Source: Lachnospiraceae bacterium (GTDB taxonomy: Bacteria; Bacillota; Clostridia; Lachnospirales; Lachnospiraceae). From it: a stretch of 64,000 nucleotides of DNA. Under the pieces are notes generated by a model that was not told the DNA's origin, searched no databases, and saw only the letters and a program-made list of their open reading frames with translations. Below are positions 1-64,000 of the stretch, in pieces; the first letter of the stretch is position 1, and every line of letters starts with the position of its first letter. Both the position numbers and the translations under genes were made by a program. The stretch is taken from positions 1 to 64,000 of the forward strand of contig CAJTDN010000011.1 in NCBI GenBank assembly GCA_910574865.1. The letters run 5' to 3'.

Positions 1-141
1 CCCGAGTTTGCCACTTGCTAAGCCAAACCAAATAAAAAATTTCCTTTTTTTGCAAGGTTTTCCTTGCTTTTTTTATTCTATCATGTTATAATATATATGT
101 AGGTATATCGTTATATTTATTTTTGTGAGGTGCGCTTATTT

Positions 142-1971
142 ATGTTCATAGAAAAGTTTAAGAATAACGGAAAAGATTATCTCCGGCTTGTCCATGCTGT
201 CAGAAAGCCCAATAAAAACGGGGACATGGTTTCTACAAAAAAGGTTCTCCTTAACATCGGGCCTTTAGACCGCTTCGATGACGGGCTGCCTGACTATGTC
301 GTGCGCCTGAAAAAGTCCTTCAAGGCCGGTTCCCCCCTGATTCCATCCCTGGAACCATACTGCGCTTCTGGAAAAATGGCTGAAACATACCGCCTTTCCT
401 TCAGCGAGGGCAGCCCGGAATGTTTTGGTCATCCCAAACTTTTTTCCCACGTCCTCCTCGAACGCATCCTGGAAGAACTCGGACTGAATACTTTTTTCTC
501 TTCTTACAAAGGATTTACCAAAATCCAGTATGATGTTTACGGTTTTGCCAAACTCCTCATATTCGGAAGACTATTGAATCCCGCCTCCAAATCCGCCACC
601 GTCCGGCAAAACGGGGATTATTTTGAACCGATCCTCACGCAGTGCAACCCGGACAATGTTTTTGACACCCTGGACTTTATCCATGATAATAAGGACAAGA
701 TTATCCGCAGGATCAATACGAACCTTGTCAAAAAAGCCGGACGTTCCCCCGAGATCGTTTACTATGATGTAACCAACTTCTATTTTGAGATCCCCGGGCC
801 GGATGACGATGTCTCTGACGGGGATGGAAACGTAATCGAAAAAGGACTGCGTAAGATGGGGGTCTGCAAAGAAGAACGCAAACTCCCGATCGTCCAAATG
901 GGACTCTTTATGGATGACGGCGGGATACCCATCGCCATCGAATCCTTCCCGGGAAACACCCTCGACCATCTGACCCTGCGTCCTGCATTGGAAAAGAATA
1001 TCGACGGCCTGGAATTTTCCCGCTTTATCCTGATCGGCGACCGGGGGATCTGCTGCTACCCGAACCTGCTCCACCTGAAAGATGCCGGGAATGGCTACAT
1101 TGTTTCAAAAAGCCTCCTGAAAAGTACAAAAAAAGAACGGGAATGGACATACCGCGATGATGGTTACCTTTCTGTAAGCGATGATTTCAAATACAAATCC
1201 AGAATCGTAAAGAAAACGGTCAAAGATGAAAACGGAAACAAGCGGACCATCGAAGAAAAGGTGGTTGTTTATTGGAGCAGAAAATTTCAGCTGCGTGCAG
1301 AACGGGAAAACAAAAAGTTCCTTGATTTCCTGAAAAAGCTGCAAGAACACCCGGAAAATTTCCGCATCACCGCAACCCAGTCGAAAAGCCTGCGTAAATT
1401 TTTCAAAAAGGAATGCGTCAATGAAAAAACCGGCGAAATCCTGGATTCCACAAAGATCAGGGCACTCCTTGATTTTGACAAGGTAGCGGAATACAGGAAA
1501 AGCCTCGGCTACTACCAGATCGTCACATCGGAACTGACCATGGAGGCCCAGGAAGTCATTGATAAATACCATGGGCTGACACAGATTGAAGACCAGTTCC
1601 GTGTAATGAAGGGCGACCTGGAGACCCGCCCGCTTTATGTCCGGACACCGGAACATGTGACGGCACACCTGCTGATCTGCATGATCGCGTTGATTATGCT
1701 GCGCGTCATCCAGAAAAGAATGATATCTTCCGGAAACGTACAGCCGGATCCAGACGCGTATTGGAGCACCGGACTTAACGGGCACAGACTGCAGGAGGCC
1801 CTTAACAAATGGAAGGTAGACCTTCTGCCGGGAGAACTGTACCGCTTCATGGATGTAGATGACCCGGACCTGAAATTGATCCTTGACTCCTTTGACATAA
1901 GCATTCCCGCAAAACTATACCGGAAAGCAGAACTGAAAAGCATAAAAACAGGAATAAAGATTTTCATGTAG
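142..1971 (+). CDS. IS1634-family DDE transposase
   Basis: This 609-residue protein catalyses cut-and-paste movement of the surrounding insertion sequence. The RNase H-like catalytic core is visible: YYDVTNFYFE holds the first Asp, LIGDRGICC the second, and the C-terminal YHGLTQIEDQFR block holds the Glu within the YREK-like signature of IS4 relatives. The start is taken at the ATG at 142 (MFIEKFKNNGKDYL), which follows GAGG at 127-130; a GTG at 130 overlaps that site and is less likely. The reading frame is unbroken and both ends of the element are present, so it may be active. Length agrees with the IS1634 group. Confidence 0.88.
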   Translation: MFIEKFKNNGKDYLRLVHAVRKPNKNGDMVSTKKVLLNIGPLDRFDDGLPDYVVRLKKSFKAGSPLIPSLEPYCASGKMAETYRLSFSEGSPECFGHPKLFSHVLLERILEELGLNTFFSSYKGFTKIQYDVYGFAKLLIFGRLLNPASKSATVRQNGDYFEPILTQCNPDNVFDTLDFIHDNKDKIIRRINTNLVKKAGRSPEIVYYDVTNFYFEIPGPDDDVSDGDGNVIEKGLRKMGVCKEERKLPIVQMGLFMDDGGIPIAIESFPGNTLDHLTLRPALEKNIDGLEFSRFILIGDRGICCYPNLLHLKDAGNGYIVSKSLLKSTKKEREWTYRDDGYLSVSDDFKYKSRIVKKTVKDENGNKRTIEEKVVVYWSRKFQLRAERENKKFLDFLKKLQEHPENFRITATQSKSLRKFFKKECVNEKTGEILDSTKIRALLDFDKVAEYRKSLGYYQIVTSELTMEAQEVIDKYHGLTQIEDQFRVMKGDLETRPLYVRTPEHVTAHLLICMIALIMLRVIQKRMISSGNVQPDPDAYWSTGLNGHRLQEALNKWKVDLLPGELYRFMDVDDPDLKLILDSFDISIPAKLYRKAELKSIKTGIKIFM

Positions 1972-2045
1972 GTCATAAATGTAGGTATATTTTCTCAAAA
2001 TCTCACAAACCGCATAAATACTGGGAAACCTGCATAGTTACAGTA

Positions 2046-2072
2046 AAAATGGAGCCGTTATGGCTCCATTTT
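2046..2072 (+). terminator. Transposase terminator inside the IS
   Basis: AAAATGGAGCC and GGCTCCATTTT form a perfect 11-bp stem with loop GTTAT, placed 75 bases after the transposase stop. The A-rich and T-rich arms make it work in either direction, so it may also block read-in from the right. Confidence 0.75.
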
Positions 2073-2097
2073 AGACCTTATAAGTGGCAAACTCGGG

Positions 2098-2307
2098 TAA
2101 TAACACATTCACGACATTTTTACATCAGAAAAACGCCGCCATATGTTTTTCTTTTTCCCATTGTTACATTTCATACTTCTTTAACATCTCGCAAACATTT
2201 CCCTAAACTTCCCACGGTAAACTTACATCATCAGTTGGAACACTATCACTGGAACAACATTTTATATGCCAATAATGAAAAATGATTAAAAATAGGAGGA
2301 TTTTATT
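2098..2307 (+). repeat. Duplicated leader, copy 1
   Basis: This leader matches 3726-3899 in order and spacing: a TCACGAC block, then TCTTTAACATCTC, then CCCTAAACTT, then CCACGGTAAACTT, then an AGGAGGA ribosome site at 2294-2300. The AAC triplets of the three inner blocks are 23 and 14 bases apart in both copies, so spacing is conserved along with sequence. Such phased direct repeats suit a dimeric activator, and a LytTR protein is encoded 7 kb away. That link is inference. Confidence 0.6.
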
Positions 2308-2406
2308 ATGAAGGCATTTATGAAAAAATTGGTGAACATGGCGGAAGGTATTGTTACGAACGTATTAAGTACTTTGGAGAAATTGCAAGCAGTGCAATGC
2401 CCATGA
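2308..2406 (+). CDS. Short amphipathic peptide 1 (32 aa), truncated paralogue
   Basis: The peptide begins MKAFMKKLVNMAEGIV and follows an AGGAGGA site 7 bases upstream. Nineteen of its first 27 residues match the peptide at 3900-4019. It has a lysine-rich start and an i/i+4 pattern of hydrophobics (M, I, V, V, L, L, L), so an amphipathic helix is expected, as in AgrD leaders or phenol-soluble modulins. Homology stops at KLQ (about 2391), where the copy runs into the 3' part of an XRE regulator on the other strand; the last five residues are therefore not original. It is too short for routine gene calling and its function is not recognised. Confidence 0.5.
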   Translation: MKAFMKKLVNMAEGIVTNVLSTLEKLQAVQCP

Positions 2407-2723
2407 CGATTAAAAGCATTCCATACAACGTATTTTTTTGCCGCTCCAGCTCTTGTGTGCGTCGCAACAGTTCCAGAATTTGTTCTTCGTCATATACGCG
2501 AATGCTTTCTTTTTCTTCTTCGCCATCCATCAACTCGGAAACCGTAACTCCCAATATCTCACACAAACTTTTGATGATGCCATAATCTGGCATGCATTTT
2601 CCCGTTTCCCACTTCGAAACGGTCTTATTGGATATGTTAAGCCGCTCCGCGAGTTGCTCCTGCGTCAAATTTTTTTTCTTTCCTTTTTTGTGAGATAAAC
2701 TTTCCTATCATCAATTGGTTCAT
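2354..2723 (-). pseudogene. XRE-family regulator, frameshifted and 3'-truncated
   Basis: The gene starts at ATG 2723 after GGAGG and reads MNQLMIGKFISQKRKEK. A run of eight A then throws it out of frame into a stop. With seven A it would continue NLTQEQLAERLNISNKTVSK, a textbook HTH_3 domain, followed by a coiled segment and one membrane helix (MLLIVMGIALLAI). The second frame ends at 2354 inside the antisense of peptide 1, so the usual C-terminal membrane tail of this clostridial family is missing. Two independent lesions argue for a real pseudogene, though a sequencing slip in the A-run cannot be excluded from sequence alone. Confidence 0.75.
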
Positions 2724-2814
2724 CTTCTTGCACCTCCGCTCTAGTATAGCACAAGAATAATGTTTTTCCTTATAAAATAACATCCCCCATTTGGAGAATT
2801 TGAGTGGAACGCAC

Positions 2815-2972
2815 TTTTCAAAACGACGCGGACGGGTGAACAGTGTTACCGCGTACAAAGCGTTCAGCAGCTCTCGAAGCAGGCCCGTCTTATCCACATA
2901 ATAAAACCCCTCTTTTCGAATCACGCTAAAGTTTTCAATTCCGACTGGCAATTTGTATCGGCCAAGTTCCAT
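2815..2972 (-). pseudogene. N-terminal fragment of AAA-ATPase-like (DUF1703-associated) protein
   Basis: From ATG 2972 the fragment reads MELGRYKLPVGIENFSVIRK, then FYYVDKTGLLREL and VTLFTRPRRF. This is the opening of the PF09820 AAA-ATPase-like family, whose next residues should be GKT of the Walker A loop. Here the match ends with RRFEK and unrelated sequence follows, so roughly the first 50 residues of a protein usually over 500 long survive. The family is common in repeated, mobile-like copies in gut anaerobes. Confidence 0.7.
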
Positions 2973-3013
2973 GATATACTTCCTTCCCGCCACTTCTTAC
3001 TTTTTATGCCTTT

Positions 3014-3457
3014 TCACTTCTCATCCCTTCTCTTGTACACCACTATCTGAGGATTCGTCCCGCCACACCCATACTCGCACACGAGCAAATATGTATCATC
3101 CGCGACCAGGCCGTAGCACCTGTCGCTTCCCGGTATTTCTACTTGATTTCCCAAATACACCTTATTATCCTCAAGCAATTTGACCGACTGCCCATTTGAA
3201 AGTTGATACTCCAAATTGACGTAGAAGCCATTTAGCAAGTTTAAATCGTTGATTTGTAAATTCTCGATTTCCAATGCATTAATTTCCTCAATCAAATCCT
3301 TTTTCATCCGTTGGAACGTATCGGCGCCGTCCCTTTTAATGCACTCCGCCGCAATGCACGTCCCCCCAAATGGTCGCCCGCCCGTTTCTACACAACCGCC
3401 ACACTCTTCTTTCCGATTACATTCACCGCAACAGTCCATGCCACAAATTGATAACAT
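3014..3457 (-). CDS. DUF3795 cysteine-rich protein
   Basis: The 147-residue product opens MLSICGMDCCGECNRKEECG and has a CGGC and further cysteines within its first 40 residues, the hallmark of DUF3795 proteins, which probably bind metal. The second half is a non-cysteine domain ending VYKRRDEK. The ATG at 3457 is preferred to the one at 3463 because GAGGAGG lies seven bases before it but only one before the other. The gene is intact in an otherwise broken neighbourhood. Biochemical role is unknown. Confidence 0.7.
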   Translation of the reverse strand: MLSICGMDCCGECNRKEECGGCVETGGRPFGGTCIAAECIKRDGADTFQRMKKDLIEEINALEIENLQINDLNLLNGFYVNLEYQLSNGQSVKLLEDNKVYLGNQVEIPGSDRCYGLVADDTYLLVCEYGCGGTNPQIVVYKRRDEK

Positions 3458-3496
3458 AACCATTCCTCCTCATATTCTATCAAACTAACTATTCTT

Positions 3497-3688
3497 TTAC
3501 AAATTACTTTTTATATTACGCTGCAAGATTCCTCTCGACCAATGTTCTTCAATGCTTTTCCTGAACTTCCCTAGAACCATCTTTACCCGATATTTTAAAT
3601 AATCACCATCATCTCGTCCCACATAGATTCCCTCACAAATTTCATCCCCATATCTTGACATTCCAAAAAAATCAGTTAATTCTTGCAT
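3497..3688 (-). CDS. Small hypothetical protein, possibly a remnant
   Basis: The 63-residue reading frame starts MQELTDFFGMSRYGDE and is rich in charged residues. I do not recognise a family. The ribosome site is weak (TTGGAAAG) and the frame is bounded on both sides by rearranged sequence, so it may be the 3' end of a lost gene. Confidence 0.25.
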   Translation of the reverse strand: MQELTDFFGMSRYGDEICEGIYVGRDDGDYLKYRVKMVLGKFRKSIEEHWSRGILQRNIKSNL

Positions 3689-3719
3689 GCCATACTTTCC
3701 AAGTATATGCTAAAAACTA

Positions 3720-3899
3720 CACTCCAATAATAACATATTCACGACTTATTTTCACCCTTAAATTTTCACTTTTTCAATTTCACATTTCTTTAACATCTCA
3801 CAAATACTTCCCTAAACTTTCCACGGTAAACTTTCATCAGCAAGTGAACAATATTACTGAAACACCTAAACGAATTTTAATACAAGGAGGATTCTTATT
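3720..3899 (+). repeat. Duplicated leader, copy 2
   Basis: This is the second copy of the leader at 2098-2307. It keeps the TCACGAC, TTTAACATCTCACAAA, CCCTAAACTTT and CCACGGTAAACTTT blocks with the same 23- and 14-base steps, and ends in AAGGAGG at 3884-3890, nine bases before the peptide start. Conservation of blocks with divergence between them suggests that the blocks bind a protein. Confidence 0.6.
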
Positions 3900-4019
3900 A
3901 TGAAAAAAATGATGAAAAAATTAACGAACATGGCAGAGAGCATCGTAGCGAACGTATTGAAGGATTTAGAAAGATTGCAAGAACTAAACGTCGTTGTCTG
4001 GATGCCGTCGTTTGCCTAA
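3900..4019 (+). CDS. Short amphipathic peptide 2 (39 aa), apparently full length
   Basis: The peptide begins MKKMMKKLTNMAESIVANVL and ends in the hydrophobic stretch NVVVWMPSFA. It follows AAGGAGG at a good distance and is closed by a GC-rich terminator at 4078-4101, so it forms a complete one-gene transcription unit. The helix is cationic at the start and amphipathic after it. It has no cysteine, so a standard AgrD thiolactone is unlikely; a linear signal or a membrane-active peptide is possible. A GHKL kinase and LytTR regulator lie at 7824-9859. Their link to this peptide is a guess from proximity and leader architecture. Confidence 0.5.
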   Translation: MKKMMKKLTNMAESIVANVLKDLERLQELNVVVWMPSFA

Positions 4020-4077
4020 GCCAAAAACTTCCGCAAGCGAGGGTACCACGCCGAACACGGCCGCATGTCACCCAAAC

Positions 4078-4101
4078 GGCAGGGGAAAATTCACCCCTGC
4101 C
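4078..4101 (+). terminator. Terminator after peptide 2
   Basis: GGCAGGGG and CCCCTGCC pair perfectly around AAAATTCA and are followed by ATTTATC. The hairpin also lies just past the end of the lipoprotein gene on the minus strand and could serve both. Confidence 0.6.
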
Positions 4102-4162
4102 ATTTATCACATGGTTATTTTAACCGATTGCCGTGCCCTCGGCATCAACCCCGTTACCGTCC

Positions 4163-4648
4163 CTACCGCTTCGCCAACGCGTCCTGCACGCCCAGTATGA
4201 GCATGCCCGCGCAGTCCGTGCAGCCGTCCGGTATCCATTCCTGCGGAATGCCGTTCACCGCCGTGGGGATTCCGTTCTCATCCAGCTCGACCTCGATTTC
4301 ATTAATCCCGTCCGGCCCCATGTTCTGCAAGTTTTGGATGATTCCCGTCACCTTGGCCGGCCACATTCTCTGAAACGCGTCCGGATCCGTCAACGTATAC
4401 TCGGAATCCATGTCATCGAGAATGATGGCTCTGATGTTTTCGCCATCCATCGTCACGTCCAGGTCAATTCCTCTTTTATGCCCATTTGCCTCGGTATGAT
4501 ATTCACCATGTAGCGGTTCGTTTTTGTTACCGCCGCAGCCTATAAGTGCCATCACAGATATCAGCACGAGCAACAATGCCATCATCTTTCGCCAAGTCCT
4601 TCTCGACTTGTTATAATCATCATACTTATTTTTCATTCTTTTTTTCAT
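4163..4648 (-). CDS. Small lipoprotein
   Basis: The 161-residue product has a long basic start, a hydrophobic signal segment (MMALLLVLISVMALIG) and a lipobox ending at Cys38 (ALIGCGG), so it should be lipidated and held on the outer face of the membrane. The mature domain (about 120 residues, EYHTEANGHKRGIDLDVTMD onward) recalls small FMN-binding-like extracytoplasmic domains, but I see no firm family signature. Its start overlaps the end of the membrane GH3 gene by 23 bases, so the two are translated together, and it probably assists that enzyme at the surface. Confidence 0.7.
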   Translation of the reverse strand: MKKRMKNKYDDYNKSRRTWRKMMALLLVLISVMALIGCGGNKNEPLHGEYHTEANGHKRGIDLDVTMDGENIRAIILDDMDSEYTLTDPDAFQRMWPAKVTGIIQNLQNMGPDGINEIEVELDENGIPTAVNGIPQEWIPDGCTDCAGMLILGVQDALAKR

Positions 4649-7439
4649 TCTTCTTTTCCTTCTTTCCTCGAAATCCCGGTATCACCAGTACCACCAAGCT
4701 AATCAGCATTCCCAACACGAGCGCCGCGTTCGCCGCGCCGACCACCAGTTTCCAGGTGTCGCTCTCGTGAGCCGTCATGCCGATGCCGGAGGTATTTGCA
4801 TAGATATAAAGCTGCCTGTGTGCCGACTCCTGCAACATGCGAATGCCGTAATCCGTCCCGTACAATTTTTCCGAAGTGGTGGCCGTCATCGGCGCCAGCC
4901 ACATGTCCAGCCCGGCCAACACGCCGGTATCCGGCACGTAAATGTCAAAGTCCATCGCCGCGTCCGTAATCATGCGGCCCATCGTGCCCCATTCGCCCCT
5001 GGCCACGTCGGTAATCATTGCCTTGGAAGCCCCGGTCCAGCCGGTTCCAAGGTAATTATAGCTTGTCATGTACCCGGTACAATCCGCTTCCTTCGTCACG
5101 ATTTCAAACGGTTTCAAATAAATCTGGCGCAACGCCTGCTCGTTCGTCCACGTATGTACGCCGCTTCGGTTCGTCTCCTGGTCGTTGACCACCATGTGCT
5201 TCAAATATACCGCGATTCCCTTCTCCTGCAGGCCGCGGATTTCCTCCGCCGCAATCTTGCCGGAAAGTAACGGATCCTCGGAATAAGCCTCGAAGCACCT
5301 TCCATTAAACGGGGAACGGTGGATGTTGACCGTCATGCCGTACATTCCCGTCACGCCGTTTGACAGGCACTCGTCCCCGTAAACCAGACCCATCTCGTGT
5401 GACAACTCCGTGTTCCAGGTCGCGCCGCGCACCGTCGAGCCGACGTACTGGTTGGCCGTCTTGTCGGAAGTCAAATCGTGAAGGCCCTCCGCGCCGTCCA
5501 TGTCGATTGCCGCCGACTTGTTGATGGACAATACCGCCGGATTGCTCCAGCCACAAGTGCCGTATAATTTTCTCAACTCATCTATGGACATTTGTTCAAT
5601 CAACTCCTGCCACAGCGGGTCGTCAAACTCGAGGCCCACCATGTCCGATATCTGGAGGCCGTTGTCCGCCCCGGTCACGGCCGGCTCCGCCTGCGGAAGG
5701 TTATCCAAATCATACTCCCACCCCGAAGTGTCATTCGTCATCAACGCCACCGTCTCGGCGGAAGCCGCCGCGTCCATCGAGGTCTCCCGGGAGGTCGGCA
5801 TCGTCCCCGCCCAGTCCGAACGGGAAACATAGGTAATCTGCGCGTCCTCGCCAAACGTTCCGTCACCTGCCGTCACGTCGTCAAAGCGGTTTACGGCCTC
5901 CACCACGTCCGTGGAACGTTTTCCCTGGTTCGCGTCATTGTAAACGACCGTGTCGTCCACCGTGTAAATAATTTCGTCCACCTTGGTACCGTCTCCATTT
6001 ACCTTTACATTGTGGGAATCCGTCTGCAGCCGCAATGCATAGTCGCCGCTGCCAAGGACGTAGCACTGCGCGTTGCGGTAATCATAGGCCGCCATGTCGT
6101 CCACGTTCAAGGTCAGCGTGACCGTCTCTGACGCGCCCGGCTCAAGCAGGCTTGTCTTGGCAAACGCTCCCAAATCAATTGCCGATTTCTCGATTCCTTC
6201 CTCCGGGTCATACGGAGAAGCATAGTACAATTGCACCACGTCTTTTCCAGCCACGTCGCCGGTATTCGTCACCTTGACGTCCACGCTGATGGTGCCGCCA
6301 ACCTCGCCCAGCTTCGTCTCGCCCACTTCCCAGTCAAAGGTCGTGTAAGAAAGGCCGTAACCAAACGGGAACTGCACCGTCTCATCATAATCAATAAACC
6401 CGTCCGCTGCCGCCGTCTCATAATAACGGTAGCCCACGTAAATGCCCTCCTGATAATACACGTATTTGTTATTTCCCTCAAAATTGCCGTAAGTATAATC
6501 ACCAAAATTGTAGTAGGACGGCGCGCTTTCCAGCGCATACGCATAGGTATCCGCCAAATGCCCGGACGGATTGACGTCGCCCGCCAAAATCTTTCCGAAG
6601 GAACCACACCCCTTCGAGCCCGACATTCCCACCCAGAACGCCGCGTCCACCGCCTCGTCGTCAATAAATCCCGTTTCCATCGGCATCGCGATGTTTAAAA
6701 CAACGATGACCGTCTCATAATTCTGCTCGATGTAGGAAAGAAGCTCCTGCTCCACGCTCTGCAGCTCCAGGTAATGCTTTCCGGCATCGCCGCCCGTGTA
6801 GCCGTCCATCTCCATCACCGCGTCGGAACCCTCGCCGCCTGCACGTCCAATCACCAGCACCGCCACGTCGGAATAGCTTTCTGAATACTCAAGCACATTC
6901 TGTCCCTCATATTCGTACTCCTCGTACTGTGAAACCGGCTGCTCCAGGATGCTGTGATCGGCTCCCGACATATTGGCCATGCCGCCCTCCTGGTCGCTGC
7001 GCTCCTGATAATTGTCCTCGTAAAACTTCCACAGTCCGGGATTCACCTCGAACCCGGCATCCTCAAGGCCCTGCTTAAAGTTCACGTTCAAGTCCTGCTT
7101 GAACCAGCTCGACGCGGAACCCGACCCCTGGTACAACGTCTGGTAGGACGCGTTGCCAAACAAGTTAATCTTCGTCCCGGCCGGAAGCGGCAGCGCCGCG
7201 TCCCCGGCATTTTTCAGCATGACGATGCCCTCGTCGCCCAGCTCCTCGTTAAATTTACTGGCGGCCGCGAGCGCCTCGTCCGCCGACATCTCGTAAACGG
7301 ACGTGTCCGTGTCACGGAAATACAACTTGATCATCGTCAGGTATTTCGCCACCAGCACGTCTGCCACGATGGTCGCAATCAGTAGTACGGCAATGATTGC
7401 CAAACCGATGTAACCCTTTTTCTTGCCTTTTCCATTCAT
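4626..7439 (-). CDS. Membrane-anchored permuted GH3 glycosidase
   Basis: This 937-residue enzyme has one membrane helix near residues 9-32 and another near 897-920, with a Lys/Glu tail inside. Between them the GH3 domains are in inverted order: the sandwich domain first (GIVMLKNAGDAALPLPAG, GSGSASSW), then a fibronectin-like domain, then the barrel (GAEGLHDL, NIHRSPFNGRCFEAYSEDP, LKHMVVNDQE). This order is known from some clostridial beta-glucosidases such as the Butyrivibrio type. The expected nucleophile is the Asp of RMITDAAMD near residue 825; the usual Trp after it is Ala here, so activity or substrate may differ. Both termini tethered to the membrane is unusual. Confidence 0.85.
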   Translation of the reverse strand: MNGKGKKKGYIGLAIIAVLLIATIVADVLVAKYLTMIKLYFRDTDTSVYEMSADEALAAASKFNEELGDEGIVMLKNAGDAALPLPAGTKINLFGNASYQTLYQGSGSASSWFKQDLNVNFKQGLEDAGFEVNPGLWKFYEDNYQERSDQEGGMANMSGADHSILEQPVSQYEEYEYEGQNVLEYSESYSDVAVLVIGRAGGEGSDAVMEMDGYTGGDAGKHYLELQSVEQELLSYIEQNYETVIVVLNIAMPMETGFIDDEAVDAAFWVGMSGSKGCGSFGKILAGDVNPSGHLADTYAYALESAPSYYNFGDYTYGNFEGNNKYVYYQEGIYVGYRYYETAAADGFIDYDETVQFPFGYGLSYTTFDWEVGETKLGEVGGTISVDVKVTNTGDVAGKDVVQLYYASPYDPEEGIEKSAIDLGAFAKTSLLEPGASETVTLTLNVDDMAAYDYRNAQCYVLGSGDYALRLQTDSHNVKVNGDGTKVDEIIYTVDDTVVYNDANQGKRSTDVVEAVNRFDDVTAGDGTFGEDAQITYVSRSDWAGTMPTSRETSMDAAASAETVALMTNDTSGWEYDLDNLPQAEPAVTGADNGLQISDMVGLEFDDPLWQELIEQMSIDELRKLYGTCGWSNPAVLSINKSAAIDMDGAEGLHDLTSDKTANQYVGSTVRGATWNTELSHEMGLVYGDECLSNGVTGMYGMTVNIHRSPFNGRCFEAYSEDPLLSGKIAAEEIRGLQEKGIAVYLKHMVVNDQETNRSGVHTWTNEQALRQIYLKPFEIVTKEADCTGYMTSYNYLGTGWTGASKAMITDVARGEWGTMGRMITDAAMDFDIYVPDTGVLAGLDMWLAPMTATTSEKLYGTDYGIRMLQESAHRQLYIYANTSGIGMTAHESDTWKLVVGAANAALVLGMLISLVVLVIPGFRGKKEKKNEKKNEK

Positions 7440-7823
7440 ATTTTACTCCTCCTTTTTGCTATGGGCACTTGGCGTCCGTCTTTTGGACGCTTATGTGCGA
7501 ACGCAGTTACCTGCAACTTGCAATGAACACTTGGCGAGGTTTTCACGAGCCTAGTGTAAATGCACTCCGTGAATCTTAGCGAGATTTATCGAGCTTAGCT
7601 TCACGGAGTTTCCAATTATTCAAGCCTAGTGCAGCGTAACTTCCTCATATTTGCAGAAGAAATATATCACAAACGGAAATGACCTGACGAATTTTGGCAC
7701 AAACTGACACCTTTAATTCGTATCCTTCATTTCAGCGTGTAAATCAAGCGTACCCGCTGTACGCCGAACCTGATTTTGACGCAAAAATGCCGCGCCTTTT
7801 CTCTGGCACGGCATTTTCACGCA
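7440..7823. other. 384-base gap between kinase gene and GH3 gene
   Basis: No gene is visible. It holds the GH3 ribosome site next to 7440 and an inverted repeat, ACTCCGTGAA at 7564-7573 with TTCACGGAGT at 7600-7609, around a 26-base loop containing further TTAGCGAG/CGAGCTTA-like symmetry. This is probably a terminator-like or regulatory fold between the two-component operon and the GH3 gene. Confidence 0.4.
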
Positions 7824-9152
7824 TTATTCTTCCCCCGGAATCGGTATGGAAATCCGCAATATCGTCAAAACGTCCTCGTCATGCACGGTCATGACCCCCT
7901 TGTATTTTTTCACGATATAGCGCATGCTTTTGAGCGCCATCCCGCCCCGTGCTTCCACCCTTGTCGTGGCATCCGGCCCCGCGCCGATTTTCCCTTCCAA
8001 TTCCATGCCCCTTCTATTTTCGTCTCCATGCGTCCCCCGGTAAAACTCAATCTGCATCAGGAGCAGCCCACTCCTTTCATTCACGAGCACGGCAATCTGC
8101 CGCTTTTGCGCGTCATCCGACATTTTCACGGACTCTATCGCATAGTCCAGGCCGTTGGCGAAGAGAAAATAAACGTCCGACATCTCGATAAAGTCCAAAA
8201 GTTCCCCCCTCGCCACACAAATCAGGCTGATTTGCCGCGCATGGCAATATAGGCTTTTTTCGGTCAGCGTCACGTCCAAAATCTCGTTTCCCGTCTTCAT
8301 CACCGCATCGTAAATCTGAATCGAATCCTTGAGCTTGTCCAGGTTTTCCCGCAATTCCCGCGACATTTCCAGCTGCCCCATTTCCGTAATCTGTTTTTTC
8401 AGCTCATGGCATTTCCGATTGATCACGTCGATGTTTTCCTTCGCCATCGCATATTGTTCCCGCCGCTCCAGCCAAAGATTTTGGATGACCGTAATCTCAT
8501 TTTTGAGGACAAACCGCCGATATATGTTTTCTTCCAATATAATGATAAAGACACAGCATAATGACGAATAGAGGTAACAAACCAGCAACAGCCTATAATT
8601 TTCATTAGTCCGGTTGCCTTGTACCAGATTGGACAACACATACACGACCAGCATGACCACGCCGGAAAACCACAACGTCTGGGAACTCGTGATGTCCATC
8701 TCCGCCTCCCGCTCCCGCCTGCGCAAAATGAAAACGAGGATTCCCCCGTACACCAGGACGTGCACGATCCAGTACGAAGCAGAAAAAGTCGGCTCCACCA
8801 ACGCATTGGACGGAACGTGAAATAAAATCCCCCTGAAACAAGTCCAGATGCTGCCCACGGCATAGGTCAAATGCTGCAGTGCCCACGAACACATTGCCAG
8901 GTACAACGCCTTCTTGCGCGACACCTCCGTCACCAGGTAAATCATCACGTACACCATGACCTCGCTGACAAAGTACACGACTTCCATAGACGGGATTAAC
9001 GTCACGACAAATAGGCACGGGGCGAGCAAAAGTACGCTCCGTGCCACGAAATGCCTCCTTTTTTTCAACGGAATCATGAAAAGAAGCGCCCCCACGAAAA
9101 GTTCCAACAAAAACGACGCCTGCAATACACGAAATGTCAGATTTTCCATCAT
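7824..9152 (-). CDS. GHKL-type sensor histidine kinase (AgrC-like)
   Basis: The 442-residue protein has about six membrane helices in residues 10-205, then a coiled linker, a phospho-acceptor site at His249 (NRKCHELKKQI), and a GHKL ATPase domain with the N-box Asn333 (FANGLDYAIES) and a Gly-rich RGGMALKSM loop. This is the AgrC/ComD pattern, in which the membrane part senses a peptide or other extracellular cue and phosphorylates a LytTR partner. Its start overlaps the regulator gene stop by four bases. No AgrB-like processing protease is encoded nearby. Confidence 0.88.
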   Translation of the reverse strand: MMENLTFRVLQASFLLELFVGALLFMIPLKKRRHFVARSVLLLAPCLFVVTLIPSMEVVYFVSEVMVYVMIYLVTEVSRKKALYLAMCSWALQHLTYAVGSIWTCFRGILFHVPSNALVEPTFSASYWIVHVLVYGGILVFILRRREREAEMDITSSQTLWFSGVVMLVVYVLSNLVQGNRTNENYRLLLVCYLYSSLCCVFIIILEENIYRRFVLKNEITVIQNLWLERREQYAMAKENIDVINRKCHELKKQITEMGQLEMSRELRENLDKLKDSIQIYDAVMKTGNEILDVTLTEKSLYCHARQISLICVARGELLDFIEMSDVYFLFANGLDYAIESVKMSDDAQKRQIAVLVNERSGLLLMQIEFYRGTHGDENRRGMELEGKIGAGPDATTRVEARGGMALKSMRYIVKKYKGVMTVHDEDVLTILRISIPIPGEE

Positions 9153-9859
9153 CTTCCCCCATAATAATCCGTCAGCCGCCGCAAAAACTCCTTCCGCTTC
9201 GGCCCGCTGATTTGCAGCCTCTCACCTCCTGCGACCGACACCCACTCGTTCGTCACCTTCGCAATATAGCTCAAATGCACCAGATAGCAGGAATTGCATT
9301 TTGCAAACGCCAGTCCCGAAAGTTCCTTTTCCACGGCCTTGAGGCTCCCCGTGCATTGGTAATTTTCCGTCGTCGTGTGAAAATGGAGCGAATGGTTTTT
9401 CACCTCGATATAGATGATTTCCCGCGTGGACACGCGAAACAAACCCGTCTTGCTGCGCACCGTGAGCATTTTTTCCTGCCCGCTCTTCATGCGCCGCCTG
9501 GCCTTGTACAATTTGGCTGAAAACGCCGGGTAGGAAACCGGCTTCACGACGAAGTCGAGCGCATCCACCTCGTAGCCGCGCACGGCAAACCGAGCTAGGT
9601 TCGTGATGAAGATAATCAACACGTCCTCGTCCAATTTTCGAATCCGCGCGGCCGTGTCCATGCCGTCCAAGTACTTCATCTCGATGTCCAGCAAAATCAC
9701 GTCGAACCGTCCCTTTTCCCGATATCGCCCAACAATTTCCGCGCCGTCGGAAAACATTTCCGTATGGATGACCTCCCCGGATTCCTCCTCGAATTTTTTT
9801 GAATAATCCCGCAAACAATCAATGTCCGCAGGATTGTCGTCAACAATCGCCACCCTCAT
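9149..9859 (-). CDS. LytTR response regulator (AgrA-like)
   Basis: The 236-residue protein has a receiver domain with acidic pocket DDN near residue 7 and phospho-acceptor Asp58 (VILLDIEM), followed by a LytTR DNA-binding domain (FRVSTREIIYIEVKNHSLHFH; SFIAK-like LSYIAKVTNEWV). It should bind paired direct repeats and activate promoters when phosphorylated by the kinase encoded after it. The start is placed at MRVAIVDDN, the family-like beginning, rather than nine codons upstream. The duplicated leader blocks at 2098-2307 and 3720-3899 are candidate targets. Confidence 0.87.
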   Translation of the reverse strand: MRVAIVDDNPADIDCLRDYSKKFEEESGEVIHTEMFSDGAEIVGRYREKGRFDVILLDIEMKYLDGMDTAARIRKLDEDVLIIFITNLARFAVRGYEVDALDFVVKPVSYPAFSAKLYKARRRMKSGQEKMLTVRSKTGLFRVSTREIIYIEVKNHSLHFHTTTENYQCTGSLKAVEKELSGLAFAKCNSCYLVHLSYIAKVTNEWVSVAGGERLQISGPKRKEFLRRLTDYYGGR

Positions 9860-10275
9860 GCCCTGATTATCCTTTCCGCCTATCATGCCCGTCTATTAGC
9901 AAAAACCTGCTTCAACACCTCCACTTGACGACTTTCAAATTTCACGCCAATGTGCAAGTGACAACGTTAGCGTCGGTGTACTGATGGCAACACGTCTTCT
10001 GTACACTGACGCTATCATAACACAATCACGAAGATTTTTCATCCTTTATTTTCGGAACAAAGAGTCCGGCTTGCCGGACTCTCGCGCCAGAGCGCGGCTG
10101 CGTCAGCAACCATTTTCCTTAGGCGCGAAGTGCGCATCCCCCGGAGGGTCTTGTGTCAAAGGGAACGAAGTTTCCTATGGCACAAGAAAGGGCAACGTAT
10201 GCCTATAGCGTATGGTTTCACGGCGTTTGGACAGCCCCGTGAAAAATGACACAATAAGATGCGTACACGCCCCGC
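9860..10275. other. Intergenic region between LytTR and AraC genes, with two hairpins
   Basis: No gene is visible in this gap. At 9968-10014 a stem pairs TAGCGTCGGTGTAC with GTACACTGACGCTA, one G-U pair apart from perfect. Its left arm and loop recur at 19178-19207 with two differences. From 10080 to 10170 the DNA resembles 50350-50415 (ACTCTCGC, then GAGGG, then TTGTGTCA), suggesting a second dispersed repeat family. Confidence 0.45.
10061..10082 (-). terminator. Terminator of the AraC gene
   Basis: AGAGTCCGGC and GCCGGACTCT form a 10-bp GC-rich stem with a two-base loop. Read on the minus strand it is followed by TTGTTCC, so it fits termination of transcription from the AraC gene. Confidence 0.65.
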
Positions 10276-11340
10276 TTATTTTTTTTGACGGTATTCATTC
10301 GGCGTCTTGCCATATTTTTCCTTAAAACTGGTATAAAAATGACTGCGGTTCGTATAGCCGAGCTGACGCATGATGTCGGTGATGCTCATGTCGGTATGGG
10401 TCAGAAGGCGGGCGGATTCTTTCAAGGTGAAGTTCCGCCCGTATTTCAACAATGACATGCCGGTGCGTTTCTTGACGATTTTGTTCATGTAGTCCGGGTC
10501 GTAATGTAACTCTGCGGCGAGGTCGTGGCGGCTGATGCAGCCGTTCGTCTGCGTCAAAAGCTCCTGGATGCGCAGGAACAAGTATTCCTCCTTGTCACTG
10601 GGCAACATGAATTTTTGCAAGGAATAACGCTCGGAATCTAATAAAATGGAAAAAATGCGGGCAGCAAGTCCTGAAACGAGTGGTAACAAGCCGGCGCGCC
10701 GTCCCGCGGTCTCACGGATCAAGACACCAAATATTTGTTCGAATTCCGAGATGACGGCAGCCGGGGAACCAACCGGCGTAAAATCCCAATACTGCTTTTG
10801 CGGCGCGTTTCCGGCCTGGCAAGTTTTTAAGACCAGGTCGTAAATCGGATTTTCCTGCGAAACGACATGCCCGCTTTCATCATAATGAATGTCAGAACGG
10901 ACAATGTTAAGAAAAAAATCATTTGACAGGGCTAAAAACACCAGTTCCGCGTCCTCCCTGGCAATTTCCACATGACGGACGTTCTGGTCGATTAAGCAAC
11001 ACTGTCCTTCCTGATATTCATAAATCCGGCCTTCAATTTTCTGCGCGATGTGTCCGTGCATGACAAATATGAATTCAAAGAAATCATGCTGGTGCATGAA
11101 ACGATTCTTCACATAATCAGATTGGATGCGCAAAGTGTTACGTTTACAAAACCCGGGGGCAATCAACGTATAAAACGCCTCGTCATGTTCATGGTCATAG
11201 TTCTCATAAATAAGCATGTAAGGACCATTCAGCCTATATTGCTCCGCATAAAGACTTGCCTTGTTGTCTATTTTAAGTTCGGTCAACGAAACGGGCAGCG
11301 AAATATTCCTTTTTAGGAGGGGTTCATTTGTACGATCCAT
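10276..11340 (-). CDS. AraC-family transcriptional regulator
   Basis: The 354-residue protein has an N-terminal cupin-like sensor region (HQHDFFEFIFVMHG, EYQEGQCCLIDQN) and a C-terminal pair of helix-turn-helix motifs (CISRHDLAAELHYDPDYMNK and SITDIMRQLGYTNRSHFYTS) ending FKEKYGKTPNEYRQKK, the AraC signature. It is divergent from the symporter-GH2-esterase genes, so it very probably senses a sugar from that pathway and activates them. Direct repeats at 11382-11423 in the shared gap are its likely binding site. Confidence 0.9.
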   Translation of the reverse strand: MDRTNEPLLKRNISLPVSLTELKIDNKASLYAEQYRLNGPYMLIYENYDHEHDEAFYTLIAPGFCKRNTLRIQSDYVKNRFMHQHDFFEFIFVMHGHIAQKIEGRIYEYQEGQCCLIDQNVRHVEIAREDAELVFLALSNDFFLNIVRSDIHYDESGHVVSQENPIYDLVLKTCQAGNAPQKQYWDFTPVGSPAAVISEFEQIFGVLIRETAGRRAGLLPLVSGLAARIFSILLDSERYSLQKFMLPSDKEEYLFLRIQELLTQTNGCISRHDLAAELHYDPDYMNKIVKKRTGMSLLKYGRNFTLKESARLLTHTDMSITDIMRQLGYTNRSHFYTSFKEKYGKTPNEYRQKK

Positions 11341-11381
11341 GGAAATCTCCTTTTCAATTCGTGGCTTTTAAATATATGACG

Positions 11382-11423
11382 TTTGCAAAGTAAACTCTGT
11401 CATCCATTTGCAAAATAAATCTG
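11382..11423 (+). promoter_or_regulatory. Direct-repeat operator between AraC and symporter genes
   Basis: TTTGCAAAGTAAACTCTG at 11382-11399 is repeated as TTTGCAAAATAAATCTG at 11407-11423. The 25-base step places the half-sites on nearly the same helix face, the usual arrangement for AraC-type activators. Confidence 0.55.
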
Positions 11424-11629
11424 ATTCTCTACCCATGTCCTTATTTTATCCTCTTTCTTAAAAAATGAAAAGTAAAATAGTTTTGTAATACGGATTTTGC
11501 CCATTTTTCTGTCTGGAAAGACTGTTTTTGACATTGAAAAAGGAAAAAGGACACGGTAAAGTAAAAATAACAGATGTTCAAAAGCGCGCGAAAAGAACGG
11601 ATGGAATGAATACCAGGGAGGAATTTACA

Positions 11630-13003
11630 ATGAGTAATCAGGAAAACCAGGAAAAAAGTTTGCCGTTAATCCGTAAAATCGGATACGGCGTGGGAGACGC
11701 GGGTTCCAATTTCTGCTGGACGTTCATCGCGTCCTTCCTCATGATTTATTGCACGAACACGTTGGGAATCAGTGCGGCGGTCGTCGGGACGCTCTTGATG
11801 ATTTCAAAGGTCCTGGACGGCATCACAGACGTCTTTATGGGGCGCATCATCGACGCCACGCACAGCAAGATGGGAAAGGCGAGGTTCTGGTACTTTGCCA
11901 GCTCGTTCCCGGTGGCCATCTTCACGTTCATCTTGTTCAACGTGCCGGGCAGCTTTACGGAAAACACGAAGTATGCTTTCATCTTCATCATTTACACCTT
12001 GATCGGGGCAGTGTTTTATACCATGAACAATATCGCGTATTCCACGCTGACCGCGTTGTGCACCAAGAATCCGAAGGACCGCGTGCAGATGGGCAGCTAC
12101 CGCTTTATTTTCGCGGCCATGGCGGTATTGTTTTTGAGCTACGTTACAAGCGGGCTGCTCGAAGCCTTCGGTGGCGGACAAAAAGGGTGGACGGCCGTAT
12201 CATTCATTTATTCCATCATTTGCCTGGTGCTTTTGCTGGTGCCGGTATTCGCGGTGCGCGAATTGCCGGAAGAGGAACTGTGGGAGGCCATGGGCATCGA
12301 CAAGAAGAAAGACGAGCCAGGGTTCTTACAAGGAATTGTCCTTCTTCTTAAAAACAAATACTTCTTATTGATTCTGGCATTGTACTTGGTGAAATACATG
12401 GGAAGCGGGCTTACTTCCGGTTTAGGTATCTATTTCGCGACCTATCAGTTGGGAAACGCGTCCTTGCTTGGCACGCTCAGCCTGGCGGGCATACTTCCGG
12501 CCGCAGTCGCTCTTCTGTTCGTTCCTAGCCTGACGGAGAAATTTGGAATGAGCAAGACGGTAATGATATCAAACGTCATCGGAGCATTGACTTGTATCCC
12601 GGTCATCATCGGCGGCCTGACTGCTAACTTCACATTAGTTCTCATCGGCATGGTATTAAGAGCAGTCACTTCTTCTCCACAGACGGGTGCGCTGAACGCG
12701 ATTATAGCTGAAACAGACGAAAATATTTATCTGAAACGTGGCCATCGGCTGACGGGCATGATTTATTCCTGCTCTTCCGTGGGAATCAAAGTAGGAACCG
12801 GTCTGGGAACGGCGTTGTGCGGATTCATACTGGACATGGGTGGATTTGACGGCATGGCGGAAACACAAACGGCGACGGCAGTAACCACGATCAACTGGTC
12901 CTATTTGATGGCGGTAGTCGTGCCGATGCTCCTATCCGTAATTGTCTTCTACTTTTTGAACGTGGAAGATGAAAATAAGAAATTGCGTGCGATGAAAGAG
13001 TAA
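11630..13003 (+). CDS. GPH-family sugar:cation symporter
   Basis: The 457-residue membrane protein has about 12 helices and the family's opening motif (KIGYGVGDAGSNFCWTF), followed by LDGITDVFMGRIIDATHSK, the conserved Asp-bearing loop between early helices. It belongs to the glycoside-pentoside-hexuronide group with MelB, XynB and UidB, and should import a glycoside with a cation. The start is the ATG after GGGAGG at 11616-11621; upstream in-frame codons lack a ribosome site. It heads an operon with the GH2 enzyme 39 bases downstream, which would hydrolyse the imported sugar. Confidence 0.9.
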   Translation: MSNQENQEKSLPLIRKIGYGVGDAGSNFCWTFIASFLMIYCTNTLGISAAVVGTLLMISKVLDGITDVFMGRIIDATHSKMGKARFWYFASSFPVAIFTFILFNVPGSFTENTKYAFIFIIYTLIGAVFYTMNNIAYSTLTALCTKNPKDRVQMGSYRFIFAAMAVLFLSYVTSGLLEAFGGGQKGWTAVSFIYSIICLVLLLVPVFAVRELPEEELWEAMGIDKKKDEPGFLQGIVLLLKNKYFLLILALYLVKYMGSGLTSGLGIYFATYQLGNASLLGTLSLAGILPAAVALLFVPSLTEKFGMSKTVMISNVIGALTCIPVIIGGLTANFTLVLIGMVLRAVTSSPQTGALNAIIAETDENIYLKRGHRLTGMIYSCSSVGIKVGTGLGTALCGFILDMGGFDGMAETQTATAVTTINWSYLMAVVVPMLLSVIVFYFLNVEDENKKLRAMKE

Positions 13004-13042
13004 AATGTTACGTGCAATGGAAAAGCAGAAAGGACGGGACTT

Positions 13043-15493
13043 ATGCAGAAACAAAATTTTAACCGGGATTGGACGGTAAAAAAGCTTCCCGGGGGAACGC
13101 CCTATTTTTCCCAGGGCGGCAGAATGGAATGCGAAGAACGAAACGTGACCCTGCCCCATGACGCGATGATTTGGGAAGGGCGCGACGCGAACAACCCATC
13201 AGGAAGCTCGGGCGGCTATTTCGCGGGCGGTTATTATGAATATGTGAAAAGCTTTTACGTGGACGAGGCGGAAAAAGACGAGACGTTCATCCTTGAATTC
13301 GAGGGAATCCATAACAGCGGCCACGTGTACATAAACGGCGCCCTGGCGGGAAGCGTGCAAGGCGGCTATACGAGGCTGTTTGTCGACGTCACGCCGTATC
13401 TTTGCTTTGGTGGGGAAAACCGCGTCCTGGTAAAGGCCATAAACGTCGCCATGCCGAACAGCCGTTGGTACACGGGCAGCGGCATTTACCGGCCGGTATA
13501 TTTGTACAAGGGCGGAAAAATCAGGTTTGACGCGGACGGCCCGCGTATTTCCACCCCGGAAGTTTCTCAGGAAATCGCGGCGGTGAAGGTCGAGACAAGA
13601 ATCAGGTACGACGAAAAGGCCAAAAAGACGGTGGTGTTAAAGACGGAAATCATCGGCCCGGATGGAAACGTCGTGGCGGGCGAAAGCTCCCGCATGACGT
13701 TGTTCGAACAGTCCGAGACCTTGCAGGCGCAACGGATTTATGTATGGAATCCGGCATTGTGGTCAGTGGACGACCCGAAGCTTTACCAATGCAAGGTCGC
13801 CATCTATGACGGGGAAACGCTTTTGGACACGGCAGGGAGCACGTTCGGCATCCGCAAGCTGGAGCTGGATCCGGTCAACGGGTTACGCCTAAACGGAGAG
13901 AAAATCCTGCTCCGCGGCGGGTGCATCCACCACGACAACGGTCCGGTGGGCGCGGCGACGTTCACGCGCGCGGAAGAACGGCGCGTCGAACTGTTAAAGG
14001 AAGCGGGCTTCAACTCGATTCGCGCCTCCCATAATTCCACATCGGCGGCATTGCTTGACGCTTGCGACAAGCTGGGCATGCTGGTCATGGAAGAAAGCTT
14101 TGACATGTGGGCGGAGACGAAGCGCCCCTTCGACTATTCGCTGTCATTCGCGGACAACTGGGAAACGGATTTGGAAGACGTCGTACGAAAAGATTTTAAC
14201 CACCCTTGCGTGTTCATGTATTCCATCGGAAACGAAATCAAAGAACTGCACACGCCAAACGGCGCACGGTGGAGCAGGAGGCTGACGCAAAAAATAAGAA
14301 GCCTGGATTCGACCCGTTACGTGACAAACGCGATTAACGGCATGATAAGCATCATGGGCGCGAACGTCTTGCCGGTGGTAATGAAGGACATGGGAATGAC
14401 GGTGCCGGACAAGACGCCAGGCGGCGGCATCAATGACACGATGACCGCGCTGATGGGGGCGATGAATTCCCTCTCGGCACACCCGAAGGTGGAAGAGGGC
14501 TTGAAAGAATCCTACGGGACACTTGACCTGATTGGCTTGAACTACATGCGCGACGTGTACGACCAGATGAAGGAATATCCGAACCGCGTCTTTTACGGGG
14601 CGGAGACATTGCCGCCGGACATCGCGCCAAACTGGAAAAAAGTAAAGGAACTGCCGGCCTGCATCGGGGATTATACGTGGACGGCCTGGGATTACCTGGG
14701 AGAAGCCGGGATTGGCATCGTGACATACGACGGACGACTGACGTTTGCGAAGCCTTATCCCGCGTACCTGGCATATTGTGGCGATTTCGACATCACCGGG
14801 TACCGGCGCCCGATGAGTTACCTGCGGGAAATCGTGTTCGGCCTGCGAAAGTCCCCCTATATCACGGTGCAACTGCCGGAGCATTATGGAAAGGAACCCA
14901 TGTGCACGCCTTGGTCGCTGCCAACGACGGTTTCATCCTGGACATGGAAGGGACATGAAGGGAAACACTGCCTGGTGGAGGTATATTCCGACGCGCCGGA
15001 GGTCGAGCTGTTCGTGAACGGAAACAGCGTCGGCAGGCAGCCCGCCGGGGAGGCGCATGACTTCCGCGTCTTGTTCGACACGGTTTACGAGCCGGGCGTA
15101 ATCATGGCGACCGCATATTATGAAGACGGAACTTCGGAGAACTATTGCCTATGCACGGCAAAGGACGAGGTTTCCCTGTACATGAAATCGGACAAGGTGA
15201 AAATAGGGACGGATGACCTGGCCTACGTGGCAATCGAACTTCGCGACGGGGGCGGGACGCTGCAGACCGCGGCCGACCGCAAGGTTTCACTGAAAGTGGA
15301 AGGTGCCGGGTATTTACAAGGATTTGGCTCGGCGGCACCGGCATCGGAGGAAAATTTCTTCGATGAGTGCCGGACGACCTATTACGGACGGGTGCTGGCA
15401 GTCGTTCGTTCAGGGGACGCGTCCGGGACGATTCGCCTGACCGCGTCGGCGGAGGGGTTGGAAACGGCAACCGTGGAAATCGAAGTAAAATAA
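13043..15493 (+). CDS. GH2 beta-galactosidase/beta-glucuronidase-type enzyme
   Basis: The 816-residue enzyme has the GH2 layout: jelly-roll sugar-binding domain (residues 1-170), immunoglobulin-like domain, TIM barrel (about 285-600) and two further sandwich domains (DUF4982-like and Ig-like). The acid/base is Glu398 in YSIGNEI and the nucleophile Glu521 in FYGAET. There is no signal peptide, so it acts in the cytoplasm on the glycoside brought in by the preceding symporter. The exact sugar (galactoside, glucuronide or other) cannot be fixed from motifs alone. Confidence 0.9.
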   Translation: MQKQNFNRDWTVKKLPGGTPYFSQGGRMECEERNVTLPHDAMIWEGRDANNPSGSSGGYFAGGYYEYVKSFYVDEAEKDETFILEFEGIHNSGHVYINGALAGSVQGGYTRLFVDVTPYLCFGGENRVLVKAINVAMPNSRWYTGSGIYRPVYLYKGGKIRFDADGPRISTPEVSQEIAAVKVETRIRYDEKAKKTVVLKTEIIGPDGNVVAGESSRMTLFEQSETLQAQRIYVWNPALWSVDDPKLYQCKVAIYDGETLLDTAGSTFGIRKLELDPVNGLRLNGEKILLRGGCIHHDNGPVGAATFTRAEERRVELLKEAGFNSIRASHNSTSAALLDACDKLGMLVMEESFDMWAETKRPFDYSLSFADNWETDLEDVVRKDFNHPCVFMYSIGNEIKELHTPNGARWSRRLTQKIRSLDSTRYVTNAINGMISIMGANVLPVVMKDMGMTVPDKTPGGGINDTMTALMGAMNSLSAHPKVEEGLKESYGTLDLIGLNYMRDVYDQMKEYPNRVFYGAETLPPDIAPNWKKVKELPACIGDYTWTAWDYLGEAGIGIVTYDGRLTFAKPYPAYLAYCGDFDITGYRRPMSYLREIVFGLRKSPYITVQLPEHYGKEPMCTPWSLPTTVSSWTWKGHEGKHCLVEVYSDAPEVELFVNGNSVGRQPAGEAHDFRVLFDTVYEPGVIMATAYYEDGTSENYCLCTAKDEVSLYMKSDKVKIGTDDLAYVAIELRDGGGTLQTAADRKVSLKVEGAGYLQGFGSAAPASEENFFDECRTTYYGRVLAVVRSGDASGTIRLTASAEGLETATVEIEVK

Positions 15494-15607
15494 CTCCATT
15501 TTAAAAGAGGGCATCAAAAAATTGACGCCTCCAGGCAAAGGAATCCATGGCTCATACGGGTCACGGATTCCCTTGGTAGAAAACATGACAGTGGGAGGTG
15601 TTTCAAA

Positions 15608-16551
15608 TTGCATTATGAAGAGATAACGTTATATGGGGGCGGGAGGATGTGAGGCTGACGGCTTACATCCTTGACGATTCCGTGGAAATGTTAAACGGTG
15701 GGAAGAAGGGCGCGATTTTAATCTGCCCGGGCGGCGGATACCTTTACTGTTCCGACCGGGAGGGCGAGCCCGTGGCAATGGCGTTTGCCGCGATGGGATA
15801 CCATACGTTCGTCCTTCGCTATTCCGTATACAATGAAAACAAGGGAGCCAACACGTTGGAGAACATTTTCCCCGACATGTCAAAACCGTGGGTGGAAAAA
15901 CCGAACGTGAAATTCCCCGGGCCGGTCAGGGACGTTGGCAGGGCGATGCTCTACATCAAGGAGCATGCAACGGACTGGCATATCGACATGGAAAAGGTGG
16001 CCTTGTGCGGATTTTCGGCGGGTGGGCACAATTGCCTGATGTACTCCATCTATTATAACCAGCCGATTGTCACGGACTTCCTTGGCATCGGGACGGAAGG
16101 GCTTCGCCCGGCGGCGGTGGTCTTGGGATATACGGCAAGCGACTATATGCCGTTGGTATCGGAAGATGCAGAAAACAATCCCATGACGAACGCGATGAAC
16201 CTTGCATTGATGGGAACGGACGGCATCACCGACAAGGAGCTTGCGATGAAGCTAAGCCCCTGCCGCCTGGTGAACGAGAACACGCCGCCGATGTTTTTGT
16301 GGACGACGGCCATTCGACTAATTAACCTTAAAAGAGTACCACTACGCTTCGCCCCCGGCCAATCAACACGCGGATTGGCCGGGGAATGCATGGAAATCCG
16401 ACAAAGGCATCATACAATATCGTGTTGTTCAAAATACCCCCATCACCACGCGCTCCTTTCCATCGATGTCACCCACTATTTGGATTATACCATGGCCTTG
16501 GTTTACGGACAGAGCACCTCGAAAAACCTTCTGTTTTCCCAGATTCGTTAG
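15608..16551 (+). pseudogene. Acetyl-xylan-esterase-like alpha/beta hydrolase, broken at both ends
   Basis: From TTG 15608 after GGGAGGTG the start reads LHYEEITLYGGGRM and meets a stop; a shift at about 15648 leads to RLTAYILDDSVEML, the family's continuing sequence. The body is typical, with the oxyanion motif CPGGGYLY and nucleophile elbow CGFSAGG. After PPMFLWTTA at about 16317, where the catalytic Asp and then the HGxHG histidine should follow, unrelated sequence appears. Two catalytic residues are therefore missing. It sat at the end of the symporter-GH2 operon and would have removed acetyl groups from the sugar. Confidence 0.75.
16353..16384. repeat. Strong 12-bp hairpin at the esterase breakpoint
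   Basis: CCCCGGCCAATC and GATTGGCCGGGG pair perfectly around AACACGCG. It lies about 36 bases after the point where esterase homology ends and has no T-run on either side, so it looks more like a recombination or small-RNA structure than a terminator. Confidence 0.5.
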
Positions 16552-16614
16552 CCATAAACAAAACTTTTCTTGAAACGCCAAGAAACAGAACACAAAAAAG
16601 GGAGAAGGTTGCCC

Positions 16615-16836
16615 CTATTCGTCTTTAGGCACCGAAACGCACAGCTTTTCGATTTCCGCTTTTTTTGCCCGCTCCATCAGATTCCTCATTTCCACGTCGG
16701 AAAGTCCGTTCGCTTCCCGCGCCTCAAGAATGGTACTTCCTTTCTGCAACATCTGCAGCACCCTTTTTTCAGCATCATTTACCGGCATCTCATTCGTAAT
16801 TTCGTCATATTTCTCAGACCAGTCGTTTCCCACCAT
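16615..16836 (-). CDS. Small charged protein of unknown function
   Basis: The 73-residue product starts MVGNDWSEKYDEITNEMPVN after GGAGG seven bases upstream. Two predicted helices (DAEKRVLQMLQKGSTILEA and SDVEMRNLMERAKKAEIEKL) could form a small helical or winged-helix-like fold. I do not recognise the family. The clean ribosome site favours a real gene despite decayed surroundings. Confidence 0.45.
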   Translation of the reverse strand: MVGNDWSEKYDEITNEMPVNDAEKRVLQMLQKGSTILEAREANGLSDVEMRNLMERAKKAEIEKLCVSVPKDE

Positions 16837-17037
16837 GAGTCTTCCTCCACACCATCCACTTTCCACGCACGGGGCGTTCTTCCTCAGCAAGCCCATAACC
16901 CTCAACACATTCCCGCATAGCATCTGCGTTATATGCATACTTTATATATCGACATGAATCGTTTTCCAATAACAGTCCTTACCGATTCATTGAAGCGATG
17001 GCAGAATGCTTATTCTATTCGGCAAATAAAAATGAAC

Positions 17038-17059
17038 CGCGGCCTTGTTTTTGGCCGCG
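17038..17059 (-). terminator. Terminator on the minus strand
   Basis: CGCGGCC and GGCCGCG pair around an eight-base loop. On the minus strand a T-rich tail (TTCATTTTTATTTG) follows, so this closed whatever transcript ran through the decayed genes at 17100-17740. Confidence 0.6.
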
Positions 17060-17099
17060 ACTAATATACCCATTCCATCCTTTTCCCATCATGCCGTTT

Positions 17100-17415
17100 T
17101 CGCCCTTCACGGCCGATTCCATTTCCACGACATCCCTACGTCACCCGACGGCGTTCCACTCCACGTCCACGATTTTATTATTCTTGGCCGCCTTCACCGC
17201 CCCGGAAATGCAGTAAATCAAATAGAAGTTCTGAATGCCGCCAATCCCAGCTTAAAATAGCGCACCAGCTCATATACGCCCATCGCGATACACAAAATGC
17301 CCAAGACAACGCACACCGTCAAGGCAGAAATCCCGGCCAAATCACCATCAAAAGTCCCGGCGCGAGCATGCAGCAGTTTACCACGATTGCCCCTACACGA
17401 AATTGTTTCCATACT
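17100..17415 (-). pseudogene. Decayed small integral membrane protein
   Basis: Hydrophobic stretches of one membrane protein are spread over three frames: WKQFRVGAIVVNCCMLAPGL, then ISALTVCVVLGILCIAMG with ELVRYFK, then GGIQNFYLIYCISGAVKAAK. Joining them needs shifts near 17340 and 17250. The pattern resembles DUF308-like multi-helix proteins, which is a weak match. It has no intact start. Confidence 0.5.
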
Positions 17416-17510
17416 TCCTTCACCACGTTCGCCTCCCTTAATTTTGAACCTAACATATCATGAATAGAAAGCTGTTTCCACGGTAAAAAAGCGTGTTTGC
17501 CCAATTTTTG

Positions 17511-17530
17511 TGCAAACGGATACGTTTGCA
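17511..17530. promoter_or_regulatory. Perfect palindrome, LacI-type operator candidate
   Basis: TGCAAACG and CGTTTGCA flank GATA, giving a 20-base dyad typical of LacI/GalR-family operators. It lies between the GH2 remnant and the membrane-protein remnant, so it may be an orphan operator of a lost sugar operon. Confidence 0.45.
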
Positions 17531-17621
17531 TAAATTTTCCTGACACCCACGTCATTCCACCGACAATACGATTTCCCTGCCGCCATATCCTTCCGCCGAC
17601 ACCTTGATTTTTACTTCCCTT

Positions 17622-17735
17622 GTCAATTCCCGGTTCCGGCGAAGTCTCCGTCACCTCGTTGCCAATCGAATACATGATGACCGAGGAATGGGAAATGTCC
17701 GTGCGCACCATGGCGGCAAGGTCTTTTTCATGCCA
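17622..17735 (-). pseudogene. GH2 barrel fragment
   Basis: Thirty-eight residues read WHEKDLAAMVRTDISHSS and then VIMYSIGNEVTETSPEPG, the strand-4 region of a GH2 barrel including the acid/base Glu of GNE. Nothing recognisable as GH2 lies on either side. It differs from the intact GH2 at 13043-15493 and so comes from another, deleted gene. Confidence 0.7.
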
Positions 17736-17740
17736 CTCAG

Positions 17741-18069
17741 TTATTCTTTTTATTTTGGGACCTACGATGCAGAAATGCATTTGTCGGACAGTAATTGTCC
17801 GAATGAAACCATTTTTGAGCCTGTTTTTGCGCTGGAACATTTTCCAGCTTTAATCGCGGAGCATTATTACCTTTCAAAGCTTTTTAAAAAAAGAAATGGG
17901 AATATCCCTAAATCGCGGCATGCCAAAATTCGTTTTCTACGCACTGGGATAAAGGGCTTTTTCTTGAAAAAAGGGCAATCACAACAGTTAACATTGGCGC
18001 AATGCTTTGGAATGGAGGTATTTGGGTAATTCTATTTCAAAAAATGGGGAAAGTCAAAAAATTTATAAC
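17741..18069. other. Gap without a supported gene
   Basis: The plus strand is open across much of this stretch (about 17745-18029) but has no ribosome site or recognisable domain, and its codon use is unlike neighbouring genes. It is best read as debris beside the GH2 remnant. Confidence 0.35.
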
Positions 18070-18098
18070 TTGCAAACTTCCGACAAGTATGTTATATT
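18070..18098 (+). promoter_or_regulatory. Promoter of the antitoxin RNA
   Basis: TTGCAA at 18070-18075 and TATATT at 18093-18098 are separated by 17 bases, a good vegetative promoter. It points toward the 3' end of the toxin gene on the other strand, the layout of RatA/TxpA-type modules. Confidence 0.6.
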
Positions 18099-18104
18099 AT
18101 GAAT

Positions 18105-18197
18105 GAAAAAGGAAGCAGCCGCCCACAAAGTGGTTGACCTGCCGAGTGTGTTAAAAGCCTACCCAGACCGCCAAGTACAAGGTAGGCTTATTTATTT
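18105..18197 (+). ncRNA. Putative antisense antitoxin RNA
   Basis: The transcript would start near 18105, contain an early stem (CCGCCCAC...GTGG), and stop at the hairpin 18155-18189, whose plus-strand tail is ATTTATTTCC. It overlaps the 3' end of the toxin mRNA by about 40 bases through the shared terminator, as in TxpA/RatA and BsrG/SR4. Its ends are inferred from promoter and hairpin positions. Confidence 0.55.
18155..18189. terminator. Bidirectional terminator shared by toxin and antitoxin
   Basis: AAGCCTACC and GGTAGGCTT form a 9-bp stem. The plus-strand tail is T-rich and the minus-strand tail begins TTAAC, so convergent transcripts both end here and pair with each other. Confidence 0.65.
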
Positions 18198-18287
18198 CCG
18201 CTTGTTCCTACTATCTACGTAGGCAAGCAGTGCAATGAGAAACGTTCCAGAAAGTATCAATAGGGTCAACACTTCGTATGTACTCAT
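18192..18287 (-). CDS. Type I toxin, holin-like (Hol-Tox/TxpA family)
   Basis: The 31-residue peptide begins MSTYEVLTLLILSGTFLIAL and ends in AYVDSRNKRK: a short polar start, one membrane helix and a basic tail. This is the pattern of the PF16935 holin-like toxins and of TxpA/BsrG, which insert in the cell membrane when their antisense RNA is lacking. A GGAGGTG site sits seven bases before the ATG. The gene is too short for ordinary gene finding. The antisense promoter and shared terminator at 18070-18189 complete the module. It may stabilise this unstable zone. Confidence 0.75.
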   Translation of the reverse strand: MSTYEVLTLLILSGTFLIALLAYVDSRNKRK

Positions 18288-18354
18288 ATACACCACCTCC
18301 CTTCTCTTTCAAGTTTAGGAAGGCTTACCACCTTGTATCACGGCTACTTCATGT

Positions 18355-18366
18355 AGGATTCTATCA
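18355..18366 (-). promoter_or_regulatory. Extended -10 promoter of the toxin
   Basis: Read on the minus strand, TGATAGAAT provides a TG-extended -10 hexamer about 70 bases before the toxin start; the -35 match is poor. The long leader would allow the folding that hides the ribosome site in this toxin class. Confidence 0.35.
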
Positions 18367-18529
18367 CATATTGCCAAGATAGATTAGACGGAATCTCACA
18401 TACTTTTCACCTCTTCTTACCTATTGGTTGAGTAAATTTTCCTCACACAAAAACAGCATTCATACTTTCTATTCTATAATTGTCACCCACGAAAGCTTCT
18501 TTCTCACTATTAGGCCAAATCTATCCTCT

Positions 18530-18886
18530 TTATTCTAACAATTCCGCAAGAGAATCCCGCATCTCAAAAACACATTCATCAACAATATTAGACAACGACC
18601 ATTTCCCAGTTCCATAATGATAAACCATAAAATCATTGTCCCAGCAATCAAACAATGGAAGGATTTGTTTTCCTTTGAAATCAACATGCAAATCCACCTC
18701 GGCATCAACAATTTCATCATAAGATAACACACGGCATTCTTCCAAAAATATGGTTCTATCATTATTTGAAATTATTCTTTTAATAATTTCCGACATTTCA
18801 GTTCCATACAAACTTTCTATTTTAGACACTTTGGCGTTATTAATATGTAGCCCTTCTATACTTTCCAAATATTCTTTGTTTGTCAT
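18530..18886 (-). CDS. SUKH (SMI1/KNR4) immunity protein
   Basis: The 118-residue protein has a SUKH-like pattern: helical start (EYLESIEGLHINNAKVSKIE), a YGTEMSEIIKRIIS helix, ILPLFDCWDNDFMVYH strand block and a final FEMRDSLAELL helix. SUKH proteins bind and neutralise nuclease toxins of contact-dependent or polymorphic toxin systems. Its start overlaps the stop of the HNH-containing gene by four bases, so it is translationally coupled to the toxin it should neutralise. Confidence 0.72.
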   Translation of the reverse strand: MTNKEYLESIEGLHINNAKVSKIESLYGTEMSEIIKRIISNNDRTIFLEECRVLSYDEIVDAEVDLHVDFKGKQILPLFDCWDNDFMVYHYGTGKWSLSNIVDECVFEMRDSLAELLE

Positions 18887-19632
18887 TTTTCCATTCCTCC
18901 TACCATTTTACACATTCTGTCACATGGACCATCCGTGATATGAACTCCGCTATGTTCAAAGTGCACTTCCGCATGTAACGGGGTAATGTTACTAACTTCA
19001 TTTTTGCCACCTACATTGAGCGGTTGCAAATGGTGTGCATCAAATCTATCGCCCTTCCTGAATATTTCCTTATTCATGATGCAATCCAAAAGCGACGTTG
19101 TGACATGATTCGTTTGCGTGTACACATCAGCACCTTGTTTTGGGGAAAATAAAAATGTCTTTTCCTCTCCCATGTACTTAGCGTCGGTGTACGGAGGGCA
19201 ACACGTCCGGGCCCACTCATTTTGGCACACTGCCACCACGCCACACGGAAGTTTTGCCAATTCCGTAATCTGGTCGTCATTTAAATTGGCCGCCCTGCCC
19301 ACCAACTCTCGATCCGACAAGTCCGGCAACCGCATAATGATTTTGGTATTTGTATTTCTTATCGTTGACAAATCCAGCAACCCCGGTGCATGATCCACAA
19401 TGACAAAACCCTCTCCAAATGTCCGCATTTCAGCGATTGCATTGGCCAACATTTCCACGCTTTTTCCCAATAAATTGGCACTCTCTGACGATTGTTCCAG
19501 CGAAGTGCGCCTCGATAGATTATGGGCTTCTTCCAACACGGTAATGTGTTTTAACGGACTGTTCATGCCATTAATTCCGTTTGTCAACGATTGCAGCCTT
19601 GTAAGCCCCTTTGTTTTCATTATCATACCCAC
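18883..19632 (-). CDS. Chimera of HerA-type ATPase fragment and HNH toxin nuclease domain
   Basis: Residues 25-150 match the C-terminal part of HerA/DUF87 ATPases: HITVLEEAHNLSRRTSLEQS (Walker B with the Glu), FGEGFVIVDHAPGLLDLS and DRELVGRAANLNDDQITEL. At about residue 150 this breaks at WARTCCPPYTDA and a different C-terminal part begins, ending in FDAHHLQPLNVGG, NITPLHAEVHFEHSGVH and DRMCK, an HNH-type nuclease motif like polymorphic toxin tips. The ATPase upstream half is also frameshifted near 19600 (IIDLSG in another frame). The junction coincides with a repeat found at 9967. The nuclease end with its SUKH partner may still matter although the whole is a recombination product. Confidence 0.6.
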   Translation of the reverse strand: MGMIMKTKGLTRLQSLTNGINGMNSPLKHITVLEEAHNLSRRTSLEQSSESANLLGKSVEMLANAIAEMRTFGEGFVIVDHAPGLLDLSTIRNTNTKIIMRLPDLSDRELVGRAANLNDDQITELAKLPCGVVAVCQNEWARTCCPPYTDAKYMGEEKTFLFSPKQGADVYTQTNHVTTSLLDCIMNKEIFRKGDRFDAHHLQPLNVGGKNEVSNITPLHAEVHFEHSGVHITDGPCDRMCKMVGGMEK

Positions 19633-19745
19633 TTAAATCAATAATCGTCTTGACGTTTCGCGCGACATCTCCTTTCTCCTCATGATTCATGTGGAAAATA
19701 TGTCCTAACCCTAATTTTTTATCATTATTCTTCTCCAAAATGTAA

Positions 19746-19891
19746 AAGGCCGTGTTGTAAAACACACGGCCTTCTATTTCCAGTGCGCCGCCGGGCGCAC
19801 CGGGAAATAGCCCTCTTCCCGTCTCATCATTTTTTATACTCACGGCCGATGAAATCTGCCGTGAGTATACATGATGAAAAGAAGAAGGGCT
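19746..19891 (-). terminator. Hairpin array after the GH120 gene
   Basis: Three successive folds lie here: AAGGCCGTGT/ACACGGCCTT (19746-19773, T-rich on the minus strand), a GTGCGCC/GGCGCAC stem within CTATTTCC/GGGAAATAG, and a long imperfect hairpin 19809-19891 whose core pairs TATACTCACGGC with GCCGTGAGTATA. They follow the GH120 stop on its own strand, so they form a strong 3' end and perhaps protect the mRNA. Confidence 0.55.
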
Positions 19892-19914
19892 TTTATATAT
19901 CCTGCTCCACGCTT

Positions 19915-21954
19915 TTAAAATACTTTATACGTCTCTTCCGCCTTCGCGAACGGCCCCGGGATGCTGCTTAACCCACGGTGTCCCCCGAAATAATCCTCGT
20001 TGAACACGATGTCCGTGCCATCCGGGTTTTCAAAACGCTCCTCCGGCTCGAAGGCCTCTCCCAGCGTGTCGGAATTGATAATTCCCGTCCCAAAGTCCCC
20101 GAAGAATTCGAACACGTTGGTATTTAACGTATAATTTCCATCCTCTTCCACAAGCTCCAGGGTAACCTTGTTTTCCTCGTCCACCAGCTTGTTCTCCTCG
20201 TGTTTCCACGCCAGCGCGCCGTTAAAATACGCGTTTCCGTCAATCCATACCGGCAGGTGCTCGAAGTGCGCGTTCATCATCTCGAACATATCGTACATGT
20301 CCACTTTTTGCCCAATTTTGAACTTCTGAATCCACTCCTCATAAGTGGGGTATTCATCCCAGACGAAGTTGCCGCCCCGGTCGTTTAACGTGGCAGAAAA
20401 TCCCATGCTTTCCGTCGGCTGCGGATCCGGGTCGTAGGGGTATTTCTGAATGAACAAGTTATTGTACACCCGGTTGTCGCCATGGAGGAATGACATGAAT
20501 CCGGCCACTTCCGTGCGGTGCGGAATGTGGTACGGCGTGTAACGCGGCTCTTCCCTCCCGTTCGCGCGCATGTCCGTGCCGCCGCCCACGACGGTGAACG
20601 CCCCGGCGAACAAGTTGTGGACGCAGGCGATTCCCTGCGTTGCCCAACGCACGCTTGCCTTCGAGAGCAAAATGTTGTTGTCTATCAGCGTCGGCCCGTG
20701 GCTCACTTCCACGAAAATGTCCTGGCACATGCTGTTCGCGTCGCGCGTGATGAACTCCGGCTCATGGTTGTCATGCATCAGGTTCTGGGTAAACCGCGTC
20801 CCCTGCGCCTGCCAGTCTGTCCAGATTCCCATCGTGCAGTGGTGGATATGGTTCCTGCGGAAAACAACGTCAATCGCTGCATGGAACTTGATTCCGCCCA
20901 TTTCCGCCCCGGTCAACTGCTGCATGTTATTAATATGGTGGATGTGATTGTCCTCAATCAGCGAGAACACGCAGCCCATGCGCCCCACGATGCCGGCCTG
21001 GCCGCAGTCGTGGATATTGCACCTGCGCACGATATGGGAACCGACCGTTTCCTTCGTCCACCCGTCGTACTGGGCGATGCAGACCGCGTCCCGTTCCATC
21101 TGGGTCGGACTCTTGACGTGCTTCCTCGTAAAATAATTGTCGTTGTCCTTCTCCGTCTGGTGATAATTTCCGAACGAAATGCCACAGCATTTGCTGTTGG
21201 AAATGTCACATTCCTCGATAATCCACCCTTTGCTCCAGTGTGCTCCAATCATCCCGTCCTGGAATGCCGCCGGCGGCGCCCAGTTGGTGGCGGCCTTTTC
21301 CACCGCGAAGCCGCTTAACGTGATGAAGCCCACGCCCTTCTTGGATGGCATGAAACAGTTACGGCGAACGTTGATTTCCACCTTCTCCTGATTCGGATCC
21401 TTGCCCTGGAAATTGGCATAAATCGTCGTTGTCTTCTCCCCGACGACGGCAAACCATTTCAGGTTTGCATACTGCGGTTCCCACGACCGTTCAAAAGGCT
21501 TTCCCTCCACGCAGTCCTCGAGCGAGACCGCCTCGTACATCTGCCGGTCATTTATATATACCGCGCCCCTGTGCATGTCGATGAACTCACCGGTTTCCGC
21601 GTTTTTCGGCGTAAAATACCAGTCCCCTTCCACCGCCAAGGCGTAAGGATTGTACCCGTTGAACACGCCGTTGTCCACTTCAAACATATAGGTTGTTTTT
21701 TCATATGGTTTCCAGCCCTTGGCCTCCTCGGCCCCGCTGATTGTCGCGCCAAGCGGCTCCACGCTGTGGTATACGATGCGCTCGTCCTTGGTTCCGGCGT
21801 TCACCGGATCCACGTACTCGCGGTAAATTCCCGGATACACCAAGACCTCGTCCCCGGCCCTGGCCACCTTTGCCGCGTCATTGATATGTTTAAACGGCCT
21901 TTCCTTGCTCCCGTCGCCCTGACGGGCCGCTTTTGCATTTACATAAAAAATCAT
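19915..21954 (-). CDS. GH120 beta-xylosidase
   Basis: The 679-residue protein is a right-handed parallel beta-helix with an inserted sandwich domain, the fold of GH120. It matches the XylC pattern throughout, including TTTIYANFQGKDPN, VEINVRRNCF, NWAPPAA and STEVAGF-like blocks. Candidate nucleophile Asp380 lies in GIWTDWQAQGTR and acid/base Glu416 in DIFVEVSHGP, at spacing close to the known enzyme. It has no signal peptide, so it cleaves xylobiose or short xylo-oligosaccharides inside the cell. It follows the GH3 and rhodanese-type genes on the same strand. Confidence 0.92.
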   Translation of the reverse strand: MIFYVNAKAARQGDGSKERPFKHINDAAKVARAGDEVLVYPGIYREYVDPVNAGTKDERIVYHSVEPLGATISGAEEAKGWKPYEKTTYMFEVDNGVFNGYNPYALAVEGDWYFTPKNAETGEFIDMHRGAVYINDRQMYEAVSLEDCVEGKPFERSWEPQYANLKWFAVVGEKTTTIYANFQGKDPNQEKVEINVRRNCFMPSKKGVGFITLSGFAVEKAATNWAPPAAFQDGMIGAHWSKGWIIEECDISNSKCCGISFGNYHQTEKDNDNYFTRKHVKSPTQMERDAVCIAQYDGWTKETVGSHIVRRCNIHDCGQAGIVGRMGCVFSLIEDNHIHHINNMQQLTGAEMGGIKFHAAIDVVFRRNHIHHCTMGIWTDWQAQGTRFTQNLMHDNHEPEFITRDANSMCQDIFVEVSHGPTLIDNNILLSKASVRWATQGIACVHNLFAGAFTVVGGGTDMRANGREEPRYTPYHIPHRTEVAGFMSFLHGDNRVYNNLFIQKYPYDPDPQPTESMGFSATLNDRGGNFVWDEYPTYEEWIQKFKIGQKVDMYDMFEMMNAHFEHLPVWIDGNAYFNGALAWKHEENKLVDEENKVTLELVEEDGNYTLNTNVFEFFGDFGTGIINSDTLGEAFEPEERFENPDGTDIVFNEDYFGGHRGLSSIPGPFAKAEETYKVF

Positions 21955-22059
21955 GATAGTCTCCTTTCCATTCTATTCCATAACATCTATTCCATAACAT
22001 TGCCCTATTCGCGTGGTCGTGCGTTTTGCCACACAGTCACCGCCCCGATAATGTACTGG

Positions 22060-22100
22060 ATGCCGTTACAATCCGCAGCCAATCAAACCGTGAATTGCAA
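22060..22100 (+). repeat. Degenerate GTTAC-family element
   Basis: GGATGCCGTTACAATC followed by CCGTGAATTGCAATC matches the right end of the element at 48773-48971 and the copy at 62467-62512, with internal decay. It lies just upstream of the GH120 gene. Confidence 0.5.
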
Positions 22101-22104
22101 TCTC

Positions 22105-23073
22105 TCACTTAACGTGCAACAATTCCCCGGCCCCGCCCAGCGAATAGGCCCGTGGAAAATGCCGCCGTCTCGCATAATGCGCGGCTTCGTCCGCCTGCGT
22201 CCCGTACTCGCACAAAAATGCCAAAAACGTCTCCTCCGGCTGTTCCTCCAGCCATTCCACGACCTCATCCATGCACATGTACAAGACCTGCTCCGGGGAA
22301 ATTCCCGCCGGCATCCCCGCGCGTTTCTTTCCCCGCAAGTCTATCAGCCATCCACCTTGTTCCAACTGCTCGTTCACGTAGGTGAAAGACGCTCGGACCT
22401 GCGCCATTTCATATGCGTTCAAGATGATTTCCTCACCCCGAGCGTTCACAAGGCGCAGCCTCGGGTCGGACGCGCCATATCGCGCATTTCCACTTCTTCC
22501 CGCACGGCTCACGTTCCGCGCGCCACTTTCGTCCTCCACGCGACCCGCTACCAGCGCGCAGTCCGTTACCTTGCGTACCCGCACGCATTTCGGACAGTCC
22601 GGCATCGTCACCAGTTCCCCATTGTCACAGAGCAGGAAAATCTGCCGCGTCTGGTGGTCATAAAGCATCTGGTTGATTTTCCCCGAGGCACGCACGAACC
22701 CGTTTAACGTGCTTCCCACCATCAAGTTCGCCGACTCCCACACGCCGCCCATCAGGGAGCGGTACACGTATGGCAACCCGTCCTCACCATTTCCCACGGC
22801 GACAAAATCCACGTCCGTGGCCGCAATTGCGGTAAAAGTGCAGGCCGGATAATACCCCGCGTAATTCTCGTTAAAGGAAACCTGCTGCCAGTCCACGCTT
22901 TTGGCAGAGTCCGGCCGGCAGTTCGCGTCTTCCGTCGATTTTCCCCGCCAGTCCGCGTTCACGGCAAACTTCACTTGCGCCTTCCACAAATTTCCGTCCT
23001 TGTCCAATGCCAATCTCGTTCTGCAACCATCCCGCCCGCACACCTGCGCGAACTTTCCTTCCCCGCCGCACAT
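22105..23073 (-). CDS. Protein with C-terminal rhodanese-like domain
   Basis: In this 322-residue protein the last 90 residues resemble a rhodanese domain: WLIDLRGKKRAGMPAGISPE, then FLAFLCEYGTQADEAA with Cys in the CxxGxxA active-loop position, then AYSLGGAGELL. The first 170 residues look like repeated beta-strands with FTAIAATDVDFVAVGNGEDG and LPYVYRSLMGGVWESANLMV, resembling a partial propeller of unknown role. Context is two xylosidase genes, which is unexpected for sulfur-transfer chemistry. The start at 23073 has only a weak ribosome site, so the true N-terminus is uncertain. Confidence 0.55.
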   Translation of the reverse strand: MCGGEGKFAQVCGRDGCRTRLALDKDGNLWKAQVKFAVNADWRGKSTEDANCRPDSAKSVDWQQVSFNENYAGYYPACTFTAIAATDVDFVAVGNGEDGLPYVYRSLMGGVWESANLMVGSTLNGFVRASGKINQMLYDHQTRQIFLLCDNGELVTMPDCPKCVRVRKVTDCALVAGRVEDESGARNVSRAGRSGNARYGASDPRLRLVNARGEEIILNAYEMAQVRASFTYVNEQLEQGGWLIDLRGKKRAGMPAGISPEQVLYMCMDEVVEWLEEQPEETFLAFLCEYGTQADEAAHYARRRHFPRAYSLGGAGELLHVK

Positions 23074-23217
23074 TTTCCATCATGCCCTTTCACTTTATAC
23101 ACACGAACGACACCACGGAAGAGTTTTTGACAACAAATGTCATCTTACAAATCCTTTTGCATCATTTGTCTATATGCATTTTATATCAAAACTTTTCCTG
23201 GCATCACAATTCTCTCT

Positions 23218-25875
23218 TTACTTTACCGCGAACCCGATTCTCGCGCTCTTCGTCTCACCTTCGTATCCGACGGACACGGTCACCAGCGCCACGCCACGTC
23301 CGGCCGCCGTCACGCGCCCGTGCTCGTCCACGCGGATGATTTCGTTGTCACTGGACGTGTACACCGGCCTGTGCTCCGTCAAATCCAGCCTCGTGCTGTC
23401 GAGCAAAGTCGCCACGGTCTTGATTTTCGCCGTGCCGCACAGTTCGAGCACCTGCCTGTCGCTCACCGCGTACACGTTGGCTAAAGGCGCGTCCCACTCG
23501 CCGCTAATCGTGACTTCCTGGCAGCACGCGATGTCCGCGCTGCTGCGCCCGATTTCCACGCGGTAGGTCCCGCTCTCGACGATTAATTTCTTGCGCAGGT
23601 AGCTCCAGAAGTTGATGTCGCTGACCGGCACCGTAAGTTCCACGGTCTTTGTCTCGCCCGCCTTGATAAACACCTTCTCAAACGCCTTGAGCTGGCGCGC
23701 CGGCTTGTTGTCATCCGTTCCCTTCGGAATGTTCTTGCCGATATAAAGCTCGACGATTTCCGCCCCGTCGCGCGCGCCGCTGTTCGTCACGTCGACGCTC
23801 ACCTTCAGAATGTCATTGGCGTCAAGCTCTGTCGCGCTTACCTTCATGTTCGAATAATCGAACGTCGTATAGCTCAGCCCGTGGCCGAACGGGAAAATCG
23901 GCTCGCCCTTATAATACATGTACGTCCTCGTCTTGAAATTGACCGTGTCATGCTTGCGAAGACCATAATCATTGAGCATCGGCAGCTCGTCCACGTCCTT
24001 GTACCAGGTCGCCGTCAGTTTCGCGTTCGGGTTCACCTTGCCAAAAATGACGTTGGCGATGGCCGTCCCCTGCTCCTGTCCGGCAAAATGCTCGTTGAGA
24101 ATCGTGTGCGCCTTCTCGAAGAACGTTCCGCCGACCGCGCCGAGCGTCTGCAGCACCACGATGGTATTGTCATTGACTTCCAATAATTTCTCAATCTTCT
24201 CACTCTGTCCGTAGGGAAGCTCCAGCGTGTCGCGGTCATGCTCCTCGGACGCGTTGGTCGCGTCGGTCCCGGCAATCACGATAACATAGTCCGCGTCCTT
24301 CGCCGCCTCCAGGGCGCGGGCGAACAACTCGTCGTTATCCTTGCGGTAATCCGGATCCTCGGGAACGTACTTTTCAGGACTGCCGAATGCCACGCCGACC
24401 TCCTGCAACGTCGCGTTCGGACCCATGAAATCCGCCATCTGCCGCTGCATGGCCGCCACCTGCTCCGGATCCATGTTCGCCATCGTCGCTGCCGCCGCGT
24501 CTTCATCGCCGCCCATCGGTCCCGCGCCCGGCAGCAAATCCGCCACGCCGCCGGCCTTGAACTCCTTGCCGCAACACCAGCCCTTCTCATAAACCAGTTC
24601 CACGTCGCTGCCTTCCAGCTCGCGGCGGATTCCCTCCAACGCCATCACGTTGACCGGGGTGTCCACGACCTTGCTCATACTGCCCGCGCTGTAGCCGCCA
24701 AGCTCGCGGTAAATGGCGTTCGGGCCGACCACCAGTATCTTTTTCGCCGCGTTCTTATTTAACGGCAAAATCTGCTTGTCATTTTTCAAAAGGACGATGG
24801 TGTCATTCGCCATGTCCACGGACAACGCCTTCATTTCATCCGAGCAAATGCTCTCCTTGCCGATTGACGAATATGGCACATGCGACTTGTCGTCAAATAG
24901 GCCGAGCCGGAAACGCACCGTGAAAATACGCACCAGCGCACGGTCAAGCACGGACTCCTCAATCAGCCCTTCCTCGATGGCCTGCATCAGGTTGTACTTG
25001 TGCTCGGTTCCGCAGCTCATGTCCGTCCCGGCAATCAAAGTCATCGCCGACGCTTCCTTCATGTTCTTCGCATAATAATGTCCGGAAAGCTTCTCGCCGC
25101 TGCCCATGGCCGCGAACATCGGGCTCTCGTACACGTCGCCGACCGCGCCGCAGTCGGAAACGACGAAACCGTCAAACCCCCACTCCTCGCGTAAGAGCGT
25201 CGTCAGCAGCATGTCGTTACAAGAGGCGGGCACCCCGTTGATACGGTTGTAGGACGTCATGATGCTCTGCGCTCCGCCCTCGCGGATGGCATACTCGAAC
25301 ACCTTCGTATAATATTCGCGGAGCGTCGCCTCGTCCACGTTCGAGGAACCGCGGTGGCGGTTGTTTTCCGAACTGTTCAGCGCGTAATGCTTCGGCGTGG
25401 AGACGACTTTCGTGTATTTCTCGTCATCGCCCTGCATGCCCTGTATGTAACTGGCCGCCATCTTGCCCGCCAAGTAGGGATCCTCGCCAAAATTCTCATC
25501 GCTCCGGCCATTACGCGGATCGCGCGCCAGGTTGATGGTCGGACACCACATATGCAGCTCGTCGCCGTCAATATTGTTGTAGGCGCGGCACTCGTCGGAA
25601 ATGGCGCTCGTCACCTTCTTAATCTTCTCCCTATCCCAGGACTGGCTCATCGCCAGACATACCGGATAGCTCGTCACGTCCATCGGACGGAACTTGAACG
25701 GCCCGAAGAACCCGTGGGAAGCCTCGCTCCAATAGTTGTAATACGGCACGTCCAGGCGCGGGATGGCCGCCCCGTGGTTGCCCAGCTGGCTGATTTTCTC
25801 CTCCAGCGTCATCTTGGACACCAGGTCCACCGCGCGCTCCTCGAAGCCGTACGACTCGTTCTTGTAAATTGGCAT
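23218..25875 (-). CDS. GH3 beta-xylosidase/beta-glucosidase with Ig-like tail
   Basis: The 885-residue enzyme has the normal GH3 order: barrel (1-330; KHYALNSSENNRH carries the substrate-binding Lys-His), sandwich (about 360-640), fibronectin-like domain (about 690-770), and an extra Big_2-type Ig-like end (about 810-885, ending YEGETKSARIGFAVK). The nucleophile is Asp241 in GFVVSDCGAVGD. It lacks a signal peptide. The barrel resembles clostridial xylosidase-type GH3, and the nearby GH120 supports a role in xylo-oligosaccharide breakdown, but glucoside activity is possible. Confidence 0.9.
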   Translation of the reverse strand: MPIYKNESYGFEERAVDLVSKMTLEEKISQLGNHGAAIPRLDVPYYNYWSEASHGFFGPFKFRPMDVTSYPVCLAMSQSWDREKIKKVTSAISDECRAYNNIDGDELHMWCPTINLARDPRNGRSDENFGEDPYLAGKMAASYIQGMQGDDEKYTKVVSTPKHYALNSSENNRHRGSSNVDEATLREYYTKVFEYAIREGGAQSIMTSYNRINGVPASCNDMLLTTLLREEWGFDGFVVSDCGAVGDVYESPMFAAMGSGEKLSGHYYAKNMKEASAMTLIAGTDMSCGTEHKYNLMQAIEEGLIEESVLDRALVRIFTVRFRLGLFDDKSHVPYSSIGKESICSDEMKALSVDMANDTIVLLKNDKQILPLNKNAAKKILVVGPNAIYRELGGYSAGSMSKVVDTPVNVMALEGIRRELEGSDVELVYEKGWCCGKEFKAGGVADLLPGAGPMGGDEDAAAATMANMDPEQVAAMQRQMADFMGPNATLQEVGVAFGSPEKYVPEDPDYRKDNDELFARALEAAKDADYVIVIAGTDATNASEEHDRDTLELPYGQSEKIEKLLEVNDNTIVVLQTLGAVGGTFFEKAHTILNEHFAGQEQGTAIANVIFGKVNPNAKLTATWYKDVDELPMLNDYGLRKHDTVNFKTRTYMYYKGEPIFPFGHGLSYTTFDYSNMKVSATELDANDILKVSVDVTNSGARDGAEIVELYIGKNIPKGTDDNKPARQLKAFEKVFIKAGETKTVELTVPVSDINFWSYLRKKLIVESGTYRVEIGRSSADIACCQEVTISGEWDAPLANVYAVSDRQVLELCGTAKIKTVATLLDSTRLDLTEHRPVYTSSDNEIIRVDEHGRVTAAGRGVALVTVSVGYEGETKSARIGFAVK

Positions 25876-26133
25876 GTCCTTGTTTCTCCTTTCTTTTTCG
25901 TGGTGATACCCAAATTACGAAACCACAATCTCCTTGCGCGCATGCGCACGAAGCACGTGGCAATCCAAAGGTATCATCGGGGCCGATATGCGTTTCGTCC
26001 CCTGCATCGTGAATAGTAGTGTGTTCGTCAGTGTGCGTGTGCTCGTGCACAACCCATGTGTCCATTATAGCAGATATCGCCGAATAAGTCCAGTAATATT
26101 TTTATAAAAAAAACAATCATCACAAAACCTTTA

Positions 26134-26189
26134 ACATTTTTCAAGCGCACTTTTCTATCATTATGTCACATTTTTCAGGCGCACTTTTT
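26134..26189. promoter_or_regulatory. Direct repeats in the GH3/flotillin divergent gap
   Basis: ACATTTTTCAAGCGCACTTTT at 26134-26154 recurs as ACATTTTTCAGGCGCACTTTTT at 26168-26189, a 34-base step. The pair sits just upstream of the flotillin promoter and on the promoter side of the GH3 gene, so it is a likely binding site for a regulator of one or both. Confidence 0.5.
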
Positions 26190-26203
26190 CTGTCACAAAA
26201 CAT

Positions 26204-26232
26204 TTGAACATACGGCGAAAGTGCGTTATACT
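26204..26232 (+). promoter_or_regulatory. Vegetative promoter of the flotillin gene
   Basis: TTGAAC at 26204-26209 and TATACT at 26227-26232 are 17 bases apart, and the start codon follows 47 bases downstream after AAGGAG. Confidence 0.65.
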
Positions 26233-26278
26233 ATGTATAGCAGCATGCAACAAAACCAAAGAAAAGGAGATGAGAAAC

Positions 26279-27898
26279 ATGGAATTTTTATTGCAAATCG
26301 GAGGAACTCTCATCGTGGTCGTCGCGATTGTCATCGCCCTGCTTTTGATACTCGGAAGTGGGTACGTGAAGGCCTCGCCGGACACCGCCTACATCATTTC
26401 CGGCCTGCGCAAGCAGCCCAAAGTACTTATCGGAAAAGCGGGTCTGAAGATTCCGTTTCTGGAGAAGAAGGACGAGTTAAACCTCCAGTTGATTCCGATT
26501 GACGTGAAAACATCAAGCGCGGTCCCGACGGCAGACTACATCAACATCCGGGTGGACGCGGCGGTCAACGTCAAAATCAGCGACCAACAAGAGCGTCTCG
26601 CGCTGGCCGCGCAGAACTTCCTAAACCGCCCGACGGACTACATCGCCCAAGTGTCCCGCGAAGTGCTGGAAGGTAACATGCGTGAAATCGTGGGCAAGAT
26701 GAACCTGGAGGAAATGGTTTCCGACCGGCAGAAATTCGCCACCCTGGTGAAGGAGAACGCGGAGCCGGACTTAGCTGCCATGGGTCTGGACATCGTGAGT
26801 TTTAACGTGCAGAATTTCGTGGACGGCAACGGCGTCATTGAGAACCTTGGTGTGGACAACATTGTCAAGATTCAAAAAAACGCGGCCATCTCCCGCGCGG
26901 AAAGCGAAAAGGAAATCGCCCGGGCGCAGGCCATGGCCCGCAAGGAGGCCAACGACGCACAGGTAAGCTCAGAGCTGGAAATCGCCAACGCCAAGGCGCG
27001 CGCGCAAAAAGAAAAGGCCATCGTCCAGGCCGAGGCGACAAGGGAGTCCAAGGAAGCGGAAATCAACGCCGCCACCTTGATTGCCCAGAAGGAGAACGAT
27101 CTGGAAATCCGCAAGGCGGAACTGCAAAAGGACGCGGACACCAAGAAGGCCATTGCCGACGCGGCTTACCAAATCCAGAAGGAAACCGAGCGTAAGACCG
27201 TTGAAATTACCACGGCCGACGCGAACCTGGCCCGCCAGGAAAAGGCGATTATCCTGAAAGAGAAGGAAGTCGAGCTGACCGAGCGCAGCCTGGAAGCGAC
27301 CATCAAGAAGCAGGCCGAGGCCGAAAAGTACGCGAAACAGCAAGAATCCGACGCGAATTTGTACGAGGTACAGAGAAACTCCGAAGCTAAGCTGTTTGAA
27401 AGGCAGAAAAACGCGGAAGCGGAGAAGTTCGAGCGTGAAAAAGAAGCGGAAGCGCTGAAAGCAACTGCGGAAGCGCAGAAATACGCCATGGTACAGGAGG
27501 CCGAAGGTATCCGCAGCAAGGGACTGGCGGAAGCCGAAGCCATCAAGGCGAAGACCCTGGCGGAAGCCGAAGGTATCGAGGCAAAGGCCGAGGCCATGAA
27601 ACAGATGGGCGAGGCGGCCATTCTGGAAATGTACTTCAAGGCGATGCCGGAAATTGCCCGGAACGTCGCGGAACCGCTTACCAAAGTGGACAAAATTACC
27701 ATGTACGGCGACGGGAACTCTTCGAAGCTGGTCAGGGACATCGTGGGAACCATCGCCCAGACGACGGACGGCCTGAAGGAATCCACCGGCGTGGACCTGC
27801 AAGCGTTATTGGCCGGATTTTTAGGGGCGCGGATGGCCGGAAACACGGCGGACAAGACGGACGGGATATCTGACGAAAGCGCAAATGCCGACGCGTAA
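26279..27898 (+). CDS. floT: Flotillin-like SPFH-domain membrane protein
   Basis: The 539-residue protein has a single N-terminal membrane segment (residues about 7-28), an SPFH/band-7 domain (about 40-200; ADYINIRVDAAVNVKIS), and a long Ala/Glu/Lys coiled coil (about 205-440) before a short disordered tail. This is the layout of FloT/YuaG, a scaffold of functional membrane microdomains. The start is the ATG at 26279, spaced properly after AAGGAG; an ATG nine bases earlier sits on the ribosome site. Its usual NfeD partner is not encoded here. The next genes make phosphatidylethanolamine, a suggestive membrane-lipid context. Confidence 0.88.
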   Translation: MEFLLQIGGTLIVVVAIVIALLLILGSGYVKASPDTAYIISGLRKQPKVLIGKAGLKIPFLEKKDELNLQLIPIDVKTSSAVPTADYINIRVDAAVNVKISDQQERLALAAQNFLNRPTDYIAQVSREVLEGNMREIVGKMNLEEMVSDRQKFATLVKENAEPDLAAMGLDIVSFNVQNFVDGNGVIENLGVDNIVKIQKNAAISRAESEKEIARAQAMARKEANDAQVSSELEIANAKARAQKEKAIVQAEATRESKEAEINAATLIAQKENDLEIRKAELQKDADTKKAIADAAYQIQKETERKTVEITTADANLARQEKAIILKEKEVELTERSLEATIKKQAEAEKYAKQQESDANLYEVQRNSEAKLFERQKNAEAEKFEREKEAEALKATAEAQKYAMVQEAEGIRSKGLAEAEAIKAKTLAEAEGIEAKAEAMKQMGEAAILEMYFKAMPEIARNVAEPLTKVDKITMYGDGNSSKLVRDIVGTIAQTTDGLKESTGVDLQALLAGFLGARMAGNTADKTDGISDESANADA

Positions 27899-27962
27899 GA
27901 TTTCGCCACGCGGATGGTAACCGAACCGTCACAAAACATACATGTTACCTATCTGACACTTT

Positions 27963-28004
27963 AATAAGGCATTTGCCCTGATTTATAAGGGTGGATGCCT
28001 TATT
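27963..28004. terminator. Bidirectional terminator between flotillin and psd
   Basis: AATAAGGCAT pairs with ATGCCTTATT, extended by CCC/GGG after three unpaired bases. Convergent genes end on both sides (27898 and 28011). Confidence 0.75.
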
Positions 28005-28010
28005 TAGCGG

Positions 28011-28877
28011 CTACTGGTTGTAGTACTTTAAGTCCTCTCCCACCGAAGTATCCAGTTTATCGTTCCGCACGCCCACCGTCTCTCCCATGCGGATTTTCAT
28101 TTCCCGCCCGGCCTTCGTCCGTTCCACGACACGCCCGGCCAGTTCCAGCCTGTCCTTTTCCACCAGTATCAATACCGTGGAACCGCCAAATTCAAAGAAC
28201 CCTTTCTCCTGGCCTTTTTTCACCTTGCACCTGCCATGATAATTGTGGATTTTTCCCACGAGCAGCGCACCAATCTCCATCTGCACGACCGTCCCGAACA
28301 AGTCCGTCCGAAGAACCGTGTACTCGCGGCTGTTTTGCACAAATACCGGCACAGACGTGTACGCCGTGGGGCGGACGCAATGCAACACCCCGGGCAAGAT
28401 TCCGGATTTTATCCTTGTCCCGTCGCATGCGTAGCAATACCGATGGTAATCCTGCGGGGTCAGCCGGAAAATCAGGCAACGGCCGCCTGAAAACCTGTCC
28501 GCCAGCATCCTGCTGCCCAGAAGTTCTTCCAAACTATATTCCACATTTTTTATATGGTACGTCTTTTCCCCGTCAACCGGGTAAACGCTCAAATACCCGT
28601 CGCAAGGGCTGGCCAGATGCCCTGGCATGCCGTCAGCCGGCTTGGCGACACGCTTTCTCGTAAAAAAATCATTAAAGGAGCGGTATCGTTTCTCCTCGTA
28701 CCCCTCCATGTCAATGTGGTGCCTTTTTATAAACCACGGCACCGCGCATGCCGAAATCCTGGTACTTAAAAGTTTCCCAGCCAGCCGTGAAACAACCGGG
28801 TGAACCAGCGGCTTTAAAACGGCACGCCCCGCCACGGTTCCGTACAAAAAACGAATCGATAGCGTTTCTTTTTTCAT
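28011..28877 (-). CDS. psd: Phosphatidylserine decarboxylase proenzyme
   Basis: The 288-residue protein decarboxylates phosphatidylserine to phosphatidylethanolamine at the membrane. The self-cleavage and pyruvoyl-forming motif GGST is in FEFGGSTVLILV near the C-terminus, and the conserved DYHRYCYACDG and FNDFFTRK blocks are present. The start ATG at 28877 overlaps the stop of pssA by four bases (ATGA), so the two lipid enzymes are translated together. Length suits the bacterial type II enzymes. Confidence 0.93.
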   Translation of the reverse strand: MKKETLSIRFLYGTVAGRAVLKPLVHPVVSRLAGKLLSTRISACAVPWFIKRHHIDMEGYEEKRYRSFNDFFTRKRVAKPADGMPGHLASPCDGYLSVYPVDGEKTYHIKNVEYSLEELLGSRMLADRFSGGRCLIFRLTPQDYHRYCYACDGTRIKSGILPGVLHCVRPTAYTSVPVFVQNSREYTVLRTDLFGTVVQMEIGALLVGKIHNYHGRCKVKKGQEKGFFEFGGSTVLILVEKDRLELAGRVVERTKAGREMKIRMGETVGVRNDKLDTSVGEDLKYYNQ

Positions 28878-29521
28878 ATATCCATACCCATTCCCATCAA
28901 TAATACACAAAATTCCACAAGCCCTGTAAATACGATTCCGATTCTTCCAACTTTCCTCGGCTTTTTCACCTTCAACGGTAAAATGAACGCGGCAGCCATC
29001 ACGACCAGCAAGCCCGGTATCAGCCCGGCATTGCGAAATGCCAGACGCTTCCCGGCCACCAGAAATGCCGGCAAAATCAACGCCACGGATGTCACCGGAA
29101 GCCCCGTGTAGCAGGCGCGGCATCCCGTTTCCACCTGCTGCCTGTCTTCTTCCAGCACGTTAAAATATGCCAGACGAATCAGGGCGCACAACAAATACAA
29201 GCACCCTACCAAAAATCCGATGTAGCTTTTTCCGCTAAGTTTATAAACAAACAATGCGGGAAGAACGCCAAAACATACCAGGTCACACAAAGAATCAATC
29301 TGGATGCCAAACCGCTTTTCCCTCACGTCCCGTTGCTTCGTGGCGGCAATCGTCCCGTCAAACATGTCGCAAACTCCCGCCACCATGAGACACAAAATCG
29401 CCTGTCTGTAGCTTCCTTCCACGGTAAAAACAATCCCCGTAAATCCCGCCAGCATTCCAAAATAAGTCAATACCACCGTATAATTATAATAACCACAAAG
29501 CCTCTTTTTCTCTCCCATCAT
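28874..29521 (-). CDS. pssA: CDP-diacylglycerol-serine O-phosphatidyltransferase
   Basis: The 215-residue membrane protein has the CDP-alcohol phosphotransferase signature in CDMFDGTIAATKQRDVREKR followed by FGIQIDSLCD, with about seven hydrophobic segments. It makes phosphatidylserine from CDP-diacylglycerol and serine, feeding the decarboxylase encoded directly after it. The operon order VTT protein, pssA, psd gives a complete path to phosphatidylethanolamine. Confidence 0.93.
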   Translation of the reverse strand: MMGEKKRLCGYYNYTVVLTYFGMLAGFTGIVFTVEGSYRQAILCLMVAGVCDMFDGTIAATKQRDVREKRFGIQIDSLCDLVCFGVLPALFVYKLSGKSYIGFLVGCLYLLCALIRLAYFNVLEEDRQQVETGCRACYTGLPVTSVALILPAFLVAGKRLAFRNAGLIPGLLVVMAAAFILPLKVKKPRKVGRIGIVFTGLVEFCVLLMGMGMDI

Positions 29522-29580
29522 TTAACCCTCCGTTCCTCTTCCGGTTACTCTCCCGCCGTCACGCTTGTAAGCTTTTTCTT

Positions 29581-30162
29581 TTATGTTGACGCCATCCCGG
29601 CCAAAATGCTGTATGCCAAAATACACCACGGTTTTCCCAATATAATGATTGTCGTAAATTTACGAGTACTCATTTTCGTAAGCCCGGTGAAATAACAGAA
29701 AAAATCATCCGGGAACAGAGGCAATACCATGATAAGAAATAAAAAAAACGTGTACGACTTACTTTTCGCCGCCCATGAGGACCATCTTTCATAGCGTTTT
29801 CCCGGAAACATCTTGTCGACGATTCCCTTCCCCAGTTTCTTCGCAATCAGAAAGGCAATGATGGAACCCGCCGAAATACCGATGTAATTACACCAGAACC
29901 CGCCCAGCCAGCCGAACATGAGCGCGCCGACCACGCAGCCCAAAAATCCCGGCAGAACCGGTATGACCACCTGCATCGCCTGAATCGTCACCAGTATAAG
30001 CGGTGCCAGCAGGCCAAACCCCACAATGTAACCTTGCAACGTTTCCACGGAATCAAACTTCCCATCCAAATACGCCTTGAACAGAACGGCACAAACGGCC
30101 AAGCACAAAATCAGCAATACCGCGGTCAGCCATTTTTTCCATATATCCACCCGGTTTATCAT
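29581..30162 (-). CDS. TVP38/TMEM64 (VTT-domain) membrane protein
   Basis: The 193-residue protein has about five membrane helices and the VTT/SNARE-associated core: GFLGCVVGALMFGWLGGFWC, then SAGSIIAFLIAKKLGKGIVD, then LPLFPDDFFCYFTGLTKMS. Members of this family are thought to move lipids between leaflets, which fits the phospholipid genes after it. The start is taken at MINRVDIWKK (30162), after GGAAGGAAAG; the upstream ATG lacks a site. It is driven by the promoter at 30218-30246. Confidence 0.82.
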   Translation of the reverse strand: MINRVDIWKKWLTAVLLILCLAVCAVLFKAYLDGKFDSVETLQGYIVGFGLLAPLILVTIQAMQVVIPVLPGFLGCVVGALMFGWLGGFWCNYIGISAGSIIAFLIAKKLGKGIVDKMFPGKRYERWSSWAAKSKSYTFFLFLIMVLPLFPDDFFCYFTGLTKMSTRKFTTIIILGKPWCILAYSILAGMAST

Positions 30163-30217
30163 CTTTTCTTCTTTCCTTCCAAAAGCGGCATACGCCAATC
30201 CTTTCTCATCCTATTGA

Positions 30218-30246
30218 ATTATACTCTCAGAAGGCTCATTTGTCTA
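30218..30246 (-). promoter_or_regulatory. Near-consensus promoter of the VTT-pssA-psd operon
   Basis: On the minus strand TAGACA (30246-30241) and TATAAT (30223-30218) are separated by 17 bases. This is the best sigma-A match in the window. Confidence 0.8.
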
Positions 30247-30286
30247 TAACGGAATTCTTAAAGTTGACTTTTGAGAGAAGAAAAAG

Positions 30287-30327
30287 GTTACGGTTCGCCC
30301 CATACTGATACGGGGCTGAATCGTAAC
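30287..30327. repeat. GTTAC-bounded hairpin
   Basis: GTTACGGTTCGCCCC and GGGGCTGAATCGTAAC form a near-perfect 15-bp stem. It shares its GTTAC-N-ATTC-like ends with elements at 40093, 48773, 51829 and 58205. Confidence 0.6.
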
Positions 30328-30467
30328 ATACGCGATGAAGCCACAACCTAAATCAGTAGATATTTACATCATATGATACCAAGGTCAAAATGCCTTTTGA
30401 CCCCAACACCATCATCATATAAGTGTGATAAACTTTGGGGTAAAATAGGAATGTAGAAACAAAAAAA

Positions 30468-30490
30468 TCGCAGAGTGCGGGGGTCTGCGA
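30468..30490 (+). repeat. Left inverted recombination site (candidate IRL)
   Basis: Arms TCGCAGA and TCTGCGA flank the core GTGCGGGGG. The reverse complement of this 23-base site matches 32049-32071 at 22 positions. Two short inverted arms around a non-symmetric core is the design of a tyrosine-recombinase crossover site. Confidence 0.7.
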
Positions 30491-30775
30491 AACAAGTAAG
30501 CCATATTTCTTACGCTCATATACTATATCGGCATCTTTTTTCAGAAGTTAATCTTTTTTGAATAAATTTTTTCTATAGTATAACGCCCAATGGTAGTCGT
30601 CTCGTGAAAGAAAGTGGCTGGAAATACAAGGAAAACGGTAAATGTGGTCACTTTTGTGGTCAAAATCTTCGGAGAACGGAACCTCCTGACAACTATGGGT
30701 ACACGGAACGTTTGCCACAAAAACGGGGCAGGAATTTTCCGTAAAAATATAGGATACAAAAGGGAGAAAAATGAC

Positions 30776-32014
30776 ATGGCACGACATGGAGAAAACATCA
30801 GGGAACGCACGGATGGCCGATGGGAAGGACGATACAAGGTTTACAGCGATGAGAAGGGGCGGCACTTGTATCGTTCCGTTTATGGTAATACATACGCCGT
30901 GGTAAAAGAGAAACTCATTGCCGCGAAGCTGACCCTGAAAAAAAATCTTTTAACCGGGAGTACGGAAGATACCGGTGGCAAAAGTGCTGCAAGGGCATGC
31001 GACGGTATCTTGTTTTCCGAGGTGGCCATGGAGTGGCTGGTGGAAAAACTGGAAAAATGCAAATACTCCACCTATATAAAATATGAAACGGTTTACAGAA
31101 AACATCTGTCGGATTTTCTCGGCGGACACCCCTTATCGGAAATGGAATCAAAAATCGGCTTGGCAGGGGACGGAAACATCCTGCCCGAGATTTCTGACCA
31201 CTTATTTTCGGACAACATTTCAGAAAGCCTGCAAAAGAGCATTTGCTGCGTCGCGAACCAAATCTTTCGCCATGCAAATCAGAAGTATGGCCTGCAAATT
31301 CCATTTTTAAAACGGCCTGCCATGAAAACAAAGAGACGGGCGATAGAGACGTTTACCAATTCGGAACGGCTACGACTGTTTTCCACGATTTACAACAGCC
31401 CTGACAAGTACGGCATCGCGACGGTTTTCTGCCTGCACACGGGACTTCGAATCGGAGAATTGTGCTCGCTTCGCTGGACAGATTTCAACTTCAAGGAAAT
31501 GACACTGGCCGTGGAGCGCACGGTACAAAGAATCGCGTTCAAGAACAGCGCTGCGGAACCTGTCTTTGGAGAGGCTGAACATGGATGGACAATTTCGGCA
31601 AAGGACAAACGGCAAAAGACCTTCCTGATGGAAACAGAACCCAAAAGCGAAAGTTCAAGGCGGACGATTCCCCTCCCAGAAAAAATCATGGGATTGCTTG
31701 ATAACCTGAACAAGGACGAGCCATACATATTTGGCGGAAAACATCCTTTGGAACCACGGACGTTACAATACCGCTTCAAAAAGATGCTCGAGAAAACAAA
31801 AATAAGCCATCGGAAATTCCATATGTTGCGCCACACATTTGCCACGAGCTGCATCGAAAGCGGGATGGACGTGAAGTCGCTTTGCGAAATACTCGGACAT
31901 TCCGATGTGAAAATCACCATGAACCGCTATGTGCACCCAACCATGGATTACAAACGGAAACACTTGGAAACGCTGGCCGGTTTTTATGGTCAGATTTGTG
32001 GTCAGACGGCATGA
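30776..32014 (+). CDS. Tyrosine site-specific recombinase
   Basis: The 412-residue protein has an N-terminal AP2-like arm-binding domain (RWEGRYKVYSDEKGRHLYRS), a SAM-like core-binding domain (YSTYIKYETVYRKHLSDFLG) and a catalytic domain with Arg in HTGLRIGELC, His-x-x-Arg at about 349-352 (HMLRH), His in LGHSDVKI and Tyr near 385 (NRYVH). The start is the ATG after GGGAG, and upstream codons lack a site. No excisionase, relaxase or phage gene accompanies it, so it is a lone recombinase. Inverted crossover-like sites bracket it. Confidence 0.9.
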   Translation: MARHGENIRERTDGRWEGRYKVYSDEKGRHLYRSVYGNTYAVVKEKLIAAKLTLKKNLLTGSTEDTGGKSAARACDGILFSEVAMEWLVEKLEKCKYSTYIKYETVYRKHLSDFLGGHPLSEMESKIGLAGDGNILPEISDHLFSDNISESLQKSICCVANQIFRHANQKYGLQIPFLKRPAMKTKRRAIETFTNSERLRLFSTIYNSPDKYGIATVFCLHTGLRIGELCSLRWTDFNFKEMTLAVERTVQRIAFKNSAAEPVFGEAEHGWTISAKDKRQKTFLMETEPKSESSRRTIPLPEKIMGLLDNLNKDEPYIFGGKHPLEPRTLQYRFKKMLEKTKISHRKFHMLRHTFATSCIESGMDVKSLCEILGHSDVKITMNRYVHPTMDYKRKHLETLAGFYGQICGQTA

Positions 32015-32048
32015 CGGGCGGCGAAAACAAAGGGCTTCGGGGAGATTT

Positions 32049-32071
32049 TCGCAGACCCCCGCATTCTGCGA
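32049..32071 (-). repeat. Right inverted recombination site (candidate IRR)
   Basis: The same 7-base arms surround the core CCCCCGCAT, the reverse complement of the left core with one change. It begins 35 bases after the recombinase stop and ends 184 bases before the CsrA-domain gene. Confidence 0.7.
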
Positions 32072-32255
32072 AACACGCGGTGGCGCACGGTGTCCTTCCG
32101 GCGGAACGCCCCATGGAACATATTGTAACATCCAGTTTACTTTCATGGAATACTTCGCCGGATGGTGGTAGGCATTTGCGACAAATATGACAGCGTGAAC
32201 GGCCACGTATTTTGCTCATTAAAAAGGAAAAATGGAAATAGGGAGGTTTCTGGAC

Positions 32256-32744
32256 ATGCTTTCATTACAGATGAAATCAGGGGATTACGTCACCATAGGG
32301 AACCAGGTGGTGGTGCAGGTGTTCAAGGAGTCGGGGCCGCAGTTTCGCATCTCCATCAAGGCGCCGAGGGAAATATCCATCGTGCGCGGGAAGGTGCTGG
32401 AACGCGACGGGGAGATGCGGCCAGAAGGGCTGCTGGATCGAGGGCCGAAACGTTCACCGTCAGACCAGGTTCGCTACGCGCGGTATCTTCAAAAACTGGA
32501 AAAGCGGCTGGAAGCCTATCGGGATGGACAAAAATTGTTGTCGGAAACATTGGGCCGGATGGATGAACTGCTGGACGGTTCCCGGAAGTCTCTGAAGCGG
32601 AAGGACTTGGAAGACATGCGGGAACAGATTAAGCGGCTTGCGTGTCTCTGGGAAAACGTTGGGGGAGAAATGAAAGGCATAGGCGTGGAAAAAGCAAATG
32701 CAGAAAAAGCAGATGCGGGAGCGGGAAACGCGGAGAGCGCGTGA
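32256..32744 (+). CDS. csrA: CsrA-domain protein with C-terminal helical extension
   Basis: Residues 1-52 match the RNA-binding protein CsrA: MLSLQMKSGDYVTIGNQ, then VQVFKESGPQF, then RISIKAPREISIVRGKVLE. CsrA is normally about 60-75 residues, but this product has 162, the rest being charged helices (QVRYARYLQKLEKRLEAYRD; KRKDLEDMREQIKRLACLWE) able to form a coiled coil. The start is the ATG after GGGAGG; an earlier ATG would add eight residues before the conserved beginning. In Bacillus, CsrA represses flagellin translation and FliW counteracts it. The flagellin gene follows 214 bases downstream; no FliW gene is in the window. Confidence 0.82.
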   Translation: MLSLQMKSGDYVTIGNQVVVQVFKESGPQFRISIKAPREISIVRGKVLERDGEMRPEGLLDRGPKRSPSDQVRYARYLQKLEKRLEAYRDGQKLLSETLGRMDELLDGSRKSLKRKDLEDMREQIKRLACLWENVGGEMKGIGVEKANAEKADAGAGNAESA

Positions 32745-32827
32745 AAAATGTGAAGGCCACGAATAAGCGGTGGTTTAAGAAGTGATTCGTACAAGCGATT
32801 TCACCCGGTTTCGCGAGCCGGTTGAAA

Positions 32828-32951
32828 TAGAAATGTCGTGTCGGACATCCGATCAAAGAAGCCATGGCATGTCGGAAGAAAACACGGCGAAGCAATGTAG
32901 CAAAGTGCCGTAACAGGAAGTGAAAGCACTCTAAACACAAATTCAAGGAGG
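32828..32951 (+). promoter_or_regulatory. Flagellin leader: sigma-D-like promoter and two GGA sites
   Basis: TAGA and TCCGATCA, 16 bases apart (32828-32855), loosely match the flagellar sigma-D consensus. Downstream, ACAGGAAGT (32913-32921) and the AAGGAGG ribosome site (32945-32951) carry GGA cores 31 bases apart, the arrangement through which CsrA blocks hag translation in Bacillus. Binding is inferred. Confidence 0.4.
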
Positions 32952-32958
32952 TATTATC

Positions 32959-35268
32959 ATGAGAATTCAACACAATATTGCAGCATTAAACTCTTATCGT
33001 AACTTGACGACCAACAACAGTGTGGTTTCCAAGAACCTGGAAAAACTGTCCTCCGGTTACAGAATCAATCGTGCGGGCGATGACGCGGCAGGACTGGCCA
33101 TTTCCGAAAAAATGCGCGCACAGATTACCGGCTTGAAGACCGCGCAGAAGAACGCCAACGACGGTATTTCCCTGGTGCAGACGGCTGAGGGAGCCATGAC
33201 GGAAATCCACTCCATGCTCAACCGTATGGTGGAACTGGCCGACCAGTCTGCCAACGGGACGTATGCCGATGAGGTGGACCGTGAGAACTTGCAAAAGGAA
33301 ATCGTGTCATTAAAGGACGAGATTAACCGTATCGCGGACAGCACGAACTTCAACGGGATCAACTTGCTGGACGGGTCGTTGGATGCTGAGGCAACCACCA
33401 ACATTGGTGATGCTAGCGCAATTAGTAATATTACGACAAAAGAATTCTCTGCAAATGGAACGGCTGCAGCTTTTGAGGCAAAATATATCACAAATCGTCC
33501 ACCGGTATCAACGGCACAGACAAACGCGTCGTTCACGGTCAGCTTTGATGACATTAATGTAGAAGCACTGGCATCAGGGACAAATAAGGTTACGGTGCAA
33601 GTCGGAGATGCTAAATTGACTGTCGCAAATGCTGACCAGACAGCTATGACCGGGGCAACAATAGCGACTAAAATTCTTACAGCAGGAAAAACACAAGGCA
33701 ACGCGGTTAAATGTGTAGAAGGAACCAATAATACAGTTGCTACCAAGGTTGCTAAGGGTGATACCGCCTCATGGGACGCAGAAGCAACGACAGACGGTGG
33801 TGCTTTTGTCAAGATTGATGGACATTGGTGGGAAATGTCAGCAGGAGCGGCGGCTAATGAGATTACGTTTACACAAGTAGATTATTCTGGTGAAACAGGT
33901 ACGGTCATAAACCCAGATTATGCTGTTTCTGTTAGTAAGGATGCTGCAGGTGGTAAAGTCACAGGTACGACCAACTGGCAGGTACAGAATCCAACAACCG
34001 GTACTGGTGTTGGTTCCAGTCATCAGGCACAAGTAAGCGTCGACATTGATTTCAGCAAGCTGAAAGTGGGAGATACGTTGACAGTTGGTGATAAAAACTA
34101 TGAGTTCTTTTATGGGCAAGGAACGGCACCAACAGCAGCAGATGCTAAGACAACAATAATCAATTTGTCCAGCATTATTACTACGGAATCTGACTTGGCA
34201 GATGCAGAAAAACAGGAAAAGGCAATTGCATCAATTGTAAAACAAATGGGTGCTACTGTGTCATCTTCGAATGGAACACTGACACTCACAGACGCAAAGA
34301 ACGATACTTGGTCCGTAGGTAACGGAAGTGTCAGCAATGGTGTTGGAACGTTGACATTCCAGTCACTGTCTAATTACAAAGGTGATGCTGATGGTGCAGC
34401 TGCTGCAGATAAAGCTTATATTGGCGGCGTACAGACAAACGGAGTCTGCGATATGAAAACGGAAGGTAGCGTGATGAAGCAATTCTATGCTACCAGTAAA
34501 GAAGCCGCAGCCAGCGTTTCCTTTGATGTGGATGTGACGAAACTGAAAGAAGGCGATACCGTTTCAATTAATGGGACAACTTTTGAATTTACGGACGGAA
34601 CATATGTTTCCGACAAGTCTCATTATGCTATTGATTTGTCGGATTTGGGAATTTCTGGCGGTATAGCCTCCAGCCAGACCGGTACCGTAATGGATAGGCT
34701 AAAAACGGCTATCAGCAATAATTTAAAATATGGCAGTACGGCTATGTTTGATGTTGCGGTTGATGGAAATAAAATAACATTGACTTCAAATGACAACAGT
34801 GGAACCGGAATGATTAAAGAGAATCGTATCGCTGCTGAAATCGAATTGCCACAGTCCGCATATGCCGGAAGAGCCCTGACGTTGCAGATTGGTGATACGG
34901 CAGATGATTTCAACCAGTTGAACGTGAATGTAAAAGATATGCACACGAAGGCGATGGGTATTGCCGACATCAATATTTCAAACCAGTCTGATGCCGCGAA
35001 GGCGGTTGATGCTATCAAGAGTGCGATTAATTATGTATCCTCCACCCGTGGTGACTTAGGTGCCATCCAGAACCGTTTGGAGCATACCATCAACAACCTG
35101 AGTGTGACGACGGAGAACATGACCGCTGCAGAAAGCCGTATCCGTGACGTTGACATGGCAGAGGAAATGATGGCTTACACGAAGAACAACATCCTCGTCC
35201 AGGCTTCCCAGGCCATGCTCGCGCAGGCGAACCAGATTCCGCAGGGCGTGTTGCAGTTGCTTCAATAA
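32959..35268 (+). CDS. hag: Flagellin with large variable insert
   Basis: The 769-residue protein has the conserved ends of flagellin: N-terminal [20 protein letters not shown] with [20 protein letters not shown], and C-terminal [20 protein letters not shown]. Bacillus Hag is about 300 residues, so some 450 form an inserted surface region (about 145-640). That region has repeated beta units, for example [20 protein letters not shown] and [20 protein letters not shown], and is more AT-rich than its flanks, suggesting an exchanged or fast-changing domain. It polymerises into the flagellar filament. Expression is probably set by the leader and the CsrA-domain protein just upstream. Confidence 0.93.
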
Positions 35269-35336
35269 CAGCTAAAGAAATAAGGTCGTTATAAATTAAT
35301 CTTCAAAAAGCAATAAGAATGTTGGATAACGGATTG

Positions 35337-35358
35337 GGGTGCGTCGTATGACGCACCC
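35337..35358 (+). terminator. Flagellin terminator
   Basis: GGGTGCGTC and GACGCACCC pair around GTAT, 69 bases past the flagellin stop. The T-run is weak. Confidence 0.6.
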
Positions 35359-35912
35359 TGATTCAGGTTCATTTTGGATGTTCGATGTCTGGATGTCTGC
35401 TGCTACAAGACTCTTCCGTTTTTGTGCAACATGCCATGTTGACTCCCCCCAGGGTTAGGTGGTATCATAATCGTACATCAAAATTCCGGTTTGCCGATGC
35501 AAACCGGCTCGCAAACGCTTCGCTTGTTGCTCGTATCGCCGCTTAAAAACCAGCGGCTCAATTCCGGGCGGATTCATTTCGAAAAATCATCTGCCCAAGG
35601 AGTGGCGTAAGCCGCAAGTCTTTGGTTGCCAGACGGACAGCGGGACTGCCGGTGGACGGTTCGTCGGTTTCAAGGTGTTTCACCAGAGAATTCAGGATTG
35701 ATGTAAACGAAAACCAAAAAGCAAAAGCGTTGCGGATCATTTTGGGATGGCGAAATTGACGCGTGATGCCAAAGCGAACGATGTGGGTAGTAAAGACGAA
35801 TCAAATTTATACAAGAAATGGATTGTCATTTTTTTGCGTGGTTGTTATAATAAGTCTTATAACAAGTCAAAGATATTTCGTTTTCTGCCCGGCAAGAGAA
35901 AGGAGAATGCGT
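35359..35912. other. 554-base gap after flagellin
   Basis: No gene is supported. It includes a 9-bp hairpin (CCGGTTTGC at 35486-35494 with GCAAACCGG at 35499-35507) and the leader of the Rpn-family gene with AGGAG at 35901-35905. Confidence 0.4.
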
Positions 35913-37127
35913 ATGAGCAGAAAACGAAACTTAAGAAATGAAAACCAGACCAGAAACAAGAACGGAAACAAAAAAATCAAAAAGAAAAACAAGAAGACAG
36001 GCATGGTAAATACGATGGAAGGGTGGCCGCCAAAGACGGGTTCCGGGTCGGCCGTCACAAACAGACACGCCAGTGACAACGGGGCGAAACTGATTTTTAA
36101 AGACCCGGTTCTGTGTGCCGAGTTCTTGCGCGGCTACACGGATATCCCGCTATTGAAGGACGTGCAGCCGGAGGACATCGAGGACGTTTCCGAAAGATTC
36201 CTGCCGATGTTCCAGGAGGGGCGCGACTCAGATGCCGTGAAAAAGGTGCGCCTCAAGGGGCTGAAAAGAGATGGGATGGAAATGTACCTGATTGCCATCG
36301 TGGAGCACCAGTCAAAGATAGACTATAGTATCTCGTTCCGCTTGTTGCGCTATGTCGTGATGGTCTTGACCGATTATGAGAGCGAGCTGGAACGTTTGTA
36401 TCCGGGAATCACGAAAACCAAGGATTTCAAGTACCCGCCGATTCTCCCCATCGTGTATTACGAAGGGAAAGAGAGCTGGAGCGCGGTAAAAGATTTTCAC
36501 GATAAGGTCTATCTGAGCGACGTGTTGGGCGAATACGTTCCCAAATTCCAGTACATGGTCGTCCCGCTTCATGATTATAGTAATGCGGATCTGGTGGAAA
36601 AAGGGGACGAACTGTCCCTGCTGATGCTGATTAACAAGTTGCAGAATTCTTCGGAATTCAAACATTTAAAGGACATTCCAACGGATTACTTGAAAAACCT
36701 AAGTGAGAACACTCCAGAATACCTATTGCATCTGGTCGGTAAGATTATCGCGACTTTGCTCTATAAACTAAACGTGCCACGCGACGAAGTGGAGGAATTC
36801 ACTGACAAAATAGAAAGAAGGGAATTTGACATGCTGTTTGACTGTTTCGAGGCATATGACGTGCAGGAGACAAGAAGGATCAGTCGGGAAGAAGGACGGA
36901 AAGAAGGGCGGAAAGAGGGACGAAAAGAGAATTTGATTGGCTTAATCTGCAAAAAAATGAAGCGCGGGTATGGTGTGACCGAAATCGCGGACATGCTGGA
37001 AGAAGAAGTCACGACCGTGCAGGAAATTTGCGATGTGGTAAATGAAATGGGTTATGATTCCAGTCCGGAAGCGATTCTTGGCAGATGGAACGAGAAAAAA
37101 TCTGTAATCAAAAATCAATCCGCTTAA
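35913..37127 (+). CDS. Rpn-family PD-(D/E)XK nuclease/transposase-like protein
   Basis: The 404-residue protein has a basic start, a KLIFKDPVLCAEFLRGY opening and the nuclease core around YLIAIVEHQSKIDYSISFRL, where E-x-Q stands in the usual E-x-K place, then LPIVYYEGKESWSAV. A short RKEGRKEG repeat and a helical end with EIADMLEEEVTTVQEI (small HTH-like) follow. Rpn proteins promote RecA-independent recombination in E. coli; most clostridial copies have unknown roles and multiply in genomes. The start is the ATG eight bases after AGGAG. Confidence 0.78.
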   Translation: MSRKRNLRNENQTRNKNGNKKIKKKNKKTGMVNTMEGWPPKTGSGSAVTNRHASDNGAKLIFKDPVLCAEFLRGYTDIPLLKDVQPEDIEDVSERFLPMFQEGRDSDAVKKVRLKGLKRDGMEMYLIAIVEHQSKIDYSISFRLLRYVVMVLTDYESELERLYPGITKTKDFKYPPILPIVYYEGKESWSAVKDFHDKVYLSDVLGEYVPKFQYMVVPLHDYSNADLVEKGDELSLLMLINKLQNSSEFKHLKDIPTDYLKNLSENTPEYLLHLVGKIIATLLYKLNVPRDEVEEFTDKIERREFDMLFDCFEAYDVQETRRISREEGRKEGRKEGRKENLIGLICKKMKRGYGVTEIADMLEEEVTTVQEICDVVNEMGYDSSPEAILGRWNEKKSVIKNQSA

Positions 37128-37158
37128 ATTTCTTCCATTTAAAAACATTAAAAAACAA

Positions 37159-37180
37159 GGGCGCGTCATATGGCGCGCCC
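37159..37180. terminator. Terminator after the Rpn-family gene
   Basis: GGGCGCG and CGCGCCC pair around TCATATGG. The gene on the other strand ends at 37246, so it may serve both directions. Confidence 0.6.
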
Positions 37181-37245
37181 CGAATTAAATTCATTTTCCT
37201 TGTCTATTGCAAATGATGTCGGGGTCAAAAAACTTTTTGCCCGCA

Positions 37246-39933
37246 TTATCTCTCGACTTTCACGTATCCTTCCAGTCCGGCCTTCTCTGCCGCGTACGGC
37301 ACGGCTCCGTCGTAGGATGAGCACTGGCTGATCAGGTTCAGCATCCTCTTCGAGCAGGCCTGCAAATCACCCAGCGTGATCGGGCATCTCACGTCACCCT
37401 CGGCCGCGCCGACCGACGCGATAATCTCATCCACGTCCGCCTGGCTGCCCGGCATCGTCAGGTCGTTCCCGGCCTTCACGCAGCCCGCCGCGCTGGAGCT
37501 TCCATACTTGAACTCTTGTCCCGGGTTCATCTCGATGCTCCCGGTCGTCCCCCAGTCGGTCATCACGATACCGGCAAAGCCCCACTCGTCCCTGGCCAAC
37601 GCCGTCAAAAGGTCACGGCTGTTCGCGGTATGTACGCCGTTGACCAGATTGTAGGATGTCATGATGGACATCGGCTGTGCCGCCTTCACCGCGATTTCGA
37701 AGCCTTTCAGGTAAATCTCGCGCGCCGCGCGCTCGCTTACGTGCGCGTTCGTGTGCATGCGGTTGTCCTCCTGGTTGTTGAACGCGAAGTGCTTGATCGT
37801 CGTGCCCACGCCCGGATGTTTTTGCACGCCCAGCGTGTCGGCCGCCGCGCACATGCCCGCCACCAGCGGATCCTCGGAATAATATTCGAAGTTACGCCCG
37901 CACAACGGGTTGCGGTGGATGTTCATGCCCGGTGCCAGCCAGAGCGTCACGCCCAGCTCTTCCATCTCCTCGCCCACGATGTCGCCGCACTCGGCAATCG
38001 CTTCTGTGTCCCATGTCTGCGCCAGCAAGGTGGCAATCGGGATGGCCGTGCAGTACTGGTAATACTCCACCGCGTCGGCCGGGATTTCCGGTTTCTGTTG
38101 GGCACCGCCACCCATCAGCTCGCCCAGAAGCTCCATGCCCGGAATCGGCGCGTCGCTCGTCCCCGGAATCACGTTGCCCTGCGCGTCCGCCATGAAATGC
38201 TTGGACAAACGGAGTCCTGCCGGGCCGTCCGCCAGAACCATGTTGCGGATGTCACGGTCGTCAATCATCAGGGACGTGCTGTCACCGGCAGCTCCCGGAC
38301 ACACCGCGGAGGCATTGCCAATCACCTCGGCACCGCCCATGCCCATCTGGCCGCGGGACGTTCCCACACATAGCTCGGCCATCTCCGGAACCGTCAGCTG
38401 GCCGACCAGGTCGTCCAACGTGGCCTTGCCCGCCAGCACGTCGTCCATCGTGACCTTCGTGCTGGAAGGATTCGCCGCGACCTGCGCGTTCTCCGCCGTG
38501 TAGCTCACCGTCTTCGTCTCGACATCCGCCGCTGAAACGGCAATCTGTACGGCTGCCGCCTTTTCGACGTCCTCGGACTCGTAACCGTAAGGAACGGCAT
38601 CCTTCGCGGAAATCTCTTCCATCTCACAATCCGCCGGCAAACGGTTCGACAGCACGGCGGTCACCACGTCCGCGTCCAGACAGACGGCCGCGACCACCTT
38701 CGTCGCCCTCGAGTTCGTGCCGACCCTCACGTAATACGCGCCTTCCTCCAGCACGTAAGCCGCCTTCGTCGCATGATAGGATGCCATCACCTCCAACGGG
38801 TAGCTGATGGACAGCTCCTCGCTCTCGCCCGGTGCCAGCTCCTTCGTTTTGGCATAGGCGGCCAGTTCCTGGTACGGCTTCTCCACCGCGCCCTTCGGTG
38901 CGGAATAGTATACCTGCACGACTTCCTTACCCGCATAGGTGTCTCCCGTATTCGTCACCTTCACCTTCACGGAAACCTCTTTCGCGTCCGCGCTCACGCC
39001 CGTCGTCTCCACGGCGAACGTCGTGTAACTCTTGCCATAACCGAACGGATAGGCCGGAGCCACGTTGAACGTGTCGAAATAACGGTATCCGACATAAATC
39101 CCTTCCTTATAATACTCATCATGGATATCGCCGTTCATGTGGCTGAACGTCCCCGCGTTCGGATAATCCGTGTAATTCTCCGCCCACGTCGTCGTCAGAT
39201 GACCGCTCGGGTTCGCTTTGCCCGTCAGCACGTCGGCCAGCGCGTACCCGCCGATATTTCCCGCCTGGCTCATCAAAAGCACCGCCCCGATGCCTTCCTG
39301 CACACGGAAGAACTTCGTGTCCACCACGCCGCCCACGTTCAGCACGACGATGACATTGCCATACGCCTTCGCCAGGTTGGCGATAGATTCCTTCTCCGAA
39401 TCGCTCAGCTCGTAATCACCGGCCACCGGTGCCCGGTCCTTGCCCTCGCCGGAGTTGCGGGCCACCACGTACACCGCCGCGTCAGCCTTCGTGTCCGCGA
39501 TGACCGCCTCGTCCACGGCATCAATCGCCGGTTCCATGAACGGGTTGTTGAACAAGTCCATAATCGCGCCCATGCCTTTCTTCGCGATGTTTTCCTTCAT
39601 CTCCATGAAATAGGCGAGCCTGGCGTCCTCGACCTTCTTGTCATACGCGTCCATCCACGCCTTCGTGGTCAGGGCAAGCCCCGCCTCCTCGAGACCCTGT
39701 TCCACCGTCACCACGAAACGGCTGTTGACATCTCCCGAGCCGGTTCCGCCCTTGATGGTGCGCCTCGCGCCGTTCCCGAAAAGCGCGACGCTCTTCACGT
39801 CCTTGGAAAGGGGCAGCGCACCCGCGTTCTCCAGAAGCACCATGCCCTGCGTCGCCACTTTCCTTACGCGGTTCATGTTGCGCTTCTCGCGCGCGCTGAT
39901 GTCCGGATTCTTCGTTGCAAATAGTTTCGCCAT
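37246..39933 (-). CDS. Permuted GH3 beta-glucosidase, cytoplasmic
   Basis: The 895-residue enzyme has inverted GH3 domain order: sandwich first (GMVLLENAGALPLSKDVKSV, GGTGSGDVNSRF), then fibronectin-like, then barrel (LADGPAGLRL, APGMNIHRNPLCGRNFEYYS, IKHFAFNNQEDNRM). The nucleophile is the Asp of GIVMTDWGTT near residue 790, with the normal Trp, unlike the membrane copy at 4626. There is no signal peptide. The start is the ATG (MAKLFATKNPDI) after AAGGAGG; an upstream in-frame extension lacks a site and family similarity. It stands alone, with a dispersed repeat behind its promoter side. Confidence 0.9.
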   Translation of the reverse strand: MAKLFATKNPDISAREKRNMNRVRKVATQGMVLLENAGALPLSKDVKSVALFGNGARRTIKGGTGSGDVNSRFVVTVEQGLEEAGLALTTKAWMDAYDKKVEDARLAYFMEMKENIAKKGMGAIMDLFNNPFMEPAIDAVDEAVIADTKADAAVYVVARNSGEGKDRAPVAGDYELSDSEKESIANLAKAYGNVIVVLNVGGVVDTKFFRVQEGIGAVLLMSQAGNIGGYALADVLTGKANPSGHLTTTWAENYTDYPNAGTFSHMNGDIHDEYYKEGIYVGYRYFDTFNVAPAYPFGYGKSYTTFAVETTGVSADAKEVSVKVKVTNTGDTYAGKEVVQVYYSAPKGAVEKPYQELAAYAKTKELAPGESEELSISYPLEVMASYHATKAAYVLEEGAYYVRVGTNSRATKVVAAVCLDADVVTAVLSNRLPADCEMEEISAKDAVPYGYESEDVEKAAAVQIAVSAADVETKTVSYTAENAQVAANPSSTKVTMDDVLAGKATLDDLVGQLTVPEMAELCVGTSRGQMGMGGAEVIGNASAVCPGAAGDSTSLMIDDRDIRNMVLADGPAGLRLSKHFMADAQGNVIPGTSDAPIPGMELLGELMGGGAQQKPEIPADAVEYYQYCTAIPIATLLAQTWDTEAIAECGDIVGEEMEELGVTLWLAPGMNIHRNPLCGRNFEYYSEDPLVAGMCAAADTLGVQKHPGVGTTIKHFAFNNQEDNRMHTNAHVSERAAREIYLKGFEIAVKAAQPMSIMTSYNLVNGVHTANSRDLLTALARDEWGFAGIVMTDWGTTGSIEMNPGQEFKYGSSSAAGCVKAGNDLTMPGSQADVDEIIASVGAAEGDVRCPITLGDLQACSKRMLNLISQCSSYDGAVPYAAEKAGLEGYVKVER

Positions 39934-40092
39934 GATCTTGTATTCCTCCTTGTTTTCCGCAGCCTGCCCCTTGGCAGGCCGCTCGTTTTCATCCCGCAAA
40001 AAGCGGTATTTGAACACTGTCTCTATCTTACCAGATTCTGCCGGATTATGGTAGAGGAATATTAGCGAAAACAATTAAATTTTTGCGAAAGT

Positions 40093-40285
40093 GGTTACTT
40101 TTCACGGGATGGGGAAACAAGATCAGACGTTGCAAGCTCGCTTGCATAACGTCAAATCTTGTTTCCCACAACCCGAAAAGGGTGACCGCCCCCACAGCGA
40201 GGAACACAAGCCCTTGAAAAGGGCGACGTGCGCATCTGCGCACGGTTCCGCAGCTGTTTGGGCGGCCGTCCCGTGAAAAGTAATC
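40093..40285. repeat. GTTAC-bounded dispersed element
   Basis: GGTTACTTTTCACGGGA at the left end is mirrored by TCCCGTGAAAAGTAATC at the right. The inner part from about 40170 (ACAACCCGAAAAGG, then CCCTTGAAAAGGGCGACGTG, then CAGCTGTTTGGGCGGCC) matches the reverse complement of 51829-51967. It also contains an inner inverted repeat, AACAAGAT...AGACGTT with AACGTCA...ATCTTGTT. Confidence 0.7.
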
Positions 40286-40327
40286 AAAACTGACGCGAAA
40301 CCGAAAACCACGTCCACATACGTCGGA

Positions 40328-41353
40328 CTATCCGTCCATGTCTATCAATATTTTCATGCTCGTCTCCCGGTTCCCGTCTATATGCCGGTATGTCTCCGAA
40401 TATTGCCTGAAGGGGAAATGCCCCGACATCAGCGGCCTTAAGTCCACTTTTTTCTGGCGCACCAGCTCGATTGCCTTGACAAAATCTTCATGACGGTACA
40501 TCATCGTCGTGTTCAGATCCAGTTCATGGTCGTTTAACACGGCCAAATCCACCTTCGCTAACCTTGCGAAGACGGCGGTCAGGATAATCGTGGAGCCCTT
40601 CCTGGCATGTTGGATGGCCTGCCCCATCGTCGTGTCGTTTCCGGCACAATCATAAATGACATCGGCCTTGTCCGGGCCAAACGACCGGACAAGCGCGTCC
40701 CCGAACCCCGTTTCCGTCGTGTCGTAGACATCATCGACCCCGCATTCCCGCGCCTTTTCCAGGCGGGTCGGCAGGATGTCCGTCACCATCACCCTGGCCG
40801 CGCCCATTCCTTTGGCAGCCTGCGCGACCAGGATGCCGATCGGCCCGGCCCCTAGGACCGCCACGTTTTTCCCTTCCATGTCGCCAAACCTGCGCACCGC
40901 GTGCACCGCCACCGCCAGCGGCTCGATCATGGCCCCCTCGTCATAGGAAAGCTCCTCGGGAAGGACGGTCACCTTTGACTCGTCCACGCAAAAATATTCC
41001 GCGGCCATCCCCTCCGTCTGGAAGCCCATCACTTTCAGTTCTTCGCACAGATTATATTTCCCGTGCCTGCAAGGATGGCATTTCCCGCAAAACACCTGCG
41101 GCTCGATTGTCACCTTCTGCCCGGCCCGCACCCGCGTGGCACCCGCGCCCACGCCCACGACGTCGCCGCTCACCTCGTGCCCCTGCGTCACGGGATAACC
41201 GGTAAACGGGTGCTTTCCATGGTACACGTGGATGTCCGACCCGCAAATCCCTATCCTTCTTATTTTAATCAATACCTCGTTTTCACCCGGCACCGGGACT
41301 TCCACATCCCGGAACTCGATTTCCCCCGGTGCCGTCATCACTGCCTTAAGCAT
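40328..41353 (-). CDS. Zinc-dependent polyol dehydrogenase (MDR family)
   Basis: The 341-residue protein has catalytic zinc ligands Cys in RIGICGSDIHVYHG and His-Glu in TQGHEVSGDVVG, a structural zinc set in CGKCHPCRHGKYNLC, and an NAD-binding fold with VLGAGPIGILVAQ followed by an Asp (VTDILP), favouring NAD over NADP. It oxidises a sugar alcohol or related hydroxyl in the sorbitol/idonate/galactitol group. It is the last gene of a minus-strand operon with an ABC importer and oxidoreductases. Start ATG 41353 follows AAGGGGGTG. Confidence 0.85.
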   Translation of the reverse strand: MLKAVMTAPGEIEFRDVEVPVPGENEVLIKIRRIGICGSDIHVYHGKHPFTGYPVTQGHEVSGDVVGVGAGATRVRAGQKVTIEPQVFCGKCHPCRHGKYNLCEELKVMGFQTEGMAAEYFCVDESKVTVLPEELSYDEGAMIEPLAVAVHAVRRFGDMEGKNVAVLGAGPIGILVAQAAKGMGAARVMVTDILPTRLEKARECGVDDVYDTTETGFGDALVRSFGPDKADVIYDCAGNDTTMGQAIQHARKGSTIILTAVFARLAKVDLAVLNDHELDLNTTMMYRHEDFVKAIELVRQKKVDLRPLMSGHFPFRQYSETYRHIDGNRETSMKILIDMDG

Positions 41354-41451
41354 CACTTCACCCCCTTATTCTAAGCATTTACGCGTGTATTCTTTGTGCC
41401 ACGCTCCACGAGGCCGTGCGGCAAAGCGCAAGCCCCCGTAAATCGTAGCAT

Positions 41452-42408
41452 TCAATCCTTCACCGCGCCTGCGGTCAACCCGGAAATCAGCATCCGCCCC
41501 AATATCGCGAACACGACGAGCGTCGGTATCACGGCCGCCGTCGCCGCCGCGCACAACGGCCCCCACTGGATTCCGTAAAATCCCATGTAATTATAAATAC
41601 TCACCTGGATGGGATACAGCGATGCGGAACTCACCAGCACGGAGGACACGACATACTCGTTCCACGCGCCGAGGAAAATGTACAAGGCCGCGCTTGCCAT
41701 CGAGGGAAGCGAGAGCGGGACGACGATCCCGAACAAAATGCGCCAGTTGCCGGCCCCGTCTATCTTCGCCGCCTCGTCTATTTCCACCGGGACCGACTCC
41801 AGGCCGCCCATGATGACCCAGATGGCCATCGGAAGGTTGTACGCGATATAAATAATAGGAAGCGTGTACCACTGGTTCGTCATCCCCAGGCTGGAAAAGA
41901 ACGTATAGTTGGGCACGACCATCGCCGCGCTCCCGATGGAGAGCGGAATCCCGCTCAAAATCAGGATGAAAAACATTTTCTTCCCGTGGAAACGGAACCG
42001 GCTCATGGCGTAGGCCGCCATCACCGCCAGCAAAAGCCCCACCACGATGGCGATGCCGCTGTATAGCAAGCTATTTAAAAATCCCGTGAAAAACGTCCCC
42101 TTGAACACTTCCGCATAATGTTCGCCGCTGACCTGCGAGCCGAACAGCTTCGGCGGGTACGAAAGCACCTCGCGCACCGGCTTTAACGAGGTCAGAAGCC
42201 CCCATAAAAACGGCGCCAGGTTCACGACGAGCACGAACGCGAACAAGATGATTTCATACACGCGCAGCCATTTCTTCCATTTTTTTAACGTCTCGCCCGA
42301 AACACGGGCCTGGCCCGAATCCTTCCCCGGCACATTTCCCGGCACGGGAAGCCGCCCCGAATCCTTCCCCGGCACGCCCCCTGATATACGAATTTGATCA
42401 GACTTCAT
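41452..42408 (-). CDS. ABC sugar transporter permease (MalG type)
   Basis: The 318-residue protein has six membrane helices and the EAA loop for contacting the ATPase (EIDEAAKIDGAGNWRILFGIV). The first 40 residues are an odd, low-complexity extension with two VPGKDSG repeats, absent from the family and due to duplicated DNA there. It partners the MalF-type permease, whose gene overlaps by 11 bases. No ATPase gene is present, so a shared multi-sugar ATPase elsewhere must energise it. Confidence 0.88.
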   Translation of the reverse strand: MKSDQIRISGGVPGKDSGRLPVPGNVPGKDSGQARVSGETLKKWKKWLRVYEIILFAFVLVVNLAPFLWGLLTSLKPVREVLSYPPKLFGSQVSGEHYAEVFKGTFFTGFLNSLLYSGIAIVVGLLLAVMAAYAMSRFRFHGKKMFFILILSGIPLSIGSAAMVVPNYTFFSSLGMTNQWYTLPIIYIAYNLPMAIWVIMGGLESVPVEIDEAAKIDGAGNWRILFGIVVPLSLPSMASAALYIFLGAWNEYVVSSVLVSSASLYPIQVSIYNYMGFYGIQWGPLCAAATAAVIPTLVVFAILGRMLISGLTAGAVKD

Positions 42409-43261
42409 ACTTCACCGCCTTTACATAACCTATGGACAATGCCAGCGTCACGACGAACAAAACGATGGACAACGCGCTCGACGTGCCGAACTGGTAATTT
42501 TCAAAGCCCAGCCGGTACACCGAAATGGTGATGACGTTCGTCGCCGTCCCCGGGCCGCCGCCCGTGAGGCTTAACGGCACCGTCAGGTTGTTGATATTTG
42601 ACAACGTCAGGATAATCGTGGAAATGAGGAGCGGCGTCTTGATCATCGGCAGCCTGACAAAACGAAGCAGCTGCCATTTCCCCGCCCCGTCGATAATCGC
42701 GGCCTCCTCGACGCTTTTGGGAATGCTCTTCAATCCGGCCAGAATCTGCACCATCGCGTACCCGATGATGCGCCACGTCATCACGAAAATCAGCACTCCC
42801 ACCGCCGTCTTCGGGTCACTTAGCACTTTCAGCGGGGCAAGGCCGACCTGCTTTACCAGGTAATTTAACACACCCAGATCCTCGCTGAAAATCCACTTCC
42901 AAAGAAGCGTCCCAACCACCTGCGAGGTCACCCACGGAATCAGCACCAGCAGCTGGATGGCGTAGGCCACGATGCCGCTGTATTTGTTAATCCAGAGGGC
43001 GAACATAACAGCCAGCACCAGCGCGATGACAAGGCTGACGGCACTGATATAAAACGTGCGCCCGAACGCCTTCAAATAGTCGGAATTCGTAAGCACCTTT
43101 ATGAAATTGTCAAGACCCACGAATTTCGTGAACCTCATGTAGGTACACTGGTACAAGCTGCAATAAACAGAATACCCCAGCGGCGCAATCAGTACGAACA
43201 AAATGACCAGCGCGCTGGGGGCAAGCAGCAGGTAAGGAAACATCTTGTCACTTTTCTTCAT
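42398..43261 (-). CDS. ABC sugar transporter permease (MalF type)
   Basis: The 287-residue protein has six membrane helices, the LAPSALVILFVLIAPLGYSV start and the EAA loop SVEEAAIIDGAGKWQLLRFV. The start is MKKSDKMFPY after AGAGGA; codons further upstream lack a site. It lies between the binding-protein gene and the MalG-type permease gene. Confidence 0.9.
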   Translation of the reverse strand: MKKSDKMFPYLLLAPSALVILFVLIAPLGYSVYCSLYQCTYMRFTKFVGLDNFIKVLTNSDYLKAFGRTFYISAVSLVIALVLAVMFALWINKYSGIVAYAIQLLVLIPWVTSQVVGTLLWKWIFSEDLGVLNYLVKQVGLAPLKVLSDPKTAVGVLIFVMTWRIIGYAMVQILAGLKSIPKSVEEAAIIDGAGKWQLLRFVRLPMIKTPLLISTIILTLSNINNLTVPLSLTGGGPGTATNVITISVYRLGFENYQFGTSSALSIVLFVVTLALSIGYVKAVKYEV

Positions 43262-43312
43262 AAGCAATTCCTCTTTCTTGATTGGCGCGGCCACGCGAGC
43301 CGCGCCATTTCT

Positions 43313-44692
43313 TTAATTTCCGTTCCGCTCGTTAAATTCCTTCGCCGTCGTGTCAAGCGCCTCTTCCACCGACTTGCCTTCCACGTAGGCGAGCTGCATC
43401 GCTTTCACCAGGTCCGTCACGTAACCGGAGATGACGTACTCGGAGTTGTAAGCCACCGCGTTGTTTTCCAGCATTTCCATCGCCGTCTTCAAATATTCGT
43501 TGTCCGGCGAGGAAAGGAATTCCGAACATGCGTCCACCGTGGACTTCAGAAGCGGAATCTGGCCGCCCTCTTCCACCCAGAGCTTGTCAATCTCGGGGCA
43601 GCAGAGCGTTTCGATGAATTCACCCGCCTCTTCCTTCATTTCGCTGCCGGAATACACGCAGACGTTCCAGCCCGCCGCCAGGCCTTTGCCTTCCTTACCA
43701 TTGCTGGACGGGTACGCCATCAGCTTCACGCTGTCCGGGTCGTACGCGCACTGCGACTTGATAGTGGGGATACGCACGCTGCCGCCAAACACCATCGCGT
43801 ATTTCCCGGCGATAAAGTCCGCGTACATTTCCTCGCTGGTAGCCGAAACCGCGCTCTGCGGCGTAATCCCGTATTTGTCAATCATGTCAATCTGCATCTG
43901 CAGGGCCGCCTGGCCGACATCGCCGTTCCAGTTCGCCTGCCCGTTTTCATCCACGACATCCCCGTACTGGGTGAACAGCTGCGCCCGCAAATAATTGGAG
44001 TCCGCCGACTTCTCACTGTAGCCGACACCAAGGCCGTACACCTGCATGCCGTCCTCGTTCACGTAGGTCAGCTTCTGCGCCGCCGCGATCAGGTCGTCCC
44101 AGCTCTCGAAGTTCGGGTCGATTTCAAATTGCTTGAACAAGTCCGCCCGGTAGACGATGCCGTACACGTTGGTCGACAGATGCAGCTGGTAATGCGCATC
44201 GTCTGTCGCACCGTACTCGAAACGCACGTCATCCAGATCCTGGAACTGCTCGTCGGTCCAGTCTTTCATGAACAAGTTCTCGAACGGTTCCACCACGCCC
44301 AGCTGGATGGCCTCGCCCAGGTTCAGGCCGTTCACCCAGATTACGTCGGGAGCCTCGCCGGTCTGCGTCGCCGCGAAAAATTTGGCCGTCATCGTGTCCC
44401 ACTCCAGCGACTCGATGCGCACGGTCACGCCCTCGTGCTGCGACTCGTAAAGCTCCTTCGCCTTGCCCAGGACGTATCCGCGCCCGCTCTCGTCATTCGG
44501 GTTCAAAAACGTCCACACGAGCAGTTCCTTTTTCTCCCCGCCTTCTTTCTTCCCGCCATCATCCGCTTTGTCGTCATTTCCCTGGTTTCCGCCACCGCAG
44601 CCCGCCATCACCACCGTCATGGCCAACGCAAGTATGAATGCCGCCAACTTTTTCATCTTTTTTAAACTTTTCATCTGGTTCAACTTTTTCAT
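43313..44692 (-). CDS. ABC transporter sugar-binding lipoprotein
   Basis: The 459-residue protein has a signal peptide with lipobox Cys32 (VVMAGCGGG), a Gly/Asp/Lys linker, and a family-1 extracellular binding fold (LLVWTFLNPNDESGRGYVLG, APDVIWVNGLNLGEAIQLGV, GKYAMVFGGSVRIP). It captures the operon's substrate outside the cell and passes it to the two permeases encoded next. The ligand is not identifiable from sequence. Confidence 0.9.
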   Translation of the reverse strand: MKKLNQMKSLKKMKKLAAFILALAMTVVMAGCGGGNQGNDDKADDGGKKEGGEKKELLVWTFLNPNDESGRGYVLGKAKELYESQHEGVTVRIESLEWDTMTAKFFAATQTGEAPDVIWVNGLNLGEAIQLGVVEPFENLFMKDWTDEQFQDLDDVRFEYGATDDAHYQLHLSTNVYGIVYRADLFKQFEIDPNFESWDDLIAAAQKLTYVNEDGMQVYGLGVGYSEKSADSNYLRAQLFTQYGDVVDENGQANWNGDVGQAALQMQIDMIDKYGITPQSAVSATSEEMYADFIAGKYAMVFGGSVRIPTIKSQCAYDPDSVKLMAYPSSNGKEGKGLAAGWNVCVYSGSEMKEEAGEFIETLCCPEIDKLWVEEGGQIPLLKSTVDACSEFLSSPDNEYLKTAMEMLENNAVAYNSEYVISGYVTDLVKAMQLAYVEGKSVEEALDTTAKEFNERNGN

Positions 44693-44818
44693 CTCTTTCT
44701 CCTTTCGTTTTCACATATGAATTTCATTCGTCTATCAGACGCGTTTCTTCGGTCACGGTCCAGCCATGGCAGAACCGTGGCTTTCTCCGGCCATGGCTTT
44801 CCCGCCATCAGCTGTCTT

Positions 44819-46177
44819 TCACAGCACGATGCTTCCGCCCTCCGCCAGTTTTTCACGCAGCAAGTCCGTGTCAAGCCCGTCATTTTCCGTTTTCCCGCTC
44901 ACGCAGAGTGCCGCCGCCACGCCTGCCGCCTCGCCCGTCTGGTTCAAGTTTATCATGACCCGGATCGCGCCGAACGCGCGCACGTCCGCGTCCATCGCCC
45001 TTCCGCACACCAGCAGGTTCTTGTATTCCCTCGGCACGATTGACCGGTAAGGAATCTGGTAATAGCGCGGGTAGTCGTCAGATTTTTCCTTCCACCAGCT
45101 GATTTCGTGCGGGTAGCCGTCTCTCTCGTACTCGCTCATCCCGTTCAGGTACCAGAACGTGCAGCCCGGCTTGTCCGCATGGTGGATGTCAATCGGGTAC
45201 GAACAGTTCGCGATGGCGTCCGGGAATTTCCGCCCGTTGCAGACATCATCGCCCGTCAGCGTGTAAAGCCCCCGCATGGAACGCCCCTCGCGGATTCCCA
45301 GCGAGGAGGACAGCCCCAGAAGTACCACGTCCTCGCCCGTGTTTCCATATTTGTTCAATATTTCCTGCATGGCCCGCACCTGCCTGCGCCCTTCGATTTC
45401 GCCCCGCGTAAGGCCTTCCATCGTGAGCGGGGATTCAAACACGTTGCTCTTTAACAAATGCGAGACCTTCGGGGAGTTCACGTATGTCGTGTCCCATCCG
45501 AGAATGGGCAAACCATATTCTTCCAAATGTTCCAAAAGCACCTGGCGCGGGTTCTCGATTTCCTCGTACCCCGTCACCACCGCCCCCGTCGTGGACGGCT
45601 GCTTGCCCTCCCGCTCCCGGAAGGGAATGTCCAGACGGTACGCCAGATCCCCGTCACCCGTCGCGTCGATGAAGAAGTCCGCACGGACGGCCTGTCTCCC
45701 GTTCTTGCTCTCCACGAGCACGGCCTTCAGTTCCCCGTCCTCCGCCCACGGCGCGCAGAACATCGTGTGCAGGCAGCAGACCACGCCCGCTTCTTTCAAC
45801 ATTTCGTCGCACTCTATCTTCAACTCCTGCGGGTTAAAAATGTAAGTGGAAATGCGCTCCATGCGCGACTTGTAGCTCGGCCTGTCATGCGGCACGACAC
45901 GCAACGCGTGCCTTTTGTCCAGCCGTTTTAAAAATTCTTCCGAGAGCCCGGAAATGATTTTCTGGTCGAAATCGAAATCCAGCAACGTGTGCCACGCGCA
46001 CACCATGCCCGACGTGCCGTTGCCGCCGAAATTTCCCTGCTGCTCCACGATGAGGACGCTCGCCCCCATCCTTGCCGCGCGGATGGCCGCCATCACGCCG
46101 GTCGTCCCGCCGCCCAGCACGCACACGTCCACGCTTGCCAATACCGGTATTTTCCGTTCTTTCTCCACGAGCATCAT
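44819..46177 (-). CDS. FAD-dependent oxidoreductase (PF12831 type), copy 2
   Basis: The 452-residue protein starts with a dinucleotide fold (VDVCVLGGGTTGVMAAIRAA), has the second FAD motif FFIDATGDGDLAYRLDIPFR, and ends with ALCVSGKTENDGLDTDLLRE. It resembles the neighbouring FAD protein but is clearly diverged. Members often stand in carbohydrate loci and oxidise hydroxyls of sugars or glycosides, but the substrate is unknown. The start lies in a 35-bp tandem repeat that also forms the end of the upstream gene. A Gly-Ser-Ile-Val-Leu end resembles the partner's GGIVKL. Confidence 0.82.
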   Translation of the reverse strand: MMLVEKERKIPVLASVDVCVLGGGTTGVMAAIRAARMGASVLIVEQQGNFGGNGTSGMVCAWHTLLDFDFDQKIISGLSEEFLKRLDKRHALRVVPHDRPSYKSRMERISTYIFNPQELKIECDEMLKEAGVVCCLHTMFCAPWAEDGELKAVLVESKNGRQAVRADFFIDATGDGDLAYRLDIPFREREGKQPSTTGAVVTGYEEIENPRQVLLEHLEEYGLPILGWDTTYVNSPKVSHLLKSNVFESPLTMEGLTRGEIEGRRQVRAMQEILNKYGNTGEDVVLLGLSSSLGIREGRSMRGLYTLTGDDVCNGRKFPDAIANCSYPIDIHHADKPGCTFWYLNGMSEYERDGYPHEISWWKEKSDDYPRYYQIPYRSIVPREYKNLLVCGRAMDADVRAFGAIRVMINLNQTGEAAGVAAALCVSGKTENDGLDTDLLREKLAEGGSIVL

Positions 46178-46247
46178 AACTTTACGATTCCTCCGTTCTC
46201 CACGAGCGTCACAATTTTACGGTTTCCTTATTCCCCACGAGCATCAT
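46174..46247 (-). repeat. 35-bp tandem repeat forming two 12-codon minicistrons
   Basis: The stop of the upstream FAD gene overlaps an ATG (ATGA) at 46247. A 12-codon frame (MMLVGNKETVKL) follows and its TGA overlaps a GTG at 46212. A second frame (VTLVENGGIVKL) ends where its TGA overlaps the ATG of the next FAD gene at 46177. Start points are exactly 35 bases apart. Each unit copies the ancestral gene junction, so two extra coupled stop-start steps were inserted between the genes. Confidence 0.7.
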
Positions 46248-47578
46248 AACTTCACGATTCCCCCGTTCTTCACGATTCTTTCGCGCAATTTCCTGACATC
46301 CACATCCTTCGGCATGACGCCTTGTTCGACGGCCATCGCGGCCGCCGTGCCCGCCGCCTCGCCCATCCCCATGCAAGTGCCCATGATGCGGGTCAGCCCG
46401 TAAATGTCACTGGCTACCGACGCGCACCGTCCCGCCACCATGAGGTTGGGAACATTTTTCGACACCAGGCAGCCGTACGGGATCCCGATCGCGTGACGCA
46501 CCGGCTGCAATGACAACCGCTCGGTTCCCGGGACATGCACGTCCACGTTGTAACCGGCCAGCACGACCGTGTCCGGCGGGATGTCACAATTTTCCAGTGC
46601 CTCCCCCGTCAATGTCTTTTCCCCTACGATGCGCCTGCTCTCCCGCGAGCCCAGGCATGGGGAAATCGAGGCCAGGAAGCAGTCTTCAAATCCCGGCGCG
46701 TATGTCTTGAAAAAGTGCATTAATTCCTTGACTTGTTTATGGCAGGCAAACTCGCCCCTTATCACGTCGTCCAGATCGGACGTGTCAACGTCATTTACCC
46801 GGGTCGTGTTGACCATGACCTGCCCTGGCTCACCCATCTTCATGAAAATGATCCGGTCCCTGGGGAGCTTGTAATCCCCGTTCTCCCTTGCCTTTTCAAT
46901 CAGTTCCGCGAACCCGGTAAACGTGAACGCCACGGAGTCAAAAAACTGCTCCTTCGTCTGCTTCATCCCGTAAGTGTCCGGCAATTCGGCCGACTCGGGA
47001 TGTTTTTCCAGATAATCCAGGAATTCCCCGATTTTCACGTTCCCGATCATGAAGGTAAGGGACGGCGGCATGAGCTTCTCGTTTTTTTCGTACCACGCCC
47101 CGGCCAGGGCCGCCACGCAGGCATCCCCTGTCGCGTCAATCACGATTTTCGCCTCGAACGAGCGTTTCTCGCCCCGGCAAAACGCCGTGACCCGTGTTAT
47201 TTTCCCTTCTTCCGTTTGCACGTCCATCAGTTCCGAATACAGAAGGACGTCCACGCCCGCCTCCTCGCACATTTCGAACGCCGTGACACGGAACCAGTTC
47301 GGGTTGATAATCGTCAGACTGTTGTGAATCGGGCATCGGACGTGTCCCAAGGTGCCGTTTACCTTTTCCATGCGGTCGACGAATTCCTGCGGGATTCCTC
47401 CCAGCACGTGGTTCCCGGCCCTGTCCACATACCCCAGAAGCGGCAGGCCTGAAATCGCCAGCCCTCCAAGGGCAGAACTCCTCTCGATAACCAGCGTCTT
47501 CATCCCCGCCCGGGCCGCCGCGATGGCCGTCGGCAACCCGCCGGGCCCGCCCCCGACCACGATGACATCGTAATACAT
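46244..47578 (-). CDS. FAD-dependent oxidoreductase (PF12831 type), copy 1
   Basis: The 444-residue protein begins YDVIVVGGGPGGLPTAIAAA, carries KIVIDATGDACVAALAGAWY as its second FAD-contact motif, and ends VRKLRERIVKNGGIVKL. Both oxidoreductases follow the dehydrogenase gene, suggesting successive oxidations of the imported compound. It ends in the tandem repeat that links it to copy 2. Confidence 0.82.
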   Translation of the reverse strand: MYYDVIVVGGGPGGLPTAIAAARAGMKTLVIERSSALGGLAISGLPLLGYVDRAGNHVLGGIPQEFVDRMEKVNGTLGHVRCPIHNSLTIINPNWFRVTAFEMCEEAGVDVLLYSELMDVQTEEGKITRVTAFCRGEKRSFEAKIVIDATGDACVAALAGAWYEKNEKLMPPSLTFMIGNVKIGEFLDYLEKHPESAELPDTYGMKQTKEQFFDSVAFTFTGFAELIEKARENGDYKLPRDRIIFMKMGEPGQVMVNTTRVNDVDTSDLDDVIRGEFACHKQVKELMHFFKTYAPGFEDCFLASISPCLGSRESRRIVGEKTLTGEALENCDIPPDTVVLAGYNVDVHVPGTERLSLQPVRHAIGIPYGCLVSKNVPNLMVAGRCASVASDIYGLTRIMGTCMGMGEAAGTAAAMAVEQGVMPKDVDVRKLRERIVKNGGIVKL

Positions 47579-47593
47579 GCGCGCCTCCTTCCT

Positions 47594-48613
47594 CTATGGC
47601 ACTATGATATATTTTCCCTTGGCCCGCAACGCCGGGTCGCCAAGTATGGCACTTAGTCTGTCCAGCCCGCAGGACTCGCATACCATGCTGCTTACGTCCA
47701 GCCTTCCGGAATCAATCAGCTCCAGCGCGCGCCCTTGCGTGTAAGGGTTGATGTAAGACGATTTTAGTTCTATTTCCTTCTGGAAAATCTCGAACGGCCT
47801 CACCGGGACGGTCTCGTCCGGCTTCGTCAGCCCGAACATCATGACCACGGCTTTTTTCCCCGCCAGCCCGATGGCCTGCCCGATTGTCTCAGGCCGCCCC
47901 ACACATTCGATGACCGCGTCAATCTGGTGCATGCCGTTTTCCTGCAACACCTTCCCCGCGTCTTCCGAACGCGGGTCAATCACAAGATCCGCGCCCAGCT
48001 TCTTCCCCAGTTCGCGTTTGCCCTCCACCGGCTCCATCAACGCCACCTTGGCCGCGCCTTCCAGCCTGGCCAGCTGCACCATCAAGAGACCTATCATGCC
48101 ACCGCCGATAACCAGCACGTGTTGCCCGGGATGAATGTCGCACATCTCGATCCCGTGCAGGCAGCAGGCCACCGGCTCGGCCATCGCGCCCTCCTCGAAA
48201 GACGTATGCTCACCCAGGTGGTACACCTGCCGCTCGTTCACGTTGCAGTACTCGGCAAAACCGCCGTCCGTCGTGGTCCCGTATCCTGTCATCCGCGTGC
48301 AATAATGCGCCATCCCGTTCCGGCAGAATTCGCAGGAACCACAATAATAGTTCGGGTCGATACAGACCCGGTCGCCCGCCTTGAACCCCCGCACCTTGCC
48401 GCCGACCTCCGCCACGACACCGGCGAACTCGTGTCCCAGGATGGTAGGCGGGGTCACCTGCGCGGCTCCCTCGTCCCCCTCGTAAATGTGCACGTCCGTG
48501 CCGCACACCCCGCAGGCCTTTATCTCGATCAACACCTCCTCTTCCCCGACTGCGGGCATCGGGCTGTCCACGATCCTTAAATCGTGCTTTCCGTAAAACA
48601 CGGCACTTTTCAC
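47594..48613 (-). CDS. Zinc-dependent alcohol/polyol dehydrogenase, first gene of the operon
   Basis: The 339-residue protein has catalytic zinc motifs (IKACGVCGTDVHIYEGDEG; LGHEFAGVVAEVG), four structural-zinc cysteines (CGSCEFCRNGMAHYC) and VIGGGMIGLLMVQLARLEGA for NAD binding. The start is GTG 48613, seven bases after AAAGGAGG; an in-frame ATG at 48631 sits before that site. It differs enough from the dehydrogenase at the operon's far end to act on another intermediate. Confidence 0.84.
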   Translation of the reverse strand: MKSAVFYGKHDLRIVDSPMPAVGEEEVLIEIKACGVCGTDVHIYEGDEGAAQVTPPTILGHEFAGVVAEVGGKVRGFKAGDRVCIDPNYYCGSCEFCRNGMAHYCTRMTGYGTTTDGGFAEYCNVNERQVYHLGEHTSFEEGAMAEPVACCLHGIEMCDIHPGQHVLVIGGGMIGLLMVQLARLEGAAKVALMEPVEGKRELGKKLGADLVIDPRSEDAGKVLQENGMHQIDAVIECVGRPETIGQAIGLAGKKAVVMMFGLTKPDETVPVRPFEIFQKEIELKSSYINPYTQGRALELIDSGRLDVSSMVCESCGLDRLSAILGDPALRAKGKYIIVP

Positions 48614-48642
48614 CTTGGCCCCTCCTTTCATTTTATACTTTT

Positions 48643-48674
48643 GTGTAACTATTAATCATAAGTTTATGTTACAC
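48643..48674. promoter_or_regulatory. Inverted repeat upstream of the catabolic operon
   Basis: GTGTAAC at 48643-48649 and GTTACAC at 48668-48674 are perfect inverted half-sites 18 bases apart. They lie 30-60 bases before the first start codon over the expected promoter, so they are a likely repressor operator; the divergent ROK protein is the natural candidate. Confidence 0.5.
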
Positions 48675-48772
48675 TAGTCAAGTAAATAATACAATAGACA
48701 AAAACACCAATTTTTTATACCACTTTTTGTGCACATGTCACAATCCACAACCTAATCAATCATGAATCGCAA

Positions 48773-48971
48773 GTTACTATTCACGGGGCTGTGCGCTTCT
48801 ACGCTCCCGCTCCGGTCCGTGCCAAACGTGTGCCATCGGCACACGGCACCGCCGCACGGCCACCGTCCGATAAAGTAATGGAGCCGATGGGGCATCCAGC
48901 CCATTGCCGTAGGCAATTATAAATGGCTGGATGCCGTCACAATCACGGCCGGTTAGGCCGTGAATTGTAAC
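48773..48971. repeat. GTTAC-bounded dispersed element with inner hairpins
   Basis: GTTACTATTCACGG begins it and CCGTGAATTGTAAC ends it. Inside are CGTGTGCC/GGCACACG and GGCTGGATGCCGTCACAATC, the latter shared with 22060-22100 and 62467-62512. It fills most of the gap between the operon and the ROK gene. Confidence 0.7.
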
Positions 48972-49158
48972 AATCGCAACGGCACCCTACACTTTTTTCT
49001 TTTTTAAATTTTCTATTCTTGTTATTTTTTTGCATTTATGCTAGACTTAAACATTAGTATGGAAAAAAAGGTCGCGGTCCTCGTTCGTAACGCCGCGGCG
49101 CAAAAGTTGCTACAATCCGGCCACGGCGGGCGGCGCAAAAAGAAAGGTATAAACTATT

Positions 49159-50289
49159 ATGACGACTGGCAGTATGACCACCATGGAGGTCAAGAAAATC
49201 AACAGGCACAATATTTACACATTTATATACCAGCAGAAAAACTCTTCCAAGCAGCAAATCGTCGATTCGCTCCACATCAGCCTTTCGACCGTCACACAAA
49301 ACCTGAAGCTGCTCGAGGCGGAAGGGCTTGTTGAAAAGGCGGGATATTATCAATCGACCGGGGGGCGGAAGGCCTATAATTTTGAAATCGTGAAGGATGC
49401 CAGGATTGCCATCGGAATCGACATATTGAAAGACCGCGTGTACATCGTGGCCGTGGACTTGTACGGGATGATTATGGAGAAATGCACGCAGGCGCTGGGC
49501 TTCCTCACAAACGAGAATTATTACCAAAAGCTGGGGGACCTCGTGTCAGATTTTATACGGAACGGGAACTGGGAGCCGGACTGCCTGCTCGGTGCCGGCA
49601 TCGCCATCCAGGGTATCGCCGACGAAGAAGGCACTTCCGTGAATTATGGCCCCATCCTGGACAATTACGGCCTGCACCTTTCCACCCTGGCGCAATACAT
49701 TCCCTGCCAGTGCCACCTGGTACATGACTCCAAGGCGGCCGCGCTGGCCGAGCTCTGGCATGACAAGGACATCACCGATGCCGCCGTCTTGTTTTTAAAT
49801 GAGAACATGGGCGGGGCCTTGATCCGCGACCGCAAGATTTACCAGGGGGAAAACCTTCGCGGAGGCCTGCTGGAACACATCAGCGTGGATCCGCAAGGGG
49901 AGCTTTGCTATTGCGGGAGCCGTGGCTGTCTGGAAACCATCTGCAGCGCCAACAAGCTGCGTGTTCTCTCCGGTCTGACTCTGGACGAGTTTTTCCAGAA
50001 ACTGCGCGGGGGAGACGAAAGGCTTCGCGGCATATGGGAAGGATACCTGGACCGGATTGCCTTCGCCATCCGCAACCTGCAGGTCATTTTGGACACCCCC
50101 GTCATCATCAGCGGGTTGCTCGCCAACTATATGACCGCGGAGGATTTCGAAGAACTGAAAACCCTCGTCACCAAATACGCGCCATTCCCGTTTCCCCGGG
50201 ACTTTTTGCTTGCCGGCCAGTACGGTCCGCTCGCGCCCGCCATCGGCAGTGCCTTGTTCTTTATCGACAAGTGGATACAGGCGGTGTAA
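49159..50289 (+). CDS. ROK-family transcriptional regulator (NagC/XylR type)
   Basis: The 376-residue protein has an N-terminal winged helix (SSKQQIVDSLHISLSTVTQN), then a ROK sugar-kinase-like domain with AIGIDILKDRVYIVAVDL and the zinc motif CYCGSRGCLETICS. Such proteins repress sugar operons until the sugar binds. It diverges from the oxidoreductase-ABC operon, which is its probable target, through the inverted repeat at 48643-48674. The start follows AAAGG; an ATG eight codons later is possible. Confidence 0.87.
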   Translation: MTTGSMTTMEVKKINRHNIYTFIYQQKNSSKQQIVDSLHISLSTVTQNLKLLEAEGLVEKAGYYQSTGGRKAYNFEIVKDARIAIGIDILKDRVYIVAVDLYGMIMEKCTQALGFLTNENYYQKLGDLVSDFIRNGNWEPDCLLGAGIAIQGIADEEGTSVNYGPILDNYGLHLSTLAQYIPCQCHLVHDSKAAALAELWHDKDITDAAVLFLNENMGGALIRDRKIYQGENLRGGLLEHISVDPQGELCYCGSRGCLETICSANKLRVLSGLTLDEFFQKLRGGDERLRGIWEGYLDRIAFAIRNLQVILDTPVIISGLLANYMTAEDFEELKTLVTKYAPFPFPRDFLLAGQYGPLAPAIGSALFFIDKWIQAV

Positions 50290-50334
50290 AATGTGCTTCG
50301 TTCCCGACAAGCGTGATTAAAAAAGATTTTTGCT

Positions 50335-50415
50335 TGCGAAACTCTCGCACCAAGCACGGTCGCTTTAGTGACGCGCTCTGGCGCGTCCTCCCAGAGGGCT
50401 TTGTGTCATAGAAAA
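50335..50415. other. Dispersed repeat, second family
   Basis: ACTCTCGCACCA, a GACGCGCTCTGGCGCGTC hairpin and GAGGGCTTTGTGTCATAG recur in the same order at 10080-10170 with changes. It lies between the ROK and amidohydrolase genes, which converge here. Confidence 0.4.
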
Positions 50416-50452
50416 CCGCGCGAACCGGAATGTCCGTGCGGCTTTCTTTTTC

Positions 50453-51736
50453 TTACATGAATTTGTCCATCTCGCGCTCGACTTCCGGCATCTTCTTCAC
50501 CTTCGGGTCACGGATGACCTTACCGCGCGCCACGACCATGCTGATGTCGCGAAGTGCCGTAAGATCCTCCAGCGGGTTTTTCCGCGTCACCACGAAATCC
50601 GCGCATTTCCCTGCCTCAATCGAGCCGGTCTCCTTGTCGATTCCCACGATTTTCGCGTTGCCGAGCGTCGCGCTGTAAAGGGCGAACTTCCTCGTCACCC
50701 CACAATATTTGTAAAACAGCTGCATTTCCCGCCACATGTCGTAATGCGTCACGTACGTGCACCCCGTGTCGGTGCCGAGCCCCACCGGGATTCCATGCTC
50801 CAGGCATGCGACCGCGCAGTCGCGGATGCCTTCGAACACCACGTTCCCGTTGTACTGCTCCACTTCCGTCGCCTTGCTGACGGAGCGGTCGAACAACGCG
50901 TATGGTAAGGCCGGGGACAACGTGGTAACGTGGGCCGCCCCTTTTTCCTTGAACAGCCTCAAAATTTCCTCGTCCGGCTTCGCCCCGTGCTCTATCGTGT
51001 CAACCCCGTTTTCCAACGCCACGCGCACGCCCTCCGGACTCTCCACGTGGGCCGCCACGTGATAGCCAAGCCGATGCGCCTCGTCACAAGCCGCCTTCAC
51101 GTACCCGGCCGGCATCTTGAGCTCGCCCGGCTCGCCTTTTGCTTTCGCGTCGAGCACGCCCCCGGTAATCATCAGTTTAATCAAGTCCGGGGAATCCTTG
51201 GCGATTTCCCGCACGTAGTTCCTGGCTTCGTCCGCGCTTTTCGCCTCGTAGGCCAGGGAACCCGCCATGTGGCCTCCCGGCACCGATACGGCCATGTTCG
51301 CCGCCAAAATGCGCGGCCCCGTCGTCTTTCCCGCGCGGACGCGGTCACGGATCAGGGAATCCCAGCCAAGTACGCCGCCCACCGTGCGAATCGTCGTCAC
51401 CCCGCTCATCAGCTGCGTGCGGGCATATTTTTCGCACAACGCGATGCCCACTTTGCAAAGCAGCGCGTTACTTGTTATCAGCTTCACCATCTTTCGCGGG
51501 TCGGTCGGCTTGTTCTTCGGCTTTCCGTCCGCCGGAAGGTGCACGTGCAGGTTAATCAGCCCCGGCATGAGGTAGTGTCCCCCAAGGTCAATCCTTTCGT
51601 AGCCGGAAACGTCCGTGTCCTTTGGGGCAATCTTTTCAATCCGCTCCCCGTTTGTCAAAACCACCATGTCCGTCTTCGGCTCCATCTCCATCGTGCCGTC
51701 GAGCACGATGCCGTTTACATAAGCATACTTCATCAT
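50453..51736 (-). CDS. Metal-dependent amidohydrolase (imidazolonepropionase/prolidase-like)
   Basis: The 427-residue protein is a composite-domain amidohydrolase: beta-sandwich strands at both ends and a barrel with HVH in LINLHVHLPADG, a Lys in LIKLMITGG, His in YHVAAHVES and TIEHG, and Asp in GLGTDTGCTY. It should hydrolyse an amide or cyclic amide bond in the cytoplasm with one or two metal ions. The group includes Xaa-Pro dipeptidases and ring hydrolases; the substrate here is unknown. The start follows GGAGG at good distance. It stands alone. Confidence 0.82.
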   Translation of the reverse strand: MMKYAYVNGIVLDGTMEMEPKTDMVVLTNGERIEKIAPKDTDVSGYERIDLGGHYLMPGLINLHVHLPADGKPKNKPTDPRKMVKLITSNALLCKVGIALCEKYARTQLMSGVTTIRTVGGVLGWDSLIRDRVRAGKTTGPRILAANMAVSVPGGHMAGSLAYEAKSADEARNYVREIAKDSPDLIKLMITGGVLDAKAKGEPGELKMPAGYVKAACDEAHRLGYHVAAHVESPEGVRVALENGVDTIEHGAKPDEEILRLFKEKGAAHVTTLSPALPYALFDRSVSKATEVEQYNGNVVFEGIRDCAVACLEHGIPVGLGTDTGCTYVTHYDMWREMQLFYKYCGVTRKFALYSATLGNAKIVGIDKETGSIEAGKCADFVVTRKNPLEDLTALRDISMVVARGKVIRDPKVKKMPEVEREMDKFM

Positions 51737-51828
51737 TTTCGTCCCTCCGGTCTCCTTTTCCCCATTATAAACTTGACGCGGGTCAAAGTCAACATTGGAT
51801 GATTTTCACAAAGTTTCCTGGGGCATGT

Positions 51829-51967
51829 AGTTACTTTCCACAACCCGAAAAGGATGGCCGCCCAAACAGCCGCGAAACCGTGCGCAGAGGGCACACGTCG
51901 CCCGTTTCAAGGGCTCATGTTTCTCGCCGTGGGGGTGCCCCCCCTTTTCGGGTTGTGGAAAGTAACT
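51829..51967. repeat. GTTAC-bounded dispersed element, perfect 25-bp ends
   Basis: AGTTACTTTCCACAACCCG at the left continues to AAAAGG, and the same 25 bases return inverted at 51943-51967. The inside (CGGCTGTTTGGGCGG, then CCCTTGAAACGGGCGACGTG on the reverse strand) matches 40170-40270. Ends and body make it the best-preserved member. Confidence 0.75.
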
Positions 51968-56935
<4,968 letters not shown>

Positions 56936-56996
56936 ATAATGCAGGAAATGGGTAAGAATAAAAAAATCCATGCTACCGTCATGGCGGCATGAACAA

Positions 56997-57023
56997 CACC
57001 CGGAACCATGATGGTTCCGGGTG
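56997..57023 (+). terminator. Surface-protein terminator
   Basis: CACCCGGAACCA and TGGTTCCGGGTG form a perfect 12-bp stem around TGA, followed by AAACTTTTAAG. Confidence 0.75.
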
Positions 57024-57111
57024 AAACTTTTAAGGGGGTGGCCAAACAGATGCGGAACCGGGCGGTCATAATCACGTTTCGTTATCCACTTGTTTCTAAT
57101 CCGGCCGCCCA

Positions 57112-58089
57112 TCAGACGGCCTCCACTACCGGCTCCCTTCCAGCGAGGATGTCCCTCACTGCCGCCTCGCCCTTGCCCGAAATGGCCATAATCTGATCCA
57201 GGGTAAGACCGTTCTTATACATGTTCCGAATTAGCTGCGCCTCGCCTTGCGCCATCCCTTGCGCCATCCCCTGCGCCATCCCTTGCGCCATCCCTTGCGC
57301 CATCCCTTGCGCCATCCCTTGCGCCATCCCTTGCGCCATCCCTTGCGCCATCCCTTGTTCCCTGCTCTTCTTTTTATAAAGTTCTATTTCGTCCTTCATC
57401 AATTCTTGTAATGCCTCGCACATGATTGAGTCCCTCCTTACTTTCTCGTATACCTCAAGGTTCGCGTTCACGCTGGCCTGCAACACCGCGTCAACGTTTT
57501 TCCGTTCCCTGCCGTCCATCATCCCGCCGGTATATTTCAAAAATGTCCTCACGTCCTCGATATCCACCTGGTCGGACAATACCCGTAAGCTACTGTGAGC
57601 CTCCCTTTCAAGCTGCCCGGTCACGACGACCTGCACCGGAAACTGCATTCCAAAGACGTAGTAAACACCAGGATATTTTCTCTCTATCCGACAGCCCTCC
57701 CCTTCCAACTCTTCAAAGAGTTTCCGCGGGTATGCCTCCCGGAACAGCGACACCGTCAATTCTTTCGCAGGTATCTCGTTCACCTTTTTTCCATATCCCT
57801 TATAAAGGCAGGCGTAACCGATTACCTTGTACAATGTGTCTATGGACAACTCGTCATCCGGCCCCTTATATTCCAATACGTTGTGCTTCCGCATGATATG
57901 GCCGATTTCGTTCTTCAATATTTTGTCCCGTTCACCTTCCTTTATTATCAAAAGATCTATGCAAATGGGCTTCTTACTTAAATTGTATTCCTCCGTCAGG
58001 TTAAGTTCCCTGACATCCTCTCTAAATTCCAGTTCGACCGCCGCATAAAATGCCGGATGCCATTGTATCTTGTTCGGTAAGTCCTTCAA
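57112..58089 (-). CDS. Rpn-like protein with GMAQ tandem repeat
   Basis: The 325-residue protein opens QWHPAFYAAVELEFREDVRE, has a nuclease-like core (KPICIDLLIIKEGERDK; NVLEYKGPDDELSIDTLYK, with D...E-x-K spacing), then a helical part, nine copies of GMAQ and a short helical end (LTLDQIMAISGKGEAAVRDI). It starts at TTG 58089 after GGAGG. It is a distant relative of the Rpn-family protein at 35913 and shares the plan of nuclease core, low-complexity repeat and small C-terminal HTH-like motif. Function unknown. Confidence 0.72.
   Translation of the reverse strand: MKDLPNKIQWHPAFYAAVELEFREDVRELNLTEEYNLSKKPICIDLLIIKEGERDKILKNEIGHIMRKHNVLEYKGPDDELSIDTLYKVIGYACLYKGYGKKVNEIPAKELTVSLFREAYPRKLFEELEGEGCRIERKYPGVYYVFGMQFPVQVVVTGQLEREAHSSLRVLSDQVDIEDVRTFLKYTGGMMDGRERKNVDAVLQASVNANLEVYEKVRRDSIMCEALQELMKDEIELYKKKSREQGMAQGMAQGMAQGMAQGMAQGMAQGMAQGMAQGMAQGEAQLIRNMYKNGLTLDQIMAISGKGEAAVRDILAGREPVVEAV
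57246..57355 (-). repeat. 12-bp tandem repeat inside the Rpn-like gene
   Basis: CGCCATCCCTTG is repeated about nine times with one change, coding for GMAQ. Twelve bases is a multiple of three, so copy changes alter length but not frame. Confidence 0.85.
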
Positions 58090-58204
58090 CGTGCCGCCTC
58101 CATGTCGCCTTTAGTTCCCAGGCAAATCCCTACCTATATTATACGTCCCCGCACCCGTTTCGTCAAGGCGGAGAATCATCAGTGCTCTTTAATCAGAGCC
58201 GTAT

Positions 58205-58256
58205 GGTTACTATTCACCACAATCCCCCCGCGTCGGCACTACGCCGAATCGTAACC
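58205..58256. repeat. Short GTTAC-bounded element
   Basis: GGTTACTATTC at the left is mirrored by GAATCGTAACC at the right with one difference. It sits at the 3' end of the BTAD gene. Confidence 0.55.
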
Positions 58257-58257
58257 T

Positions 58258-59406
58258 TTATTCCTCCGCCGACAACATGGCGACATGGTATGTGATGTGG
58301 GCACGTGAACGCCAATAAGTCTTGTGGAACGTCCGGTCAAGCCGGCCAATGACGCCACGCGCGCTTTCCTCGTCAGTCCCCGTCAACATCAGGACGTAGG
58401 AACCGACCTCCAACCTGGCAATGGGGTCGCCAGCCCTGAGTCCTTCCAAGAGTATCCGCTCCAGTCTCCGCACGTCAGTGTCCGGATCCGCCCCGTTGCC
58501 AAGACTTACGATGGCAAGGGTCGATTTTTCTTTCGAACGCGCCAGATTCCGCCGTTCCAATGCCACGATGCCCTGGAACATTTCAAATGTACAGAAAAAG
58601 GCCTTCCCCTCCCCGTTCTCCCCGCGCAACAAAGAAAACACGTCCGAAACGCCCAAATCCCGTTTATTCAACCCTGCCGCCAATATGTACAACTGCTCCA
58701 CTTGGCCGGACGGCGACATCCCAAATTCCCGAACCATTTTCGTCCGAAACGCCTCATATTTTTCAATCGCCTGCTCCCGCTGCCCCATGGCGAGTAACGC
58801 CCTCATCGCATAAGCCGTAAAATCTTCCGTGGCAAAATCCACCTTGTACGCCCGTTCACAAATGCCGAGAATTTCCGGCCATTCTTCTTTCTTGCCAAGC
58901 AAGGGCAGTGCCGCCTTGCACGCATCCAGGTAAAGTGCACGATAATATTGCCTTAAGCCCACCGCCCACCCGCTGCCGTTTGCGGGAAGAAAATCTCCTT
59001 TATATAAGGAAATGGCCGAAAGGAGGAACATCAGACGTTCCTCCCCAGACTTTTTCCCCGCTTCCAGGCATGCCGCCTCGAACCTTGCCGTGTCCAAGTC
59101 CAGACAAACATCGGGATTCCACGCGTATCCCCCCGAAAGGGTCAACAACAAATCATCCTGCTCCGGGAACATGGCCTTCAATAAATTTCGCACCTCGAAC
59201 AACATGCGCCGCAACGCGCCTCCTGGATTATTGCTTCGTTCCGGCCAAAATTCCTCAATCAATTCTTCCGAAGAGACGCTCCGCTTATGGTACACGACCA
59301 GGTATTGCAAAAAGGACAAGGTTTTCCTGCCCGCCCGCGCCTCCCCCGTGCCCCCAAAAGAAAATGAACCTAACAGTTCAAAAGCTAAGCTTTTTTTCTC
59401 ACTCAC
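58258..59406 (-). CDS. BTAD/SARP-type transcriptional regulator
   Basis: The 382-residue protein has an OmpR-like winged helix (FELLGSFSFGGTGEARAG, SSEELIEEFWPERSNNPGGA) followed by a BTAD helical domain (CLDLDTARFEAACLEAGKKS to YEAFRTKMVREFGMSPSGQV). The last 120 residues (AFFCTFEMFQGIVALERRNL onward) look like a small sensory or GGDEF-remnant domain. It starts at GTG 59406 after GGAG. It is divergent from the XRE gene, and the operators between them could regulate both. Confidence 0.8.
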   Translation of the reverse strand: MSEKKSLAFELLGSFSFGGTGEARAGRKTLSFLQYLVVYHKRSVSSEELIEEFWPERSNNPGGALRRMLFEVRNLLKAMFPEQDDLLLTLSGGYAWNPDVCLDLDTARFEAACLEAGKKSGEERLMFLLSAISLYKGDFLPANGSGWAVGLRQYYRALYLDACKAALPLLGKKEEWPEILGICERAYKVDFATEDFTAYAMRALLAMGQREQAIEKYEAFRTKMVREFGMSPSGQVEQLYILAAGLNKRDLGVSDVFSLLRGENGEGKAFFCTFEMFQGIVALERRNLARSKEKSTLAIVSLGNGADPDTDVRRLERILLEGLRAGDPIARLEVGSYVLMLTGTDEESARGVIGRLDRTFHKTYWRSRAHITYHVAMLSAEE

Positions 59407-59502
59407 TGCCCGTCACTCCAGTAATATTTTCCCTTGTAAATCGCCGCCTGCAAGCAGACGCAGTTCTTCTTGCAATCCGCGATTATATTTCTTTTATGAT
59501 AT

Positions 59503-59537
59503 AACACATTTCGTGTTGCGTCAACTCGTTTTGTGTT
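59503..59537. promoter_or_regulatory. Paired XRE-type operators
   Basis: AACACATTTCGTGTT (59503-59517), a five-base inverted repeat, is followed exactly 20 bases later by AACTCGTTTTGTGTT (59523-59537). Two near-identical dyads two helix turns apart in a divergent gap fit cooperative binding by the adjacent XRE protein. Confidence 0.6.
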
Positions 59538-59677
59538 ATTTCCTTAATTATCAGACAAGGAAGATTACAATAGACACAACGAAAGGACTTGAAACGCTTA
59601 TGAAACGACCTCGAAACAGCCTCGATCCATGTAACGGGAACTTAAACGTCAATGCCATGAAAAGGGGAAAAATTAAA

Positions 59678-60046
59678 ATGAAACTTGGTAACACTTTAAA
59701 AGAATTATTATCCATACACGACATGACCCAGAAGCAATTGGCACAAGCCTTGAACCTGTCGCCTTCCGCCCTCGGCAATTACATACAAGGAACCCGCGAA
59801 CCCGATTTTGACACCCTGGCGCGGATGGCCGATTATTTTCACGTGAGTACGGACTATTTGCTGGGCCATTTCCAGAAAACCGCGCTTTCGCGCGACGAGG
59901 AGATGCTGGTTCATATTTTCCGCTCCCTGACGAGGGAACAGAAGGATTTTTACTTGGAACAAGGCCAGATTTTCATACGCCAGAACAAGAAAAAAGAATC
60001 CTCCCCTTTCCTGCGCGCGATGCCGCTGAACGGAGAGGTTTCCTGA
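59678..60046 (+). CDS. XRE-family helix-turn-helix regulator
   Basis: The 122-residue protein has an HTH_3 domain in residues 1-65 (MTQKQLAQALNLSPSALGNY, REPDFDTLARMADYFHVSTD) and a helical C-terminal half that may form the dimer (MLVHIFRSLTREQKDFYLEQ). The start follows AAAGGGG; the phrase MKLGNTLKELL is the usual family beginning. Clostridial relatives regulate their own divergent gap. Confidence 0.85.
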   Translation: MKLGNTLKELLSIHDMTQKQLAQALNLSPSALGNYIQGTREPDFDTLARMADYFHVSTDYLLGHFQKTALSRDEEMLVHIFRSLTREQKDFYLEQGQIFIRQNKKKESSPFLRAMPLNGEVS

Positions 60047-60084
60047 ACCTGGCGGTGAAGCTTGTATCTTTTTAAATTATTTAC

Positions 60085-60265
60085 GTGTACGTGATTTTCG
60101 TCCCTATCTTGCCCTTGAGCGCGTCGATGGCCTTGTCGAGGCTGGATATGACATCCAATGTATCCCTGGCTCATCGCGCCGCACACGTCAAACGGCATGG
60201 CCGGGATGATTTCCTTGGCCGCCTCGCGCTGGTACTGCGTGAAGTACACGAGCAGCCCCCTCATG
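60085..60265 (-). pseudogene. Carbamate kinase fragment
   Basis: AMPFDVCGAMSQGYIG is the highly conserved carbamate kinase block. It is preceded by about 20 recognisable residues and followed after a frameshift by SLDKAIDALKGKIG. Most of the enzyme, usually about 310 residues, is absent. It is the last gene of the broken agmatine operon. Confidence 0.6.
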
Positions 60266-60522
60266 CCCGCCCAGCTGGTTTATGCCAGGCCCAAGATATT
60301 GCCCTGCCCACCCATCCGGGACATCGCGGTCTCGAAGGAAACGCGGATCCTCGTGGAGGACTGCCGGAAAATCATGCCCAGGGTCTTGTCCTTCATCAGC
60401 GGCGAATAATATCCCGCCTTGATACATTTCTTGATTTCCAGGGAAAGGTTCACGATGTCAAGAATCTCCTCCTTCGTCAAATCCTGCGTGTCGATAAAAT
60501 ATCTTACTACGTTTGCATACAT
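60266..60522 (-). pseudogene. Putrescine/ornithine carbamoyltransferase fragment
   Basis: From ATG 60522 after AAGGAG the product reads [20 protein letters not shown] and [20 protein letters not shown]. The carbamoyl-phosphate motif STRTR has become STRIR, and the frame breaks at ILGLA, with [13 protein letters not shown] following in another frame. Only the first quarter remains. The sequence is closest in style to putrescine carbamoyltransferases. Confidence 0.75.
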
Positions 60523-60779
60523 GGCTTTCAATCTCCTTTTTCATCTAATTTATTTTGTTATTGTCTTGCTTCTTACTTCATTTCTTTTCATTTTTTTAAT
60601 TTTTCAATTTTTTATTTCTTACCTTGCCCTTTTACCTTTGTCGCTTTCGCGCCATTTCTTTGGCATCCTGCCATCTTTTCCGCCTTCCAAGGTGTGGGAC
60701 GTGATGGAATCGGAAGGCACATGTTTTGACTTATGGACCTGGTATTTGCCAAGTCCATTCTATTTAGGAACAACGAATT

Positions 60780-61337
60780 GGCCATTATCATTCACCGCCA
60801 GTACGGCTTCTTCGTCACACACAACTTGTGCACTTTCAATTTGCGTCCCCTGGCGTCAATCGCCTCGCAAAGCTACTCGTATGCCTCCTTCGCCTCCTTA
60901 TAAAACGGATGGCTCTCGTCATCAATATGCCCGTTCGTCTCATATGTGTCGATCCGTCTTTTACCCAGATTACTTTTTCCAGGTTGAGGTATTCTTTCAG
61001 CTTCGCCTCGATTTCGCACACCTTCTGTGCCACCAAGTCATCCTGGTCCCATGGGAAATGCAGCCCATCCACCAAGCCGCCCCAGGCGTTGAATGCCCAG
61101 TCGCAGGCACGGATATCGCCCTTGTCATTGATGACGAATGTCGACCCGCAGTCGCGAATCCATGAATCGTTGCTTGTCTTTTGAACCATGCGGATGTTTT
61201 CGGGAATCTGGGCGCGCGTTCTGGGCCGGCCTCGAGCCGTTTCTCCAGTTGTCCGGCCGCTCCGGCCAAAGCATCCATATTTACGTTTGCCCCTCAAACT
61301 CTGCCGGCATCCTGAAGCCGTCTTGTTTCGGGGTCAT
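60780..61337 (-). pseudogene. Agmatine deiminase, frameshifted with deletions
   Basis: From ATG 61337 the product reads MTPKQDGFRMPAEFEGQT, then in another frame [20 protein letters not shown], then [20 protein letters not shown] and FNAWGGLVDGLHFPWDQDD. A gap follows, then LKEYLNLEKVIWVKDG, and in a further frame YETNGHIDDESHPFYKEA and LKVHKLCVTKKP. These are agmatine deiminase blocks in correct order with at least three frameshifts and two deletions, and the catalytic Cys end is missing. Confidence 0.82.
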
Positions 61338-62030
61338 CCCCTCAATTCTTTTTTCTTTCCCAGAATCACGGCCAACAGTTCGCCGATGACGATGAAAATG
61401 ACGGCCCCGACTGTAATCGGGAAGGTTGCCGACAAAGTTTCCGCATCAAAGCTTAACGGAACCGCCGTGAAGATGATGGACACCGCCAGGAGGATGACTG
61501 GCAACGCCACGTAATACAGTTCAATACCAGGTCGCTTCCGCTGACCTTGAGCGGCCTTTCCGTGTTCGAATCAATCTTCCGCATCTTATAAAATGCCGTG
61601 AGCACCGAAAGGTACGACATCAAAAACATTACCAGGATCAATGCGAAAAAGCTCCAGAACATGTCCTCGTTCGGGATGAACGGCGCGATGACGGTGCCGC
61701 CGATGATGATTGCTTTTGGAATCTGTTTCTTCGGATTCTCCATGTCCCCGGCAATCGTACAGATGACCTCAAATCCCAACATATTGAAGATGATGACGGA
61801 GATTAAGGAAAGGCTGTCCGGGTCGAAGGACGGATGGAGCGAGCCCACGTTCACTTCATTTGCCACGCCTGCGTCAGTGCCATGTACACGCCCAGTGCTC
61901 CGGGCACCACCGCCAAAAACACTTTGATGGCCGCCGCCCCGTTCAAAATCCGCACGCTGTCACAAACCGGGAAGAAACTGATTGCCACGATAATCCAGAT
62001 GAAAATCAGTTCTAATATAATGCATGGAAG
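61334..62030 (-). pseudogene. APC-family amino-acid/polyamine antiporter remnant
   Basis: Blocks of an agmatine:putrescine-type antiporter appear in several frames: FLAVVPGALGVYMALTQ, then NEVNVGSLHPSFDPDSLSLI, FNMLGFEVICTIAGDMENPK and FYKMRKIDSNTERPLKV, ending PITVGAVIFIVIGELLAVIL. Frame changes fall near 61860 and 61530. The stop overlaps the deiminase start as ATGA, showing they were once translated together. Confidence 0.78.
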
Positions 62031-62231
62031 AATTCCCAGTTCCAACCAAAGATGACTCTCAAAAGTTCCATCACAAAGTTCTTGTCCACCTCATACTCCT
62101 TCGTTCCCTTCTGAATCCCGCAGCCAAGAACCGAAAAGACCGCATGCCTTCCACACCATGCTTGCCCAAGGCAACCTTTAGCTCCGTAAGCTTCTCCATC
62201 CTGATAATCATCTCGATTTTGACACTCCCAT
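62031..62231 (-). pseudogene. Nitrogen-regulatory P-II protein fragment
   Basis: After a GGAGGG site and ATG 62231 the DNA encodes KIEMIIRMEKLTELKVALGK and, after shifts near the start and near 62130, TVFSVLGCGIQKGTKEYEVD. This is the first half of a GlnB/GlnK-type trimer protein. It is then fused to antiporter sequence at about 62030. Confidence 0.65.
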
Positions 62232-62549
62232 ATGGTTCTTCCCTCCTTTCACCCCGTATGCCAAGCGTGCCGTGCCTCCTCCAAAGGGTCATGACATGGC
62301 AAATAGAATTCCCTATGACACAAAAAAGGACATACTATTGCCTTTTGCCAATTAAAAAGTCAATTCGTATGTCCTAATCTATTCATTTAATAAGCCCAAA
62401 GACAGTATAGTACAAATCAGGAAAAGAATCCAAAGGAAAATGAGTTTTTCCTGCAGGTTTCTTCGAAATTCACGGCCTAACCGGCCATGGATTGTAACGG
62501 CATCTAGCCAAGTCAAGTGGGTATTCTCAATCTGACATAAAATCCTCGC
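62232..62549. other. 318-base gap left of the cell-wall-binding gene
   Basis: No gene is visible. It contains a GTGTCATAGGG/CCCTATGACAC-like partial symmetry near 62290-62325 and the dispersed repeat at 62467-62512. Confidence 0.4.
62467..62512 (-). repeat. GTTAC-family repeat, half element
   Basis: On the minus strand GATGCCGTTACAATCCATGG leads into GGCCGGTTAGGCCGTGAATT. It matches the right end of the element at 48773-48971 and the degenerate copy at 22060-22100. Confidence 0.65.
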
Positions 62550-64000
62550 TTACCAGCGCAGAATTCCCGTATTCTGGTCAAAATAATACCATCTTCCATC
62601 AATATAACACAATCCCTTGGCCATCGCGCCCGTGGTCAAGTCAAAGTAGTAACTTCCCCAAAAAGTATGGTCCCAGCCCTTGACCATGCCGCCGGAAGCG
62701 TCATAGCGAACCCACTTGCCCCCGCTGCTCCACTGGTACACGTCCTTCGACACCGCTACCGTCCCGTCCGCGTCGAACCAACGCCAATAATCATCTACAA
62801 ATGTTTCCTGGCCGCTAAATTCGGCTTTCACCCCCGTTACCTTATAGAAGTAATAGAATTTTCCGTCTATCTCCTTGACACCCTTGGCCATAGCCCCAGT
62901 TATCGGGTCGAAATAATACGTCCCACGACTTGTGTTCTCCCAGCCTTTCACCATGCGGCCATTTGCATCGTAACGAACCCACTTGCCTCCGTTGCTCCAC
63001 TGGTACACGTCCTTCGAAACCGCTACCGTCCCGTCCACGTCAAACCAATACCAGTCACCGTCAAGCGGAACTTCCTTGCTGCTAAACTCGGCCTTGATGC
63101 CCGTGGTCTTGGAAAAGTAATAATATTTCCCACCTATCTCCTTGACTCCCTTGGCCATCGCCCCGGTCGTCAAATCAAAATAATAGCTTCCTTGATTGGT
63201 GCTGTTCCATCCTTTAATCATTCGACCACTTGAATCATAGCGAACCCATTTGCCACCATTGCTCATCTGGTACACGTCCTTCGACACCGCCATCGTCCCG
63301 TCCGCGTCGAACCAGCGCCAGTAATCATCGACAAATGCCTCCTTGCTCGCGGCCTTGACACCATTTTCGTAGAAATATCTCTGGCCGTTCTCATATACCC
63401 ACCCGTTCTTCGTGGTACTTGGCTTCGTTCCTTCTCCGGTGCTTCCTCCTGGGTTCGTCGTCCCTCCCCCGGTATTTCCTCCCGGGTCGGTCGTCCCTCC
63501 CCCGGTGTTTCCTCCCGGGTTCGTCGTCCCTCCCCCGGTGTTTCCTCCCGGGTTCGTCGTCCCTCCCCCGGTATTTCCTCCCGGGTCGGTCGTTCCTCCC
63601 CCGGTGTTTCCTCCCGGGTCGGTCGTCCCTCCCCCGGTGTTTCCTCCCGGGTCGGTCGTCCCTCCCCCGGTGTTTCCTCCCGGATCGGTCGTCCCTCCCC
63701 CGGTGCTTCCTCCCGGATTGGTCGTCCCTCCCCCGGTATTTCCTCCCGGGTCGGTCGTTCCGCCTCCCACACCTCCAGTCGTCTGGGACTCATGAGACTT
63801 AATATATATTTTCTTCGCGGAATTGGCCATATATGTCAGGTAAATCTCCCCATTATAAGAATACCCCCTCAATCCTGACACATACTCAGATGCCACTGGT
63901 GTCCCCAACTGTTCCCAGCCTCCGTCGCCAATATATTTCACATATACCTGGTTGCTTTTTCCTCCCAGATATACGATATGTGGCGCGTCCCCGTGAAAAC
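62550..64000 (-). CDS. Cell-wall-binding repeat protein, 5' end outside the window
   Basis: The frame is open to the window edge, so at least 483 residues and no start are visible. The part nearest the edge (APHIVYLGGKSNQVYVKYIG, GEIYLTYMANSAKKIYIKSH) looks like a beta-propeller or lectin-like repeat. Then come ten 11-residue Gly-rich linker units (GGGTTDPGGNT). The last 250 residues are glucan/choline-binding-type repeats (GWVYENGQRYFYENGVKAAS; GKWVRYDSSGRMIKGW; GSYYFDLTTGAMAKGVKEIG), which hold the protein to wall polymers. It is secreted if the missing start carries a signal peptide. Confidence 0.85.
   Translation of the reverse strand, partial: FHGDAPHIVYLGGKSNQVYVKYIGDGGWEQLGTPVASEYVSGLRGYSYNGEIYLTYMANSAKKIYIKSHESQTTGGVGGGTTDPGGNTGGGTTNPGGSTGGGTTDPGGNTGGGTTDPGGNTGGGTTDPGGNTGGGTTDPGGNTGGGTTNPGGNTGGGTTNPGGNTGGGTTDPGGNTGGGTTNPGGSTGEGTKPSTTKNGWVYENGQRYFYENGVKAASKEAFVDDYWRWFDADGTMAVSKDVYQMSNGGKWVRYDSSGRMIKGWNSTNQGSYYFDLTTGAMAKGVKEIGGKYYYFSKTTGIKAEFSSKEVPLDGDWYWFDVDGTVAVSKDVYQWSNGGKWVRYDANGRMVKGWENTSRGTYYFDPITGAMAKGVKEIDGKFYYFYKVTGVKAEFSGQETFVDDYWRWFDADGTVAVSKDVYQWSSGGKWVRYDASGGMVKGWDHTFWGSYYFDLTTGAMAKGLCYIDGRWYYFDQNTGILRW
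63437..63766 (-). repeat. 33-bp tandem repeat coding for a Gly/Thr/Pro linker
   Basis: About ten 33-base units encode GGGTTDPGGNT with Asp/Asn and Asn/Ser variation. Near-identical units suggest recent expansion. Copy number changes would lengthen or shorten the linker without changing frame. Confidence 0.85.

Follow-up and report, generated by a model that had tools for sequence, protein, structure and literature searches.

A 1.6-kb segment upstream of a csrA-domain gene and a flagellin gene of a Lachnospiraceae bacterium very probably forms a self-contained invertible promoter cassette, which would be flipped by its own tyrosine recombinase to switch the csrA-flagellin genes. The segment lies within the 64,000-nucleotide stretch of DNA that was analysed (the window), and its features are collected in Table 1. 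Judged by its sequence, the cassette is a real promoter inverton of the tyrosine-recombinase kind and probably a working one. Inverted repeats with a matching core surround the segment, an intact tyrosine recombinase is linked to the sites, and a promoter, recognised by its sequence motif, reads out across one of them. Both orientations were found in relatives, and the window copy is known from one assembly in one orientation. The serine recombinase with a resolvase domain that marks the Hin/Gin invertases is not encoded here, the window enzyme being a member of Phage_integrase.

Table 1. Features of the window cassette and its flanks, and related loci with a TnpB-like gene
Feature	Position or loci	Strand	Basis
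VTT-domain gene of the other flank, adjoining phospholipid genes; considered a bystander rather than the target	29581..30198	-	domain match, promoter scan
Left crossover site, TCGCAGA-GTGCGGGGG-TCTGCGA	30468..30490	+	sequence, inverted-repeat search, site scan
Sigma28-type promoter, TTAA-N15-GCCGATAT, facing outward, away from csrA/flagellin	30525..30551	-	motif
Direct repeat GTCA-N8-GTCA, 5' end, candidate arm-type recombinase binding site	30647..30662	+	pattern count in family
Tyrosine recombinase, 412 aa, within the segment	30776..32014	+	ORF, Pfam, alignment
Direct repeat GTCA-N8-GTCA, 3' end, in the terminal part of the recombinase gene	31989..32004	+	pattern count in family
Right crossover site, inverted copy, 22/23	32049..32071	-	sequence, inverted-repeat search, site scan
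Long CsrA-domain protein (162 aa), whose gene presumably heads the switched operon	32256..32744	+	ORF, domain match, alignment
Flagellin, 769 aa, presumed target	32959..35268	+	ORF, domain match, alignment
TnpB-like loci	L092, L093, L095, L096, L099, L100, L101, L106, L107, L108, L110, L130, L169
TnpB-like loci, genus copies	G002_5587 (L050), G002_5626 (L045), G006_C35 (L051)

The sequence-only reading had described two 23-bp sites that are inverted copies of each other at 22 of 23 bases. This proved exact on re-reading and in an inverted-repeat search, where the pair was the top entry among the 13 inverted repeats of a 7-kb region (25 nt, 24/25 or 96% complementary, with 1554 nt separating the arms). 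The 7-base arms TCGCAGA and TCTGCGA, the 9-base core and the opposite directions of the cores were likewise confirmed in the sequence; the sole mismatch of the sites is the first core base, and the window cores agree at 8/9. That a complete tyrosine recombinase is the only gene between the sites also stood, since the list of open reading frames and a Pfam Phage_integrase match (4.7e-28) agree, and no second convincing gene was found there, judged from the reading frames. The recombinase frame is intact, and the protein retains R225, K290, H349, R352, H375 and Y385, which we take to be the catalytic residues.

On the plus strand of the window, the pattern TCGNAGA-N9-TCTNCGA, which is its own reverse complement, matches only the two sites. 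A scan of the 5.33-Mb genome for further copies, suggested along with the initial reading, gave six perfect-arm sites forming three inverted pairs, each with a recombinase homologue inside, and a fourth inverted pair with TCGTAGA arms. Because 14 fixed bases are expected by chance only about 0.02 times in a genome of this size (by arithmetic), the site pairs exceed chance. The genome thus holds three cassettes besides that of the window. One on C2, whose recombinase is 63% identical to that of the window, precedes another csrA-domain gene and a flagellin gene; a second C2 cassette lies upstream of an FHA-domain gene, and the C1 cassette upstream of a glycosyltransferase gene.

The wider family was sampled by a scan of public genomes with a recombinase alignment, which gave at least 80 loci, 572 of the 592 retrieved stretches being relatives. 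The named relatives, among the matches listed, are mostly from Lachnospiraceae and other Clostridia. Eighty scan loci among the matches listed and 18 from the genus of the window made up a pool of 98, which was reduced to 95 by removal of L138 (the same locus as G002_5587) and of L124 and L125 (the same DNA as L123). For the search for inverted pairs, L138 and G005_C8 (a long inverted duplication) were excluded and 72 of 96 loci were kept, or 70 without L124 and L125; 62 of these passed the arm score, the arms being too diverged for scoring in the other eight. An inverted pair above the cut-off was missing at 24/96 loci, several of them at contig ends, which counts against the family reading, and no site pair was found for the G002_5587 copy in a genome of three contigs. 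Outside the 98 stand two weaker genus matches (L031 and L032, with no pair) and two stretches that are probably decayed family members: one matches the recombinase but has an internal stop (G000:C12:24769-25728), and the other is a short fragment next to a single degenerate site (G000:C13:12430-12723). At G005:C8 (L048/L027), a family recombinase is flanked by a 618-bp inverted duplication (579/618 identical) with genes that look surface-related by eye; this duplication is possibly a larger, gene-swapping inversion.

The arms of the sites are conserved in the family, and the cores vary from cassette to cassette. Among the 62 scored cassettes there are 57 distinct cores, yet the two ends of one cassette have identical cores in 56, and the mean number of shared core bases is 8.9 of 9 between the ends of one cassette against 3.4 between different cassettes. 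Since this set was selected by its inverted-repeat score, a test on the arms alone is the fairer one. In that test, 52 of the 95 loci have a site with at most two mismatches on both sides, and the inverted cores match at 9/9 in 47, at 8/9 in four and at 3/9 in one. The exception is L092, where the arms-only scan picked a different place than the scoring by arm and repeat. A core of its own, matched at both ends of each copy, is the pattern to be expected of recombination between the ends of that copy.

The promoter of the window cassette lies just inside the left site, between that site and the recombinase start, and its motif is presumably the SigD/sigma28-type consensus. The GCCGATAT element is common in the genome (242 occurrences on both strands versus 129 for the reversed control), and a sigma factor of the FliA family is encoded there. 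As assembled, the promoter points away from csrA and flagellin, a state that we interpret as OFF. A flip would place its -10 element 242 bp upstream of the csrA start (computed), that gene having a second in-frame ATG at 32232. A search of the interval from the recombinase stop to the right site of the window copy revealed no terminator-like site, and read-through could therefore express csrA and flagellin in the present state. Outward sigma28-type motifs occur in 6 of the 62 cassettes, including all four that precede a long csrA (4/4 of the tyrosine-type long-csrA loci found), and inward ones in 0/62. In the interval separating the left site from the recombinase start, a sigma-A-like promoter scoring at least 10/12 was found facing outward in 45/62 cassettes, leaving 17/62 below this score, and facing inward in 11/62. 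The mean best scores were 10.2 outward, 8.9 inward and 8.7 for shuffled sequence.

A further feature of the cassette ends is a direct repeat of GTCA. Inside the 5' end, GTCA-N5-10-GTCA is present on the recombinase strand in 48 of the 62 family members and on the opposite strand in none, with 0.6 expected; the corresponding numbers for the 3' end are 38/62, 0 and about 0.5. Both ends carry the repeat in 31/62 cassettes. Among interior windows, the pattern occurs in 3/380. On this pattern count, the repeats are candidate arm-type binding sites for the integrase-like enzyme.

Inversion itself was assessed by comparing related loci. One genome, Lachnospiraceae B85_10_CF_BP, has two loci (L114 and L116) whose cassettes stand in opposite directions as found, the flanks being alike over 2.5 kb (up to 92%) on one side and over at least the 120 bp compared on the other. 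In silico flipping of one cassette lifts the identity from 192/274 to 244/263 at the left junction and from 176/274 to 229/267 at the right. In both loci, the outer half-site is TCGT on the target side and TCGC on the other, and because these differing half-sites stay with their flanks, the strand exchange is placed inside the site. Since the two recombinases are only about 41% identical to that of the window, this inversion is evidence for the family and not for the window copy. By eye, the target at L114 and L116 looks like a helicase-type protein of about 757 aa rather than a surface gene.

A second pair in opposite orientation comes from two genomes (G002_227 and G010_C12), where an in silico flip raises the identity from 112/315 to 147/274 and from 120/293 to 152/276; this gain is smaller because the outer flanks near the sites have diverged. 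Beside homologous operons, moreover, the recombinase has its 3' side towards the operon at some loci (e.g. G002_5587, L092 and L100) and its 5' side at others (e.g. L096 and L101). The same orientation was found for the G000/G008 pairs at two loci and for the four cassettes preceding a long csrA. The comparison of orientation in related genomes, which had been proposed as a check, thus revealed opposite states in other family members, but the four long-csrA cassettes are all alike. The proposed Hin-like inversion layout with a tyrosine recombinase accordingly holds at the level of the family, where opposite orientations break at these sites. Contig ends were also considered as a sign of mixed orientation; this was dropped, as the ends near cassettes, as read, miss the repeats.

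The same data bear on two readings of the segment as a mobile unit. In one of them, the segment would be a small transposon that has inverted repeats as its termini, uses the tyrosine recombinase as its transposase and has come to lie beside the flagellin gene by chance. Several cassettes per genome at unrelated loci would agree with this, as would the L123-L125 copy on near-identical DNA in three genera, by which cassettes must spread somehow. However, transposon termini should be alike among copies, and here the termini vary between copies and agree within each, which is not a transposon pattern. A target duplication, the finding named at the outset as speaking for a transposed unit, is absent in 55/62 cassettes with 54.2 expected by chance, and the outward promoters of the cassettes argue in the same direction. 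The transposon was rejected on its missing target duplication and unshared termini, and we regard it as quite improbable. A single-gene integrative element bounded by attL and attR and excising as a circle, for which the integrase-type recombinase and the inner direct repeats resembling arm sites might be quoted, would be expected to have its cores in direct orientation. A direct-repeat core match of at least eight bases was found in 0 of the 52 arms-only loci, against 51 with inverted cores matching at eight or nine, so this reading was rejected too and is given hardly any weight. As to L123, L124 and L125, from Butyricicoccus, Blautia and Agathobaculum, these are the same cassette with an identical core in near-identical DNA and in a single orientation, probably carried by a transferable element.

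The sequence-only reading had named either the csrA and flagellin genes or the phospholipid operon as the target of the invertible promoter. The former are now the likelier, because a long csrA follows a tyrosine-type cassette at four loci, with a flagellin gene in view at three and the contig of the fourth ending there. There are five full flagellins in the genome, which share 86-99% identity at their N and C ends and 22-79% in their middles; for the middle region of the window flagellin, the identity with the other four is 22-26%. Two more Flagellin_N matches are a 58-residue frame and a protein that lies among flagellar genes and looks hook-associated. A long CsrA-domain gene stands before three of the five full flagellins, and all three loci have a switch, which is of the tyrosine type in the window and on C2 and of the serine type on C16. 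The usual short csrA beside fliW is also present in the genome. At an E value of 1e-15 the long CsrA protein was found in one of 299 family genomes, the window's own, and at 1e-8 in 3 of 12 genus genomes. A low-confidence structure model of this protein (mean pLDDT 60.8) has strands followed by two long helices.

The recombinase at C16 carries a Resolvase domain, and the 26-bp inverted repeats of this locus (4639-4664 and 4764-4789 of L079) flank a sigma28-type promoter that points away. Together with L086 and L088, this locus (L079:3878-4789) represents Resolvase-type switches in which a segment of about 100 bp with a sigma28-type promoter precedes a long csrA. G008:C12 shares the serine-type layout of C16, and G011:C211 has the repeats and promoter as at C16, with a recombinase that was read partly and by eye. 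G011:C6 and G011:C302 are of the tyrosine type. In all, seven long-csrA loci have an identified switch; flagellin is in view at five, and at the other two, G011:C302 and C211, the contig stops within csrA or close to it. A locus with a shorter csrA, L089 (G011:C313), has the end of another tyrosine recombinase upstream, as judged by eye. Its inverted sites are palindromic, with 6-bp cores that are reverse complements of each other, and its sigma28-type motif points away.

Could the meaningful target of a real switch instead be the left phospholipid/VTT operon? The sigma28-type promoter faces that side at present, and 269 bp separate the left site from the start of the VTT reading frame. Yet the left genes have a promoter-like site of their own (11/12), the frames next to the C2 copy do not include the phospholipid/VTT genes, and at the two G011 copies the first frames on the left are different ones, whereas csrA-flagellin recurs and has unrelated switches elsewhere. 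We consider the left operon a very improbable target. An old switch that is now locked, with persisting sites and an enzyme that no longer inverts them, would be consistent with the promoter pointing away at 7/7 long-csrA loci with an identified switch, the ON state having been seen at none, and with the difference at one of nine bases between the window cores. Against it stand the intact catalytic residues and frame of the recombinase, the near identity of the sites and the occurrence of relatives in both orientations, and a locked switch appears unlikely.

A switchable csrA-flagellin operon invites comparison with known systems. In Salmonella, according to parts of two reports, the promoter of the Hin/fljBA system lies on the inverted segment and its target is a flagellin together with a repressor of the other flagellin (PMC9368917), and Hin is encoded within the segment (PMC5903667). 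The window cassette is similar in its segment-borne promoter, its enclosed recombinase and its presumed target of flagellin plus repressor, the CsrA-domain protein standing where Salmonella has FljA. It differs in its tyrosine recombinase, in its 23-bp sites with variable cores and in a promoter that is divergent from the recombinase. Excerpts of a 2026 report describe csrA-tldR-fliC loci with an upstream hin in Oscillibacter and Flavonifractor, inversions of about 120 bp in Flavonifractor plautii that contain a FliA promoter, and binding of CsrA to the 5'UTR of a different fliC (PMC13418256). Given what these excerpts describe, the serine-type loci L079, L086 and L088, which resemble the csrA-tldR-fliC/hin layout, look like the published kind. 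The window locus, as far as the excerpts go, shares with it a csrA beside a flagellin under an invertible FliA-type promoter. Its switch, unlike that of the published loci, is a tyrosine recombinase enclosed in the segment; its CsrA protein has an extension of about 110 residues, and no tldR stands between csrA and flagellin, where the gap is too small. Hin-driven csrA-tldR-flagellin switches are thus already published, and the tyrosine-recombinase version is a new variant.

Other tyrosine-type switches offer partial parallels. As quoted from a further survey, inverton group 139 of Clostridia is linked to a nearby tyrosine-type recombinase/integrase, and the coordinates of one example give 26-bp repeats (PMC11892184). 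Two quoted examples have about 205-230 bp between the repeats, and this group, likened here by its description alone, may be related to the window family. In the passages quoted from PMC5903667, RecV of Clostridioides difficile is a tyrosine recombinase that inverts regulatory segments, including one for flagella; unlike the window enzyme, it serves several separate genomic segments. A putative fimbrial inverton of Providencia stuartii (844 bp, with 14-bp imperfect repeats) encloses a recombinase frame (same source), as the window cassette does, but it concerns fimbriae. No switch with a tyrosine recombinase inside the segment at a flagellin was found among the papers listed in searches of the open-licence literature.

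How a switched CsrA-domain protein might act is suggested by the flagellin leaders. A GGA-loop hairpin at -35 to -39 is present in 16/16 flagellin leaders from seven genomes with no csrA seen upstream, and base changes in its stem preserve pairing; these leaders are not independent, as their sequences are related, and for one of them (G010_C11) the csrA status was judged from 226 nt upstream only. None of the six csrA-preceded flagellin leaders has the hairpin at this place, and one has a weak hairpin at -16. Shuffled controls contained a GGA-loop hairpin anywhere in 130 nt in 393 of 4400 cases (9%), 142 of them with a stem of at least 6. The long CsrA proteins retain M1, L2, L4 and R44, of which L4 and R44 are presumably RNA-binding positions. 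Taken together, the leaders suggest a logic like that of FljBA, in which the switched CsrA would silence default flagellins and spare its own, and this is supported by the binding of CsrA to another fliC 5'UTR in the excerpts cited above (PMC13418256). The leader hairpin may instead serve the ordinary short CsrA. At L080 (G000:C11:188000-203167), two default flagellins that share the CsrA-type hairpin leader stand in tandem, and a glycosyltransferase-like gene, by eye, lies behind each.

In the mechanism that we propose, the tyrosine recombinase would bind both of the inverted 23-bp core sites, with probable assistance from the GTCA-N8-GTCA repeats near the ends. Strand exchange would presumably take place within the 9-bp core and flip the segment, carrying round the outward sigma28-type promoter beside the recombinase start. 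The flipped promoter, now some 240 bp upstream of the CsrA-domain gene, would drive csrA and the downstream flagellin. The product of this csrA would in turn repress the translation of default flagellins with a CsrA-type hairpin in the leader, and its own flagellin, with a leader lacking the hairpin, would escape. In a population, the outcome would be phase variation of the flagellar antigen.

A different neighbour was observed at other loci of the family. Sixteen of the 95 related loci encode a TnpB/Cas12f-like protein on one side of the recombinase gene, with a start 21-362 bp away from it (Table 1); two of these proteins were tested and both match PF07282. In 14 with a readable C-terminal motif, the scored position, which we take to be the RuvC-III Asp, is K, R, S or P, and because this residue is replaced, the proteins look nuclease-dead (TldR-like). 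In six loci with downstream genes listed, the TnpB-like genes head gene sets that are of the polysaccharide type by eye. These neighbours are therefore candidate phase-variable RNA-guided repressors.

Tentatively, and with somewhat less than even confidence, a modular design may be proposed for gut Clostridia. A self-flipping promoter cassette would be followed by an RNA-based silencer as first gene, a CsrA-domain translational repressor at flagellin loci or a nuclease-dead TnpB/TldR-like protein at polysaccharide loci, and then by the surface antigen, so that mutual exclusion is built into each operon. The flipping part would be exchangeable, with a tyrosine recombinase inside or a serine recombinase beside the segment at sister loci of one genome. 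If the window switch operates in the proposed way, a gut commensal has reassembled the flagellar switch of Salmonella from unrelated components, and has done so at three loci of one genome with two recombinase types that are unrelated to each other. A family of integrase-like recombinases has come to light as well, whose members bring with them inverted sites of their own, candidate arm-type repeats and an outward promoter. Because the core of each copy is matched at both of its ends, such cassettes are recognisable from a single assembly, and phase-variable operons become findable without read data. The family thereby offers a direct means of testing how commensals restrict themselves to a single active flagellin or polysaccharide.
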